Virus record (IMG/VR): IMGVR_UViG_3300049733_000161
Location: 1 to 45,832 of that record
Strand: one strand, 5' to 3'
Origin: a virus
DNA length: 45,832 nucleotides
The notes beneath the pieces are model-generated. The model did no database searches. It was not told the DNA's origin and worked only from the letters and a program-made list of their open reading frames with translations. The position numbers and the translations under genes are program-made. Below, piece by piece: positions 1 through 45,832 of this stretch. Position 1 is the stretch's first letter; every line of letters begins with the position of its first letter.

Positions 1-41
1 GCCACGCGCACGGGTAGAAATGGAAGGACGGTGTTGCAGAA

Positions 42-1529
42 ATGGCGACCCGTCTGGATGGCAACGCGGCGAAGCGCGTCGCGATCGTCGAGCCTGGTCC
101 GTGGTCGGCGTGGAAGGTGCGCAAGCGTGCGGCGCGAGCGGTCAAGTTCATCGAGCAGTTCTGTGTCGCGCCAAAGGGGTACGGCGCCGGTCGGCCGTTG
201 CGTTTGGCGGCGTTCCAGAAGGAGTGGCTCGAGGAGGTCTACGCCGGTGACGTGACGGCGGCGGCGATGCAGCTCCCGCGGGGCAACGGCAAGTCGACGT
301 TCCTGGCGGCGGTGGCGTTGCACGCTCTGTTCGATGAGGATGAGGGGCAGGCGCCGCAGATTCCGATCGTGGCGACGACGGTGAACCAGGCGATCCGTTC
401 GGTGTACGGCGTGGCGTTGTCGATGGTCGCGAAGTCGCAGACGTTGGCGGAGCGGTCGCTGGTGTATTCGGCGATCGGAAATCAGCGGGTGCGGGTGCCG
501 TACAACGAGGGTGAACTGTTCCCGGTGTCGAACGACCCGGACGGACTGCAAGGTCTTGACCCGTCGGTGGCGATCTGCGACGAGATCGGGTTCATGCCGA
601 TCGAGTCATGGGACTCGCTGCTGCTGGCTTCCGGTAAGCGGCCGAGCTCGTTGGTGGTGGGGATCGGTACGCCGGGGTTCGACAAGGACTCGGCGTTGTG
701 GCATCTCCGTTCGGCGGTGCGTGAAGGGTCGACGTTGCCGGGGTTCCGCTATACCGAGTACGCCGCGGACGAGGGTTGCGACATCCGGGACGAGGCTCAG
801 TGGTCGAAGGCGAACCCTGCGCTCGACGAGGGGTACATGAACCCGGACGCGTTGCGGACTGCGGTGGCGTTGTCGCCGGAGCCGCACTTCCGGATCTTCC
901 GTCTCGGCCAGTGGGTGGATCACGTTGAGGGTTGGCTCGGCGTGGATGGTCCGCAGTTGTGGGGTCGGTTGGCGGAGCCGTTTGAGTTCGTCGACGGTGA
1001 ACCGGTGTGGCTCGGCGTTGACGTGGCGTTGAAGCACGACTCGACGGCGATCGTCACGGTGCAGCGCCGCCCAGACGGCCGGTTGCACGCCAAGGCGCGG
1101 ATCTGGTTGCCGCGTGAGGACGGCAGGCTCGACGTGACGCACGCGATGCAGCACATCCGTGACGAGTGCGCCCGGTTCAATGTTCGGGGTGCCTGGTACG
1201 ACCCGCGGTTCTTCGACTTGCCGGCGCAGATGCTTGCCGATGAAGGGCTGCCGATGCGGGAGTTCCCGCAGTCGTTGGAGCGGCTGTCTCCGGCGGTGGG
1301 CGCGACGTACGAGGCGATCCGCCGTGGCGAGGTGACTCACGACGGCGACGCGGCGTTCACGGATCAGGTGCTCGCCGGGGTGGCTCGCTACAACGAGCGC
1401 GGGTTCACGTTGGCGAAGTCGAAGTCGAAGGACCGGATCGACGCCGGGGTCGCGCTCTGCATCGCCGTGTCGGAGGCGTCGCAGCTCGTCGCGGCATCCG
1501 AGGCTGCTCCGTGGGTGGCGTACTCGTGA
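42..1529 (+). CDS. terL: Terminase large subunit
   Basis: DNA-packaging motor: an ATPase that drives DNA into the prohead and a nuclease that cuts concatemers. The 495-residue length is usual for the family. Walker A is QLPRGNGKST (residues 77-86), Walker B is VAICDE (176-181), and the C-terminal RuvC-like nuclease has acidic residues in GVDVALKHDS (D327), AWYDP (D387) and DRIDAG (D467). The ATG at 42 follows only a weak purine stretch, so the start is probable rather than certain. It is the first gene of the structural operon and overlaps the next gene by GTGA. No small terminase lies upstream in the window. Confidence 0.96.
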   Translation: MATRLDGNAAKRVAIVEPGPWSAWKVRKRAARAVKFIEQFCVAPKGYGAGRPLRLAAFQKEWLEEVYAGDVTAAAMQLPRGNGKSTFLAAVALHALFDEDEGQAPQIPIVATTVNQAIRSVYGVALSMVAKSQTLAERSLVYSAIGNQRVRVPYNEGELFPVSNDPDGLQGLDPSVAICDEIGFMPIESWDSLLLASGKRPSSLVVGIGTPGFDKDSALWHLRSAVREGSTLPGFRYTEYAADEGCDIRDEAQWSKANPALDEGYMNPDALRTAVALSPEPHFRIFRLGQWVDHVEGWLGVDGPQLWGRLAEPFEFVDGEPVWLGVDVALKHDSTAIVTVQRRPDGRLHAKARIWLPREDGRLDVTHAMQHIRDECARFNVRGAWYDPRFFDLPAQMLADEGLPMREFPQSLERLSPAVGATYEAIRRGEVTHDGDAAFTDQVLAGVARYNERGFTLAKSKSKDRIDAGVALCIAVSEASQLVAASEAAPWVAYS

Positions 1530-1702
1530 CCCGCCTTGTCGTCGCCGTCCTCGAGGTGGTTGGGGCGGCGGTGGTCCTGTTCGGTCTGTGGTTGGCGTGG
1601 GAGCCGTTGGCGTTCATCGTCGGCGGCGCCGGGTTGGTGGCGGTCGGTTTGCTGTTGGATTCGGGTGAGGAGACGTCTCATGATCCGGAGTCTCCTGGCT
1701 AG
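1526..1702 (+). CDS. Small two-helix membrane protein between terminase and portal
   Basis: A 58-residue protein starting at the GTG whose last two bases belong to the terminase stop (GTGA overlap), which suggests translational coupling. It has two hydrophobic segments, about residues 4-25 (rich in V, A, L, ending LWLAW) and 29-47 (LAFIVGGAGLVAVGLLL), followed by a short acidic tail. Its end overlaps the portal start by 23 bases. Small membrane ORFs in this position occur in other actinophages, but I know of no assigned function. An upstream in-frame GTG at 1511 is possible but lies deeper within terL. Confidence 0.6.
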   Translation: MTRLVVAVLEVVGAAVVLFGLWLAWEPLAFIVGGAGLVAVGLLLDSGEETSHDPESPG

Positions 1703-3059
1703 GTCGCCGCTGGCGCGTCGGGCGTTCGTGTGGCCGTATCCGACGCAGGGGTTCGAGTCGTTCAGCTACGGCGGTCAGCACTACTTCGGGGTGGCGTCTA
1801 CGGCGGGTGCGTATCCGGATCGGGAGCCGCCGCCGGCCGGGTTTGCGCAGCTCGTGGATGGGCCGTTGCGGTCGAACGCTGTCGTGTTCGCCTGCGAGCT
1901 GAAGCGCATGTCGATCTTCTCCGAGGCGCGGTTCGTGTGGCGGGGGTTCAACTCGGGTCGGCCGGGTCCGGTGTTCTCCACGTTCGAGCTCGACATCATG
2001 GAGAAGCCGTGGCCGCGGGGCACGACCGGTGACCTGCTGGCCCGGATGATCGTCGACGCCGACCTCGGCGGCAACGCCTACGTGGCTCGCACTGCGGAGC
2101 AGCCGGACCGGTTGCGGATGTTGCGTCCGGATTGGGTGACGATCGTGATGGGTGACGCGTCGGGGCGGCCGTTGCAGTCGCCGGCGCAGTTCGACGCCGA
2201 GATCATCGGGTTCATCTACGACCCGCAGGACACCCGGACGGAGCCGGAGGCGTTCACGGTCGACGAGGTGGCCCATTGGGCGCCGATCCCGGATCCGTTG
2301 GCCCGGTTTCGGGGGATGTCGTGGTTGACGCCGGCGATCCGGGAGATCCAGGCGGATCAGGCGACGACGATGCACAAGCTGGCGTTCTTCGAGAACGGGG
2401 CGACGCCGCAGATGGTGGTGTCGTTCGACGCCTCGGTGTCACAGGAGGCGTTCTCTCAGTTCGTGTCGAAGATGGACGATTCGCACAAGGGGTGGCGGAA
2501 CGCGTACAAGACGATGTACCTCGGTGGTGGGGCGACGCCGATGGTGGTCGGCAAGGATTTGCAGCAGCTCGATTTCTCGGCGACGCAAGGCAAGGGTGAG
2601 ACGCGGATCATCGCCGCCGCCGGGTTGCATCCGGTGTTGGTGCCGTCGTCGGAGGGGATGCAGGGCTCGAGCCTGAACGCCGGGAACTATGCGGCGGCGC
2701 GGCGTTCTGTTGCGGATACAACTTTCCGGCCGTTGTGGCGGAACGTGTGCGGGTCGTTGGCGGCGATCCTGGATGTGCCGTCCGGGTCGGAGCTGTGGTT
2801 CGACGAGTTCAACATCCCGTTTCTGCGGGAAGACGCTGAGGCGGCGGCGAAGATCGAGCAGGTCAAGGCGGAGACGATCACCCGGTATGTGCGGGAGGGG
2901 TTCACCCCGGAGTCGTCGATCGCCGCGGTTGCGGCGCAGGACGTGACGTTGCTCAAGTCGACGGGGTTCGTGTCGGTGCAGTTGCAGCAGCTCGGGGCGG
3001 TGACGGCGGAGTCGTCGGAACCGGCGGCGTTGCCGGCGGCGTCCTCGAACGGAGGGTGA
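1680..3059 (+). CDS. Portal protein (HK97 family)
   Basis: Forms the dodecameric ring at the capsid vertex through which DNA passes. The 459-residue protein shows the HK97/SPP1-type portal pattern: a basic N-terminus, a clip/stem region with DPLARFRGMSWLTPA (DPxxRxxGxS...), and the late segment GSSLNAGNYAAARRS typical of the family's C-terminal third. I chose the ATG at 1680, preceded by GGTGAGGAG, over an open extension to 1536 that only mirrors the preceding membrane gene in another frame. It lies between terminase and protease, the canonical order. Confidence 0.92.
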   Translation: MIRSLLARSPLARRAFVWPYPTQGFESFSYGGQHYFGVASTAGAYPDREPPPAGFAQLVDGPLRSNAVVFACELKRMSIFSEARFVWRGFNSGRPGPVFSTFELDIMEKPWPRGTTGDLLARMIVDADLGGNAYVARTAEQPDRLRMLRPDWVTIVMGDASGRPLQSPAQFDAEIIGFIYDPQDTRTEPEAFTVDEVAHWAPIPDPLARFRGMSWLTPAIREIQADQATTMHKLAFFENGATPQMVVSFDASVSQEAFSQFVSKMDDSHKGWRNAYKTMYLGGGATPMVVGKDLQQLDFSATQGKGETRIIAAAGLHPVLVPSSEGMQGSSLNAGNYAAARRSVADTTFRPLWRNVCGSLAAILDVPSGSELWFDEFNIPFLREDAEAAAKIEQVKAETITRYVREGFTPESSIAAVAAQDVTLLKSTGFVSVQLQQLGAVTAESSEPAALPAASSNGG

Positions 3060-3060
3060 C

Positions 3061-4248
3061 ATGCACTTCAACGTCGGTGGAGCGATCGACCCCAAGGCCG
3101 CCGCTAGAGCTATTGCCGAGGCACTTGAGGGACATCGTGCCGCTATGTCGGCGGCCGCTACCAATGACCTCAGGGATGACCAGTTCGCCTACATCGAACC
3201 TGGCGGGTCGAAGGACGAGTCCGGTCGGACCGTCCCCCGGTCGTTGCGTCACTTCCCGATTCACGACGCCGCTCATGTCCGCAACGCGTTGGCCCGTGCC
3301 CCTCAATCACCGTTTGGAGACAAGGCCATGCCGAAGATCAAGGCCGCCGCGAAGAAGTTCGGTGTTGAAGTCGCCGACGAGGCTCGGGCGGCGTTCATGC
3401 CGCAGGTGTTCCTCCGGTCCTACCCGCTCGAGGACATCCGCATCCTGTCCCGCGCCCAAGGCGCCGAGTACGCGGACGGTCGCACCGTCGAAGCGGTCGT
3501 CGCTGTGTGGGACCGGGAGGCGGAGATCCAAGACAACCAGGGTCACTACCTGGAGACGATCGGACGCACCGCGTTCGACAAGGCGATCCAGGATGCCCGC
3601 CCGCAGGGGTCGCGGACGGCGTGGCGCACCGGTGTCTTCTACAACCACGGGATGACCCTCTATGGGACGCCGTCAGACCGGTTCTCGGTGCCGCTCGGCT
3701 CCCCGGTCGAGATCCGCGCCGAGAACCACGGGCTGGTCACTGTCACCCGCTACAACGAGACGTCGCTCGCCGAGGAGATCCTCGAAGCGATCCGCTCCGG
3801 TGACATCACCGGGCACTCGTTCACCGGTCGGATCATCAAGTCGAATCCGGCGATGCCGCCTCGCGGCGGGTACCGGCGTTCCGCCACCGGCGCCCTGTCG
3901 ACGGTGCACCGCCTGGAGCTCGGTCTCAAGGAGTATGGGCCGACCCCGTTTCCTGCGTACGTCGACACGGCTGTCGTCGGCGTCCGCTCGATGTGGGCCA
4001 CCGTCGGGTGGCCTACCGAACTGTCCCGCACTTCCGACGACGACGTCGACGATGACGTCGCCGAGGGGGAGCCGCCGGACAGCGACACTCCCCCCGATGA
4101 GGGAGCCGTCACCGACGAGCCGCCCGCCGACGATGCGGAGCACTCGAGCCGGGATGAGTCCGAGTCGCGGTCGTCGCTGCATCAGCGCATCGCCGCGATT
4201 CGCCGTATCCGTCCGGGGCTCGCCCTCGGAGAAAGGAACTCCACATGA
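3061..4248 (+). CDS. Prohead maturation protease with extra N-terminal domain
   Basis: Processes the capsid protein or its scaffold during head maturation. The protease core (about residues 110-300) looks like the HK97 prohead protease (U35) fold: FYNHG holds the likely catalytic His196 and GHSFTG the likely Ser253. An extra N-terminal domain (residues 1-105) has FPIHDAAHVRNALAR followed by KIKAAAKKFGV, a module seen in actinophage proteases and other phage proteins. The C-terminal 75 residues are acidic and low complexity (DDDVDDDVAEGEPP), plausibly scaffold-like. The RBS GGAGG precedes ATG 3061; the gene overlaps the capsid gene by ATGA. Confidence 0.85.
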   Translation: MHFNVGGAIDPKAAARAIAEALEGHRAAMSAAATNDLRDDQFAYIEPGGSKDESGRTVPRSLRHFPIHDAAHVRNALARAPQSPFGDKAMPKIKAAAKKFGVEVADEARAAFMPQVFLRSYPLEDIRILSRAQGAEYADGRTVEAVVAVWDREAEIQDNQGHYLETIGRTAFDKAIQDARPQGSRTAWRTGVFYNHGMTLYGTPSDRFSVPLGSPVEIRAENHGLVTVTRYNETSLAEEILEAIRSGDITGHSFTGRIIKSNPAMPPRGGYRRSATGALSTVHRLELGLKEYGPTPFPAYVDTAVVGVRSMWATVGWPTELSRTSDDDVDDDVAEGEPPDSDTPPDEGAVTDEPPADDAEHSSRDESESRSSLHQRIAAIRRIRPGLALGERNST

Positions 4249-5633
4249 ACCTCAAGGAGATCCTCGATCGGCAGGAGGCCATCCGGTCCGAGCTGCAGAA
4301 GATCGAGGAGAACCCTGCCGCCGTTGAGGAATCCGACGGCGACTACGTCGACACGCTCGTTGCCGAATACGACTCGCTGGAGACGCGTCGTGTTCCGCTT
4401 GCGGCGCGTGCCGCATCCCTCAACCTGATCATGGCCGGCGCCAAGGAGGAGACCGCCACCGAAGCCGGTGACGACGCTCGCCGTCAGGCCCCGATGCAGG
4501 TGTACCGCAACAAGCGTGACCCGTTCGACGACATGGAGGCCGTTCGCACCCGGACGATGCGTCCGTCGGAGATGCGGGAGCGTGCCCACGACGCGATCGA
4601 GTGGGTGTCCCGCACCCAGTGGGTCGACTTCCCCGACGATCGCGCCGAGCAGGCGACACGGGCCGCGGCTCGTGACGCCGGCATCGCTCGTCACATCTTG
4701 CGAACCGGTAGCCAGGACTACTACGAGGACTTCCGCTCGTACGTCCAGGATCCGGAGGGGTGGGCGCATCGCGCCACGACCGTCGGCACTGGCTCCCTCG
4801 GCTACATGCTGCCGTTCGTGCTCGACCCGACGATCATCCTCTCGAACGATGGTTCGTCGAACCCGTACCGGCGCATCTCCCGCGTCGAGCAGACGACGTC
4901 GAACACGTGGAACGGCGTCACCTCGGCCGGCGTGAACGCGGCGTTCGGTTCGGAGGCCGGTGGAGCGACCGACGCGTCGCCGTCCGTGTCGCAGCTGCAG
5001 ATCACTCCGCAGCGTGCACGGGCGTGGGTGTTCGGCTCGTACGAGTCCCTCGAGGACTCGGATCTCGGGTCGCAGCTTCCGAAGCTGTTCGCCGACGCCA
5101 AGGACCGTCTCGAGGAGGGTGCGTTCGCCACGGGCGCCGGCACCGGCGTCTACCCGCAGGGTGCGATCACCGGTGCGACCACCGGTGAGACGGCGGCAAC
5201 CACCGCCTACGCGGTGGCGGACGTCTACACGCTGCAGGGCCGTCTCGGCCCCAGGTTCCGCAACTCGCAGCGGGCCGCGTGGCTGGCGAACCTCTACTAC
5301 CTGAACAAGACCCGCCAGTTCGACACGTCGGGCGGTTCTTCGTTCTGGGCGAACCTCGGACAAGGGATGCCGGAGCAGCTCCTCGGCGAGCCGGTGTACG
5401 AGTCGTCGTCGATGTCGTCGGCGACGGCAACCGGGTCGAAGGTGCTGCTGTTCGGCGACTTCGAGCAGTTCGTCATCGTGGATCGGGTCGGCATGTCCGT
5501 CCTCTACAACCCGATGGTGATGGCCGCCGCGACCGGCAACCTGCCGACCGGTGAGGCCGGCTGGTTCGCCTTCTGGCGGGTGAGCTCCAAGGTCGCCGTG
5601 TCGACGGCGATGCAGGCGCTGCTCATCAAGTGA
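4245..5633 (+). CDS. Major capsid protein (HK97 fold)
   Basis: Builds the icosahedral shell. The 462-residue length, position after the protease and domain order fit HK97-type capsid proteins. An N-terminal charged coiled-coil delta/scaffold domain (about residues 1-90, starting NLKEILDRQEAIRSEL) is followed by a linker and the shell domain, with YMLPFVLDPTIILSN and the late segment LLFGDFEQFVIVDRVGMSV characteristic of the phage capsid family. The protease probably removes roughly the first 100 residues; the cut site is not visible. RBS AAAGGA; ATGA overlap with the protease gene. Confidence 0.95.
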   Translation: MNLKEILDRQEAIRSELQKIEENPAAVEESDGDYVDTLVAEYDSLETRRVPLAARAASLNLIMAGAKEETATEAGDDARRQAPMQVYRNKRDPFDDMEAVRTRTMRPSEMRERAHDAIEWVSRTQWVDFPDDRAEQATRAAARDAGIARHILRTGSQDYYEDFRSYVQDPEGWAHRATTVGTGSLGYMLPFVLDPTIILSNDGSSNPYRRISRVEQTTSNTWNGVTSAGVNAAFGSEAGGATDASPSVSQLQITPQRARAWVFGSYESLEDSDLGSQLPKLFADAKDRLEEGAFATGAGTGVYPQGAITGATTGETAATTAYAVADVYTLQGRLGPRFRNSQRAAWLANLYYLNKTRQFDTSGGSSFWANLGQGMPEQLLGEPVYESSSMSSATATGSKVLLFGDFEQFVIVDRVGMSVLYNPMVMAAATGNLPTGEAGWFAFWRVSSKVAVSTAMQALLIK

Positions 5634-5748
5634 CCGGCTGACCGGTCCTTCCACTTCTCCGCCGCGGCGTCCCCCCTACATGGTCGGGCAGGCGTCGCGG
5701 CGGGGAGCACATGCCCGACCAATGCCCGACCTGTGAAGGGACGCGCCC
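5634..5748 (+). other. Capsid-to-glycosyltransferase gap with nested inverted repeats
   Basis: A non-coding 115-base gap right after the highly expressed capsid gene. CCGCCGCG (5659-5666) pairs with CGCGGCGG (5696-5703). GGTCGGGCA (5682-5690) can pair with either of two direct copies of TGCCCGACC (5712-5720 and 5723-5731). The two foldings are mutually exclusive. There is no T-run, so this is more likely an attenuating or mRNA-processing structure than a classic terminator. The next gene's RBS (GAAGGG, 5735-5740) lies just beyond it. Confidence 0.5.
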
Positions 5749-6750
5749 GTGCAACCGCTCACGATCTTCGGCTACCCCCATCAAGCCGACGGTTCCGGCT
5801 ACTACCGGTTCTACCTCCCGTTCAAACACCTCGCCCGCGGCACCGAGCATCGCATCGCCCTGCCGCAGCCGGGTACCCGGTTCACACCGGATCTCGACCA
5901 GGCCGCTGACCTGGACATGATCGTCGGGCAGCGTTTCATCGGCCCCGAAGGTCAAGCCTTGTGGGACGGGTGGAAGACGAAGACGAAGCTCGTCTACGAG
6001 AACGACGACGACGTGCTCCACCCCGACAACTCGTCCGGGTTGGCGCTGTGGCATGACGAGGATATCCGACGCACCTTCTGCCACAACGTGTCGATCTCCG
6101 ACCTGGTCACCGTGTCGACCGAACCGCTGGCCGAGCAGATGCGGCCGCTCAACTCGAACGTGGTCGTCATCCCCAACCACATCGACGGTGACATGCTGTT
6201 CCTCGAACGGCCCCGCCGTGACCGGTTGACGGTCGGTTGGGCTGGCGGCATGTCGCATCTCATCGACTGGATGGAAGCCGCCGACCCGGTCCGTGAGCTG
6301 CTCGAGGCGAACCCGACGATCGACTTCCACTTCTGCGGCACCGACTACTCGCCGTTGTTGAAGATGGCGTGCCGGTTCACGCCTTGGCGTGAGGACACTT
6401 GGTCCTACTTCAAGGCGATCGACTTCGACATCGGGCTCGCCCCGTTGGCGGACACGGTGTTCAACCGGTCGAAGTCGTGGATCAAGGCGCTCGAATACAT
6501 GGCGCTCGGCATCCCGGTCATCGCCTCTGACCGGCCCGCCTACCGCGACATGGTCGTCGACGGGGTGTCCGGGTTCCTGGTGCGCACCGAGGCCGAGTGG
6601 CGGTCACGTCTCAACGATCTGGTGAACGACGAGGCGATGCGTACCGAGATGGGTGCGAAGGGGCGGGAGATCGCCCGTCAGTGGACGATCCAAACCGGTT
6701 GGAAGCTCTGGCGGGACGCGTACGAAGGAGTCGCGAAATGGCAACCATGA
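5749..6750 (+). CDS. Glycosyltransferase, GT4-like (group 1)
   Basis: Likely transfers a sugar from a nucleotide donor. The 333-residue protein has a Rossmann-like N-terminal half and a C-terminal half with the group-1 pattern: VGWAGGMSH in the middle, DIGLAPLADTVFNRSKSWIKALEYMALGIPVIAS split over residues 230-262 (the K...E..A.G.PV signature), then GFLV. It begins at GTG 5749 after GAAGGGA. Its place directly after the capsid gene, in the structural operon, suggests virion protein glycosylation rather than host metabolism; that is inference. It overlaps the next small gene by 13 bases. Confidence 0.85.
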   Translation: MQPLTIFGYPHQADGSGYYRFYLPFKHLARGTEHRIALPQPGTRFTPDLDQAADLDMIVGQRFIGPEGQALWDGWKTKTKLVYENDDDVLHPDNSSGLALWHDEDIRRTFCHNVSISDLVTVSTEPLAEQMRPLNSNVVVIPNHIDGDMLFLERPRRDRLTVGWAGGMSHLIDWMEAADPVRELLEANPTIDFHFCGTDYSPLLKMACRFTPWREDTWSYFKAIDFDIGLAPLADTVFNRSKSWIKALEYMALGIPVIASDRPAYRDMVVDGVSGFLVRTEAEWRSRLNDLVNDEAMRTEMGAKGREIARQWTIQTGWKLWRDAYEGVAKWQP

Positions 6751-6899
6751 TGCGCTGCACAGTCGCTCATTGGCGGGGCGACACGTTCGTTCCTGCTGGG
6801 ACGATCCTCGCCGAGGGTGATCCGCAGGTGATCCCCGAGTTCTTCGAGGCGTTGGCGATCGTGGAGCCGACAGCGAAGAAGAAGGCGGCAGACAAGTAG
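6738..6899 (+). CDS. Small protein of unknown function
   Basis: A 53-residue protein beginning MATMMRCTVAHWRGDTFVPA, with a lysine-rich tail (AKKKAADK). The start is set by a strong RBS, GAAGGAG, 7 bases before ATG 6738; it overlaps the end of the glycosyltransferase by 13 bases. The WRGDTFVPAGTI...GDP pattern resembles short head-associated proteins found near capsid genes in other phages, but I cannot name it. A strong hairpin follows it. Confidence 0.7.
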   Translation: MATMMRCTVAHWRGDTFVPAGTILAEGDPQVIPEFFEALAIVEPTAKKKAADK

Positions 6900-6908
6900 T
6901 TCGACGTT

Positions 6909-6953
6909 CGCCTGTGCCCCTGCCGCTTCACGGGCCGGTTGGGGGCACAGGCG
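6909..6953 (+). terminator. Perfect 12-bp hairpin, possible (partial) terminator
   Basis: CGCCTGTGCCCC (6909-6920) is followed after 21 bases by its exact complement GGGGCACAGGCG (6942-6953), then TTCTCT. The stem is very stable, but the tail has only a few T residues and the loop is long. It may lower read-through from the capsid end of the operon into the sugar genes, or stabilise the upstream mRNA 3' end. Confidence 0.6.
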
Positions 6954-6979
6954 TTCTCTAGCCCGTGGGAGAACGCAAG

Positions 6980-7156
6980 ATGTCCATGAAGACGGATGAT
7001 CCAAAGTTCCTTGCTATTCGCAGGGCGCTCCGACGCGAGTTCCTGAATCAGCGAGGATGGGACCGGTACAACTGGACCGAGGATTTCGAAGAATGGCGTG
7101 ACGAGATCGACGCCTATGCCCTGGCGGCGTTCAAGGCGGCGGGTCGGCAGTCATGA
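6980..7156 (+). CDS. Small charged hypothetical protein
   Basis: A 58-residue protein starting MSMKTDDPKF, rich in R, E, D and W (EWRDEIDAYALAAF). ATG 6980 follows GGGAGAA with 9-base spacing; an in-frame GTG at 6965 would overlap that RBS, so I prefer 6980. It overlaps the epimerase gene by ATGA. No family recognised; the short helical sequence and gene coupling suggest a partner or regulator of the sugar genes, which is only a guess. Confidence 0.6.
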   Translation: MSMKTDDPKFLAIRRALRREFLNQRGWDRYNWTEDFEEWRDEIDAYALAAFKAAGRQS

Positions 7157-7986
7157 GGGTCCTCGTCACCGGCGGCGCCGGGTTCATCGGCCGGCACGTC
7201 ATCGCCGAGCTCAGACAGCGCGGCCATGCCGCCGTCCTGTTCGACGGACTCCACGACATCACCGACCCCAAGGTGCTGCGAGGCGTGGCGGAGCCGTGCG
7301 ACGGGATCATCAACCTCGCCGGCCAGCTCGGCACCGAGGAGATGATCGGCGCCGAGGCCCGTGCTGTGCGGGTGAACATCGAAGGCGCCGTCAACGTCTA
7401 CGACACCGCTGCCGCGTTGGGTATCCCGGTGGTGCAGATCGGCACCGGCCACAAGGGTCAGCCGAACCCGTACGCCATCACAAAGGCGGCCGCCGAGGAG
7501 CTCGGTCTCGCTCGTGCTCAGTGGCGGGGCGAGAAGATCACCGTCGTCCGAGCGTTTCACGCTTACGGGCCCGGTCAGAAGATCCCGCCGCCGCACGGCA
7601 CCGCCAGGGTCCGCAAGATCATTCCGTCGTTCATCTGCCGAGCCCTGACGGGGATGCCGCTTGAAGTGTGGGGCAGCGGCGAACAGCAGATCGACCTCGT
7701 CCACGTCGAGGACGTCGCCCGTCAACTCGTCGAAGGACTGGGCGGTCCGTGGGGCAGGGTGCGGGAGGCAGGCACCGGCGTGGCGACGACGGTGAACCAG
7801 GCGGCGTGGGATGTCATCAAGGCAACCGACTCCAACTCGGACGTCGTGCATCTCCCGATGCGCCTTGGTGAACCGGAGGGCGCCTGTGTGGTGGCCGAGT
7901 GGCCGAAGGCGTTGACGCATTGGCCGTACGGGCTGTTGCCGACGATCGACTGGTACCGCCGCGAGCTGCGGGTGATGGCAGCATGA
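7153..7986 (+). CDS. NAD-dependent epimerase/dehydratase (extended SDR)
   Basis: Nucleotide-sugar modifying enzyme of the UDP-glucose 4-epimerase/dehydratase type. The N-terminal GGAGFIG (residues 7-13) is the NAD-binding glycine motif; the catalytic pair is in NPYAITK (Tyr107, Lys111), with Thr98 in QIGTGH at the usual Ser/Thr position; VVRAFHAYGPG and DLVHVEDVA match the extended-SDR signature for substrate binding. The length of 277 is slightly short for the family (usually 300-340), with a reduced C-terminus. It is coupled on both sides by ATGA overlaps, so it works with the neighbouring transferases. Confidence 0.88.
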   Translation: MRVLVTGGAGFIGRHVIAELRQRGHAAVLFDGLHDITDPKVLRGVAEPCDGIINLAGQLGTEEMIGAEARAVRVNIEGAVNVYDTAAALGIPVVQIGTGHKGQPNPYAITKAAAEELGLARAQWRGEKITVVRAFHAYGPGQKIPPPHGTARVRKIIPSFICRALTGMPLEVWGSGEQQIDLVHVEDVARQLVEGLGGPWGRVREAGTGVATTVNQAAWDVIKATDSNSDVVHLPMRLGEPEGACVVAEWPKALTHWPYGLLPTIDWYRRELRVMAA

Positions 7987-8621
7987 TCGCCTTCTGCGCC
8001 ATCTACGGCGGCTACGACTGGTTGAAGCCGCACCCCGATCATCCGCTCGTCGACGAGTGGATCTGCTATACCGACGACCCCGACCTCAAGTCCGATGATT
8101 GGGACGTCCGCTACCACCCGCTCCCGTACCAGCATCCGCGAGTGGCGGCGAAGTGGTGGAAGTGCCACCCGCCGCAAGCCGACATCTCTGTCTGGCTCGA
8201 CGGGTCCGTGCAGCTCACCGGCGGCGACTACTTCGACGTCCTCTACGACTGCCTCGCCGAATCCGACCTGGCGATGTTCGGGCATCCTGACCGGACCTGC
8301 ATCTACGAAGAAGCGGCCGTGTCGCGGACGATGACCAAGTACGTCGGGCAGCCGCTCGAGGAACAGGTCGCCTTGTACCGGTCGCGTGGCTGGCCGCAGA
8401 ACGGCGGGTTGTGGGCATCCACGACGTTCGCTCGCCGGCACACGCCGACCGTGCTGCAATTCGGTGCCGCCTGGTTCGCACACAACCACCTGATGACCTA
8501 CCAGGATCAGTTGTCGCTGCCGGTGGTGCTCGACCAGTACGACCTCCGCCCCGAACCGATCCCCGGCAATCTGTGGCGCAACCGTTGGTTCACCGTCTCG
8601 GGACATGCGAGCGACCGATGA
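7983..8621 (+). CDS. Glycosyltransferase-like protein, TOD1/MUCI70 (DUF616) type
   Basis: A 212-residue protein with features of the DUF616/TOD1 glycosyltransferase-like family: an N-terminal CAIYGGYDWLK, CYTDDP, RYHPL, then the acidic core ISVWLDGSVQL (a DxS/DxD-like metal/sugar site) and DQLSLPVVLD near the C-terminus. It probably adds a sugar in the same pathway as its neighbours. ATGA overlaps on both sides. The substrate cannot be read from sequence. Confidence 0.65.
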   Translation: MIAFCAIYGGYDWLKPHPDHPLVDEWICYTDDPDLKSDDWDVRYHPLPYQHPRVAAKWWKCHPPQADISVWLDGSVQLTGGDYFDVLYDCLAESDLAMFGHPDRTCIYEEAAVSRTMTKYVGQPLEEQVALYRSRGWPQNGGLWASTTFARRHTPTVLQFGAAWFAHNHLMTYQDQLSLPVVLDQYDLRPEPIPGNLWRNRWFTVSGHASDR

Positions 8622-9163
8622 CGGTGTTCGCCTACGAGTACGAGCAGCGATGCCTCGAGTGGACCGACATCGTCGACCACCTCCCCCGGCTGTACCAGGA
8701 GGTCGCCGATCGGCGTGAGCCGCAGGTGATCGAGCTCGGGGTGCGGGCAGGCAACTCGACGTCGGCGTTCCTCGCCGCGATCGAGAAGGTCGGCGGCCAT
8801 CTCTGGTCCGTGGACCCGCTGCCCCCGTCGGTGCCGCCCGCCTGGTTCGAGGCGCCGTTCTGGACCTACCGCCGCGCCGACGATCTCCGCATCGTCGACG
8901 AGCTCCCCGATGACGTCGACATCGTGTTCATCGACACGTTGCACACCTACGACCAGACGATGTCCGAGCTCATCGCCTACGTCCCGAAGGTGAAGCCAGG
9001 CGGTGTCGTCCTGCTGCACGACACCGAGCTGCCGCACCCGGAAGCCGACCCGACCTGTGCCGCGTTCCCGGTCCGGCGGGCGATCGACGACTACCTCGCC
9101 GACCGGGTCGAGGTGTGCGAGTACGTGTCCGGCTGCTACGGGCTCGGTGTGATCCGGAGGTGA
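8618..9163 (+). CDS. Class I SAM-dependent methyltransferase (Methyltransf_24-like)
   Basis: A 181-residue Rossmann methyltransferase: motif I is VIELGVRAGNSTSAFL (residues about 36-51), followed by an acidic LWSVDP loop, then DIVFIDTLHTYDQTMSEL and GGVVLLHD, typical of the family whose members methylate sugars or small glycosylated products. Coupled by ATGA to the DUF616-like gene; likely O-methylates the sugar or glycan made by this cluster (inference). There is no DNA-methyltransferase DPPY/SPPF motif. Confidence 0.82.
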   Translation: MTVFAYEYEQRCLEWTDIVDHLPRLYQEVADRREPQVIELGVRAGNSTSAFLAAIEKVGGHLWSVDPLPPSVPPAWFEAPFWTYRRADDLRIVDELPDDVDIVFIDTLHTYDQTMSELIAYVPKVKPGGVVLLHDTELPHPEADPTCAAFPVRRAIDDYLADRVEVCEYVSGCYGLGVIRR

Positions 9164-9167
9164 CGCG

Positions 9168-9806
9168 GTGACCGACTACAACACCACCGACGCCATCAAG
9201 ACCTATCTGGGGATAGGCGGCACCGAGAACGACACGAACATCGCTGATGCGGTCGCGGCTGCCACCCGTGACGTCAACTCGTTCTGCGGCCGCCGCTTCG
9301 ACCAAGACGTCGACGTCGACGGCGACCCGTCGGCGACAGCCCGCACCTACGCCCCGACCAACCCGACGTTGGCGATCGTCGATGACATCTCCACTCTCAC
9401 CGACCTGGTCGTCAAGACCGACGAGGATGACGACGGCGTGTTCGAGACGACGTGGACGATCGGCACCGACTTTGAGCTCGAACCGGCGAACGGGGTCGGC
9501 CCCAACGGCGCGTCAGGTTGGCCGTACTGGCGGATCGTTGCCGTCGGCTCCAAGTGCTTCCGCGTTGTCACTCGCCGCACGTTGCAGGTGACCGCGGCGT
9601 GGGGTTGGGCTGCGGTCCCGGCCGACGTGAAGCAGGCACATCGGCTGCTCGCCGCTGGCATCTACAAGCGGAAGGATGCCCCGTTCGGGGTCGCCGGCTA
9701 CGGAGCCGACGGGCTGCTCGTCCGGGTGCGTGAAGATCCGAAGGTTGAGGAGCTGTTGCACATCTATCGTCGTGCGTCGGCTCGCCGCGGGCTGATGGTT
9801 GCCTGA
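9168..9806 (+). CDS. Head-tail connector (gp6-like adaptor)
   Basis: Likely the adaptor ring beneath the portal. The 212-residue protein begins with a short helical domain (DAIKTYLGI...IADAVAAATRDVNSFCGRRF) and continues with WGWAAVPADVKQA, the usual motif of HK97 gp6/SPP1 gp15-type connectors, ending in RRASARRGLMVA. The GTG start at 9168 follows GGAGGTGA. It resumes the structural genes after the sugar block. Confidence 0.82.
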   Translation: MTDYNTTDAIKTYLGIGGTENDTNIADAVAAATRDVNSFCGRRFDQDVDVDGDPSATARTYAPTNPTLAIVDDISTLTDLVVKTDEDDDGVFETTWTIGTDFELEPANGVGPNGASGWPYWRIVAVGSKCFRVVTRRTLQVTAAWGWAAVPADVKQAHRLLAAGIYKRKDAPFGVAGYGADGLLVRVREDPKVEELLHIYRRASARRGLMVA

Positions 9807-10204
9807 TGGCGACGTTGGCGGAGGTGATGGACGCCACCGCCGAGGCGTTGTCGGTGGTGGCCGGGGTGGAGGTGTACGGCTATCCGGTGGACAAGCCGGA
9901 GGCGCCGTGCCTGATCGTGGAGTGGCCGGAGTCGATCGACGTCGCTACCTACTTCGGGGACGACTCGGGGACGATCTTTCTGCCGGTGCGAGCCGTCGTC
10001 CCGCACGTCGACGACCGGTCATCGGTGTTGGCGTTGCAGGAGCTGATCGCGGCGGCGTTGTCGGCGCTGCAGGCTGACTCGACGTTGGATGGGGTGGTGT
10101 CGTCGGCGACGGCGACGACGGTCGGCGAGTTCGGTCGGTTGGTGGTGAACGAGGCGCTTGTCGGCGACGGGGCGGTCATCTCGCTCGAAGTGCTCGCCGA
10201 CTAA
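9806..10204 (+). CDS. Putative tail terminator / minor neck protein
   Basis: A 132-residue alpha/beta protein that opens with a helix (LAEVMDATAEALSVV) and continues with VYGYPVDKPEAPCLIVEWP, the pattern of gpU-like tail-terminator proteins. Position between the connector and the tail tube fits. It overlaps the connector stop by TGATG, and its own stop (TAA 10202-10204) overlaps the stop of a minus-strand ORF. The assignment rests mainly on size, pattern and gene order. Confidence 0.62.
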   Translation: MATLAEVMDATAEALSVVAGVEVYGYPVDKPEAPCLIVEWPESIDVATYFGDDSGTIFLPVRAVVPHVDDRSSVLALQELIAAALSALQADSTLDGVVSSATATTVGEFGRLVVNEALVGDGAVISLEVLAD

Positions 10205-10350
10205 CGCGGCATTCGCGAGTTGCAGCCGCCCCAGCATCCGGGGTACGGGCCGTGATGTCTGCACCGTCCCTCTCCGGGCATTACGGGAGGGACTCCGTAG
10301 GTCCGTGGCGGCTTAGGGCGAGGAAACAACTTCTGCCATAGGCGGCGCAT
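10201..10350 (-). CDS. Minus-strand 49-residue Cys/His-rich protein
   Basis: A short ORF running from ATG at 10350 to TAG at 10201, tail-to-tail with the tail-terminator gene and sharing bases of its stop. The protein starts MRRLWQKLFPRPKPPRTY and ends with CRHHGPYPGCWGGCNSRMPR, so three cysteines and two histidines cluster in the last 20 residues, suggesting a zinc site. A -10-like TAGAAT (10362-10357) ends 6 bases before the ATG, and there is no well-spaced SD, suggesting leaderless expression. Three other lone minus-strand genes show the same layout. Function unknown. Confidence 0.5.
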   Translation of the reverse strand: MRRLWQKLFPRPKPPRTYGVPPVMPGEGRCRHHGPYPGCWGGCNSRMPR

Positions 10351-10361
10351 GTCCTGATTCT

Positions 10362-10466
10362 ACGTCAGGGCCTACACACCCTCTCGGCCTCCGCATCGCC
10401 CGGCCTATCGGGTCCCTCCGGCCGCTCCTGGTGACCTACGTCCCCGTCACCCCTCGGCCCTGACGT
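10362..10466 (+). ncRNA. Candidate branched RNA structure in the gap before the CgeB-like gene
   Basis: ACGTCAGGGCC (10362-10372) is exactly complementary to GGCCCTGACGT (10456-10466). Inside lie CGGCC (10385-10389) with GGCCG (10420-10424), itself enclosing CCCG/CGGG (10399-10402 and 10409-10412), and a separate GGTGAC/GTCACC hairpin (10430-10435 and 10446-10451). Together they form a closed stem with two inner arms. It sits 10 bases before the AGGAGG that serves the next gene. It could be a regulatory leader, a processed RNA or a recombination scar; no known RNA family recognised. Confidence 0.4.
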
Positions 10467-10490
10467 TCATGATTCTAGGAGGCACGGCCC

Positions 10491-11528
10491 GTGAGAGTCC
10501 TCGTCGTGCATCCCGGCCCCCGGTTCTCCGTAGCCGACGTTCACAACGGGCTCGTCAAAGGCCTGCGCGCCAACGGCGCTCAGGTGTTCGACTTCAACTT
10601 CGGGGACCGCCTCGACTTCTACGACGCCGTCGACCTCGAAGTCAACGGTGAGCGTCGCAAGGCGCTCGACAAGGATGGCGCCATTCGTCTCGCCGCCGAA
10701 TCGCTCCTCGGCGAGCTCTACAAGTTCTGGCCCGACGTCGTCGTGCTCGTCTCGACGTTCTTCGTCCCGCCGATCATCCTCGAAGTCCTCGAACGCCGCC
10801 CGCATCACATCGTCGCCTGGTTCACCGAATCCCCCTACGAAGACCAGCAGCAGTTCCAGGTGGCGGAGCACGTCGACACGGTCGTCGTCAACGACCCGCT
10901 CAACCTCGGCGTGTACCGGCAGATCAACCCGCGCTCGTACTACTTCCCGCACAGCTACGACCCTGACCTGCACTGTCCAGGGCCGAAGGTCCCGGAGTAT
11001 GAATCCGATTTCGCGTTCGTCGGTACCGGGTTCCCCAGCCGGGTCGAGTTCTTCGAGTACTGCGACTTCGACGGGCTTGAGGTGCGGCTCGCCGGGAACT
11101 GGCAGATCGTCGATGACTCGCCGATCGTGAAGTACCTGATCGACGACCTCGGGGTGTGCTGCCCGAATGAGCAGACGGTCGACATCTACCGGTCGTGCAA
11201 GGCGTCGGCGAACCTGTACCGCCAGGAGATCAACGAGGGTGGCCGCAACGACGGTGTAGCCGTCGGGCCCCGTGAGGTCGAGCTCGCCGCCACTGGCACG
11301 TTCTTCCTTCGTTCCCCCCGCCCCGAGGGTGACCGGCTGTTCCCGATGTTGCCGACGTTCACCGATCCTGGGGATTTCACAGATCAGCTCCGATGGTGGC
11401 TCGCCCACGATTCGGAGCGTGAGGCTGCCGCGGTGTCCGCCCGTGGCGTGGTGGCCGACCGCACCTTCACCAACACAGCGGCCCGTCTGCTGCGGTTCGT
11501 GGATGGTGCAACCAAGACCGTGCGCTGA
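10491..11528 (+). CDS. CgeB-like glycosyltransferase
   Basis: A 345-residue GT-B-type protein resembling the CgeB/spore-maturation glycosyltransferases: N-terminal MRVLVVHPGPRFSV, a central hinge DFAFVGTGFPSRVEFFEY (the FxGxxxxxR signature), and a C-terminal VELAATGTFFLRSPRPEG. It starts at GTG 10491, 8 bases after AGGAGG (10477-10482). It sits alone between tail terminator and tail tube, separated from the 5.7-9.2 kb sugar genes, so it may act on the tail tube protein. The acceptor is inferred from location only. Confidence 0.78.
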   Translation: MRVLVVHPGPRFSVADVHNGLVKGLRANGAQVFDFNFGDRLDFYDAVDLEVNGERRKALDKDGAIRLAAESLLGELYKFWPDVVVLVSTFFVPPIILEVLERRPHHIVAWFTESPYEDQQQFQVAEHVDTVVVNDPLNLGVYRQINPRSYYFPHSYDPDLHCPGPKVPEYESDFAFVGTGFPSRVEFFEYCDFDGLEVRLAGNWQIVDDSPIVKYLIDDLGVCCPNEQTVDIYRSCKASANLYRQEINEGGRNDGVAVGPREVELAATGTFFLRSPRPEGDRLFPMLPTFTDPGDFTDQLRWWLAHDSEREAAAVSARGVVADRTFTNTAARLLRFVDGATKTVR

Positions 11529-11567
11529 CCGGCGCCCGGATCCACCACGTCACAAGGAAGGTCAGAG

Positions 11568-11969
11568 ATGACTCGACGTGCCGGCCGCAACGGGCGGCTT
11601 TACATCAACCTCACTTCGGGCGGCACCGCTGAGCCGGTGGCGTTCCTCAACACATGGTCGTTCAACCAGGTCTCTGACCGGTTCGAGGTCACGGCGTTCG
11701 GTGATAGCAACAAGACCTACGTTGCTGGTCTGCCGGACGCGTCCGGGGACTTCGCCGGGTTCTGGGATGACGCCACCGTCCAGACGTACACGGCTGCGCT
11801 CGACGGCGTGGCCCGCAAGTTCTACCTGTACCCGGACACGTCGAACGCGTCGGGCGTCTACTGGTTCGGTACGGCGTTCTTCGACTTCTCGGCGTCCGGT
11901 TCGACCGGTGGCGCGATCACGACCTCGGGTTCGTGGTCGGCGGCGTCGGCGATCGCCAAGGTCGGCTGA
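11568..11969 (+). CDS. Major tail tube protein
   Basis: A 133-residue beta-rich protein starting MTRRAGRNGRLYINL, with WSFNQVSDRFEVTAFGD and a serine/threonine/glycine-rich C-terminus (SGSTGGAITTSGSWSA). The pattern (RxGrxG, W.., fEvTaFGDsnk) is that of siphophage tail tube subunits, and it lies immediately before the tail chaperones. The strong RBS AAGGAAGG supports high expression. The many S/T residues are possible sites for the adjacent glycosyltransferase (inference). Confidence 0.85.
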   Translation: MTRRAGRNGRLYINLTSGGTAEPVAFLNTWSFNQVSDRFEVTAFGDSNKTYVAGLPDASGDFAGFWDDATVQTYTAALDGVARKFYLYPDTSNASGVYWFGTAFFDFSASGSTGGAITTSGSWSAASAIAKVG

Positions 11970-11996
11970 TAGCCGACAGAAAGAGGTCAACCGCCC

Positions 11997-12317
11997 GTGG
12001 CCAAGCAATGGGCTTGCATCATCGAAGGCAAGACGGTTCGCGTCCAATCCATTCCTGCTCTCGAGCTGGAAGACATCGCCAAGGCGGCGGGGCTGACGTG
12101 GGGAGACGTGCAATACACCCCACTCAAATCCGCTGCCGGCGCGGTGGCCGTCTACGAGCGATGCTGTCGCGAAGTGGGGGCGACACCGAAACCGAACATC
12201 TCGGCCGAGGATCTGATCGGGGTGTACGAGCTCGTGGATGATGACCTGCCGAATGAGTACGAGGATGGGCTGCCTGTAGAGGGAAAAGCAGAACCCTCGA
12301 CTGGTGGATCATCGTGA
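11997..12317 (+). CDS. Tail assembly chaperone, G-type (zero frame)
   Basis: A 106-residue protein starting at GTG 11997 (MAKQWACIIEGKTV) between tail tube and tape measure, the fixed position of the lambda gpG-type chaperone that coats the tape measure protein. The C-terminus is acidic (ELVDDDLPNEYEDG). Near the end lies the heptamer GGGAAAA (12281-12287), in the phase G GGA AAA, so a fraction of ribosomes should shift -1 into the following frame. Confidence 0.8.
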   Translation: MAKQWACIIEGKTVRVQSIPALELEDIAKAAGLTWGDVQYTPLKSAAGAVAVYERCCREVGATPKPNISAEDLIGVYELVDDDLPNEYEDGLPVEGKAEPSTGGSS

Positions 12318-12415
12318 TGGCATCCCTCTACGGGTGGTCGCCGGACGTGACGCGCCGCCAGTCGCTACGAGACATGCATCTGTTGTTGGATGCCCGCCGA
12401 TCGGTGGAGCGCTAG
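11997..12415 (+). CDS. Tail assembly chaperone, G-T frameshift fusion
   Basis: A -1 shift on GGGAAAA (12281-12287) joins residues 1-97 of the G protein to a 42-residue extension ending at TAG 12413-12415, 139 residues in all. The extension begins SRTLDWWIIVMASLYGWSPD and ends DMHLLLDARRSVER, hydrophobic then basic, as in known gpT parts. No stop codon interrupts the -1 frame between the slip site and 12413. An ATG at 12317 (TGATG overlap with the G stop) could also give the last 32 residues separately. Frameshifted G/GT pairs are conserved in siphophages. Confidence 0.75.
12281..12287 (+). promoter_or_regulatory. Programmed -1 frameshift site GGGAAAA
   Basis: The heptamer fits X XXY YYZ with the zero-frame codons GGA (12282-12284) and AAA (12285-12287), one base different from the lambda G/T site GGGAAAG. 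The -1 frame stays open for 42 codons after the slip. No clear downstream stimulatory hairpin was found in a quick reading. Confidence 0.75.
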
Positions 12416-12648
12416 TACGCCACCGATCGTGCTTCGACGATGCGGCGCATCTCTTGCATGTCGTCGTCGCTGGCGGGTCGCTTGAGCACTCCGACGATCG
12501 AACCGCCGGTCAGGCCACCGAGGACCGACTTCTCCATGTTGGTGATGCTCACGAGCTCCCACCCGTCGGCGCCGAGGAGCTGTAGCTCGTCTTGTAGCCG
12601 GTCGTACATGAGGTTGTGCCACTTGACCGTCTTGTAGGCCCAGATCAT
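12412..12648 (-). CDS. DUF4177-like small protein, minus strand
   Basis: A 78-residue protein on the opposite strand within the tail operon. The N-terminal half, YKTVKWHN...LQDELQLLGADGWELVSI, is the DUF4177 pattern (YK.v......l...Ln.lGadGWElV). The C-terminal half has GGLTGGSIVGVLKRP. Its stop overlaps the chaperone frame's stop by CTAG (12412-12415). A -10-like CAGACT ends 7 bases before the ATG and no SD is evident, pointing to a self-standing, perhaps leaderless, transcript. This looks like a moron inserted into the tail operon; function unknown. Confidence 0.8.
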   Translation of the reverse strand: MIWAYKTVKWHNLMYDRLQDELQLLGADGWELVSITNMEKSVLGGLTGGSIVGVLKRPASDDDMQEMRRIVEARSVAY

Positions 12649-12665
12649 CGCCGGGAGTCTGCCAC

Positions 12666-13130
12666 ATGGGTACGTCGTCGTCGGCTGCCGAGCTCGTCGG
12701 CAAGATCACGAAGGCGTCGGTCGACTTGCAGAAGTCGCAGGGGCGGACGGTTGGGGCGGCGGCGGCGGAGTCGAAGCGGATCATCGAATCGGCGATGGGC
12801 GTGGCGACCGGTGACCGGCGGCTGTCGGGTAGGCGCAACGCCCGCATCGGTGTCCGTTACAAGGTGTTCGAGGGTGGGACTCGGACGGTGGCGAACGTGC
12901 GGGCCTACGGTCCGGCGCATCTTGTCGAGCGGCCGACGTCAGCGCACGTGATTCGGCCGCGCCGTAAGCGGGCGATCGTCATTCCCGGCGTCGGACCTCG
13001 GATGGTCGCTCACCACCCTGGTGCCCGTGGCAAGTTCCCGTTCCGCACCGGCACCACCGCAGCGATCCCGCGGGTCAACAGGATCGTTCGTACCGGCACG
13101 TTCAACGCAGGACTAGGGGCGTTCCGCTGA
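12666..13130 (+). CDS. HK97 gp10-like tail/neck protein
   Basis: A 154-residue basic protein: an N-terminal helix (AAELVGKITKASVDL), then ARIGVRYKVF, VRAYGPAHLVERPTSAH, HHPGARGKFPFRTG. This (V.A.GP.HL.E..T..H, HpGt.Gk.pf) is the pattern of actinophage proteins related to HK97 gp10. RBS GGGAG precedes ATG 12666. Usually such genes lie between connector and tail terminator; here it follows the chaperones and the minus-strand DUF4177 gene. Confidence 0.65.
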   Translation: MGTSSSAAELVGKITKASVDLQKSQGRTVGAAAAESKRIIESAMGVATGDRRLSGRRNARIGVRYKVFEGGTRTVANVRAYGPAHLVERPTSAHVIRPRRKRAIVIPGVGPRMVAHHPGARGKFPFRTGTTAAIPRVNRIVRTGTFNAGLGAFR

Positions 13131-15553
13131 TGGCCGCATCCGAGAAGCTCCAATTCTTGATCACCGCCAACGTCGGCGACGCGGTGAAGGGGTTCGAGAA
13201 GGTCGGCGCGTCGGCGGACAAGAACCTGTCCAAGGCGGAGCAGCGCACCGACAAGCTCGCCAACAACCTGATCGGGTTCGGTACGAAGGCCATCGCCGTC
13301 GCGGGGGTGGCGACGATCGGGTTGGCGAAGCTCGGCCAGTCCGCAGCCGAGCAGGCCGACCAGGTGTCACGAGCCGGGGAGGTGTTCGGCGAAGCATCCG
13401 GCCAGGTCGAGGACTTCGGCGCGGCCGCATCCCGCACCGCCGGCATCTCGAAGACCGCCGCCCTGGACGCCGCATCATTCTTCGGGACGTTCGGCAAGTC
13501 CGCCGGTTTGGCTGACGAGGAGTTGGCGACCTTCTCGACGACGCTGGTACAGGCCGCCGGCGACCTGTCGTCCTTCACGGGCATCCCCGTGCAGCAGGCG
13601 CTCGACGCGATCGGGTCCGGACTGGCCGGCGAATCGGAGCCGCTCAAGAGGTTCGGCATCTTCCTCAACGACGCGGCGCTCAAGGCCGAGTACCTAGCAC
13701 TCACCGGCGAGAAGGTGACCGGCGTTCTCACCGGCCAGCAGAAGGTGCTTGCCGCGAACTCGCTCATCTTGAAGCAGCTCGGCGACGCCCAGGGCGACTT
13801 TGTCCGCACCTCCGACTCGGCGGTCAACCAGCAGAAGACCGCGACTGCCGAGTTCGCGAACGCCGCCGCGTCGCTTGGTCAGGCCGTGTTGCCGGCCATG
13901 TCGAAGCTTGCCGGGTTCGCAGCCGACGCCGCCGGTGGACTGCTCAAGTTGAACGAATCGACCGGCGGGCTGGTCGGCAACCTGTTGGTGTTCGGCGTTG
14001 CTGGCACCGCCGCGGTGGGGGCGCTGTCCACCATCGGTGGAGCGGCGATCAAGCTGCGCGGCACTCTGACAGACAACACGAAGGTCATCGGTCGGCTCGT
14101 CACCTCGCTCGGCGGGCTCGGCGTCGTCGGTGCCGCAGCCGGGGGCGTCGCCGCCGTGGCCGCGGTTCACTACGCGCTGGTCGGCCGCGAGAAGGCGAAG
14201 CTCCAGAAGATCACCGACGACTACACGGCGGCGCTCCAAGCGGAAGCGAGCGGACAGGGCGACGCGCTCGAGGCCGTCATCGCCCGCCAACTCGCAGACT
14301 CGAAGGCGCTCGACCTCGCCGACCAGCTCGGCATCTCGACGCAGGATCTAGCAAAGGCGATCCGTGGGCAGGAGATCCCCGCTCTGCGTGAGGCGGCGGC
14401 GGTGTCCGAGGAGGTCAACGCTGCCCGGCTCTCCGGCGACGCCGCGCTCGAACGGTTGCGGGGCACCTACGGGGACAACGCTCGTGAGGCGTTGAACCTC
14501 GTCAACGCCCTCTCGCCGCTCACCGAAGGGTATGAGCGGGCTACCAGGGCGCAGGAGATCATCAAGACCACCACGGCAGCGGTGACGACCGAGACGCAGG
14601 CGGCGACCGTCGCCACGTTCGAGTACGCCGCCGCGCAGGAGGCCAGCGCCGAGATCACGTCGGAGATCGCCGACGCGACGAACGAGGTGGCGGAGGCGTA
14701 CAAGCGGCAGACCGACGCCGCGAACGAAGCGCTCAACGCCACCTTGGGGCTGTTCAACGCCGAGCTCAGTCAGCGTGACGCCGCCCGCGACACGGCGTCG
14801 GCGATGAACGAGCTCGCGTTGGCTACCGAGGTCGCGAAGCAGGACACGGACGAGGGGCGGGAGGCGGCCGCCGGGCTGGCCGCTCAGCAGGACGACGCCA
14901 TCGACTCGGCGTTGCGTCTCGCGGCGGAGAACGCCCGCCTGGCCGAGTCGCAAGGCAAGATCAGCGAAGGCGCCGAAGGTGCAAGTGAGTCGGCGAAGAT
15001 CCAGGCCGACACCCTCCGGGCCCTCGCTACGAACGCCATTCCGCCGGTGCGCGAGGAACTGTTGCGGATGGCGACTCAGCTCGACGATCTGGCGGGCACT
15101 GTGGCGAGGCCGACCGTCGATCTCAACGATGGCGGTACCGAGGCGCGGATCGAGAACATCCGGCGTCGGCTGATCGAGTTGAACGGGGCGACGGCTCGCC
15201 TGACGATCAACGTCGGCGTGACTGGTGGCGGGGCGCAGCAGTTCGTGTCGGGTCGCAGCGACCTCGACTTCGAAACTCAGGCCGGGGGACCGATCCCCGG
15301 CGCCAAGGGGGAACCGGCGTTCGGTATCGCTCACGGCGGCGAGTTCGTGCTGTCCGCCGATGTGGTCGACGCGATCAAGAAGGGCGGGAAGACGGCAGGG
15401 CTCGGAGCGCTCGGCGGATTCAGCGGGGGCGGCAACGGCAATGGCGGCGCCATGTCGATCGGTGTCGTCAACGTGTACGGCGTCCAGGATGTTCGTGGGT
15501 TCCTCGCAGAGCTCGCCAAGTACCGGCGGCAGGGTGGCCGCGTCCCGGTCTGA
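13130..15553 (+). CDS. Tape measure protein
   Basis: An 807-residue protein that sets tail length and probably is ejected with DNA. Long alanine-rich helical stretches, a TMP-like N-terminus (LQFLITANVGDAVKGFEKVG), and three hydrophobic segments around residues 45-65, 275-305 and 320-345. The C-terminal part carries the tail-tip recognition motif FGIAHGGEFVLSADVVDAI near residues 725-745. It overlaps its neighbours by TGATG on both sides. By the usual rule of about 1.5 angstrom per residue the tail would be near 120 nm. Confidence 0.92.
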   Translation: MAASEKLQFLITANVGDAVKGFEKVGASADKNLSKAEQRTDKLANNLIGFGTKAIAVAGVATIGLAKLGQSAAEQADQVSRAGEVFGEASGQVEDFGAAASRTAGISKTAALDAASFFGTFGKSAGLADEELATFSTTLVQAAGDLSSFTGIPVQQALDAIGSGLAGESEPLKRFGIFLNDAALKAEYLALTGEKVTGVLTGQQKVLAANSLILKQLGDAQGDFVRTSDSAVNQQKTATAEFANAAASLGQAVLPAMSKLAGFAADAAGGLLKLNESTGGLVGNLLVFGVAGTAAVGALSTIGGAAIKLRGTLTDNTKVIGRLVTSLGGLGVVGAAAGGVAAVAAVHYALVGREKAKLQKITDDYTAALQAEASGQGDALEAVIARQLADSKALDLADQLGISTQDLAKAIRGQEIPALREAAAVSEEVNAARLSGDAALERLRGTYGDNAREALNLVNALSPLTEGYERATRAQEIIKTTTAAVTTETQAATVATFEYAAAQEASAEITSEIADATNEVAEAYKRQTDAANEALNATLGLFNAELSQRDAARDTASAMNELALATEVAKQDTDEGREAAAGLAAQQDDAIDSALRLAAENARLAESQGKISEGAEGASESAKIQADTLRALATNAIPPVREELLRMATQLDDLAGTVARPTVDLNDGGTEARIENIRRRLIELNGATARLTINVGVTGGGAQQFVSGRSDLDFETQAGGPIPGAKGEPAFGIAHGGEFVLSADVVDAIKKGGKTAGLGALGGFSGGGNGNGGAMSIGVVNVYGVQDVRGFLAELAKYRRQGGRVPV

Positions 15554-18549
15554 TGCCCACCCTCACCTACCTGACCGGCCGGGCGACGCTCGGCACCGCC
15601 TCGACCACGCCGGCGCTCACTGGGCTCGTCAACGGCGGCACCCTGATCGTCACTGTCAAGGCCGCCGGCGACTCGGCGTCCACGCTCGGCAACCCGGTGA
15701 TCACGGACACGCTCGGCAACCTCACCTACGACGACACGCCGAACGCGCTCACGTCGACGATCGCGAAGGACGCCAACCCGGACGACACCGACCGGCAGAC
15801 GCTGACGGCGATCTACACGGCGACCGTCGGCGCCGACGTCACCGGAGCCGTCACCGCCACGGTGTCCAACGCTGACGTGGTGCGGGTGGACTGCTACTTC
15901 GTCGACGGCACGGTCGAGTTCAACGACACGGACATCGACGACAACGGGGCGCTGCCGATCATCCCCGCGGTCACCGGGGTGGCGATCGACGATTGGACGA
16001 TCTACGTCTGCGCCCAGTCCGAATATTCGATCCCGTCGAACTACACGCCCGACGCCGGCACGACCACCACCTACGGCAGCCTCGGCGACGGCACTACCTC
16101 ATCGGTGTCGACGGTGCTGCGCTGGCGGGACGTGATCCGCACCGACACGACAGACGGGGACGTCGAGTTCTTCTACGAGTCGGGGGGCGGCTGGTCGCAC
16201 ACCGGTTCCGCCCTGTCGTTGACGATCACCGGCGCGATCGGCGGCGGCGGCGGAGGGACCGGCGGGAACACGGCGACCGAAGTCATCCCCGGTGTCGGGT
16301 TGTTGATCGAAGCCGCCCTGGACGAGTCGGACCCGCTCGCCGAATCCCACGAGTGGACCGACCTCACCTGCGACGGTGTGTCGCTAACGATGCGGATGGG
16401 CCGCCAGTCCGAGCTCGTCGCCTTCGACCCCGGCACCGCCCGCATCGACAACATCACCCAAGACCGCTCCCTCGACCCGGACTATGCGGCCGGCCCGTAC
16501 TTCGGTGCGCTGCTCGAGGCCACCCCGGCCCGCATCTCGGCCACCTACAACGCTGTCACGTATCGGATGCACTACGGGTTTGTTCAGGAGTGGCCGCAGC
16601 AGACGGTCGGCGGCGCCGCCGACGTGGCGATCTCCACCCCGCTCGAATCGGCGGATGCCTTCTCCGTGCTGGCCCAGACCGCCGCTCCCCGTTCAGAGTA
16701 CGAGCTGCGGGTATTGCAAGACGACCCGATGGTGTACCTGCCGCTCGACGATTCGGTGAACGGGTTCACGAGGGACGCTTCCGACAACGACTTCTACGGC
16801 GAGCTGCCGTCCGGGCCGCGAACGTCGAGGGTCGCCGAGTTCGGCGGTGACGGCGGCGTGGTCGGCCCGTACATGTCGTCGGCGCTTTCCGGGGTGGCCG
16901 GCGACGTCACGCACACCCACCCGGACGGCGACGTGGACATCGCCGCGTTCGAGTTCCTGGTCGACGTCGGCGTCAACGAGTTCCCCGACTACTCCGGGTC
17001 GGGGACGGAGAGCTACGTCGCTCGTGTCCTGCAGATCGAGTCGGGGTTGGCGTCGTGGGTGGCGCGCATCACCCGCACCTATTCCGAGGCGCCGCTCGCC
17101 GGGAACTTCGCAGAGGTCACCACGCTTGCGTTGTATTGGACGGACGGGGCGACGGAGCGGGCGGCGACCGACATCGAGATCGGGCGCATCCGGTTCTCTG
17201 ACGTCCCGACGTCGGATGCGGCGTTCGCCAAGTATCAGAAGGCGATCGCCTACCGGAAGGCGGCGACCGCGAACGCGGCAGCGGTCGAAGCGGCGAGGAT
17301 CTACCGCAACCTGCAAGTGTGGGCGTGGGTCGAAGCTTCCACCGGGCGGGACGCGTCCCGCACGTTGGACTTGGCGAGAGCGCAGGAACGGGAGCTCGAT
17401 CGGTTGCGCCGCGACAACGATTTCGCGGCGGAGGCGTACAAGGCAGCGACCGTGCTGGCGTCGTCGTCGGCGGCGGTGCTCACCCATCTCGACGTCGCCC
17501 GCGACGACACGTTCCGTCCGGTTCACATCGTCGGCCGGCTCACGTCAGGGCCGACGTTGCAAGTGTGGGTGGATGGCGAGTTGAAGGCGTCGTCGACGTC
17601 GACCGGTTCACCGGGCAGCGCTGGCGTGGTCGCCAACTCGGTTCGTGTCCGGCTCGCCCCCCGCGGTGTGCCGGTCGGCCATGTCGCCGTCTACGACCAT
17701 GACCTCGACCCGCAGTCGATCCTGCAACATCACGTCGCCTCCCACGTCGGGCTCGGCACCCAGAAGACAGGAGTCCGAGCTCGGATGGTGTTGCACGCCA
17801 TCGGCTGGCCGGAGGCCCTCGTCGACATCGACGACGGATCGTCGTACATCCGCGGCATCCCGGCCGGGTCGGTGCTCTCCTACCTTCAAGAGCTCGCCGT
17901 CGCCGAACAGGGCCGGCTGTTCGCTGCCGGAGACGGCAAGGTCACGTTCCGAGGCCGCATCTGGGATCTGCAGAACACCGCGGCGACAACGGTACAAGCG
18001 ACTCTCTCCGATGACATCGCAGATACCGGGTCAATCTGGTACTCGGACGTGGTCACCATCCCAGCCTCGCGGGAGACGATCATCAACGAGGTAGTGGCGG
18101 TCCGCGATGGCGGGGTATTGCAACGGCGGGCGGTCCCCCGTTCGCAGCGGCGCACCACACACACCGCGTCGTATGCCGGACTGCTCCTGTCGAACGACCA
18201 GGGGGTAGGCAACTTCGCCACCTACCTGTTGGACCGGTACGCCGTCCGACAGACCCGGTTCGCCGAGGTGACGATCTACCCGCAGCACACCCGTCAGACG
18301 GCGGCCACGGTCTGGCCGTTCGTGTTCGGAGTGCAACCAGGTTGGCGGGTGCAGGTGAACCGCACCCCGAACGACGTCGGTGCCGAGCTCACCCAAGAAT
18401 GTTTCGTCGAAGGCGTCGAGCACCAGTTCGATGCCGGCGGGGTCTGGTCGACCCGTCTCTACCTGGTTCCCGCAATCGAATCGGCGGACGATGCGCCGTG
18501 GTTCACGATCGGCGTGTCGCCGACGGGCATCGATCCGTTCCACTTCTGA
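15553..18549 (+). CDS. Tail tip/hub protein with LamG-like and coiled-coil insertion
   Basis: A 998-residue minor tail protein directly after the tape measure. Residues 1-225 form a beta-rich adhesin-like domain, ended by a glycine linker (GGGGGGTGG). A hub part follows (VGLLIEAALDESDPL...). Around residues 380-720 a concanavalin/LamG-like insertion starts DDPMVYLPLDDS and ends HVAVYDHDLDPQSI, itself interrupted by an alanine-rich coiled coil (residues about 555-640). The C-terminal third resembles tail-hub proteins (SYLQELAVAEQGRLF, then VQPGWRVQVNRTP). Probably combines baseplate hub and carbohydrate-binding roles. Confidence 0.75.
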   Translation: MPTLTYLTGRATLGTASTTPALTGLVNGGTLIVTVKAAGDSASTLGNPVITDTLGNLTYDDTPNALTSTIAKDANPDDTDRQTLTAIYTATVGADVTGAVTATVSNADVVRVDCYFVDGTVEFNDTDIDDNGALPIIPAVTGVAIDDWTIYVCAQSEYSIPSNYTPDAGTTTTYGSLGDGTTSSVSTVLRWRDVIRTDTTDGDVEFFYESGGGWSHTGSALSLTITGAIGGGGGGTGGNTATEVIPGVGLLIEAALDESDPLAESHEWTDLTCDGVSLTMRMGRQSELVAFDPGTARIDNITQDRSLDPDYAAGPYFGALLEATPARISATYNAVTYRMHYGFVQEWPQQTVGGAADVAISTPLESADAFSVLAQTAAPRSEYELRVLQDDPMVYLPLDDSVNGFTRDASDNDFYGELPSGPRTSRVAEFGGDGGVVGPYMSSALSGVAGDVTHTHPDGDVDIAAFEFLVDVGVNEFPDYSGSGTESYVARVLQIESGLASWVARITRTYSEAPLAGNFAEVTTLALYWTDGATERAATDIEIGRIRFSDVPTSDAAFAKYQKAIAYRKAATANAAAVEAARIYRNLQVWAWVEASTGRDASRTLDLARAQERELDRLRRDNDFAAEAYKAATVLASSSAAVLTHLDVARDDTFRPVHIVGRLTSGPTLQVWVDGELKASSTSTGSPGSAGVVANSVRVRLAPRGVPVGHVAVYDHDLDPQSILQHHVASHVGLGTQKTGVRARMVLHAIGWPEALVDIDDGSSYIRGIPAGSVLSYLQELAVAEQGRLFAAGDGKVTFRGRIWDLQNTAATTVQATLSDDIADTGSIWYSDVVTIPASRETIINEVVAVRDGGVLQRRAVPRSQRRTTHTASYAGLLLSNDQGVGNFATYLLDRYAVRQTRFAEVTIYPQHTRQTAATVWPFVFGVQPGWRVQVNRTPNDVGAELTQECFVEGVEHQFDAGGVWSTRLYLVPAIESADDAPWFTIGVSPTGIDPFHF

Positions 18550-18558
18550 GGAGGCGTT

Positions 18559-19167
18559 GTGCCCTACCCGACGTTCACGCACAACGTCACGAAGACGGCG
18601 ACGGAATGGACGGAGGAGGTCGGCGACCAGGTCGTCTCGCAAGTCACCTCCGGGTCGCACCCCTCCGGCGTCGAAGGCCAGGTCATCCACGAGTCGGACA
18701 ACGACGCCTATCTCGCGCACGACGGCACCGACTTCCGGGAGATCATGCGCCTCGGTGCGTGGCACAGCTTCACGCCGACGATCGACGGGGCCACCAGCGA
18801 CCCGGCCCGCGTCAACGGCACCTGGTCCGGGCAGTACATCCTGCTCGGCAACCTCGGGCTGTTCATGTGGCAATTCACGTTCGGATCGTCCGACACGTAC
18901 GGGTCGGGAGAGTGGCGGCTGCCACTGCCTGACGGGTTGACGACCTACAACTCGGTGGCGTGGCGGCTCGGGACATTCCACGCCTACGACGCGTCCACCG
19001 CCGCCAACGATCAGGTGCTCGTCCCGTTCATCCACACGTCGGATACCACGCTCATCCGCATCGGTCAGGTGCAGGGCGGCGTGTCGAACGTGTCGAACAC
19101 GATCCCGTTCACGTGGACGTCGACGGATCAGCTCAACGGGTTCGCGCTCGTGCCGCTCGACCTCTGA
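18559..19167 (+). CDS. Minor tail protein
   Basis: A 202-residue beta-rich protein starting at GTG 18559 with RBS GAGGAGG. It contains W-rich beta segments (LGAWHSFTPTIDGATSDP, FMWQFTFGSS) and resembles tail-tip or receptor-binding decoration proteins of actinophages. Located between the hub and the endolysin. The exact role is not readable. Confidence 0.55.
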   Translation: MPYPTFTHNVTKTATEWTEEVGDQVVSQVTSGSHPSGVEGQVIHESDNDAYLAHDGTDFREIMRLGAWHSFTPTIDGATSDPARVNGTWSGQYILLGNLGLFMWQFTFGSSDTYGSGEWRLPLPDGLTTYNSVAWRLGTFHAYDASTAANDQVLVPFIHTSDTTLIRIGQVQGGVSNVSNTIPFTWTSTDQLNGFALVPLDL

Positions 19168-20066
19168 TGCCCCGCTACCCGTACGCCGAGTGGCGGCCCC
19201 TACCGGAGACGCTGCCGGGCCCCGAGCTGCAACCGACCGGCACGGTCCGGTCGTTCGTGATCCACACCCATGTCGGACCGAAGGGCGGCGGGTTCCGCAA
19301 ACCGCCCCAACCGGGCCAGGAGTACACGTTCGATCTGTGCGTCGGCGCCGACCGGCTCGGCATCCCCGGACTGCGCCAGTACATGGATTCGAGCATCCGG
19401 GCCGACAACAACTACAAGGCCAACGGCTTCACCCGTGACGGCGTCTACTACATCTCCGGCTCCGTGGAGACCGGCGACGAGTTCTACGACGGCGACCCCG
19501 GCCTGACCAAGACCTTCTCGGATCTCGGCCAGTGGGACACGCTCGTCAAGCTGTGCGCCTGGTACGTCGAGACGCACGACCTGCCGATCCAGTGGTGCCC
19601 CGACCCGTACGGGCCCGGGTTCGGATGGCACAGCATGTGGCGGACCGTCACCCCCGACGATCCACACGACGACACGATCTGGACGAAGACCGCGACGAAG
19701 ACGTGTCCCGGCGCGGGGAAGATCGGCCAGCTGCGAGCGGAGCTCCTACCGGCGATCCGTGACGTGCTGTCGATCAAGCCACCGTCGGAGCCTGATCCGG
19801 TGCCGCCCCCGGTGCCGATGTTGGAGGACGAGATGCTGTTCATCGCCAAGAGCGGTTCGGGCGGGTTCCACTTGATCGCCATGACCGGGTCGGGGACGAC
19901 GACGACGGTCATCGCGTCGGGTGCTGACCTCGAGCAGTTCGTGCGGCTCGGGGTGCCGGTGCTCGACGTGCTGTCGGATGCTCAGTGGACGCAGTTGCGG
20001 GCGCCGAAGGTGTCGACGTTGCCGGTGGTGACGATGCCACCCCCGCCGACGGGGGACGCGGCGTGA
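19167..20066 (+). CDS. Endolysin, N-acetylmuramoyl-L-alanine amidase
   Basis: Cleaves the bond between muramic acid and the peptide of peptidoglycan. The 299-residue protein has an Amidase_2-type domain: SFVIHTHVG (His33 or His35), FGWHSMWR (His155) and KTCPGAGKIGQLR (Cys180), the three expected zinc ligands. A proline-rich linker (about residues 200-212) leads to a C-terminal domain of about 85 residues (FIAKSGSGGFHLIAMTGSG, LEQFVRLGVPVLDVL) that may bind the wall. No signal peptide, so a holin is expected. TGATG overlaps on both sides. Confidence 0.88.
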   Translation: MPRYPYAEWRPLPETLPGPELQPTGTVRSFVIHTHVGPKGGGFRKPPQPGQEYTFDLCVGADRLGIPGLRQYMDSSIRADNNYKANGFTRDGVYYISGSVETGDEFYDGDPGLTKTFSDLGQWDTLVKLCAWYVETHDLPIQWCPDPYGPGFGWHSMWRTVTPDDPHDDTIWTKTATKTCPGAGKIGQLRAELLPAIRDVLSIKPPSEPDPVPPPVPMLEDEMLFIAKSGSGGFHLIAMTGSGTTTTVIASGADLEQFVRLGVPVLDVLSDAQWTQLRAPKVSTLPVVTMPPPPTGDAA

Positions 20067-20263
20067 TGCCCTGGAATCCGCCACAGCAGCCTGCTTGGTG
20101 GCGTCCTCGCAATCGGTTCGGCTGCGTGGACGACCGCTACAAGACAACTCCAGGTCATGTGTTCACGTCGTCGATCTCCTACAACGGAGGCTCACCGATC
20201 CCCATCTGTTCATGGTGCGGGGAATCGGAAGACGGATGGCTGAACATCACGGCGGCGACGTGA
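20066..20263 (+). CDS. Small zinc-ribbon-like protein
   Basis: A 65-residue protein starting MPWNPPQQPAWWRPRN, with a lone Cys20 and a CSWCGES motif, so a partial zinc knuckle is possible. Coupled to the endolysin by TGATG and to the next tiny membrane ORF by TGATG. Family not recognised. Confidence 0.55.
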   Translation: MPWNPPQQPAWWRPRNRFGCVDDRYKTTPGHVFTSSISYNGGSPIPICSWCGESEDGWLNITAAT

Positions 20264-20337
20264 TGCCCCGCGTCGGTGTGCTGGCGTTGATCGCTCTCGC
20301 CGCGTTCGTGCTCCTCGTCGTCATCGTCGGTGACTGA
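20263..20337 (+). CDS. Tiny single-helix membrane protein (24 residues)
   Basis: Starts at ATG 20263 in a TGATG overlap: MPRVG then a hydrophobic helix (VLALIALAAFVLLVVIV). An alternative in-frame ATG at 20236 would add nine residues. Placed right after the endolysin, it could be a pinholin-like or helper membrane peptide, but its size allows little inference. Confidence 0.45.
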   Translation: MPRVGVLALIALAAFVLLVVIVGD

Positions 20338-21085
20338 ACCGATGGACCCGTACTACAGCGACGAGCTGGTCACCATCTACCACGGCGACTGTCGCGATGT
20401 CCTGCCTACACTCGCCGTCGACGCTGTTGTCACGGACCCGCCCTACGGGACCGGTTACTACGTCACTGACAAGGCCATCCTGACCGGCGAGCTGATGGCG
20501 TCGTGGGTCGAGCAGTACCGAACCGTGATGGTGTTCGGCTACCCGGAACGGCTCGTCGGTCTGTGCGTCGCCGCTGAGGTGGTGCCGGTGGAGTGGGTGA
20601 CGTGGTGGCCGACCAACGGCGCCGTCCGTGGAACCAATCTCAGCGGCCTCTGGAAGGAGACCGAGTGTGTCGCGGCCTTCGGCGAGCACGTTTTCGAAGA
20701 CCTGCGAGTCGAACGTGAGTCGGGATCGTTCCGTCACGACGTGAAACGGTGGGCTGACGACAACAGTCACAAGCGACGGGGTACGTCTCACGGCAATCCC
20801 GAGACCCGCCGCTGCCCCGATGTCTGGCGGGATGCCTCCCCGAATCTCGGTTTCAACATCAAGCGACGGAACCATCCGAACGAGAAGCCGGTCACCGTCA
20901 TGGCTCGCCTACTGGAAGCCACTCCGCCCGGTGTCGTCGCCGATCCGTTCATGGGATCCGGTTCGACGCTCGTCGCCGCCCGCCAGCTCGGCCGACGCTG
21001 CATCGGCATCGAGGTCGAGGAGCGGTACTGCGAGGTGGCGGTACGTCGACTCGATCAGCAAACTCTCGCCCTTGTCGGCGACTGA
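20330..21085 (+). CDS. DNA methyltransferase (N6-A/N4-C, beta class)
   Basis: A 251-residue DNA-modifying enzyme. Catalytic motif IV DPPY is at residues 36-39 and the SAM-binding motif I DPFMGSGSTLVAA begins at residue 205, the IV-then-I order of beta-class enzymes. HPNEKPVTVMARLLE is the usual segment before motif I. It starts at GTG 20330 (overlapping the previous ORF) or ATG 20342. Probably modifies phage DNA late in infection to resist host restriction; no paired nuclease is adjacent. Confidence 0.87.
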   Translation: MTEPMDPYYSDELVTIYHGDCRDVLPTLAVDAVVTDPPYGTGYYVTDKAILTGELMASWVEQYRTVMVFGYPERLVGLCVAAEVVPVEWVTWWPTNGAVRGTNLSGLWKETECVAAFGEHVFEDLRVERESGSFRHDVKRWADDNSHKRRGTSHGNPETRRCPDVWRDASPNLGFNIKRRNHPNEKPVTVMARLLEATPPGVVADPFMGSGSTLVAARQLGRRCIGIEVEERYCEVAVRRLDQQTLALVGD

Positions 21086-21159
21086 TGATCTGGGTTGTCT
21101 GGCATCGGCTGTGGGACTGCTGGTGGCGGTGGGCGACCCGCTACGACCCTGAGGACTGA
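21085..21159 (+). CDS. Tiny Trp-rich ORF (24 residues)
   Basis: ATG 21085 overlaps the methyltransferase stop as TGATG. The product, starting MIWVVWHRLWDCWWRW, has six tryptophans in its first 16 residues. Its coupling is suggestive, but the size leaves it uncertain. Confidence 0.35.
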   Translation: MIWVVWHRLWDCWWRWATRYDPED

Positions 21160-21225
21160 GCCTCCACCCGTAGACACGCGCCGGACCGGAGTCGCGCCCG
21201 AAGGCGGCCACAGAAAGGAACCGCC

Positions 21226-21423
21226 TTGTGGACCCGCGAGCATCTGAGGATCGCCATCGAACTGGCGACCGCCATAGCTGGTCTGTACCTGATGCTCGCC
21301 GACTTCCATCGTGGAGCGACAGCCGACTCATCACACCTGCTGGCGTGGCTGTCGCTGATCGGCGGCCCGATCGCCCTACGAGCCGACTGGCTGCGACGGC
21401 ACCCCGACCGGGGGGATGGCTGA
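21226..21423 (+). CDS. Two-helix membrane protein, holin candidate
   Basis: A 65-residue protein reading from TTG 21226 (RBS AAAGGA, about 7 bases upstream). Hydrophobic segments IAIELATAIAGLYLMLADF (about residues 9-27) and LLAWLSLIGGPIALRA (38-53), with a basic C-terminus. Size, topology and position near the endolysin make it a holin candidate. The GTG at 21228 lies in another frame that mirrors this gene. Confidence 0.55.
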   Translation: MWTREHLRIAIELATAIAGLYLMLADFHRGATADSSHLLAWLSLIGGPIALRADWLRRHPDRGDG

Positions 21424-21512
21424 TGCGACTGTGGCGCCGCTATCGGATCTTCATCACGTGGGAAGCGGTCGCCGTCGGCTGCGCCGTGATCGCCTGGCTG
21501 TCGGGACGGTGA
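21423..21512 (+). CDS. Tiny membrane protein (29 residues)
   Basis: ATG 21423, TGATG overlap with the gene before. Basic start MRLWRRYRIF then the helix WEAVAVGCAVIAWLSG. One of a run of very small membrane ORFs after the endolysin; function unknown. Confidence 0.45.
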   Translation: MRLWRRYRIFITWEAVAVGCAVIAWLSGR

Positions 21513-21513
21513 C

Positions 21514-21816
21514 ATGCGTACTTGGCTGATCCGCCACGGCGTAGCCATCGCCATCGCTCTTCTCTATCTGCTCACCGCTGCCGGGATCTTCCGCCAATCA
21601 ATGACCGTCGACGAGTTGCGCCGCGAGGCGAACCGGTCCGCCCGCACCGACTGCGAGCTCGATCAGCGCACCAACGAACGGATCGTCGAGTTCGCCGGGC
21701 TCATCGCCGACATCCTCGAAGACGCCGGCCCCGAAACCGAAGGCGGACGACGGTTGGTCGCCGATCTCCGCCAACGCGCCCTCCACCTGTTCCCAACCTC
21801 TGCCGACTGCCGCTAG
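21514..21816 (+). CDS. Membrane-anchored protein with charged helical domain
   Basis: A 100-residue protein with one N-terminal transmembrane segment (VAIAIALLYLLTAAGIF, about residues 10-26) followed by a charged helical part (VDELRREANRSARTDCEL, FAGLIADILEDAG). Two cysteines (47 and 99). It may be a lysis accessory or envelope-spanning helper; a spanin role is unlikely to be classical if the host lacks an outer membrane. Confidence 0.6.
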   Translation: MRTWLIRHGVAIAIALLYLLTAAGIFRQSMTVDELRREANRSARTDCELDQRTNERIVEFAGLIADILEDAGPETEGGRRLVADLRQRALHLFPTSADCR

Positions 21817-21824
21817 GAGACCTG

Positions 21825-22058
21825 ATGGCCACCATGCCCAAAGAGGTGCACATCGACGTGATACCCGATGTCCATTGGGAGACCCTGACCGCCGTCGAGC
21901 GTCCCTACGGCGTCATCGTCGGCATTGCGCGGGACACCGAACCCGAGGTCGCCGGCCACATCAAGGCGTTCCTCAGTGACGAGTTCCCCGGCGTCCACTT
22001 CTGCGTCATCGCCGGCGCGTCGTCCGTCGCGTTCCCGCTCCCCCGAGAGGAGACCTGA
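21825..22058 (+). CDS. Hypothetical soluble protein (77 residues)
   Basis: ATG 21825 follows CTAGGAGA. Alpha/beta pattern (GVIVGIARDTEPEVAGHI, VHFCVIAGASSVAF). No family recognised. It overlaps the next tiny membrane ORF by TGATG. Confidence 0.6.
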   Translation: MATMPKEVHIDVIPDVHWETLTAVERPYGVIVGIARDTEPEVAGHIKAFLSDEFPGVHFCVIAGASSVAFPLPREET

Positions 22059-22141
22059 TGTCCGACACCCAAGCGTGGATCCTCGTCGTCGAAGTCGGAG
22101 TCATCGCCCTCCAAGCCCTCGTCGGGCTCATCCGCAGATAA
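22058..22141 (+). CDS. Tiny membrane protein (27 residues)
   Basis: ATG 22058 in a TGATG overlap. The product is almost only a helix, AWILVVEVGVIALQALVGLI, ending RR. Same unknown class as its neighbours. Confidence 0.45.
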   Translation: MSDTQAWILVVEVGVIALQALVGLIRR

Positions 22142-22151
22142 GGAGCGAACG

Positions 22152-22328
22152 ATGTTCAAGTACCTGAAAGCGGTCGTCGCCGTCGTCGGTGTCGTCGCCA
22201 CCACCGTGTTCGGACTGCTCGAGGACGGAGAGTTCACCGGCGACGACTGGCGGAACACGGTCATCGCCGCGCTCACCGCGATCGGCGTCTACCTGTTCCC
22301 GAACGAGACGGGCACGGCGGACGGCTAG
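22152..22328 (+). CDS. Putative holin
   Basis: A 58-residue protein with RBS AAGGAG before ATG 22152. Two hydrophobic segments: KAVVAVVGVVATTVFGLL (about 6-23) and TVIAALTAIGVYLFPN (36-51), the second ending in the GVYL.PN motif common in actinophage holin-type proteins. Position a short way after the endolysin fits. Its stop overlaps, as CTAG, the stop of a minus-strand gene. Confidence 0.65.
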   Translation: MFKYLKAVVAVVGVVATTVFGLLEDGEFTGDDWRNTVIAALTAIGVYLFPNETGTADG

Positions 22329-22555
22329 TCGATCTTGAACGTGCCGTCAGCGGCGTAGGTCAGCGCCGTCCGCACCGGCAGGTCCGTCACTCGCGGATCC
22401 GATCGGCGAAGGATCCGTACCTTCACCCACTCGCGGCGGGTGAGCGGCCGATCGTCATAGACGGTTGCCCACAGAGCATCGACCTTGCCGATCTGGCCTT
22501 TCAGCGTCTCGCCGTACAGGCCTGTGTTCCAAGTCTCGTCCGCCGCGTCGTACAT
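22325..22555 (-). CDS. Minus-strand hypothetical protein (76 residues)
   Basis: Starts MYDAADETWNTGLYGETLKG and continues with a basic middle (LTRREWVKVRILRRSDPR). Tail-to-tail with the holin gene, sharing CTAG at 22325-22328, and divergent from the next plus-strand gene with only 28 bases between starts. GTGAGGGG lies immediately before the ATG, and a -10-like TAGAGT ends 7 bases before it, so either SD-led or leaderless expression is possible. Family unknown. Confidence 0.7.
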   Translation of the reverse strand: MYDAADETWNTGLYGETLKGQIGKVDALWATVYDDRPLTRREWVKVRILRRSDPRVTDLPVRTALTYAADGTFKID

Positions 22556-22583
22556 GCCCCTCACTCTACGCCGGAGGTCAACC

Positions 22584-22694
22584 GTGGCCGACCTGCTCCG
22601 CTTCCTCATCGACGTCGAGCTCGTCACGTTCGGCGGTCTCGCCGCCTTCGCTGCCCTGTGGCAGCTCGGCGAACGGCTCGCCCGGTGGCTGTGA
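22584..22694 (+). CDS. Small membrane protein (36 residues)
   Basis: GTG 22584 follows CCGGAGGTC. MADLLRFLIDVELV then the helix FGGLAAFAALWQL, ending ERLARWL. Coupled to the next gene by GTGA. Confidence 0.55.
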   Translation: MADLLRFLIDVELVTFGGLAAFAALWQLGERLARWL

Positions 22695-22996
22695 TCCTCG
22701 CCCCGGAACGCCGCTGGTCTTGCCCGAACTGCGACCTCGAGGAAGTCACCCACGAAGCGAAGCCACACAGCCGATTCCACTCCTGCCGCGGCCTCAAGGG
22801 CCTGACGGCGCCGATGGTGCCGGCCGGCACCCGCTGCAAGGTCGAAGCCGTCGAACGCGGCGACTGGGTCGGCACCGAGGACGTCACCTACGACGGCGAC
22901 GGCCGCCCCGTCATGGCCGTCGTCACCACCCGCGACCACGGACAGGACACCGCCGTGTTCGCCCCGTGCGCCCACGCTGGCGCGAAAGAGAGGTAA
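22691..22996 (+). CDS. Conserved zinc-finger phage protein
   Basis: A 101-residue protein with WSCPNCDLEEVTHEAKPHSR...CRGL near its start and GLTAPMVPAGTRCKVEAVER in the middle, then MAVVTTRDHGQDTAVFAPC at the end. Two CxxC-type cysteines plus a later His/Cys suggest a zinc site. I recognise this as a frequent small actinophage protein of the tail/lysis region with no known function. GTGA overlap with the gene before. Confidence 0.75.
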   Translation: MILAPERRWSCPNCDLEEVTHEAKPHSRFHSCRGLKGLTAPMVPAGTRCKVEAVERGDWVGTEDVTYDGDGRPVMAVVTTRDHGQDTAVFAPCAHAGAKER

Positions 22997-23001
22997 CTGA
23001 A

Positions 23002-23280
23002 ATGGCAGATGTAAAGAGCGAAGGCAGCGCCTTCGACGTTTCGACTCATGGCGAGGTGGATGACGGCGATCAGCCGGCCAAGCTCGACGTAGCGATTGAT
23101 CGGCAACGCGCCAATCTCGCCGCTTACGAAGCGCGTGCCGCGAAGGCCGCAGGCGCCGTCGCTCAGGCAACGGCTGAAGCGGAAGCCAAGGCGACGGAAG
23201 CCGTAGCTGCCGTGGAGGTCGAAAGGGCAATGCTCGCCGAGCTCGAAGCTCGCCGCGCCGCAGTAAAGGAGAACGACTAA
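23002..23280 (+). CDS. Alanine-rich coiled-coil protein
   Basis: A 92-residue protein. After an acidic N-terminus, residues 28-90 form one long alanine/glutamate-rich helix (AAGAVAQATAEAEAKATEAV), very likely a coiled coil. It overlaps the following structural gene by one base (TAATG), so it may be a trimerisation or assembly helper for the tail fibre genes that follow. Confidence 0.65.
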   Translation: MADVKSEGSAFDVSTHGEVDDGDQPAKLDVAIDRQRANLAAYEARAAKAAGAVAQATAEAEAKATEAVAAVEVERAMLAELEARRAAVKEND

Positions 23281-23765
23281 TGGCATGGTCAGCATCGGCG
23301 ATCTTCCGCGCCTTCGTCACCGACATCGCAGGGAACGTCACCGCGATGGATCTCTCCGGGGCGAGCGTCGACACGTTCAAGGCCGCCCTCTACGACAACG
23401 ACATCACCCCGTCGAAGGACGCGTCGTCTGCGAACTCGGCGTACAACGCCGACCAGTGGACCGCCTCCGGCAACGAGGTGTCCGACGGCACCGAGTGGGA
23501 CGCCGCCGGCGAACCGCTCGTCTCCCCGGCCATCTCGAACCCGTCGTCGGGGGTGGTCATGTGGGACGCCAACGACACCGTGTCCGGCGGGTCGAGCGCC
23601 ACCCTGGCGAACGTGTTCGGCTGCCTCGTCTACGACGACACGATCGCCACCCCGGTCGCCGACCAGGGCGTGTCGTATCACTACTTCGGTGGCACCCAGT
23701 CGGTCACCGACGGGACCTTCACGATCGTCTGGCACGCCAACGGTCTCTGGCGCATCACGGTCTGA
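23280..23765 (+). CDS. Structural protein, probable tail fibre accessory
   Basis: A 161-residue beta-rich protein: AIFRAFVTDIAGNVTAMDL, FKAALYDNDITPSKDAS, then SYHYFGGTQSVTDGTFTIVW, ending GLWRITV. The FKAALYDN...Y...W pattern is seen in capsid- or tail-associated proteins of many actinophages. Located just before the long fibre. Confidence 0.68.
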   Translation: MAWSASAIFRAFVTDIAGNVTAMDLSGASVDTFKAALYDNDITPSKDASSANSAYNADQWTASGNEVSDGTEWDAAGEPLVSPAISNPSSGVVMWDANDTVSGGSSATLANVFGCLVYDDTIATPVADQGVSYHYFGGTQSVTDGTFTIVWHANGLWRITV

Positions 23766-23809
23766 GCTCGAGCCGCGGCGGCGGCACGCACGCGGTGAGA
23801 GGCTGAGCA

Positions 23810-26800
23810 ATGACTGTTGCACACGTCGGCGGCGACACCGCGTTCCACGGGGCCGGCAACACCTGCACATCGGATTCGTGGACGTCGACGTCGGGCAGCC
23901 TGATCGTCGTCATCGCGTTCTACTACAACACGGCGGGCGCGGCGGCTGACGGGGACGTCACCGACTCCAAGACCAACAGCTACACGCTGTGGCCGGGGGC
24001 GACCGCCGGGGGTGGCACCGACCAGACCCGCGTCGACGTCTACTACAACAACGGTGGCACCCGCGGCACGACGCACACCGTCTCGGTGAACCGGACCGGC
24101 GACTCGGGGTCGCTCGCGAACTGCGCGGTGATCGAGCTCACCGGGCAGCACGCCACCACCCCGATCAACACCGACACGGACGCCGGCTCCACGGACGCCA
24201 CGTCACCGTTCGATGTGACCGCGGCGGCGGCGATCTCCGGAACCGTCGTCGCCCTGTACGGCAACGTCGTCGACACCGGCAACACCGACAGCTACGGCGC
24301 CCCGTCCGGGTACTCGCCGATCATCGTCGAGTCGGATGGTTCGTCGACGCTGTGCTCGGCTGGCTACTACAAGGAGAACGAGACCGGGACGCCGACGGTC
24401 GGGGCGACCAAGGGTGGCACGATCGCCAACGCCGCGTCGGTGTTCGTCACGGTCAACATGGCGTCGTCGGGCACCAACGTCGACGCCGGCCACGCCTCCG
24501 GTACCGGCACGGCAGAGAACGCCACAGTCCAGACGAACTCGAACCCGTCAGCCGGTCACGCCGCGGCGACCGGCGAAGCGTTCGGCGTGTCGACGCCGGG
24601 GGCCGGCACGTCGGTGGACGCTGGGCTGGCCGAAGGGTTCGGTCACGCGATCGGCCCCAACCGGTTCGCCTACGTCGTGCAGGTGTCCGGCGCTGCCCTG
24701 ACGACCAACGATCCGGCGGTGACGTTCACCGGCTACACGGCCAAGGCGAACGACCTCGTCATCCTGTTCGTCTCGTCGACGACGGTGCTCGGCGCGGTGG
24801 CGAACGCTTCACTGCCCGCCGGCTGGGTCAACCCGCTGGGTGACGGGGCGGAGATCAACTCCGACGCTCACGGGATGGCGTGCTTCTACCACTTCGTCAC
24901 CTCGGCGGAGGAGACGGGTGGCACGACCACCTACACGGCGACCGATGCGCTCGACGCGGCCGAGACCGGTTACGTGCAAGGCGTCGTCATCCGCAACGCC
25001 GAGACGACGGACCCGGTCGACGGGTCCGGCACGGCGCAAGACTCTGCGAACACCGTCACCCCGCACGTCCTCGCCGGGATCACCGGCACCGGCGGTGTGC
25101 TGCTCGACCATTCGCTTGTCATCTCGTCGGTGGCGAAGGACGGCACCGGCGACTACGGCACCAGCGCGCCGGCCGGGTGGACCTGGCTGCGCAACGACAA
25201 CACGAACAACGGCCGATGGCTCGGCATCCGCCAGGCTCGGACCACGGCGTCGACGAACGTCACGGCGACGAACATCACCCCGTCGGGCGGTGACGAGTAC
25301 GCGTCGATCACGCTTGCCATCCGCCAAGTCATCATCTCGATGGCTGCCGAACAGGCGGCCGGCACCGGCACCGCGAACAACGCGTCGGTCAACGTCGCGC
25401 CGAACGCCGGAACGGCGGCAGGCACCGGCGCGGCGGAGGACGTCACCTCCGGTGGGGGTGGCACCGACGTCGACGCCGAGCTCGCCACCGGCACCGGCGT
25501 CGCCGAGAACGCATCGACCAAGGTTTCCCCCAACGCCGGCGAAGCGACCGGCACCGGTGCCGCCGACACGGCGTCGGCGAAGGTTGCCCCCAACTCGGGC
25601 ACCGCGACCGCCACCGGCGTCGCCGAAGCCGCAGCGCCGTCACTGAAGCCGAACGCCGGGACCGCCACCGCGACCGGGGTCGCCTTCGGGCCGATCTTCC
25701 AAGTGTTCGCCACCGCTGTGTCGGCGAACGGTCGCTACCTCGAGGACCAGAACGGTACCCCGTGGCTCGGCAACGGCATCTCCATCCAGATGTGGCAGAA
25801 CTACCAGCCGGGCGGCGCCGACATCACGTCGCTGCTGTCGAGCTCGGAGACGCTCGGCGTCAACCTGTGGCAGTGCATCGGCAACGCCAAGGGCGCAGCC
25901 ATGAACGCCCCCGAAGACGGCTCCGACTGGGACGGCAACCTGCCGTACACCGGTGGGGACATCACCACCCCCAACTCGGCGTACTGGGTGGACACGATCC
26001 GAGCCCACGTCCGGGCCGCCGCCTCGGCCGGCATCACCGTCATGCTCAACCCGGTCGACAACATCTCGTGGGCCAACGACTTCGGCTCCGAGACCGCCGC
26101 CGACTGCTTCACCCTCGGCCAAGCGTTGGGCGCCTGGTTCGCTGACGAGCTCAACATCATTTGGTCGATCGGCAACGACTGGCAGACAACCCAATGGTCG
26201 GCGCTCAACGCCCAGTACGGGGCGCTTCTCGCCGGGATCCGTGACGGCGGCGCCACGCAGCCGTTCGGGATCTGGGCCAACTACCTCCGGTCGATCTCCA
26301 CCGACAACACCGATTGGGACGGCACCACCAACCACTCCGGGATCGTGTGGGAGTACCCGGACATCAACTTCGTCTACACCTATTACACGACGGAGATCGA
26401 AGCGAAGCGGGCGTGGCAGTTCGACAACATCCCCGTCCTGTTCGTCGAGTCGCACTACTGGCAGTCCCGGTTCCACACGGTGGACGGCATCTCGACCACG
26501 ACCCGCAAGGCGGTCCGCAAGAACGCCATCCGGGCGATCTGCTGGGGGAGCCTCGGCGGGTCGATCGTCTCGAGCGACGACCTCAGCCTGGCGACCACCG
26601 ACGCCGACACGGACATCACCGACGTCGTGTTCGCCCACGTCGCGAGGACGATTGCCCACATCGCCAGCCTCGACGGCTGGGAAGGGCTCGTCGGGGACTA
26701 CGCCGCCGCGTTCGTCACCACCAACGCCGACACGGAACCGACGCAGGGCGACGTCGACACGCCGCCCGACAATGGGCAGGACGCCGATACGACGGACTTC

Positions 26801-27739
26801 ACGACGGCTGGGGTAACCGCCGACGGGATGCTCGCCGTCGTCTACGTCACCGCCACCGGCAACACGTTCGACCTCGGCGAGCTGACCGGCACCCCGACCC
26901 ACTACTGGTTCGACCCGACCTCCGGTGACACCACCGCTCCGACGACCGGACAACCCACCTATCCGGGCAACAACGACGCCGGCGACCCGGACTGGCTGCT
27001 CATCTTCCTCGGCTCGACCCCGACCGAGGCAGAGTCGGCGTCCGGGACGGGCACAGCCAACAACGCCTCCGTCAACGTCGCGCCGAACGGCGGCACGGCA
27101 TCCGGATCAGGCGCGGCGGACACGGCCGCGGCGAAGCTGTCACCGAACGCCGGTGAGGCGACCGGTACGGGCGCGGCGGACACAACCTCGGACACAGTCG
27201 CCCCCAACGCCGGCACGGCCACCGGGATCGGTGTCGCGAACGACGCGACGGTGTCGACCCAGTCGGCGACAAACGCCGACGCCGGACATGCCGCCGGCGC
27301 CGGGGTCGCTGACAACCCGTCGGTGGCGCTGGCCGTCAACACCGAGGCGGCCGCCGCGACCGGTACCGGATTCGACGCGACGGTGCAGATCACCGAACCC
27401 GGCGAAGTGCTGGCCGGTGAAGGCGTCGGCACCGGTGAGGCGTACCAGCCGTCGATCAAGGTCACGTTCGGGGCTGGGCACGCCGAGGCGACGGCGTTGG
27501 CGCTCGATCCTGGCCCGTCGCTCGGTGCGGTCACCGAGGCGGTGGCGGCCATCGCCGTCGTCGCTCAGGTCGCCGTCGCGGTTGCGGTCAACGCCGGGCA
27601 CGCCTCGGCGGCCGGGGTGGCGTCCAACGCTGAAGGGCCGTTGATCCCGGACACGCAACCGACCACCGTCCGTCCGTGGCGGGAACCAGCGATCCGGGCA
27701 TGGCGGGAACCGACGATCCGACCGTGGAGGAGCGACTAG
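23810..27739 (+). CDS. Large repeat-rich tail fibre with glycoside-hydrolase-like core
   Basis: A 1309-residue protein. Residues 1-220 and about 290-505 are two beta-sandwich adhesin-like domains. Between and around them lie degenerate repeats of about 20 residues ending in patterns such as APNAGTATGTGAA (about 220-285, 510-625 and 1065-1290). Residues about 630-1060 look like an apiosidase/DUF4038-like (GH140-type) TIM barrel plus cap: GRYLEDQNGTPWLGNGIS, LNIIWSIGNDWQ, VLFVESHYW. The tail ends in three PWRE/AWRE copies. Likely a receptor-binding fibre that trims host glycan. The enzymatic call is motif-level only. Confidence 0.72.
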   Translation: MTVAHVGGDTAFHGAGNTCTSDSWTSTSGSLIVVIAFYYNTAGAAADGDVTDSKTNSYTLWPGATAGGGTDQTRVDVYYNNGGTRGTTHTVSVNRTGDSGSLANCAVIELTGQHATTPINTDTDAGSTDATSPFDVTAAAAISGTVVALYGNVVDTGNTDSYGAPSGYSPIIVESDGSSTLCSAGYYKENETGTPTVGATKGGTIANAASVFVTVNMASSGTNVDAGHASGTGTAENATVQTNSNPSAGHAAATGEAFGVSTPGAGTSVDAGLAEGFGHAIGPNRFAYVVQVSGAALTTNDPAVTFTGYTAKANDLVILFVSSTTVLGAVANASLPAGWVNPLGDGAEINSDAHGMACFYHFVTSAEETGGTTTYTATDALDAAETGYVQGVVIRNAETTDPVDGSGTAQDSANTVTPHVLAGITGTGGVLLDHSLVISSVAKDGTGDYGTSAPAGWTWLRNDNTNNGRWLGIRQARTTASTNVTATNITPSGGDEYASITLAIRQVIISMAAEQAAGTGTANNASVNVAPNAGTAAGTGAAEDVTSGGGGTDVDAELATGTGVAENASTKVSPNAGEATGTGAADTASAKVAPNSGTATATGVAEAAAPSLKPNAGTATATGVAFGPIFQVFATAVSANGRYLEDQNGTPWLGNGISIQMWQNYQPGGADITSLLSSSETLGVNLWQCIGNAKGAAMNAPEDGSDWDGNLPYTGGDITTPNSAYWVDTIRAHVRAAASAGITVMLNPVDNISWANDFGSETAADCFTLGQALGAWFADELNIIWSIGNDWQTTQWSALNAQYGALLAGIRDGGATQPFGIWANYLRSISTDNTDWDGTTNHSGIVWEYPDINFVYTYYTTEIEAKRAWQFDNIPVLFVESHYWQSRFHTVDGISTTTRKAVRKNAIRAICWGSLGGSIVSSDDLSLATTDADTDITDVVFAHVARTIAHIASLDGWEGLVGDYAAAFVTTNADTEPTQGDVDTPPDNGQDADTTDFTTAGVTADGMLAVVYVTATGNTFDLGELTGTPTHYWFDPTSGDTTAPTTGQPTYPGNNDAGDPDWLLIFLGSTPTEAESASGTGTANNASVNVAPNGGTASGSGAADTAAAKLSPNAGEATGTGAADTTSDTVAPNAGTATGIGVANDATVSTQSATNADAGHAAGAGVADNPSVALAVNTEAAAATGTGFDATVQITEPGEVLAGEGVGTGEAYQPSIKVTFGAGHAEATALALDPGPSLGAVTEAVAAIAVVAQVAVAVAVNAGHASAAGVASNAEGPLIPDTQPTTVRPWREPAIRAWREPTIRPWRSD

Positions 27740-27741
27740 CG

Positions 27742-28098
27742 ATGGCACGACCGGTCGAGCTCGAAGTCATCTCCGGCAACGAGCTGCCCACCTTGGTGAT
27801 CCCGTGGCTGGACGCTGACGGGGCGAACGTCGACCTCACCGGCGCGTCATTCATTCTCCGGGTGGCGGCCGCCACCGACCCCGGCGCCACATTGGACGAG
27901 ATCGACTCGGGGATCACCGGCGGCAACGGCTCGGCCACGTTGACGCAACCCGTCGTCCTTGCCCTCGGCGCCCTCAACGCTCCGCCGTCCACGGACACGC
28001 TCCGCCTCAAAGGCTGGCTGACCGCGAACCCGTCCGGCGACCCCCGCACCGCCCTGCTCAACATCACCGTGCTGCCGGCGGCGGAAGACATCCCGTGA
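27742..28098 (+). CDS. BppU-like baseplate/fibre accessory domain protein
   Basis: A 118-residue beta-sandwich protein: ELPTLVIPWLDADGANVDLT followed by SFILRVAAATDPG and LNITVLPA. The layout (linear extension, D...vDLTGa.f.l.v) resembles the N-terminal domain of BppU-type baseplate proteins. ATG 27742 follows GGAGGA, which lies within the end of the fibre gene. Confidence 0.62.
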   Translation: MARPVELEVISGNELPTLVIPWLDADGANVDLTGASFILRVAAATDPGATLDEIDSGITGGNGSATLTQPVVLALGALNAPPSTDTLRLKGWLTANPSGDPRTALLNITVLPAAEDIP

Positions 28099-28319
28099 TG
28101 TGGCCGCTCGCCGCTACCCGGGTCTACTCCGGTATGGGCCGCTGGACCTGCCTGCACTGCGGAGACGTCGTCTGGCGGGCCACCGAACCGGAGCCGTGCT
28201 TCGTGTGCGACCGGCCCGGTGTCCTCGTCACCGCTCACCATCCGGCCCCCGGCGACTCGCACAGCTACGTGACGAGACGGGAGCTGCTCGACCCGCCCGT
28301 CGACAGGCTGTTGCCGTAG
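28098..28319 (+). CDS. Zinc-ribbon protein (73 residues)
   Basis: Starts at ATG 28098 (TGATG overlap). Two CxxC pairs, CLHCGD and CFVCDR, form a likely zinc ribbon, with a histidine-containing tail. Last gene of the late operon; its 3' end overlaps a minus-strand gene by 55 bases. Confidence 0.68.
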   Translation: MWPLAATRVYSGMGRWTCLHCGDVVWRATEPEPCFVCDRPGVLVTAHHPAPGDSHSYVTRRELLDPPVDRLLP

Positions 28320-28462
28320 CAGGGAGGCGGCAGCATCTCGACGAGACGCACCAGGGCGCCGCAACGGCGACACGCGTTCGGCGAGTAGTCCTCGTGCCAG
28401 TGGATGAGCCGTTCGTAGGAGCGATGGCCGTTCAGGCAGATGCCTAGATACTCGGTCTCCAC
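28265..28462 (-). CDS. Minus-strand zinc-ribbon protein (65 residues)
   Basis: Reads from GTG 28462 to TAG 28265. The first half holds CLNGHRSYERL and CRRCGAL, a CxxxH...CxxC zinc-site pattern; the Ser-rich end (STGGSSSSR) overlaps the preceding plus-strand gene. TAGGAT lies 6 bases before the start and could be a -10 element or act as an SD. Function unknown; convergent with the late operon. Confidence 0.7.
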   Translation of the reverse strand: METEYLGICLNGHRSYERLIHWHEDYSPNACRRCGALVRLVEMLPPPCYGNSLSTGGSSSSRLVT

Positions 28463-28507
28463 GGTTTCATCCTAGCCACCCTCCGCCGTCCCTCCCTTCG
28501 GCGGGAT

Positions 28508-28538
28508 GCGCCCCCGGCTCCGGTCGGGGGCGCTTCTT
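28508..28538 (+). terminator. Rho-independent terminator of the late operon
   Basis: GCGCCCCCG (28508-28516), an 8-base loop, CGGGGGCGC (28525-28533), then TTCTT. A perfect 9-bp GC stem with a short T-rich tail, at the boundary between late genes and the next promoter. Confidence 0.85.
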
Positions 28539-28572
28539 CGCGTCCCAGGGACAGAAATGTTTGCAACAGGGG

Positions 28573-28601
28573 TTGACGGATGGCTGCAAGTGTGGTTGAA
28601 T
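28573..28601 (+). promoter_or_regulatory. Promoter for the 28.6-29.4 kb operon
   Basis: TTGACG (28573-28578), a 17-base spacer, TTGAAT (28596-28601). The start codon ATG 28608 lies 6 bases past the -10, where transcription would begin, and there is no SD, so the mRNA is probably leaderless. TTGCA (28561-28565) and TGCAA (28586-28590) flank the -35 as an inverted repeat and may be an operator. Confidence 0.65.
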
Positions 28602-28607
28602 AATGAC

Positions 28608-28742
28608 ATGACAGAGAACGAGAAGATCACCGATCCGGTGACCGGCTGGACCTACACCCCCGAGGCATGGGCGCAACGCCGCGACTACCTGCGCCGCTAC
28701 AACGAGCAGCTCGAGCGCCAGATGGAAGACGAAGCATCATGA
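28608..28742 (+). CDS. Small protein, first gene of leaderless operon
   Basis: A 44-residue protein, MTENEKITDPVTGWTYTPEA then a charged helix (YLRRYNEQLERQMEDEAS). No SD; the ATG coincides with the predicted transcription start. ATGA overlap with the next gene. Family unknown. Confidence 0.65.
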   Translation: MTENEKITDPVTGWTYTPEAWAQRRDYLRRYNEQLERQMEDEAS

Positions 28743-28978
28743 CAACACTTTGGGCCAATGAGCACGACGGGCGCATCTCCTGCGAAGAGCACGGCGGTCG
28801 CTACCTGCAGGCAGCCATCGTCGCCAAGCCGACCGCCCGCACCCACCGCACCCCGCTCGGCGACTGGGAGAAGATGACAGACGCCGACCTTCGCGAGTGG
28901 GAGGCCGAGATCGGGCAGCCGATGACGTGCGAGATGTGCGCCTACACGGCGCGCCCCCATCTGACGGCCGTCCGGTGA
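28739..28978 (+). CDS. Hypothetical protein with CxxH/CxxC pairs
   Basis: A 79-residue protein with SCEEHGGRY near the start and MTCEMCAYTARPH near the end, suggesting one zinc site. GTGA overlap with the next gene. No family recognised; a product of the short operon read from the 28573 promoter. Confidence 0.68.
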   Translation: MTTLWANEHDGRISCEEHGGRYLQAAIVAKPTARTHRTPLGDWEKMTDADLREWEAEIGQPMTCEMCAYTARPHLTAVR

Positions 28979-29178
28979 CCACCCCGCCCGCTCTCCGGGC
29001 CGTCACCACCGCCGCCGGTCGCTACATGGACAAGGCTCTCGCCGAGGGACAGGCCCGCGTCGCTCGCGACGACGCCATCCGTGCCGCCCGCGCCGAAGGG
29101 CACACCCTCACCGCCATCGGCCAAGCCGCCGGACTCTCCCACGAAATGATCCGCCGCATCTGCGAGGAGGAGAAGTGA
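28975..29178 (+). CDS. Small helix-turn-helix protein
   Basis: A 67-residue protein whose C-terminal half (DDAIRAARAEGHTLTAIGQA, then AGLSHEMIRRICEEE) is a compact sigma-region-4/Trp-repressor-like helix-turn-helix. Probably DNA binding. It lies near the attachment site, so it may regulate this operon or assist recombination (inference). GTGA overlaps both sides. Confidence 0.68.
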   Translation: MTTPPALRAVTTAAGRYMDKALAEGQARVARDDAIRAARAEGHTLTAIGQAAGLSHEMIRRICEEEK

Positions 29179-29414
29179 GCATCGCACCCGACGAACTCGA
29201 TGAGCTCTACGCAGACATCTGTGACGCCGTCACACGCTGGATGCTGGACATCCCGGACGATGATGGTCTCACTCACACTTGCGATGAGGCACGCGTGGTC
29301 GCTGCCCGTGTCGTTGAGGTCCTTGGAGAGTACGGGTTGCTGCTCGACATCGGCGAGGTTCGGTGGGGTCCAACAGAGGGGGTCCGGCTGGGTGCAGACA
29401 TAACTCAGTCGTGA
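29175..29414 (+). CDS. Acidic hypothetical protein (79 residues)
   Basis: Starts at GTG 29175. Helical, acidic (DELDELYADICDAVTRWM) with a C-terminal GVRLGADITQS. Last gene before the attachment region. No family recognised. Confidence 0.6.
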   Translation: MSIAPDELDELYADICDAVTRWMLDIPDDDGLTHTCDEARVVAARVVEVLGEYGLLLDIGEVRWGPTEGVRLGADITQS

Positions 29415-29589
29415 CTCGCCCGTCACTGCCTGACGGATTCCATTCCATCATCGTGATGGATTGATTCCGCCTATCCATCATCCGTCGCGTGGCATCTCTG
29501 TGGCATGTTTCCTCAGGGACAACGCACCCGACGCCACTACAGCACACTAGGCACCATCTCCTACCATCTAATGCGTCAGGGTTCCGATC
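29415..29589 (+). repeat. Arm-type repeat region beside attP
   Basis: Non-coding. CCATCA-TCG-TGATGG (29445-29459) is a perfect inverted repeat; CCATCATC recurs at 29475-29482. GTGGCAT occurs twice in direct repeat (29489-29495 and 29500-29506), and the same GTGGCA core is in the palindrome at 29707-29726. Such repeats next to a tRNA-half core are typical integrase arm or excisionase sites. Confidence 0.5.
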
Positions 29590-29634
29590 ATCGCACTGTC
29601 GAGGTCGCCCGTTCGAGTCGGGTCACCTCCACCG
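29590..29634 (+). other. attP: attP core: 3' half of a tRNA, probably tRNA-Ala(CGC)
   Basis: Read as tRNA: anticodon loop ATCGCAC (29590-29596, anticodon CGC), stem strand TGTCG (29597-29601), variable loop AGGTC (29602-29606), T-stem GCCCG, T-loop TTCGAGT (29612-29618), T-stem CGGGT, acceptor strand CACCTCC (29624-29630), discriminator A. No 5' half exists upstream, so this is not a working gene but the shared core used to rebuild the host tRNA on integration. The integrase is 0.8 kb downstream. Confidence 0.8.
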
Positions 29635-29652
29635 CACAGACCTCCTGCGTAG

Positions 29653-29683
29653 CGCCCCTCCCCACTCCGGGGAGGGGCGTTTC
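29653..29683 (+). terminator. Strong terminator just after the tRNA half
   Basis: CGCCCCTCCCC (29653-29663), loop ACTCC, GGGGAGGGGCG (29669-29679), then TTTCC. The stem can be extended by A-T and G-T pairs. In the lysogen it would end host tRNA transcription and shield the prophage; in the phage it separates the two flanking operons. Confidence 0.88.
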
Positions 29684-29689
29684 CGCGTC

Positions 29690-29726
29690 TCGACAGTTGT
29701 ACCAACTTGTGGCATCATTGCCACAA
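29690..29726 (+). promoter_or_regulatory. Promoter and palindromic operator for the 29.7 kb gene
   Basis: TCGACA (29690-29695), a 17-base spacer, CATCAT (29713-29718); the predicted start falls on ATG 29726. The perfect palindrome TTGTGGCA-TCAT-TGCCACAA (29707-29726) covers the -10 and the start, so a bound protein would block transcription. No SD, so the message is probably leaderless. Confidence 0.6.
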
Positions 29727-30445
29727 TGACCGAACCACGCAGGGACAACGGGAATGTCGCGGCGAGACTCCGTCGCTTCACGATCCGGCGGCGGTGGAAC
29801 TGCGCTCCCGGCGGCAGCATCCGCCACCGCGTGTTCCGACTCACCAGCGAGCGGCCGTGGTGGGACTGGGGCAAGCATCTCATGACCATCGTCGGCCAGG
29901 ACCAGAGCGGCAACTACAGCGAGCCGCGCCCACGGACGTGGTGGTATCGGCTCGGCCCACCCAAACGCCAACAGCGGACCGGCTTCCCCCGCCACCCGCT
30001 GTCCACCTACCAGATCGTCAAGGACTACACCGAGTTCCGCCGCCTCACCGAAGGTCTCAACGAAGACCAGATGTACGAATGGCAGGCGCTCAGTGTCAAC
30101 CAGGACGGGGAGCTGACCCTCGGACATCGCTACTGGGGCGGCAACTTCTACGGGATGCGTAAATGCGACGTAGCCCTACTGCGCCGTTATCTGCGCCACT
30201 GGCGGCGCATCGACTGGTGGGGGCTGCGCTCCTGGCTCTACAGCCAAGGACTACACGCCACCGTCTACCGCAAGAAGCCATTCTCGTGTGGCGCCCGACC
30301 CGGCCCAGGACACGGCGGCTACGACCACTGGTCGTGCCAACTGTCGCGTCGCCACGACGGCATGCACCGGATGAACAACTACGTGTGGGGCGACATCGAC
30401 GGCGAACCAATCGGCGCTCACCAGATCCCGGAACGGGTCGCTTAG
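29726..30445 (+). CDS. Hypothetical protein next to the integrase
   Basis: A 239-residue basic, tryptophan-rich protein. N-terminal RLRRFTIRRRWNCAPGGS, a middle part LTEGLNEDQMYEWQALSV, and a C-terminal CQLSRRHDGMHRMNNYVWG, a Cys/His motif seen at the ends of other phage hypothetical proteins. I chose ATG 29726, which coincides with the predicted transcription start, over upstream in-frame starts that would read through the tRNA half and the terminator. Between attP and int, it could help recombination, but that is inference. Confidence 0.75.
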   Translation: MTEPRRDNGNVAARLRRFTIRRRWNCAPGGSIRHRVFRLTSERPWWDWGKHLMTIVGQDQSGNYSEPRPRTWWYRLGPPKRQQRTGFPRHPLSTYQIVKDYTEFRRLTEGLNEDQMYEWQALSVNQDGELTLGHRYWGGNFYGMRKCDVALLRRYLRHWRRIDWWGLRSWLYSQGLHATVYRKKPFSCGARPGPGHGGYDHWSCQLSRRHDGMHRMNNYVWGDIDGEPIGAHQIPERVA

Positions 30446-30449
30446 GCCG

Positions 30450-31574
30450 ATGACTCGCCGCCGCCAGTACGGCACCGGGTCCATCACCCCCACCACCATC
30501 CGCGGCGTCTGGCGCATCGACGTCAACCTCGGCACCGACCCCGTCACCGGACGCCGCCGCCGCTACGTCCGCCACTACCACGGCACCCGCTCAGAAGCCG
30601 AAACATACGTCGCCCAAGTCCGCGCCGACCGCTCCCGTGGCCTGATCCGCGGCACCCGCCAAACCTTCGACCAGCTGCTCGAACGGTGGCTGCGCACCGC
30701 CGAGCTCGCCCAATCCACCCGCGAGAACTACGCCCGAGTCATCCGTGACTACCTGTCGCCCCACCTCGGCTCCGTCCCCGTCGACAGGATCGACGCCGCC
30801 GCCCTCGACTCCCTCTACGGGCTCCTACGCTCCCAAGGCGTCGGGGTGGCGAGGATCCGCACCGTCCACGCCGTCGCCTCGTCGGCGCTCACCAAGGCCG
30901 CCAAGTGGGGCTGGATCACGACGAACCCGGCCCGGTACGCCACCCCACCCGCCGACCCCCGCAACGAGGCCGCCGTCCCCGCTCCGGATGTGGTCGCCCG
31001 GCTCATGACCGAAGTCGACCGGGCCGACCTCTCCGACCTCGTCCTCATCCGCTTGGCGGCCGCCACCGGCGCCCGACGCGGCGAGCTCGTCGCCCTCCGT
31101 TGGGGAGACATCGACCTCAAAGCCGGGACGGTCACGATCCGCCGGGCCCTGTCCACCGTCAAGGGCGGGTGGGTGGAGAAGCCCCCGAAGAACAACCGGA
31201 CCCGGACCGTGTCGATCGGCCCGAACATGGTCGGCCGGCTACGGGAGCTGCGCCGCGCCCGGGGCCTGCTCGCCGGCCCCGACTGGTTCGTGTTCCTCGC
31301 CCGCACCGACGGCGAGAACCGGCCGCTACGCCCCGACGCCGCCGGCACCGCGTTCACGAGGATCCGGGATCGGGTGCCCGGCTGCGAACAGGTCCACCTC
31401 CATTCGCTGCGGCACTTCGTCGCCACCGAAGGACTCCGCAACGGAGTCCCGGTGAAGATCATGCAAGGCATCCTCGGCCACACCAGGGCGACGACGACGC
31501 TGGACATCTACGGACACCACATGCCCGGCCAGGACCGGGAAGCGGCCGACAGCCTGGACGCACTGCTCGGATGA
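30450..31574 (+). CDS. int: Tyrosine recombinase (integrase)
   Basis: Integrates and, with an excisionase, excises the phage. The 374-residue protein has an N-terminal arm-binding domain (YGTGSITPTTIRGVWRI), a SAM-like core-binding domain (about 73-165) and the catalytic domain. Catalytic residues: Arg209 in TGARRGELVALRW, Lys244 or Lys247 in VEKPPKNNR, HSLRH (His318, Arg321), LGHTRATTT (His344) and the nucleophile Tyr354 in LDIYGH. Adjacent to attP. The RBS is weak, so it may be translated by coupling from the gene 4 bases upstream. Confidence 0.96.
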   Translation: MTRRRQYGTGSITPTTIRGVWRIDVNLGTDPVTGRRRRYVRHYHGTRSEAETYVAQVRADRSRGLIRGTRQTFDQLLERWLRTAELAQSTRENYARVIRDYLSPHLGSVPVDRIDAAALDSLYGLLRSQGVGVARIRTVHAVASSALTKAAKWGWITTNPARYATPPADPRNEAAVPAPDVVARLMTEVDRADLSDLVLIRLAAATGARRGELVALRWGDIDLKAGTVTIRRALSTVKGGWVEKPPKNNRTRTVSIGPNMVGRLRELRRARGLLAGPDWFVFLARTDGENRPLRPDAAGTAFTRIRDRVPGCEQVHLHSLRHFVATEGLRNGVPVKIMQGILGHTRATTTLDIYGHHMPGQDREAADSLDALLG

Positions 31575-31611
31575 GGCCGAGCCCCCGGCCCCGCCGGGAC
31601 GGACCGAGCAG
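31563..31611 (+). other. Branched inverted repeat over the integrase stop
   Basis: CTGCTCGG (31563-31570) pairs with CCGAGCAG (31604-31611), enclosing CCCGGC-CCC-GCCGGG (31584-31598). It has no T-run, so it may be a weak or bidirectional terminator, or an mRNA-stabilising end between int and the convergent repressor gene. Confidence 0.45.
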
Positions 31612-31782
31612 AGCCGGGGACCGACCGTAGTCAACCAGCCACGCTCCGCCTAGAACAGACCCCCCCCCGGTACGAAACCCCGTCCCACCCCTCATCTATC
31701 GTGGACACCGGCGTCCGTTCGCTCTACAACTGCCCACGGCGGGCGGACGCCACCGGCGAACCCAGTGGAAGGGGTGCGGGGA
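31575..31782. other. Gap between integrase and repressor
   Basis: 208 bases without a supported gene. Apart from the hairpin at its left end it holds a run of nine C at about 31660-31668. I see no convincing promoter or terminator here. Confidence 0.5.
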
Positions 31783-31959
31783 ATGGCGGGAACGTCCGAC
31801 CACGTCGCGATGCTGTGCGAACGCGTCAGCGCTTTGGAGGAGTGGATGGAGATGATGGTCCTCGAGGTCGAGTGCCTTGCCGCTGACCTTTGCGGATCTG
31901 CTCCAACGCCTCCGCCATCCGGACCATCTGAGCCTCAAGGGCATCCACGCGCTGCGTGA
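31783..31959 (+). CDS. Doubtful small coiled-coil ORF
   Basis: A 58-residue ORF, MAGTSDHVAMLCERVSALEE then hydrophobic/acidic heptads, ending in a proline-rich tail. It overlaps the 3' end of the minus-strand repressor by 134 bases. The first part looks protein-like and GTGGAAGGGG lies upstream, but such an overlap is unusual, so one of the two ends may not be coding. Confidence 0.3.
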   Translation: MAGTSDHVAMLCERVSALEEWMEMMVLEVECLAADLCGSAPTPPPSGPSEPQGHPRAA

Positions 31960-32227
31960 GCTCATTGTGGTGCTCGACGTCGGGTGGCTCGACGCCGAGC
32001 ACCCGGTTGATCCTATTGACGGTCGTGGTGCGCCGCTGACGTTGCACGCCAGCCTCGATCTCCAAGATGGTCTGATCGGAGACACCGGCCCGTAGCGCCA
32101 GCTCCTTCTGAGTGAGGCCACGCGCCTCGCGTTGCTGCCGCACCCATCTACCCCACCGCTCCGGATCCATCGCGGCCAACTTTGCCAAGTCTCTACGTCT
32201 GGGGGTCAGCGTACGGGCATTGCGCAA
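31826..32227 (-). CDS. XRE-family repressor (CI-like)
   Basis: A 133-residue DNA-binding protein, the likely prophage repressor. Helix-turn-helix LTQKELALRAGVSDQTILEI at about residues 38-57, then a predicted coiled coil (HNELTQRVDALEAQMVRMAE, about 86-112) for dimerisation and a basic, proline-rich tail. The TTG start at 32227 is chosen because GGGGAGGA lies 8 bases upstream; ATG at 32170 would cut into the N-terminus. There is no LexA/CI peptidase domain, so RecA-driven self-cleavage is not expected. Confidence 0.82.
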   Translation of the reverse strand: MRNARTLTPRRRDLAKLAAMDPERWGRWVRQQREARGLTQKELALRAGVSDQTILEIEAGVQRQRRTTTVNRINRVLGVEPPDVEHHNELTQRVDALEAQMVRMAEALEQIRKGQRQGTRPRGPSSPSTPPKR

Positions 32228-32280
32228 GACTATTTCCTCCCCGCTCTTGCCAAGTTTGGCATGATCGTGTATAACTTGGC
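32174..32280 (+). promoter_or_regulatory. Immunity region: operators and divergent promoters
   Basis: Rightward promoter: TTGCCA (32247-32252), 17 bases, TATAAC (32270-32275), with the Cro-like ATG 9 bases on. Operator palindrome TGCCAA-GT-TTGGCA (32248-32261) covers its -35. GCCAAGT occurs at 32184-32190 and 32249-32255 and inverted at 32274-32280 (ACTTGGC). On the other strand TATACA (32273-32268) overlaps the rightward -10 and may be the repressor's own -10. The arrangement suits a bistable switch. Confidence 0.72.
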
Positions 32281-32284
32281 TTCT

Positions 32285-32503
32285 ATGGAGTTCCCGATCA
32301 GCGCCGTGGCCGTCCGGCGGCTACGCACCCTCGCCGGTCTCAGTCGGGACGAGCTCGCCATCAAGGCGTCAGTACGCCGCGAGACCGTGCGCCTGATCGA
32401 GACCGGAGCCACCACCCACCCACGAGCAAAGACCGTCCGGGCCATCGCCAAGGCACTCAAGGTCGACATCGCCGAGCTGTACGAGACCGAGGTGGCCGCG
32501 TGA
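32285..32503 (+). CDS. Cro-like XRE-family regulator
   Basis: A 72-residue helix-turn-helix protein (VRRLRTLAGLSRDELAIKAS, RRETVRLIETG) divergent from the repressor. The ATG at 32285 has no SD and sits at the predicted transcription start, so it is probably leaderless. An alternative open extension to 32132 mirrors the repressor gene and is rejected. First gene of the rightward early operon; TGATG overlap with the next gene. Confidence 0.82.
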   Translation: MEFPISAVAVRRLRTLAGLSRDELAIKASVRRETVRLIETGATTHPRAKTVRAIAKALKVDIAELYETEVAA

Positions 32504-32760
32504 TGGCGACCGCACCCAAGCTGTCCGCCGCCGCCACACCCGCGGGCCGTGTCGACGGCACCGATGCTACGGCATCCATCCCCCGCATCACGCTTTCCGT
32601 CGCCAACGCCGCCGCCGCCCTCGACGTCTCCCCCTCATTCCTCCGCACCCTCATCGACGACGGCACCGTGCCGGTCATCCGCATCCGTGGCCGGGTGCTG
32701 GTCCCGGTCGCCGGGCTGGCCGACGCGATGGCGGCACTCACCGGAAAGGGAGCGGCGTGA
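32503..32760 (+). CDS. Excisionase-like DNA-binding protein (HTH_17 type)
   Basis: An 85-residue protein with a MerR/excisionase-type winged helix: ITLSVANAAAALDVSPSFLR then LIDDGTVPVIRIRGRVLVPV. This fold is shared by Xis proteins and other small phage regulators. As the second gene of the early operon it may direct excision or recruit the integrase. TGATG overlaps both sides. Confidence 0.72.
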   Translation: MATAPKLSAAATPAGRVDGTDATASIPRITLSVANAAAALDVSPSFLRTLIDDGTVPVIRIRGRVLVPVAGLADAMAALTGKGAA

Positions 32761-32981
32761 TGGCTGAGGCTAGGCATCTCTCACTGTCGCTCTACGAGCA
32801 CGACGGATACGAGATCGCCCATGTTCGTGCCGGACATCGAGGCGTGAAGCGCATCGTGCCTCCGGCCGGTGAGCGCTATGCGTTCGACGTCGACCAGTGG
32901 GCGCGTCGCATCGAAGTGTCCGTGTCACCTACGGGCCGCAGCATACGGATCTACGTGGACGGACGCGAGGTCCGGCCGTGA
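32760..32981 (+). CDS. Hypothetical early protein (73 residues)
   Basis: Beta-rich small protein (HLSLSLYEHDGYEIAHVRAG, then SVSPTGRSIRIYVDG). No family recognised. TGATG overlap before and GTGA after. Confidence 0.62.
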   Translation: MAEARHLSLSLYEHDGYEIAHVRAGHRGVKRIVPPAGERYAFDVDQWARRIEVSVSPTGRSIRIYVDGREVRP

Positions 32982-33406
32982 ACCTCACCGACGCCCGCCA
33001 CCTTCGCGACCTCCACCGCGTCGACAACCCGACCGTGGACTGGGTCGTCGACGAATGCGTCCCCGGCTACTTCGTCGTGCTCGACCGGACCTACGCCGCA
33101 CCCGACCACATCCGAGAGGACCCTATGTCTGCCATCGTCCGCGCCGACACCCCCATCCACTTCGTCGGCCGACGAGGCGACCAGTGGGAAGAGACGATCG
33201 CCGCCGACATCCCCGTCGAACCTGTCGCCCAGCTCAACGGCAAGGTCGGGTTCTGGCTCGCCGGCCTGTACGCCTGGTGCGACACCGGTGGAGTGAAGAC
33301 GGAGGACAAGCGTCGCGTCCGTCTCTGCCCCGTCTGCGAACGCCCGAACGGAACCAAGGGCCACCTTTGCGCCAAGTGCCGCACAGCCGAACAGGGCAGG
33401 CCGTGA
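32978..33406 (+). CDS. Hypothetical protein with C-terminal zinc ribbon
   Basis: A 142-residue protein starting at GTG 32978. The C-terminal RLCPVCERPNGTKGHLCAKC has two CxxC pairs typical of a zinc ribbon; the rest (PTVDWVVDECVPGYFVVL) has no recognised family. Coupled in the early operon. Confidence 0.68.
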   Translation: MNLTDARHLRDLHRVDNPTVDWVVDECVPGYFVVLDRTYAAPDHIREDPMSAIVRADTPIHFVGRRGDQWEETIAADIPVEPVAQLNGKVGFWLAGLYAWCDTGGVKTEDKRRVRLCPVCERPNGTKGHLCAKCRTAEQGRP

Positions 33407-33636
33407 TGGGCTCGTTCGCCGACGTCGTGTTCGCCGTCGCCGACGCCGCCAACCGCGGCTGCGACGACGCCACCCCGCTCAAGATCGCCGCCACCCTCAC
33501 CCCGCTCCAAGCCCTCGAAGTCAACACCTGGGCTCGAGAGCTGGCTCGCGAAACCGCCTACATGGCCGAGCTCGTCGACCACACCCGCCGCATGGCAGAA
33601 ACGGCCGGGCATCCGTGCGTCTGGCAGGAGTCGTGA
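33406..33636 (+). CDS. Hypothetical helical protein (76 residues)
   Basis: Helical, from ATG 33406 in a TGATG overlap: SFADVVFAVADAANRGCDDA and LQALEVNTWARELARE. No family recognised. Confidence 0.6.
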   Translation: MGSFADVVFAVADAANRGCDDATPLKIAATLTPLQALEVNTWARELARETAYMAELVDHTRRMAETAGHPCVWQES

Positions 33637-33758
33637 TGTACCTGTTCGACCTCACCGACGAGGAAGTCGCCGCCCTGCGCTGCGACCCGGCCGACGGCTG
33701 GCACCAGATCGAGTCCCCCGTCTCCCATCATCCGCCCGAGGCGGGGGACTCACCGTGA
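33636..33758 (+). CDS. Short acidic ORF (40 residues)
   Basis: ATG 33636 (TGATG overlap) to TGA 33758, coupled by GTGA to the next gene. Starts MYLFDLTDEEVAALRCD. Supported mainly by tight coupling on both sides. Confidence 0.5.
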   Translation: MYLFDLTDEEVAALRCDPADGWHQIESPVSHHPPEAGDSP

Positions 33759-34294
33759 GGTTCGCTTACGCCGACCCGCCCTACCTCGGGTGCGCCGTCA
33801 AGTTCTACGGCGACCATCCCGACGCCGCCGTGTACGACACTGTCGACGGCCATCGGGCGCTGATCGAACGGCTCGTCGACGAGTACCCGGACGGGTGGGC
33901 GATGTCCTGCACCGTCCCCTCGCTGCGCGAGCTCTGGCCGCTGTGCCCCGACGACGTGCGCATCGGCGCGTGGGTGAAGCCCATGCACGTCTTCAAGAAA
34001 GGCGTCTACCCGGCGCACGCGTGGGAACCGGTCATCTTCCGTGGCGGCCGCATCAAGGTCGCCCCTCCCGTCAAGGGCGGCACCGCGGTCACTCCCCGCG
34101 ACTGGGTGTCCGCCAACATCACACTTCAACGCGGCGTCGTGGGAGCAAAGCCCGAGGAGTTCGTGCGTTGGGTGCTGGCGATCCTCAACGTCCAGCCCGA
34201 TGACGAGTTCGTCGACCTGTTCCCCGGATCAGGGGCAGTGCAACGCGCCTACGACCGGTGGCTACGGGAACGACCGCTGTGGGAGGCGTCGTGA
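33755..34294 (+). CDS. DNA adenine-type methyltransferase
   Basis: A 179-residue protein that opens with YADPPYLG (catalytic DPPY at residues 6-9) and ends with FVDLFPGSGAVQRAYD (SAM-binding motif I). The short form resembles phage adenine methyltransferases. Early expression suggests protecting incoming or replicating DNA. GTGA overlaps on both sides. Confidence 0.8.
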   Translation: MRFAYADPPYLGCAVKFYGDHPDAAVYDTVDGHRALIERLVDEYPDGWAMSCTVPSLRELWPLCPDDVRIGAWVKPMHVFKKGVYPAHAWEPVIFRGGRIKVAPPVKGGTAVTPRDWVSANITLQRGVVGAKPEEFVRWVLAILNVQPDDEFVDLFPGSGAVQRAYDRWLRERPLWEAS

Positions 34295-34488
34295 CCGCCC
34301 TCGACCCTGTCACCTGGGCCGCCTGGCCGCTCATCGGCTTCCTGCTCGTCGCGGTAGCCGTCCTCGCCGTCGTCGGCTTCTTCATGTGGGGCGCCGACCG
34401 CATCGCCCGCACCCTCGCCAACCGCCGGTGGGGCCCCGTCCACGACCCCGACCACCCGTCGACCCGACGTCAGGACGACGCAGCATGA
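34291..34488 (+). CDS. Single-pass membrane protein
   Basis: A 65-residue protein with one transmembrane helix (WPLIGFLLVAVAVLAVVGFF, about residues 12-32) and a basic cytoplasmic tail. GTGA overlap before, ATGA after. Function unknown. Confidence 0.62.
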   Translation: MTALDPVTWAAWPLIGFLLVAVAVLAVVGFFMWGADRIARTLANRRWGPVHDPDHPSTRRQDDAA

Positions 34489-35234
34489 CAACGGCGATCG
34501 AGTGGACCGACGAGACGTGGAACCCGGTCACCGGCTGCGACAAGGTCTCGCCCGGCTGCGACAACTGCTACGCCGAGACGCTGACGAAGCGGTGGCCGCT
34601 CACGTTCCCCAACGGGTTCAAGGTCACGCTCCACCCGGACCGGCTCGACCAGCCGTTGCACTGGCGTAAGCCGCGGCGGGTGTTCGTCAACTCCATGTCC
34701 GACCTGTTCCACCCGGACATCCCGGACGAGTTCATCGAGCAGGTGTTCGACCGGATGTTGTACGCGGCGGAGCACACCTATCAGGTGCTCACCAAGCGAC
34801 CCCAGCGGATGGCGCGGTGGGTGGAACGGTTCCTCGCCCCGGCCCTACTGCCGACCGTGCTCAGTCACATCTGGCTCGGCACATCCATCGAATCCGACCG
34901 GTACACGTTCCGCGCCGACCACCTCCGCCGCACCCCCGCCGCCGTCCGCTTCCTCTCCCTCGAACCGCTCCTCGGTCCCCTCCCGTCGCTCAGCCTGGAC
35001 GGCATCAACTGGGTGATCGTCGGCGGCGAATCCGGCCCCGGACACCGACCCATCGAAGCCGACTGGGTGCGTGACCTGCGCGACCGCAGCGTTGCCGCCG
35101 GGGTGCCGTTCTTCTTCAAACAGTGGGGTGGCCGCACCCCGAAAGCCGGCGGGCGCGAGCTCGACGGCCGCACCTGGAACCAATACCCGTCGATGACCCG
35201 CAGCAGCGACGCCAACCCACAGGAGACCCCGTGA
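34485..35234 (+). CDS. Phage Gp37/Gp68 family protein (DUF5131)
   Basis: A 249-residue protein with TTAIEWTDETWNPVTGCDK and CDNCYA (Cys18, Cys25, Cys28), a radical-SAM-like cysteine cluster, then VFVNSMSDLFHPDIPDEFI, YQVLTKRPQRM, GTSIES and VIVGGESGPGHRPIE, all hallmarks of the Gp37/Gp68 family. Widespread in phages and mobile elements; its reaction is not established. ATGA overlap with the gene before. Confidence 0.9.
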   Translation: MTTAIEWTDETWNPVTGCDKVSPGCDNCYAETLTKRWPLTFPNGFKVTLHPDRLDQPLHWRKPRRVFVNSMSDLFHPDIPDEFIEQVFDRMLYAAEHTYQVLTKRPQRMARWVERFLAPALLPTVLSHIWLGTSIESDRYTFRADHLRRTPAAVRFLSLEPLLGPLPSLSLDGINWVIVGGESGPGHRPIEADWVRDLRDRSVAAGVPFFFKQWGGRTPKAGGRELDGRTWNQYPSMTRSSDANPQETP

Positions 35235-35344
35235 AAACCGTCGCTGTCCTCGCCCTCGTCGCCCTCCTGGCGGCGTGCGCCCCGCAACCCCGATGCCAGA
35301 CCACGTCCGCAGGCATCGCCTGCACCTTGGAGGCCAGACCGTGA
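35231..35344 (+). CDS. Small lipoprotein (37 residues)
   Basis: GTG 35231 in a GTGA overlap. MKTVAVLALVALLAAC is a full lipoprotein signal with lipobox LAAC; the mature peptide (21-22 residues) has two more cysteines. Small phage lipoproteins sometimes block superinfection; the position beside membrane and LPXTG genes fits a surface role, which is inference. Confidence 0.65.
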   Translation: MKTVAVLALVALLAACAPQPRCQTTSAGIACTLEARP

Positions 35345-35631
35345 ACCGCTATCGCAAACGTCCTGTGGAAGTCGAGGCAATGCGTGTGCCCGACCCCGAC
35401 GAGTTACAGGAGTGGGGCGAGCTGTCCGGGTGGCTCCTATCCCACGAGGCGGCGGACTTTGAGCTCGCTGGTCCCGATAACGGATTCGGCGTCGACGGGC
35501 TCATCATCCACACCCTTGAAGGCGACATGCGCGCCGACATCGGCGACTGGATCATTCGCGGCGTCAAAGGCGAGTTCTACCCGTGCAAGCCCGACATCTT
35601 CGACGCGACCTACGAACAGGTGACCTCATGA
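35341..35631 (+). CDS. Conserved phage protein (96 residues)
   Basis: Starts YRKRPVEVEAMRVPDPDEL and ends LEGDMRADIGDWIIRGVKGE then FYPCKPDIFDATYE. This KPV.VEA...TLEGDM...GDWIIRGVKGEFYPCKPDIF pattern is common in phage genomes, function unknown. GTGA overlap with the lipoprotein gene; ATG of the next gene overlaps its stop. Confidence 0.8.
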   Translation: MNRYRKRPVEVEAMRVPDPDELQEWGELSGWLLSHEAADFELAGPDNGFGVDGLIIHTLEGDMRADIGDWIIRGVKGEFYPCKPDIFDATYEQVTS

Positions 35632-36170
35632 CCCCCCGTCATCTCATCGCCGGCGCTGCCATCGCCGCCGCCGCCCTCATCGCCACCGGAGGCGTCGCCT
35701 CCGCTCACGAAGCCGAACCCGTCTGCACCGACGACGGCTACACCGTCGTAGCCACCACCTCCGAACCGGGCTTCACCTGGGCCGACAACGGCGACGGCAC
35801 CTGGACCGCCACCTGGGGCGACGGGTTCACCGTCACCGGCGACGCCCCCGAGGAATGCCCCACCCCGGCCACCACCACGACGACGGCACCCACCACCGTG
35901 CCGTCCACGACGTCCCCGGCGGAACCGACCACGACAACCACCACACCCCCGGTGGTCTCCACGTCGACGGCACCGGGAACGACGGCGCCCCCCGAGACCA
36001 GCACTCCGCCCGCTGGTCCGGGGGCGCCACCCAGCTCCGTCGCCTCCAGCACCAGGGCCGCGCTGCCGGCCACCGGGGATGACACGACCCTCACCCTTGT
36101 CGTCGGAGGCATCATCCTCGCCGCTCTCGGAGCGCTCGTCGTCGGCTACACGAGGCGCCGGGCTCAGTGA
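35628..36170 (+). CDS. LPXTG-type cell-wall-anchored surface protein
   Basis: A 180-residue protein with a signal peptide (residues 1-26, ending VASA), a small folded domain (about 27-78, WADNGDGTWTATWGDGF, with Cys33 and Cys77 likely disulfide-bonded), a threonine/proline-rich stalk (79-143), then the sorting signal LPATG (146-150), a hydrophobic helix and RRR. A host sortase should link it to the peptidoglycan. Phages rarely encode such proteins; a role in blocking adsorption or changing the lysogen surface is plausible but unproven. Confidence 0.85.
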   Translation: MTPRHLIAGAAIAAAALIATGGVASAHEAEPVCTDDGYTVVATTSEPGFTWADNGDGTWTATWGDGFTVTGDAPEECPTPATTTTTAPTTVPSTTSPAEPTTTTTTPPVVSTSTAPGTTAPPETSTPPAGPGAPPSSVASSTRAALPATGDDTTLTLVVGGIILAALGALVVGYTRRRAQ

Positions 36171-36697
36171 CCTCAGACCGCCTTATCGTCGGCGTCGACC
36201 CTGGCGCCACCGGCGCCTTCGCCTGCCTCACCGACACCGGCGAGCTCGTCTGGTGTGAGGACATGCCGACCCCGTTGACCGGCTACATGGTCGCCTCCAT
36301 CTTCCTGCTCGACCCGATCTACCACGTCATCGTGGAACGGGCCCAGGCGCGCCCGAAGGAACGGGCAGGCGCGGCGTTCAACTACGGCACCGGATACGGC
36401 GTCATCCTCGGCGTGCTGAGCGGCTGGGCCGCGCTCGCCCATCATCCACAGACGACGCCGAACGGGCTGCTCACCACCGCAGCGATACCCGCCCCGTCGT
36501 TCGAGACCGTCCCACCCGCCACCTGGAAGAAGACGCTCGGACTCACCGGCAAAGACAAGGCCGCAGCCCGAGCGATGGCGCAACAGACGTGGCCCCACCA
36601 CGCCCACCTGTTCACCCGAGTCAAAGACCACGGCCGCGCCGAAGCCGCCCTCATCGGGCTCTGGTGGGTCCGGCAGCGGATGGGGGTGGCGGCGTGA
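36167..36697 (+). CDS. RuvC-like Holliday junction resolvase
   Basis: A 176-residue RNase H-fold nuclease: IVGVDPGATGAFA (Asp10 region), YHVIVERAQARP (Glu), and DHGRAEAALIGLWW (acidic/His motif near the C-terminus). Probably resolves branched replication or recombination intermediates before packaging. GTGA overlaps on both sides. Confidence 0.85.
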   Translation: MTSDRLIVGVDPGATGAFACLTDTGELVWCEDMPTPLTGYMVASIFLLDPIYHVIVERAQARPKERAGAAFNYGTGYGVILGVLSGWAALAHHPQTTPNGLLTTAAIPAPSFETVPPATWKKTLGLTGKDKAAARAMAQQTWPHHAHLFTRVKDHGRAEAALIGLWWVRQRMGVAA

Positions 36698-36921
36698 GTG
36701 TCACCGGTTCCCTGCCTGACTGGGCCACGGCCGAGATGACCCGTCTCGCCGCCGAACGGGACCGGTTGGCTGCCCTCATCGACGCCTGGCGCCCCGTCGT
36801 CGCCGCCGCCGTGTCTGCCGTCGACCGGACCCGCCAAGACGCCCCCTATCACGGACCCGGCGCCACCTGGCTCGACATGGAAACCGCCGTCGACGCACTC
36901 TCCGATGAGGCGAGACCGTGA
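36694..36921 (+). CDS. Hypothetical helical protein (75 residues)
   Basis: GTG 36694, GTGA overlaps. Contains a heptad-like EMTRLAAERDRLAALID and APYHGPGATWLDM. No family recognised. Confidence 0.6.
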   Translation: MSVTGSLPDWATAEMTRLAAERDRLAALIDAWRPVVAAAVSAVDRTRQDAPYHGPGATWLDMETAVDALSDEARP

Positions 36922-38315
36922 CCGCCACCTACCACGTCGGTGACGTCCGCCAAGTCCTCGCCACATTCGACGACGACACGTTCGACCTCGCGTTCACGTC
37001 GCCGCCGTTCCTCGCCCTGCGCAGCTACCTGCCCGCCGACCACCCCGACAAGGCGCTTGAGATCGGATCCGAAGCCACCCCCGGCGAATACCTCCAAACC
37101 CTGCTCGACCTCACCCAAGAATGGGGGCGGGTGCTCACCCGCCACGGGACCCTGGTGGTCGAGCTTGGCGACACCTACGCCGGGAGTGGGGGAGGCGGAG
37201 GCGACTACCTGCCCGACGGTCTGCGAGAGAACCAGCCGGGATTCGGCGGCTCAGCCGAACGGCAACGGGAAGGCAACGCCGCCCACTGGCGGCAGAAGAA
37301 CCGGGAACCCGCCGGTTGGCCGCTCGACAAATCCCTGTCACTCATCCCCACCCTCTACCCCGCCAGCCTCGCCTACGGCCGCAACCTACTCACCGGCCAA
37401 CCCTGCGACCGGTGGCGCATCCGCAACCTCATCGTCTGGCACCGCCCCAACCCGCCCGTCGGCGCACTCGGCGACAAAGTCCGGCCGTCCACCTCGTACC
37501 TGACCGTCGCCTGCAAAGCGAGAGACCGATGGTTCGACCTCGACGCCGTGCGGGGGCCCATGAATGATCACTCACTCCGCTATTGGGAGAACGGATCGAA
37601 GGCGCGAGACGGGTTTACGGACCGGAAAGATGCGTACGAACGCGACGGGTCCAATCCCCCCAACCCCGCCGGCGCGCCGCCGCTCGACGCCTGGTTCGAC
37701 CAATGGGACCCCACCAACCCCCACGACGTGTGGACCATCCCCACCCAACCCTACAAGGGCGCCCACTACGCCACGTTTCCGTATTCGTTGGCGAAACGAG
37801 TCATCGAGATGTGCTGCCCCCGGCAGGTGTGCCAGACGTGTGGGGAACCGAGCCGGCGGATCACAGAACGCAATGGCAATCTCGATCCGACAAGGCCACA
37901 AGCCCGACGGGCGATGCAACTTGCCGAAGAAGGCGGGCTCACTGAGGAACACTTCGCCGCGATTCGCGCCTTCGGCATCCACGACGCTGGCAAAGCTCAA
38001 GTCACCCAAACCGGAGCAGGCAAGAACAGCGCCGAAGTGAAGCGGCTCGCCGGTGAAGCCAAGACAGTGCTCGGCGGTTACTTCCGGGAGTACCTGATCG
38101 AACGACCGGCGACGTCGGGCTGGACCGACTGCGGCTGCTCCGACGACGGCTCACACTGGCGACCCGGACACATCCTCGACCCGTTCGCCGGCAGCGGCAC
38201 CACGTTGGAAGCCGCCGTCGCCCTCGGCTACACCGCCGTCGGCATCGACCTCGACCCTAGGAACCTCGACCTCGCCCGCCAACGCGTCGGCATGTTCCTG
38301 GAAGTGGCGTCGTGA
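36918..38315 (+). CDS. DNA methyltransferase, N4-cytosine type (SPPF)
   Basis: A 465-residue enzyme with catalytic motif TSPPF (about residues 30-34) near its start and motif I DPFAGSGTTLEAA near the end. Between lie a glycine loop (GSGGGGGDY), DRWRIRNLIVWHRPNPPVG and a cysteine cluster (CCPRQVCQTCGEP, DCGCSDD) suggesting a zinc site. The TSPPF...FAGSGTT combination is typical of N4-C and some N6-A enzymes. Third DNA methyltransferase of the phage. Confidence 0.88.
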   Translation: MTATYHVGDVRQVLATFDDDTFDLAFTSPPFLALRSYLPADHPDKALEIGSEATPGEYLQTLLDLTQEWGRVLTRHGTLVVELGDTYAGSGGGGGDYLPDGLRENQPGFGGSAERQREGNAAHWRQKNREPAGWPLDKSLSLIPTLYPASLAYGRNLLTGQPCDRWRIRNLIVWHRPNPPVGALGDKVRPSTSYLTVACKARDRWFDLDAVRGPMNDHSLRYWENGSKARDGFTDRKDAYERDGSNPPNPAGAPPLDAWFDQWDPTNPHDVWTIPTQPYKGAHYATFPYSLAKRVIEMCCPRQVCQTCGEPSRRITERNGNLDPTRPQARRAMQLAEEGGLTEEHFAAIRAFGIHDAGKAQVTQTGAGKNSAEVKRLAGEAKTVLGGYFREYLIERPATSGWTDCGCSDDGSHWRPGHILDPFAGSGTTLEAAVALGYTAVGIDLDPRNLDLARQRVGMFLEVAS

Positions 38316-38467
38316 CCCCCCGTCTCGTCACCTACCAATGCCCGAGATGTGGCGACGCGATGCCGGCTCTCGAAGGCGGCGAAATCAGCCACGCCTGCAC
38401 CCACAACCGCAACCGCGTCACCGTCTGGACCGTCGTCGACGACGACCGTGAGCAGGTGGACGCATGA
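38312..38467 (+). CDS. Small zinc-ribbon protein (51 residues)
   Basis: GTG 38312 in a GTGA overlap. QCPRCGDAMPALEGGEISH and a later CTH give a CxxC...C/H zinc pattern; acidic C-terminus. Coupled by ATGA to the WhiB gene. Confidence 0.6.
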   Translation: MTPRLVTYQCPRCGDAMPALEGGEISHACTHNRNRVTVWTVVDDDREQVDA

Positions 38468-38757
38468 CCGGCTACCAGCTCCCCACCAACCCACGACGCG
38501 AACCGTGGATGACCGACGGCGCCTGCACCGACATCGGCCCTGACCTGTTCTTCCCCGAAGGCGCCGGCGGAGGCCAATCAGGCACCGCCGTCACCGCCAA
38601 ACAGATCTGCAAGAGCTGCCCCGTCCGCCTCCAATGCCTCGAATACGCCATCGCCAACCGCGAACAATACGGCGTATGGGGCGGCGCCGCACCTCGCGAC
38701 AGACGCAAGATCGCCGCCCAACGGGCACGCCGAAACCGGCTCATGGGGGCAGCATGA
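38464..38757 (+). CDS. WhiB-family iron-sulfur regulator
   Basis: A 97-residue protein with the four conserved cysteines (Cys21, Cys49, Cys52, Cys58; KSCPVRLQC) and the GVWGG turn followed by a basic RDRRKIAAQRARR tail. WhiB proteins bind a 4Fe-4S cluster and act with the principal sigma factor; phage versions can interfere with host WhiB genes. The family is confined to actinobacteria and their phages, which is the clearest host clue here. Confidence 0.93.
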   Translation: MTGYQLPTNPRREPWMTDGACTDIGPDLFFPEGAGGGQSGTAVTAKQICKSCPVRLQCLEYAIANREQYGVWGGAAPRDRRKIAAQRARRNRLMGAA

Positions 38758-38960
38758 CCATCGCCATCCTCGCAATCACCGTCGCCTGCGTCGTCCTCGC
38801 CGCCTTCATCGCCGTCGGCCCCGAGCTGTGGAACCGGTTCCACCCCGAATGGCGCATGTTCCGCAATGACCCCGACCGGTGGATGGACACCTACCTCGGC
38901 CGACACAACGGACGAGACATCTACGACACGACCGAAATCGACACAAAGGAGGCGGCGTGA
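38754..38960 (+). CDS. Single-pass membrane protein (68 residues)
   Basis: N-terminal helix MTIAILAITVACVVLAAF then a charged tail (HPEWRMFRNDPDRWMDTY). ATGA overlap before, GTGA after. Function unknown. Confidence 0.6.
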   Translation: MTIAILAITVACVVLAAFIAVGPELWNRFHPEWRMFRNDPDRWMDTYLGRHNGRDIYDTTEIDTKEAA

Positions 38961-40177
38961 AGCTCTCCTACAACGACGAATCACACGCCTACTGGCTCGA
39001 CGGCAAGCGCCTCACCAGCGTCACCAGCGTCGCCAAGATCCCCGACAACCGCTGGAACCTCGAACGCTGGAACGAGCGCATGGTCGCCATCGGCGTCACC
39101 CTCGACCAGACGTTGAGGGAGACGATCGCCGCCCACTACGACGACAAGGACAAGCTCGACGCCTGCTGCGAGGACGCCAAGAAGCTGGCGAAGGCCCACG
39201 AAGGACGGGACCGGGGAACCAACGTCCACCGCATCACGGAGCGGGCTGACCTCGGTCAGTACGTCATCCCAACCCCGCTCTCCGAGGGCATCCTCGCCGA
39301 CTACCAGACGGTGCTCGACATCGTCGGGCTCGAGGTCATCCCCGACTTCGTCGAACGGATCGTCGTCTACCCGGACGAGGGCGTCGCCGGACGGTTCGAC
39401 AACCTGATGTGGTGGACCCGTCCCGACGGGACCAAGGTTCTCGTCTGCGTCGACAAGAAGGGCGGCGAGTCGGTCATCCGCTACCCGCACTCGCCGGCCA
39501 TCCAGATCGCCCTCTACGTCAACGCACCGCTCATCGCCGGGCCCATCGGGCGCAGCGGACGGACCACAACGTTCGAGCCGCTACCGGCCGAGCTCGACCG
39601 GGAGACCGGGATCATCCTCCACCTGCCCGAGGTGGGCCAGCCCTGCGCGGTGGCAATCGACATCGCCGCCGGCTGGGAGATCGCTCGCACCGTCTGCCTG
39701 CCCACCCTGCGCTGGCGCAAGCGTGACGACCTCGTCCGCCCGCTCGCCGCTCCAGCGAAGGCGCCCGAGGCCTTCCTCGTCGACGAAGGCCGACCGCTGA
39801 CCGACGCCCGGATGGCCGAGCTCAAGGCGCTGTACGAGACACTCGACAAAGAGCGCGCCGTGGTCGATGCCTGGCTCGCCGAGAGCCGCACCGTGGGCCG
39901 GTGCTGGGCAGTGCGGGGCACCGACGGGCACCCGAGCGAACGCCGCTACTGGATTGCCAGGGCGGCGATGACGTGGGCGTTCGAGCCCGAGCACAACGTG
40001 CGCATCGGCATCGGGCTCGCCATGAACCTCTCCGACGACGTCCAGGGCACCACCGGGGCGGCGCTCGGATCGCTCACCATCGCCGAGGCAGAGCGGCTCT
40101 ACCAGCTCGCCTCGGAACTGACCTTCCACCCCGACGGATCCGTCGAGGTGGCAGACACGCCGCTACCGGCGGCGTGA
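38957..40177 (+). CDS. RecB/Cas4-like PD-(D/E)XK exonuclease
   Basis: A 406-residue nuclease-like protein. GTNVHRITE (His91), AGRFDNLMWW (Asp148) and LVCVDKKGG (Asp166, Lys168) form the RecB-type nuclease triad, and SPAIQIALYVNA is the following helix motif. Probably a recombination exonuclease acting with the downstream SSB-like protein and helicase. The last 130 residues are an extra, uncharacterised helical domain. Confidence 0.82.
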   Translation: MKLSYNDESHAYWLDGKRLTSVTSVAKIPDNRWNLERWNERMVAIGVTLDQTLRETIAAHYDDKDKLDACCEDAKKLAKAHEGRDRGTNVHRITERADLGQYVIPTPLSEGILADYQTVLDIVGLEVIPDFVERIVVYPDEGVAGRFDNLMWWTRPDGTKVLVCVDKKGGESVIRYPHSPAIQIALYVNAPLIAGPIGRSGRTTTFEPLPAELDRETGIILHLPEVGQPCAVAIDIAAGWEIARTVCLPTLRWRKRDDLVRPLAAPAKAPEAFLVDEGRPLTDARMAELKALYETLDKERAVVDAWLAESRTVGRCWAVRGTDGHPSERRYWIARAAMTWAFEPEHNVRIGIGLAMNLSDDVQGTTGAALGSLTIAEAERLYQLASELTFHPDGSVEVADTPLPAA

Positions 40178-40208
40178 ACCGACAACTGACAGAAGCGAGG
40201 AGAAGCAA

Positions 40209-40688
40209 ATGGGACTGCTGAGTGGCGGATACCCCGCCTTCGATTTCGGAGAACCCCCCGGACCGATCCTGCAAGGCCAAGTGATCGCCGAGGACGAGAA
40301 GGACGACTGGTACGACGGCAAGCTCGTCACCTGGGAAGACGGAACGGCGAAGAAGGTCTACATCCTGACCGTCGACACCAACCGACCGGAACCCGGACGG
40401 ACCATCGACTCGGAGCTCGGAGACAACGGGCTCATCTCCGTGTGGGTGCGCGGCAACCTCGTCAAGGTCCTCAAGGACGCCGCCCGAGCCGCCGGGGTGC
40501 GAGACATCGTCGGCGCCTACATCAAGGCCCAGCACAACGCGATGGGCGAGAAGCAGCGCGGCAAGAACCCTCCCAAGCTGTACCAGGCCAAGCTCACGCC
40601 CGGCGAGCTGCCCCGCGAGGCAGTAGGCGTGCTGGCTGATAGCACCCAGGACACCGGCGGGTACGCCGAGGACGAAAAGCCGTTCTAA
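40209..40688 (+). CDS. SSB-like single-strand DNA-binding protein
   Basis: A 159-residue protein with an OB-like beta-rich core (GQVIAEDEKDDWYDGKLVTW, KKVYILTVDT, LISVWVRGNLVKVLKDAA) and an acidic C-terminus ending DEKPF, like the DDDIPF tip of SSB proteins that recruits partners. Not a classical SSB by sequence. RBS GAAGCGAGGAGAAG region before ATG 40209. Placed between exonuclease and helicase genes, it fits a replication/recombination role. Confidence 0.65.
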   Translation: MGLLSGGYPAFDFGEPPGPILQGQVIAEDEKDDWYDGKLVTWEDGTAKKVYILTVDTNRPEPGRTIDSELGDNGLISVWVRGNLVKVLKDAARAAGVRDIVGAYIKAQHNAMGEKQRGKNPPKLYQAKLTPGELPREAVGVLADSTQDTGGYAEDEKPF

Positions 40689-40693
40689 CCCTG

Positions 40694-42055
40694 ATGGCGG
40701 CCGCCGAGGTTCACCCCCTCGTCACGTACGGGGAACGATGCCACATGGGCTCCTGCCCCAACGCGCCCACGGGCAGCCTCGGCGGTCGACCTCTCTGCGA
40801 CGAGCACTACACCCTCGCCGCTGGCGTCCTCGGCACCTGCCACGACTGCGACCAACAGGCCGAGATCCTGTTCCACGGCGTGCCGTACTGCGCCTTCCAC
40901 CTCGACCTCGCCACCGGAGACCTGGGGGAATTCATCACCGTCAACGGACAGGGAGACGGCGAAGACCCCGGCCCCATCCCCCCCGAAGTCGACCTCGACG
41001 AAGCCGACGAACTCGACCCATCCCTCTACCCGATCGACCTCGGACCGTGGATGAAGGGAGACGCCACGCAACCCCAACCCACCATCCTCGCCCGCCACGA
41101 CCACCGCCGACTCTTCTACGAACAGGCCGTCAACGGCGTCCACGGCGCCTCTGGCGAAGGCAAAGGATGGGTCGCCGTCTACACCATCGCCGAGCTCGTC
41201 CGCGACCGGCGCACCAGCCTCATCCTCGACTACGAAGACGTCGAAGCATCCTGGGCTGCCCGCATGGTCATGCTCGGCATCACCGCCGACGACGCCGACC
41301 GATATGTCATCTACATCCGCCCACAAGTCAAGATCGGGCCCCGCGGCGTCGATCACCTGAAGGCGATCTGCACTGAACGCGACGTGTGCTTCGTCGTCGT
41401 CGACTCCGTCGGCGAGGTGTTCGGCATCGAAGGCATCGACGAGAACAGCGACGCCGAAGTAGGTCCCTGGTTCCGTCACGTACCCCGCCAGATCGCAGAG
41501 CACGGGCCCGCCGTGCTCGTCGTCGACCACTCCACCAAAGCCCACGACAACCCCCTCTACCCGTCCGGCAGCAAGCGCAAGCGAGCCGCGATCACCGGCG
41601 CCAGCTACCTCGCCGAGGCCACCATCCCGTTCGTCAAGGCCACCGCCGAGAAGGCGGGTGGGGGACGGTTGCGGCTCACCTGCGCCAAGGACCGGCACGG
41701 CAACTACCGCCGTGGTGAGGTCGCCGCGAACCTCGTGATGCAAGCCCCGTTCGAGGACGTCGTCGAACTCAACCTGTGGGCACCGACGAAAGAAGACCAA
41801 GGCGACGGCGACCCGGTCGCCGAGATCTTCGCTCGAGCCGCCATCAAGGCCCTCGCCGGCGTCACCGGAACCGTCTCAGGGAACGCCCTCATCGGACTCA
41901 TCAAGGACCGCGGATCGGCTCAGAAGAAGTGGGGCGGCATCGACCTGGCCGTGTCTGACGGACGGATCAAGGAGACCCCTGGACCCGGCCGGCGGCGCCT
42001 GTTCTCACTCCCCGACCCTGTGGATAACCCTGTGATTCCAGGTGATTCTCAGTGA
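40694..42055 (+). CDS. RecA-fold ATPase/helicase-like replication protein with zinc fingers
   Basis: A 453-residue protein. Two N-terminal zinc fingers (Cys16-Cys21-Cys35-His38 and Cys49-Cys52-Cys66-His69), then an AAA_25/RepA-like ATPase with Walker A GASGEGKG (151-158) and Walker B VCFVVVDSVGE (Asp237), followed by VLVVDHSTKA. Similar proteins are phage helicases or primase-associated ATPases. Its 3' end contains the DnaA box and first iterons of the putative origin, a usual place for a self-replication region. Confidence 0.82.
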   Translation: MAAAEVHPLVTYGERCHMGSCPNAPTGSLGGRPLCDEHYTLAAGVLGTCHDCDQQAEILFHGVPYCAFHLDLATGDLGEFITVNGQGDGEDPGPIPPEVDLDEADELDPSLYPIDLGPWMKGDATQPQPTILARHDHRRLFYEQAVNGVHGASGEGKGWVAVYTIAELVRDRRTSLILDYEDVEASWAARMVMLGITADDADRYVIYIRPQVKIGPRGVDHLKAICTERDVCFVVVDSVGEVFGIEGIDENSDAEVGPWFRHVPRQIAEHGPAVLVVDHSTKAHDNPLYPSGSKRKRAAITGASYLAEATIPFVKATAEKAGGGRLRLTCAKDRHGNYRRGEVAANLVMQAPFEDVVELNLWAPTKEDQGDGDPVAEIFARAAIKALAGVTGTVSGNALIGLIKDRGSAQKKWGGIDLAVSDGRIKETPGPGRRRLFSLPDPVDNPVIPGDSQ

Positions 42056-42183
42056 TTCTGGAATCAGGCATTCCGATGTGGTCTCCAAGTGATTCCGTGA
42101 TTCCCCCCTTAGGGGAATCACTCACTGGAACCACTCGGAGCACCCCAACCCGACCCACTCAAGGCAGGAAGCCCCAGAATCAC
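42019..42183 (+). other. Putative replication origin with DnaA box and iterons
   Basis: TGTGGATAA (42019-42027) is a perfect DnaA box on the minus strand. GTGATTC occurs at 42032, 42042 and 42052 (exactly 10 bases apart), then at 42089 and 42097; the inverted form GAATCAC occurs at 42115 and 42177, with a partial GAATCA at 42061. GTGATTCCCC-CCTTA-GGGGAATCAC (42097-42121) is a perfect hairpin. Iterons phased to one helical turn plus a DnaA box strongly suggest an origin, overlapping the end of the helicase gene. Confidence 0.72.
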
Positions 42184-42291
42184 TTGAAGGCACCCGCCGA
42201 CATGGACGCCCGGCCCCGACCGGAGAACCCGACCAGGGAACCCCACCGAGGCCGGACGCAGACAAAGCAAACCACAAGGAGAACCCGACCA
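42056..42291. other. Origin-associated gap
   Basis: No supported gene; an open frame that crosses it in register with the next gene is read only from ATG 42292. The left half is the iteron cluster described separately. The right half (42184-42274) holds no repeat or promoter that I can support, and the RBS AAGGAG near 42275-42280 serves the next gene. Confidence 0.55.
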
Positions 42292-42546
42292 ATGACCCCA
42301 GTCACCATCACCGGCCAGTACGGCGACGACACGTTCGTCGGCGTCCTCGAGAACGGCGCCCGTGTCCGCGTCGCCGGCAACGGCACGTCCGCCCATCTCA
42401 CTGCCATCGTCGATGCCATCGTCGACGGTCCGAAGGTCCCCAAGGGCCAGCCGCAGCCGCAGAAGGCAGACGTCGAGCTCATCCTGTACGTCGACAACGA
42501 GGATGACATCACGGTCCTCCGGACCACCGGGAAGGGCCGCAAGTAG
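42292..42546 (+). CDS. Hypothetical protein after the origin (84 residues)
   Basis: ATG 42292 follows AAGGAG by about 10 bases. Beta-rich (TPVTITGQYGDDTFVGVLEN, VRVAGNGTSAHL) with a C-terminal LILYVDNEDDITVLRTTGKG. An upstream ATG at 42202 is in frame but would add a basic, low-complexity leader. No family recognised. Confidence 0.6.
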   Translation: MTPVTITGQYGDDTFVGVLENGARVRVAGNGTSAHLTAIVDAIVDGPKVPKGQPQPQKADVELILYVDNEDDITVLRTTGKGRK

Positions 42547-44106
42547 GTGACCCAGACCACCCGACGCCGCTCGGCGACCAACGCCACCACCACACAAACC
42601 GACGGCCACCTCTGGCTGTCGGCCCGGTGGCACCGCCGAGCGGCACGGGCCCGATGGCTCCACCGCCACATCACCCGACCCATCATCGACGCCTGGTGGC
42701 GATGGCGAGACGAAACCGCCGCCGTCACCATCGCCCTCGCCACCGCAGCCATCGGAGAACCGGTCGCAGCTCTCGTCGCCGCCCCCGGACTCGGCGCCCT
42801 TGGCGAAACCGTCCTCGGCGAATCCGCCCAACGCCACCGCCGCGTCCGCCCCTACCGTCGCCCCTTCACCGACATCTGCACGGCCAACAACGCCCTGCCC
42901 GCCCCTCGAATCGCCTATGCCCGAGAAGTCCACGCCCCTGACGGCACCCATACCGCCACCATCCTCGACGGTCACCTCCACCGCGGCGACTCGATCCGCC
43001 GCTTTCACGACCTCACCCAAGCGTTCGCCGACGCCTGGCCCGCCCTCACCTGCGAACTACGCCAGCTCGGCCCCGGCAAGTACCGATGGGAGTTCCGTCA
43101 TGCGTCGATGCTCGACCGCGATCTCGTCTTCGACCCGACGCTGGCGGCGACTGTTGACGCCATCCCACTCGGCCAGGATCGTGACGGCGTCCACGAAACG
43201 CTCGACCTCCGGGAAGCCGCGGCTCTGTTCGCTGGGCAACGTGGCGGCGGCAAGTCGACGTCTCTGCGATCGGTCCTCGCCTACCTGATCCCCCTCGTCT
43301 ACCGCAGCGACATCGACCTGCACCTCCTCGACCCCGAACCCGACGGCATCAACGCCATCGACTTCAAACCGTGGGCAGCCACGTTCGCTACCGGCATTCC
43401 CGACGTCCTCGCCGCTCTACGCGACCTGCACCTGCAATCCCAGATCCGTCAACCCCACCCCGGCGACCCGCTGCAAGTCATCGTCTGCGACGAGTTCGGA
43501 CGGCTCGTCACCAACCAGGACAAGAAGCAACGAGACACCGCCCACCACCTCCTCACCGAGCTCATATCGATCGGCCGCAAGCGTGGCTACCCGATGCTTC
43601 TCGCCACTCAGGACGTCCACCGCGACGTCATGCCGTCCCGGTTCATCTCCCAGATCACCCACAGCCTCGTGTTCGCCTCGAGGACGATCGTCGACGCCCA
43701 GGTAGCCGCCGGGCCCGGCATCACCTCCCCCGCAGCCATCCCCTACGGCCAACCCGGACGTGCCGTCCTCGTCGAAGGGTCACGGGAACGGGAGATCCGC
43801 TGCTACCGGCTTCTCGACCTGTCCATGTTGGACAGATACCCCATTCCCCCTGGAATGTCCGACCCGACCCCACAAAGGACCCCAGCCCTCAAAATCGTGT
43901 CCAACCGGACACCCGCTGATCGACTGGCGTCGATCGACGCGATGGGGAGGTCCACTCCTAAGGGGCTGTCGAAACGCGAGGTCGCGGACAGGTTCGGGGT
44001 GTCGGAGAGGACGGTCGCCAGGGACTTCGATGAGCTCGGGTTCGTGAAGGTGAACGGCAGGCATGTGCATCCGGTGCATCTGCGGGCGGAGGTGGCAGCC
44101 AGGTGA
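42547..44106 (+). CDS. FtsK/SpoIIIE-like DNA translocase with C-terminal winged helix
   Basis: A 519-residue protein. After a basic N-terminus and a hydrophobic stretch (TIALATAAIGEPVAALVAAP, about 61-80) comes an ATPase with Walker A AGQRGGGKST (229-238) and Walker B VIVCDEFGRL (Asp315, Glu316), of the FtsK/HerA type. The C-terminus carries a helix-turn-helix (SKREVADRFGVSERTVARDF, about 473-492). Such proteins occur in actinobacterial conjugative elements and some phages. Next to the origin, it may move or partition DNA; whether it is a plasmid-type Tra protein or a replication factor is open. Confidence 0.78.
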   Translation: MTQTTRRRSATNATTTQTDGHLWLSARWHRRAARARWLHRHITRPIIDAWWRWRDETAAVTIALATAAIGEPVAALVAAPGLGALGETVLGESAQRHRRVRPYRRPFTDICTANNALPAPRIAYAREVHAPDGTHTATILDGHLHRGDSIRRFHDLTQAFADAWPALTCELRQLGPGKYRWEFRHASMLDRDLVFDPTLAATVDAIPLGQDRDGVHETLDLREAAALFAGQRGGGKSTSLRSVLAYLIPLVYRSDIDLHLLDPEPDGINAIDFKPWAATFATGIPDVLAALRDLHLQSQIRQPHPGDPLQVIVCDEFGRLVTNQDKKQRDTAHHLLTELISIGRKRGYPMLLATQDVHRDVMPSRFISQITHSLVFASRTIVDAQVAAGPGITSPAAIPYGQPGRAVLVEGSREREIRCYRLLDLSMLDRYPIPPGMSDPTPQRTPALKIVSNRTPADRLASIDAMGRSTPKGLSKREVADRFGVSERTVARDFDELGFVKVNGRHVHPVHLRAEVAAR

Positions 44107-44222
44107 CTGCGCTCGCTGTCGTGCTGTTCGTAGCCGCGTTCGTGTTGGCGGCTCCGTGGTGGTGGCTGGCGGCCGCCGGATGGGCCGCTATCTGTCTCTA
44201 CCGGATCGGCGGTGGCGAGTGA
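44103..44222 (+). CDS. Small membrane protein (39 residues)
   Basis: GTG 44103 in a GTGA overlap. Two short hydrophobic stretches (ALAVVLFVAAFVLAAPWWW, LAAAGWAAICLY). Coupled to the FtsK-like gene before and, by GTGA, to the HNH gene after. Confidence 0.55.
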   Translation: MTALAVVLFVAAFVLAAPWWWLAAAGWAAICLYRIGGGE

Positions 44223-44641
44223 TCCGCTATCTGCCCCTGATTGCCCTCTATTTCGTCGTCTGCTGGCTGCTGTGGCGGATCTACACCGTGCACCGTCCGA
44301 AAAAGCGCAGACGGGGCTACGGGCCGGCCTGGGATCGGCGCCGCGCCGCGTTCTACCGGACCCATCCGAAGGTGTGTCACGCCTGCGGTACCGGCGACGG
44401 CGTCCATCTGCATCACATCGTGTTGGCGTTCACTCGCTACCCGATCGGCGACGAACCGGATCACGAGCTGGTCCCGTTGTGTGAGGAGCATCACGAGCAG
44501 GTGCATCGGTGGCATCGCCGGATCCGGTGTGTGCAGCCGTGGCGGTGGAAGGACACACGCACGGCTACCGGCCTGTTGATTCGGTGGGGTCGGATGCGGT
44601 GGTCGTGGATTCGTGATGTGCCGTTGCGGGAGGTGGCGTGA
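44219..44641 (+). CDS. HNH-like nuclease with N-terminal membrane anchor
   Basis: A 140-residue protein. A hydrophobic N-terminus (YLPLIALYFVVCWLLWRIY, residues 4-22) is followed by a basic stretch and an HNH-type zinc domain: CHACGTGDGVHLHHIVLAF (Cys53, Cys56, His65/66) and ELVPLCEEHHEQVHRW (Cys88, His91/92). HNH proteins near terminases aid packaging, but a membrane-anchored HNH is unusual. The start is the GTG in a GTGA overlap; a later start is not evident because the first in-frame residues are the helix itself. Confidence 0.72.
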   Translation: MIRYLPLIALYFVVCWLLWRIYTVHRPKKRRRGYGPAWDRRRAAFYRTHPKVCHACGTGDGVHLHHIVLAFTRYPIGDEPDHELVPLCEEHHEQVHRWHRRIRCVQPWRWKDTRTATGLLIRWGRMRWSWIRDVPLREVA

Positions 44642-44703
44642 TGCGGCGTCGGTCGTGGCGTCGCTATGTCGGGCTTGTGCCCGTGTACCCGTGGATGACC
44701 TGA
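44641..44703 (+). CDS. Doubtful 20-residue ORF
   Basis: ATG 44641 (TGATG overlap) to TGA 44703: MRRRSWRRYVGLVPVYPWMT. Very basic; supported only by coupling. Confidence 0.3.
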   Translation: MRRRSWRRYVGLVPVYPWMT

Positions 44704-44736
44704 CTCTTCTGGCGGACCCTCTGCTGAAAGGACCTC

Positions 44737-45222
44737 ATGCGAACGGCGGACGAAGCGAGAGAGCTCACCGACCAGATCCGAGTGATGGCTAACAGCATCT
44801 TCGGTGAGACGTCGACGGTCGGTGCCGAGCTCGACGAGTGTGCGAAGGACGGGTACACCCGGCTGCAGTCAGGCGAGAAGGTGACCACCTCCGGTGTGTC
44901 GGATCCGACGTACGCGTTGGTGATGGCACCGGACGAAGCGTCCGATGACCGGGCGTCGTATCTGGATGCGTTGCGGACGGCCCGCAAGTACCTCGGTGTG
45001 GCTGAGACGTACAGCGGGAAGTGGCGGCGGATCGCTCAACGCCGTCCTCGCCAGTCGGTGGTGGCCGGCCTGCGGTTCGAGTGCTGCAACATGCATGGCT
45101 GTCCTGACTCGGCGATGGCGGAGAACGGCAGGGACGGCAGGTGCTACACGTGCTACCGGTATCGCAAGCGCAACGGTGGCCGGGATCGGCGGGGCAGGTA
45201 CGACAAGGAGCAGGTGGCGTGA
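44737..45222 (+). CDS. Zinc-finger hypothetical protein before the genome end
   Basis: A 161-residue protein with RBS GAAAGGAC. The N-terminal part is helical (ADEARELTDQIRVMANSIFG); the C-terminus has CCNMHGCPDSAMAE and GRCYTCYRYRKRNGGRDRRG, a cysteine/basic zinc finger seen in several actinophage end-of-genome proteins. It occupies roughly the place of a small terminase but has no terminase-like helix-turn-helix that I can see. Confidence 0.65.
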   Translation: MRTADEARELTDQIRVMANSIFGETSTVGAELDECAKDGYTRLQSGEKVTTSGVSDPTYALVMAPDEASDDRASYLDALRTARKYLGVAETYSGKWRRIAQRRPRQSVVAGLRFECCNMHGCPDSAMAENGRDGRCYTCYRYRKRNGGRDRRGRYDKEQVA

Positions 45223-45347
45223 GAATTGTCCCGAACCGTGGTGCCGATGTCCCGACCTGTCATGCAGCGTGGATGCTTGCAAACGCAACAGGCTCGGCGT
45301 GTAGAGTGCTACCACTCCAGCCGTCCGCCCCAGTGAGGGAGCGTTGA
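45219..45347 (+). CDS. Doubtful 42-residue ORF
   Basis: GTG 45219 (GTGA overlap), with AAGGAG 9 bases upstream, to TGA 45347. MRIVPNRGADVPTCHAAWML and a Cys-containing remainder. Alternatively this stretch is a leader: TTGCAA (45277-45282) and TAGAGT (45302-45307), 19 bases apart, could be a weak promoter for the HNH gene. Low confidence either way. Confidence 0.35.
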   Translation: MRIVPNRGADVPTCHAAWMLANATGSACRVLPLQPSAPVRER

Positions 45348-45380
45348 TGGCGGGGCGATCATGAACCGGCAGTATCCCTG

Positions 45381-45743
45381 ATGCCGTACCGCACCTGCCT
45401 CGAGCCTGGCTGTCCGCAGCTCACACTCAAGACTCGCTGCGTCGAGCATGAACGGTTGCGGCAGCAGGTGAGGAACCGGGGACGTACGGGGTATCAGGGT
45501 GGCTACCCCCGTGAGCGTGCCGCCATCCTCACCCGTTGGCGTGCCGCCTACGGCGACTGGTGTCCAGGGTTGGACGCGGCCGAGCTGTCGGATCGACCCG
45601 ACCTGCACCGCCCGGCTCATCCCTCCCTCGACCTGACGGTGCAGCATCGTGCCGATGGTTCGCTCTCTGTTCTCTGTCGTTCGTGCAACTCCACAGTCGG
45701 TGCGGTCGCACCGGTCCACCCGCACGGCCCGACGGTGGCGTGA
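45381..45743 (+). CDS. HNH endonuclease
   Basis: A 120-residue protein with CLEPGCPQ...RCVEHE at the start and the HNH core LTVQHRADGSLSVLCRSCNS at the end. HNH genes lie directly upstream of the terminases in many tailed phages, where they help cut DNA at the packaging end. Consistent with being next to the genome end, and, if the molecule is circular in the cell, next to terL. Two mini-ORFs (5 and 6 codons) overlap head-to-tail immediately upstream (45346-45381). Confidence 0.82.
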   Translation: MPYRTCLEPGCPQLTLKTRCVEHERLRQQVRNRGRTGYQGGYPRERAAILTRWRAAYGDWCPGLDAAELSDRPDLHRPAHPSLDLTVQHRADGSLSVLCRSCNSTVGAVAPVHPHGPTVA

Positions 45744-45832
45744 CTGGTTGCAGAATCAACTGACGCGTTGGACGCGTCGGTGGTGGTGGGGGGAGTGGGG
45801 GCGCGACGTGAACGCGATGCCCCGAGCAGTAC
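45744..45832. other. Non-coding genome end, candidate cos/pac region
   Basis: GACGCGT-TGG-ACGCGTC (45762-45778) is a perfect 7-bp hairpin, followed by a G-rich strand (four or more G runs, about 45780-45800). No gene is readable here or, if the ends join, across to base 41: the only frame opening near the end stops after a few codons in the joined sequence. Position between HNH and terL fits a packaging site. Confidence 0.45.

Follow-up and report, generated by a model that had tools for sequence, protein, structure and literature searches.

An array of repeats at the end of an ATPase gene

Where does a phage begin to copy its DNA, and which of its proteins recognizes the place? A short array of repeats raises this question in a virus record of 45,832 bases, whose whole length we call the window. 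The window contains genes for a terminase, a portal, a major head protein, an integrase and a tape-measure protein, and by this gene content looks like a temperate tailed phage. At 42019–42183, spanning the stop codon of a gene for an AAA_25 ATPase, are seven copies of the heptamer GTGATTC together with a DnaA box and a 10-bp hairpin, both perfect. Forward copies start at 42032, 42042 and 42052, with an exact period of 10 nt, and then at 42089 and 42097; inverted copies start at 42115 and 42177. An earlier note on this DNA had proposed an iteron-type origin here, and a direct check of the sequence found the DnaA box, the GTGATTC copies and the hairpin each at the place it had given.

The repeats are strongly concentrated. 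Seven of the nine GTGATTC copies of the 45.8-kb window fall inside 152 nt (42032–42183), where the rate in shuffled sequence (5.4 per 45.8 kb) predicts about 0.02, and the array ranks first among the 8-mer repeat clusters of the whole window. The DnaA box, TGTGGATAA at 42019–42027, is the sole exact TTWTCCACA within the window. The hairpin, GTGATTCCCC-CCTTA-GGGGAATCAC, occupies 42097–42121, and its region, folded as single-stranded DNA, outdid 199 of 200 shuffles (z −4.2). The AAA_25 gene ends in a TGA (42053–42055) that sits within iteron 3, which leaves the remaining array in a 236-nt gap (42056–42291). Around it, the segment 42001–42200 has 56% GC, the third lowest value among the 200-nt segments of the stretch, and is not strongly AT-rich, so that a pronounced unwinding element of that kind was not seen. 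An 84-residue open reading frame separates the array from the gene for an FtsK-like protein (Table 1).

Table 1. Features of the AAA_25 gene, the repeat array and the neighbouring genes (positions in the window)
Feature	Position	Strand	Basis
AAA_25 (KaiC/RecA-fold) replication ATPase, proposed initiator/helicase	40694–42055	+	Pfam AAA_25, E 1e-10
C-terminal winged helix, residues 374–442, proposed iteron reader	coding 41813–42019	+	predicted structure and co-variation
Helix 3, residues 409–421, recognition helix by position	coding 41918–41956	+	model
DnaA box TTATCCACA, perfect; optional feature among relatives	42019–42027	-	exact match
Iteron 1, GTGATTC	42032–42038	+	exact match
Iteron 2, GTGATTC	42042–42048	+	exact match
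Iteron 3, GTGATTC, includes the AAA_25 stop codon	42052–42058	+	exact match
Non-coding gap with most of the putative origin	42056–42291		sequence, GC content
Partial inverted iteron GGAATCA; many relatives have an inverted copy at the equivalent place	42060–42066	-	sequence
Iteron 4, GTGATTC, opens the tandem pair	42089–42095	+	exact match
Perfect hairpin, arms formed by iterons 5 and 6	42097–42121		sequence and ssDNA folding
Iteron 6, inverted, right arm of the hairpin	42115–42121	-	exact match
Iteron 7, inverted, distal	42177–42183	-	exact match
Small ORF, 84 aa, AAGGAG before the ATG, neighbour; no family match	42292–42546	+	sequence
FtsK/SpoIIIE-like ATPase, weak C-terminal HTH match, neighbour outside the conserved module	42547–44106	+	domain searches

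The AAA_25 protein consists of an N-terminal Cys-rich stretch, an ATPase core (residues ~111–362) and a C-terminal winged helix (~374–442), and its predicted structure has a pLDDT above 90 across most of the core and winged helix. Fold comparison of the core gave KaiC at Z 21.6; RSF1010 RepA was not among the matches listed in the fold search, and the two may still be kin. The winged helix is modeled as helices 374–388, 396–402 and 409–421 with two strands and, folded alone, gave weak matches to the DNA binders TubR, Zur, LmrR and MarR (best E 0.006). AAA_25 is the only Pfam match of the protein and no NCBIfam model matches it; neither collection gave a Rep_3 or RepA plasmid-initiator family. 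The N-terminal part shows only the Cys-rich stretch and no known primase domain.

Relatives keep the array and its layout

For comparison we drew on more than 100 relatives among viruses, plasmids and bacterial genomes. Named phages and plasmids include only distant relatives of the AAA_25 protein, and direct scans of viral contigs with the window's AAA_25 and FtsK-like proteins yielded none. A search with an alignment of five distantly related AAA_25 proteins, the window's among them, led to 76 loci, and the first set held 71 after near-duplicates and truncated or mis-framed loci had been taken out. We then asked whether the strongest 8-mer cluster of each locus lay within −250 to +400 of the AAA_25 stop. 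It did so in 57 of the 71 loci, where 4.5 were expected, and lay elsewhere in the other 14. Among 53 further actinobacterial loci the count was 45 against 8.8 expected, in a second set that is not wholly independent because it was found with the first-set alignment and includes a few near-copies; one of its members, L213, has the same repeat and winged helix as L128 of the first set. In L169 and L170 the strongest array is ~2.3 kb upstream of the AAA_25 stop (at about 1500–1700), which places it before the gene and not at the 3′ end. A separate kind of repeat occurs in L140, where AGCGACAG is present 27 times in ~240 nt, counting both strands (4737–4978), upstream in the AAA_25 locus and unrelated to its iterons.

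The repeat sequence varies by element; the layout is constant across relatives. Four named elements have an iteron array and hairpin where the AAA_25 gene ends, and each uses a different repeat: the Streptomyces plasmid p-XQ-29-C (CCTGCCC), the Streptomyces phage Dagobah (GAACCGGT), the Kineococcus plasmid pKRAD02 (GGGAACCACC) and the Microcystis phage MinS1 (CCTCGTCCC). As read by eye, the common layout consists of three direct copies ~10–11 nt apart, an inverted copy, a ~20-nt spacer, a hairpin in which a tandem pair closes on an inverted copy, and finally a distal inverted copy or pair. The window's array matches it.

This placement bears on whether the array could be an operator, through which the AAA_25 protein or another regulator controls the replication operon or the downstream genes, with the origin elsewhere. 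The repeats do lie between genes on the same strand, and the winged helix resembles the repressor domains of MarR, PadR and Zur. In most of the family, however, the array follows the ATPase gene and does not precede an operon, the genes downstream differ, and in the window we found no sigma-70-like promoter in 41700–42700, a weak test for this host. We consider an operator unlikely; autoregulation and origin function can, moreover, coexist.

The hairpins are tied to the repeats. Perfect hairpins with an iteron in their arms occur in 41 of 52 loci, compared to 15.6 expected when the iterons were retained and their positions shuffled. A stable stem directly past a stop codon might also be a transcription terminator or an RNA element of the replication operon, with the surrounding repeats incidental. 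A T-tract is absent, though, the stem has no Rfam match, and its arms are themselves iterons that change with the others while the loop is kept; we regard this explanation as very improbable. A motif of a C-tract, TA and a G-tract is present on the gene strand in 21 of 71 loci and on the other strand in 10 of 71, with 2.0 expected on each; a strand-specific loop motif is thus only modestly supported. As a guess, this motif may be a candidate priming site.

The winged helix and the repeats change together

Which protein would read the repeats? The relatives suggest that this is probably done by the winged helix at the C terminus of the AAA_25 protein. In partial Mantel tests, repeat distance correlated with winged-helix distance given the core, with hand-read repeats (r 0.33, p 0.0005), with automated repeat calls (r 0.185, p 0.0005) and in a thinned set (r 0.108, p 0.024), and core distance had no significant added effect in any of the three. 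In 33 further loci, repeat distance followed both the core (r 0.255, p 0.0005) and the winged helix (r 0.145, p 0.02). Since both matter there, these tests by themselves do not mark out the winged helix, and the winged-helix specificity of the signal did not fully replicate.

The best evidence for the winged helix as reader comes from two natural near-identical pairs of loci, L158/L161 and L190/L195 (cores 98–99% identical), in each of which the winged helix and nearly all repeats have switched together and the hairpin loop has been kept. L158 and L161 are 98% identical in the core and 78% in the winged helix; what differs lies mostly in helices 2–3 of the winged helix and in the array, where the repeat ACTGGTTCCC gives way to ACCCGTCCC around an identical hairpin core. 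L190 and L195 have cores that are 99% identical. Where the recognition helix starts, GKAV is replaced by GKRE, the winged-helix domain has five further changes, and CCGCGCCCC takes the place of GTGCGTCCC as the repeat, with an identical loop. The A-V to R-E change aligns to the start of helix 3 in the model of the window protein.

There is also a counter-example: the repeats of L175 and L186 differ, and the winged-helix changes between them are few and small. Two repeat types, AACCGCGCC and AACTGTT, are mixed in the arrays of L181 and L186, to which L175 is a close relative; such mixed arrays may be an origin caught between two specificities. A simple residue-to-base code derived from the first set failed on new loci, and when alignment columns were ranked by mutual information, relatedness confounded the result, with the highest-ranked columns lying in the core.

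The earlier note had left the role of initiator to either the helicase-like gene or the FtsK-like gene. The AAA_25 ATPase is now favored by the co-variation of its winged helix, by the two paired switches and by the fact that the array stays with its gene. The other candidate would make the array a centromere-like or translocation-guiding site read by the C-terminal HTH of the FtsK-like protein. Its gene begins 364 nt downstream, the HTH match is weak, and repeat arrays do serve mycobacteriophages as parS (PMC7157519). However, an FtsK homolog is present in no related locus, whereas the array stays with AAA_25, and the FtsK-domain protein of p-XQ-29-C is not significantly alignable (E 0.07); we regard such a site as very improbable.

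The DnaA box, which the earlier note had taken as a hallmark, has lost weight. It is enriched in the first set (6 of 71 loci against 0.47 expected), and in L139, L158 and L161 it closely precedes the first repeats, just as it does in the window, but it is absent from the 56 further loci scanned for it (0/56). Since conservation next to the array does not extend to the FtsK-like gene, and the DnaA box is rare, both would be accessory at most, the box an optional one.

A probable origin with its initiator gene

Taken together, these observations make it very probable that the phage starts its replication at the array, with the adjacent AAA_25 protein as initiator. The proposal of an iteron origin with its initiator encoded alongside thus gains support from the relatives, whose sequences share a conserved array and layout, have an element-specific repeat and show the joint change of repeat and winged helix. 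In relatives, moreover, DnaB_N, Toprim or Prim-Pol domains are found fused to the N-terminal side of this ATPase. These are domains of replication helicases or primases, and the fusions point to a replication role for the ATPase. The module of AAA_25 gene and array is present on two small plasmids as well, and a scan of ten of their proteins found no other known replication-initiator family.

From this comparison we infer origin function, ring assembly, unwinding and the place where priming starts. The winged helix of the ATPase would bind in cis to the GTGATTC iterons at the 3′ end of the gene that encodes it, and the phased direct repeats, the inverted copy and the hairpin dyad would assemble the protein into a ring. 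The KaiC/RecA-like motor would then open and unwind the DNA, and priming would begin nearby. Because the N-terminal part is without a known primase domain, the primase would be supplied by the host or by an unrecognized gene of the window. DnaA possibly assists in this phage; most relatives are without the box.

GC skew was rejected as a means of placing the origin, being too weak and confounded: the cumulative minimum of the window is at 43914, skew rises across the array in only 34 of 56 loci, and the signal is compatible with the array but does not locate the origin. In the window the sign of the skew flips abruptly near 44.0 kb, ~1.8 kb past the array, at the end of the FtsK-like gene.

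More tentatively, and with less than even confidence, we propose that the window represents a modular family of initiators that is widespread in phages and plasmids of actinobacteria. A single protein chain would combine a KaiC/RecA-like motor with a priming module that can be exchanged (DnaB_N, Toprim or Prim-Pol) and with a winged helix that evolves fast and gives the origin its identity, and a C-rich loop with TA in the iteron hairpin would mark the start of priming. An origin of this kind would provide a recognizable signature for a group of phages, prophages and plasmids of actinobacteria, few of whose replication starts are known, and would point to their initiators as well. The natural switches L158/L161 and L190/L195 make protein–DNA specificity directly testable, and the sequence specificity of the origins suggests a way in which related elements could share a host. 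Once tested, origins of this type could become new plasmid replicons for actinobacterial genetics.

Comparison with known replication systems

A literature search, in which subscription journals were scarcely covered, found no paper naming AAA_25 together with iterons. SaPI Rep and SCCmec Cch2 have a C-terminal origin-binding domain and an origin in the same order as here (PMC7581432). As with SaPI Rep/ori, the iteron array of the window is directly downstream of the putative initiator gene, and the likeness may extend to a C-terminal domain as the putative iteron reader, a role that co-variation supports here. The SaPI Rep and Cch2 helicases belong to the DUF927 or D5/Primase_Cterm families, whereas the motor here is a KaiC/RecA-like AAA_25 domain; hosts here are mostly actinobacteria, and the array includes a hairpin built from iterons. 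The window's system would thus work like SaPI Rep/ori, on a different ATPase fold.

The replication protein ORF904 of the Sulfolobus plasmid pRN1 likewise has a C-terminal winged helix, and a stem-loop origin just downstream of its gene is required for pRN1 replication (PMC4234260). In contrast to the window, pRN1 has a Prim-Pol/SF3 protein and a ~100-nt stem-loop with no iterons (PMC4234260). RSF1010 oriV, as summarized in the same paper, resembles the present array in its iterons, unwinding helicase and short priming stem-loops. According to that summary, the iteron reader RepC, the helicase RepA and the primase RepB′ are separate, whereas reader and motor are apparently fused here.

In actinobacteria, the repAB locus of the Streptomyces plasmid pWTY27 has short direct repeats (GTGGGAAC/TTCCCAC) and replicates bidirectionally, and its RepA binds inverted repeats in vitro (PMC3583192). 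Like the present loci it is an actinobacterial replication locus, and its repeats resemble the GTGGTTCCC class of our set; by this resemblance pWTY27 may be an experimentally studied relative. RepAM of actinomycete ICEs has a DUF3631 domain (PMC3218068), which was not found in the window protein. With AAA_25 as the only Pfam match, assignment of the window protein to Rep_3 or RepAM was rejected.

Other genes of the window

Two DNA methyltransferase genes, both phrog_67, are at 36918–38315 and 20330–21085 of the window. In the product of the former, 222 profile positions are spread over 457 residues, and a large insertion therefore seems to split the domain. A glycosyltransferase-like gene (phrog_7162) lies at 5749–6750, among the structural genes and directly past the gene for the major head protein.
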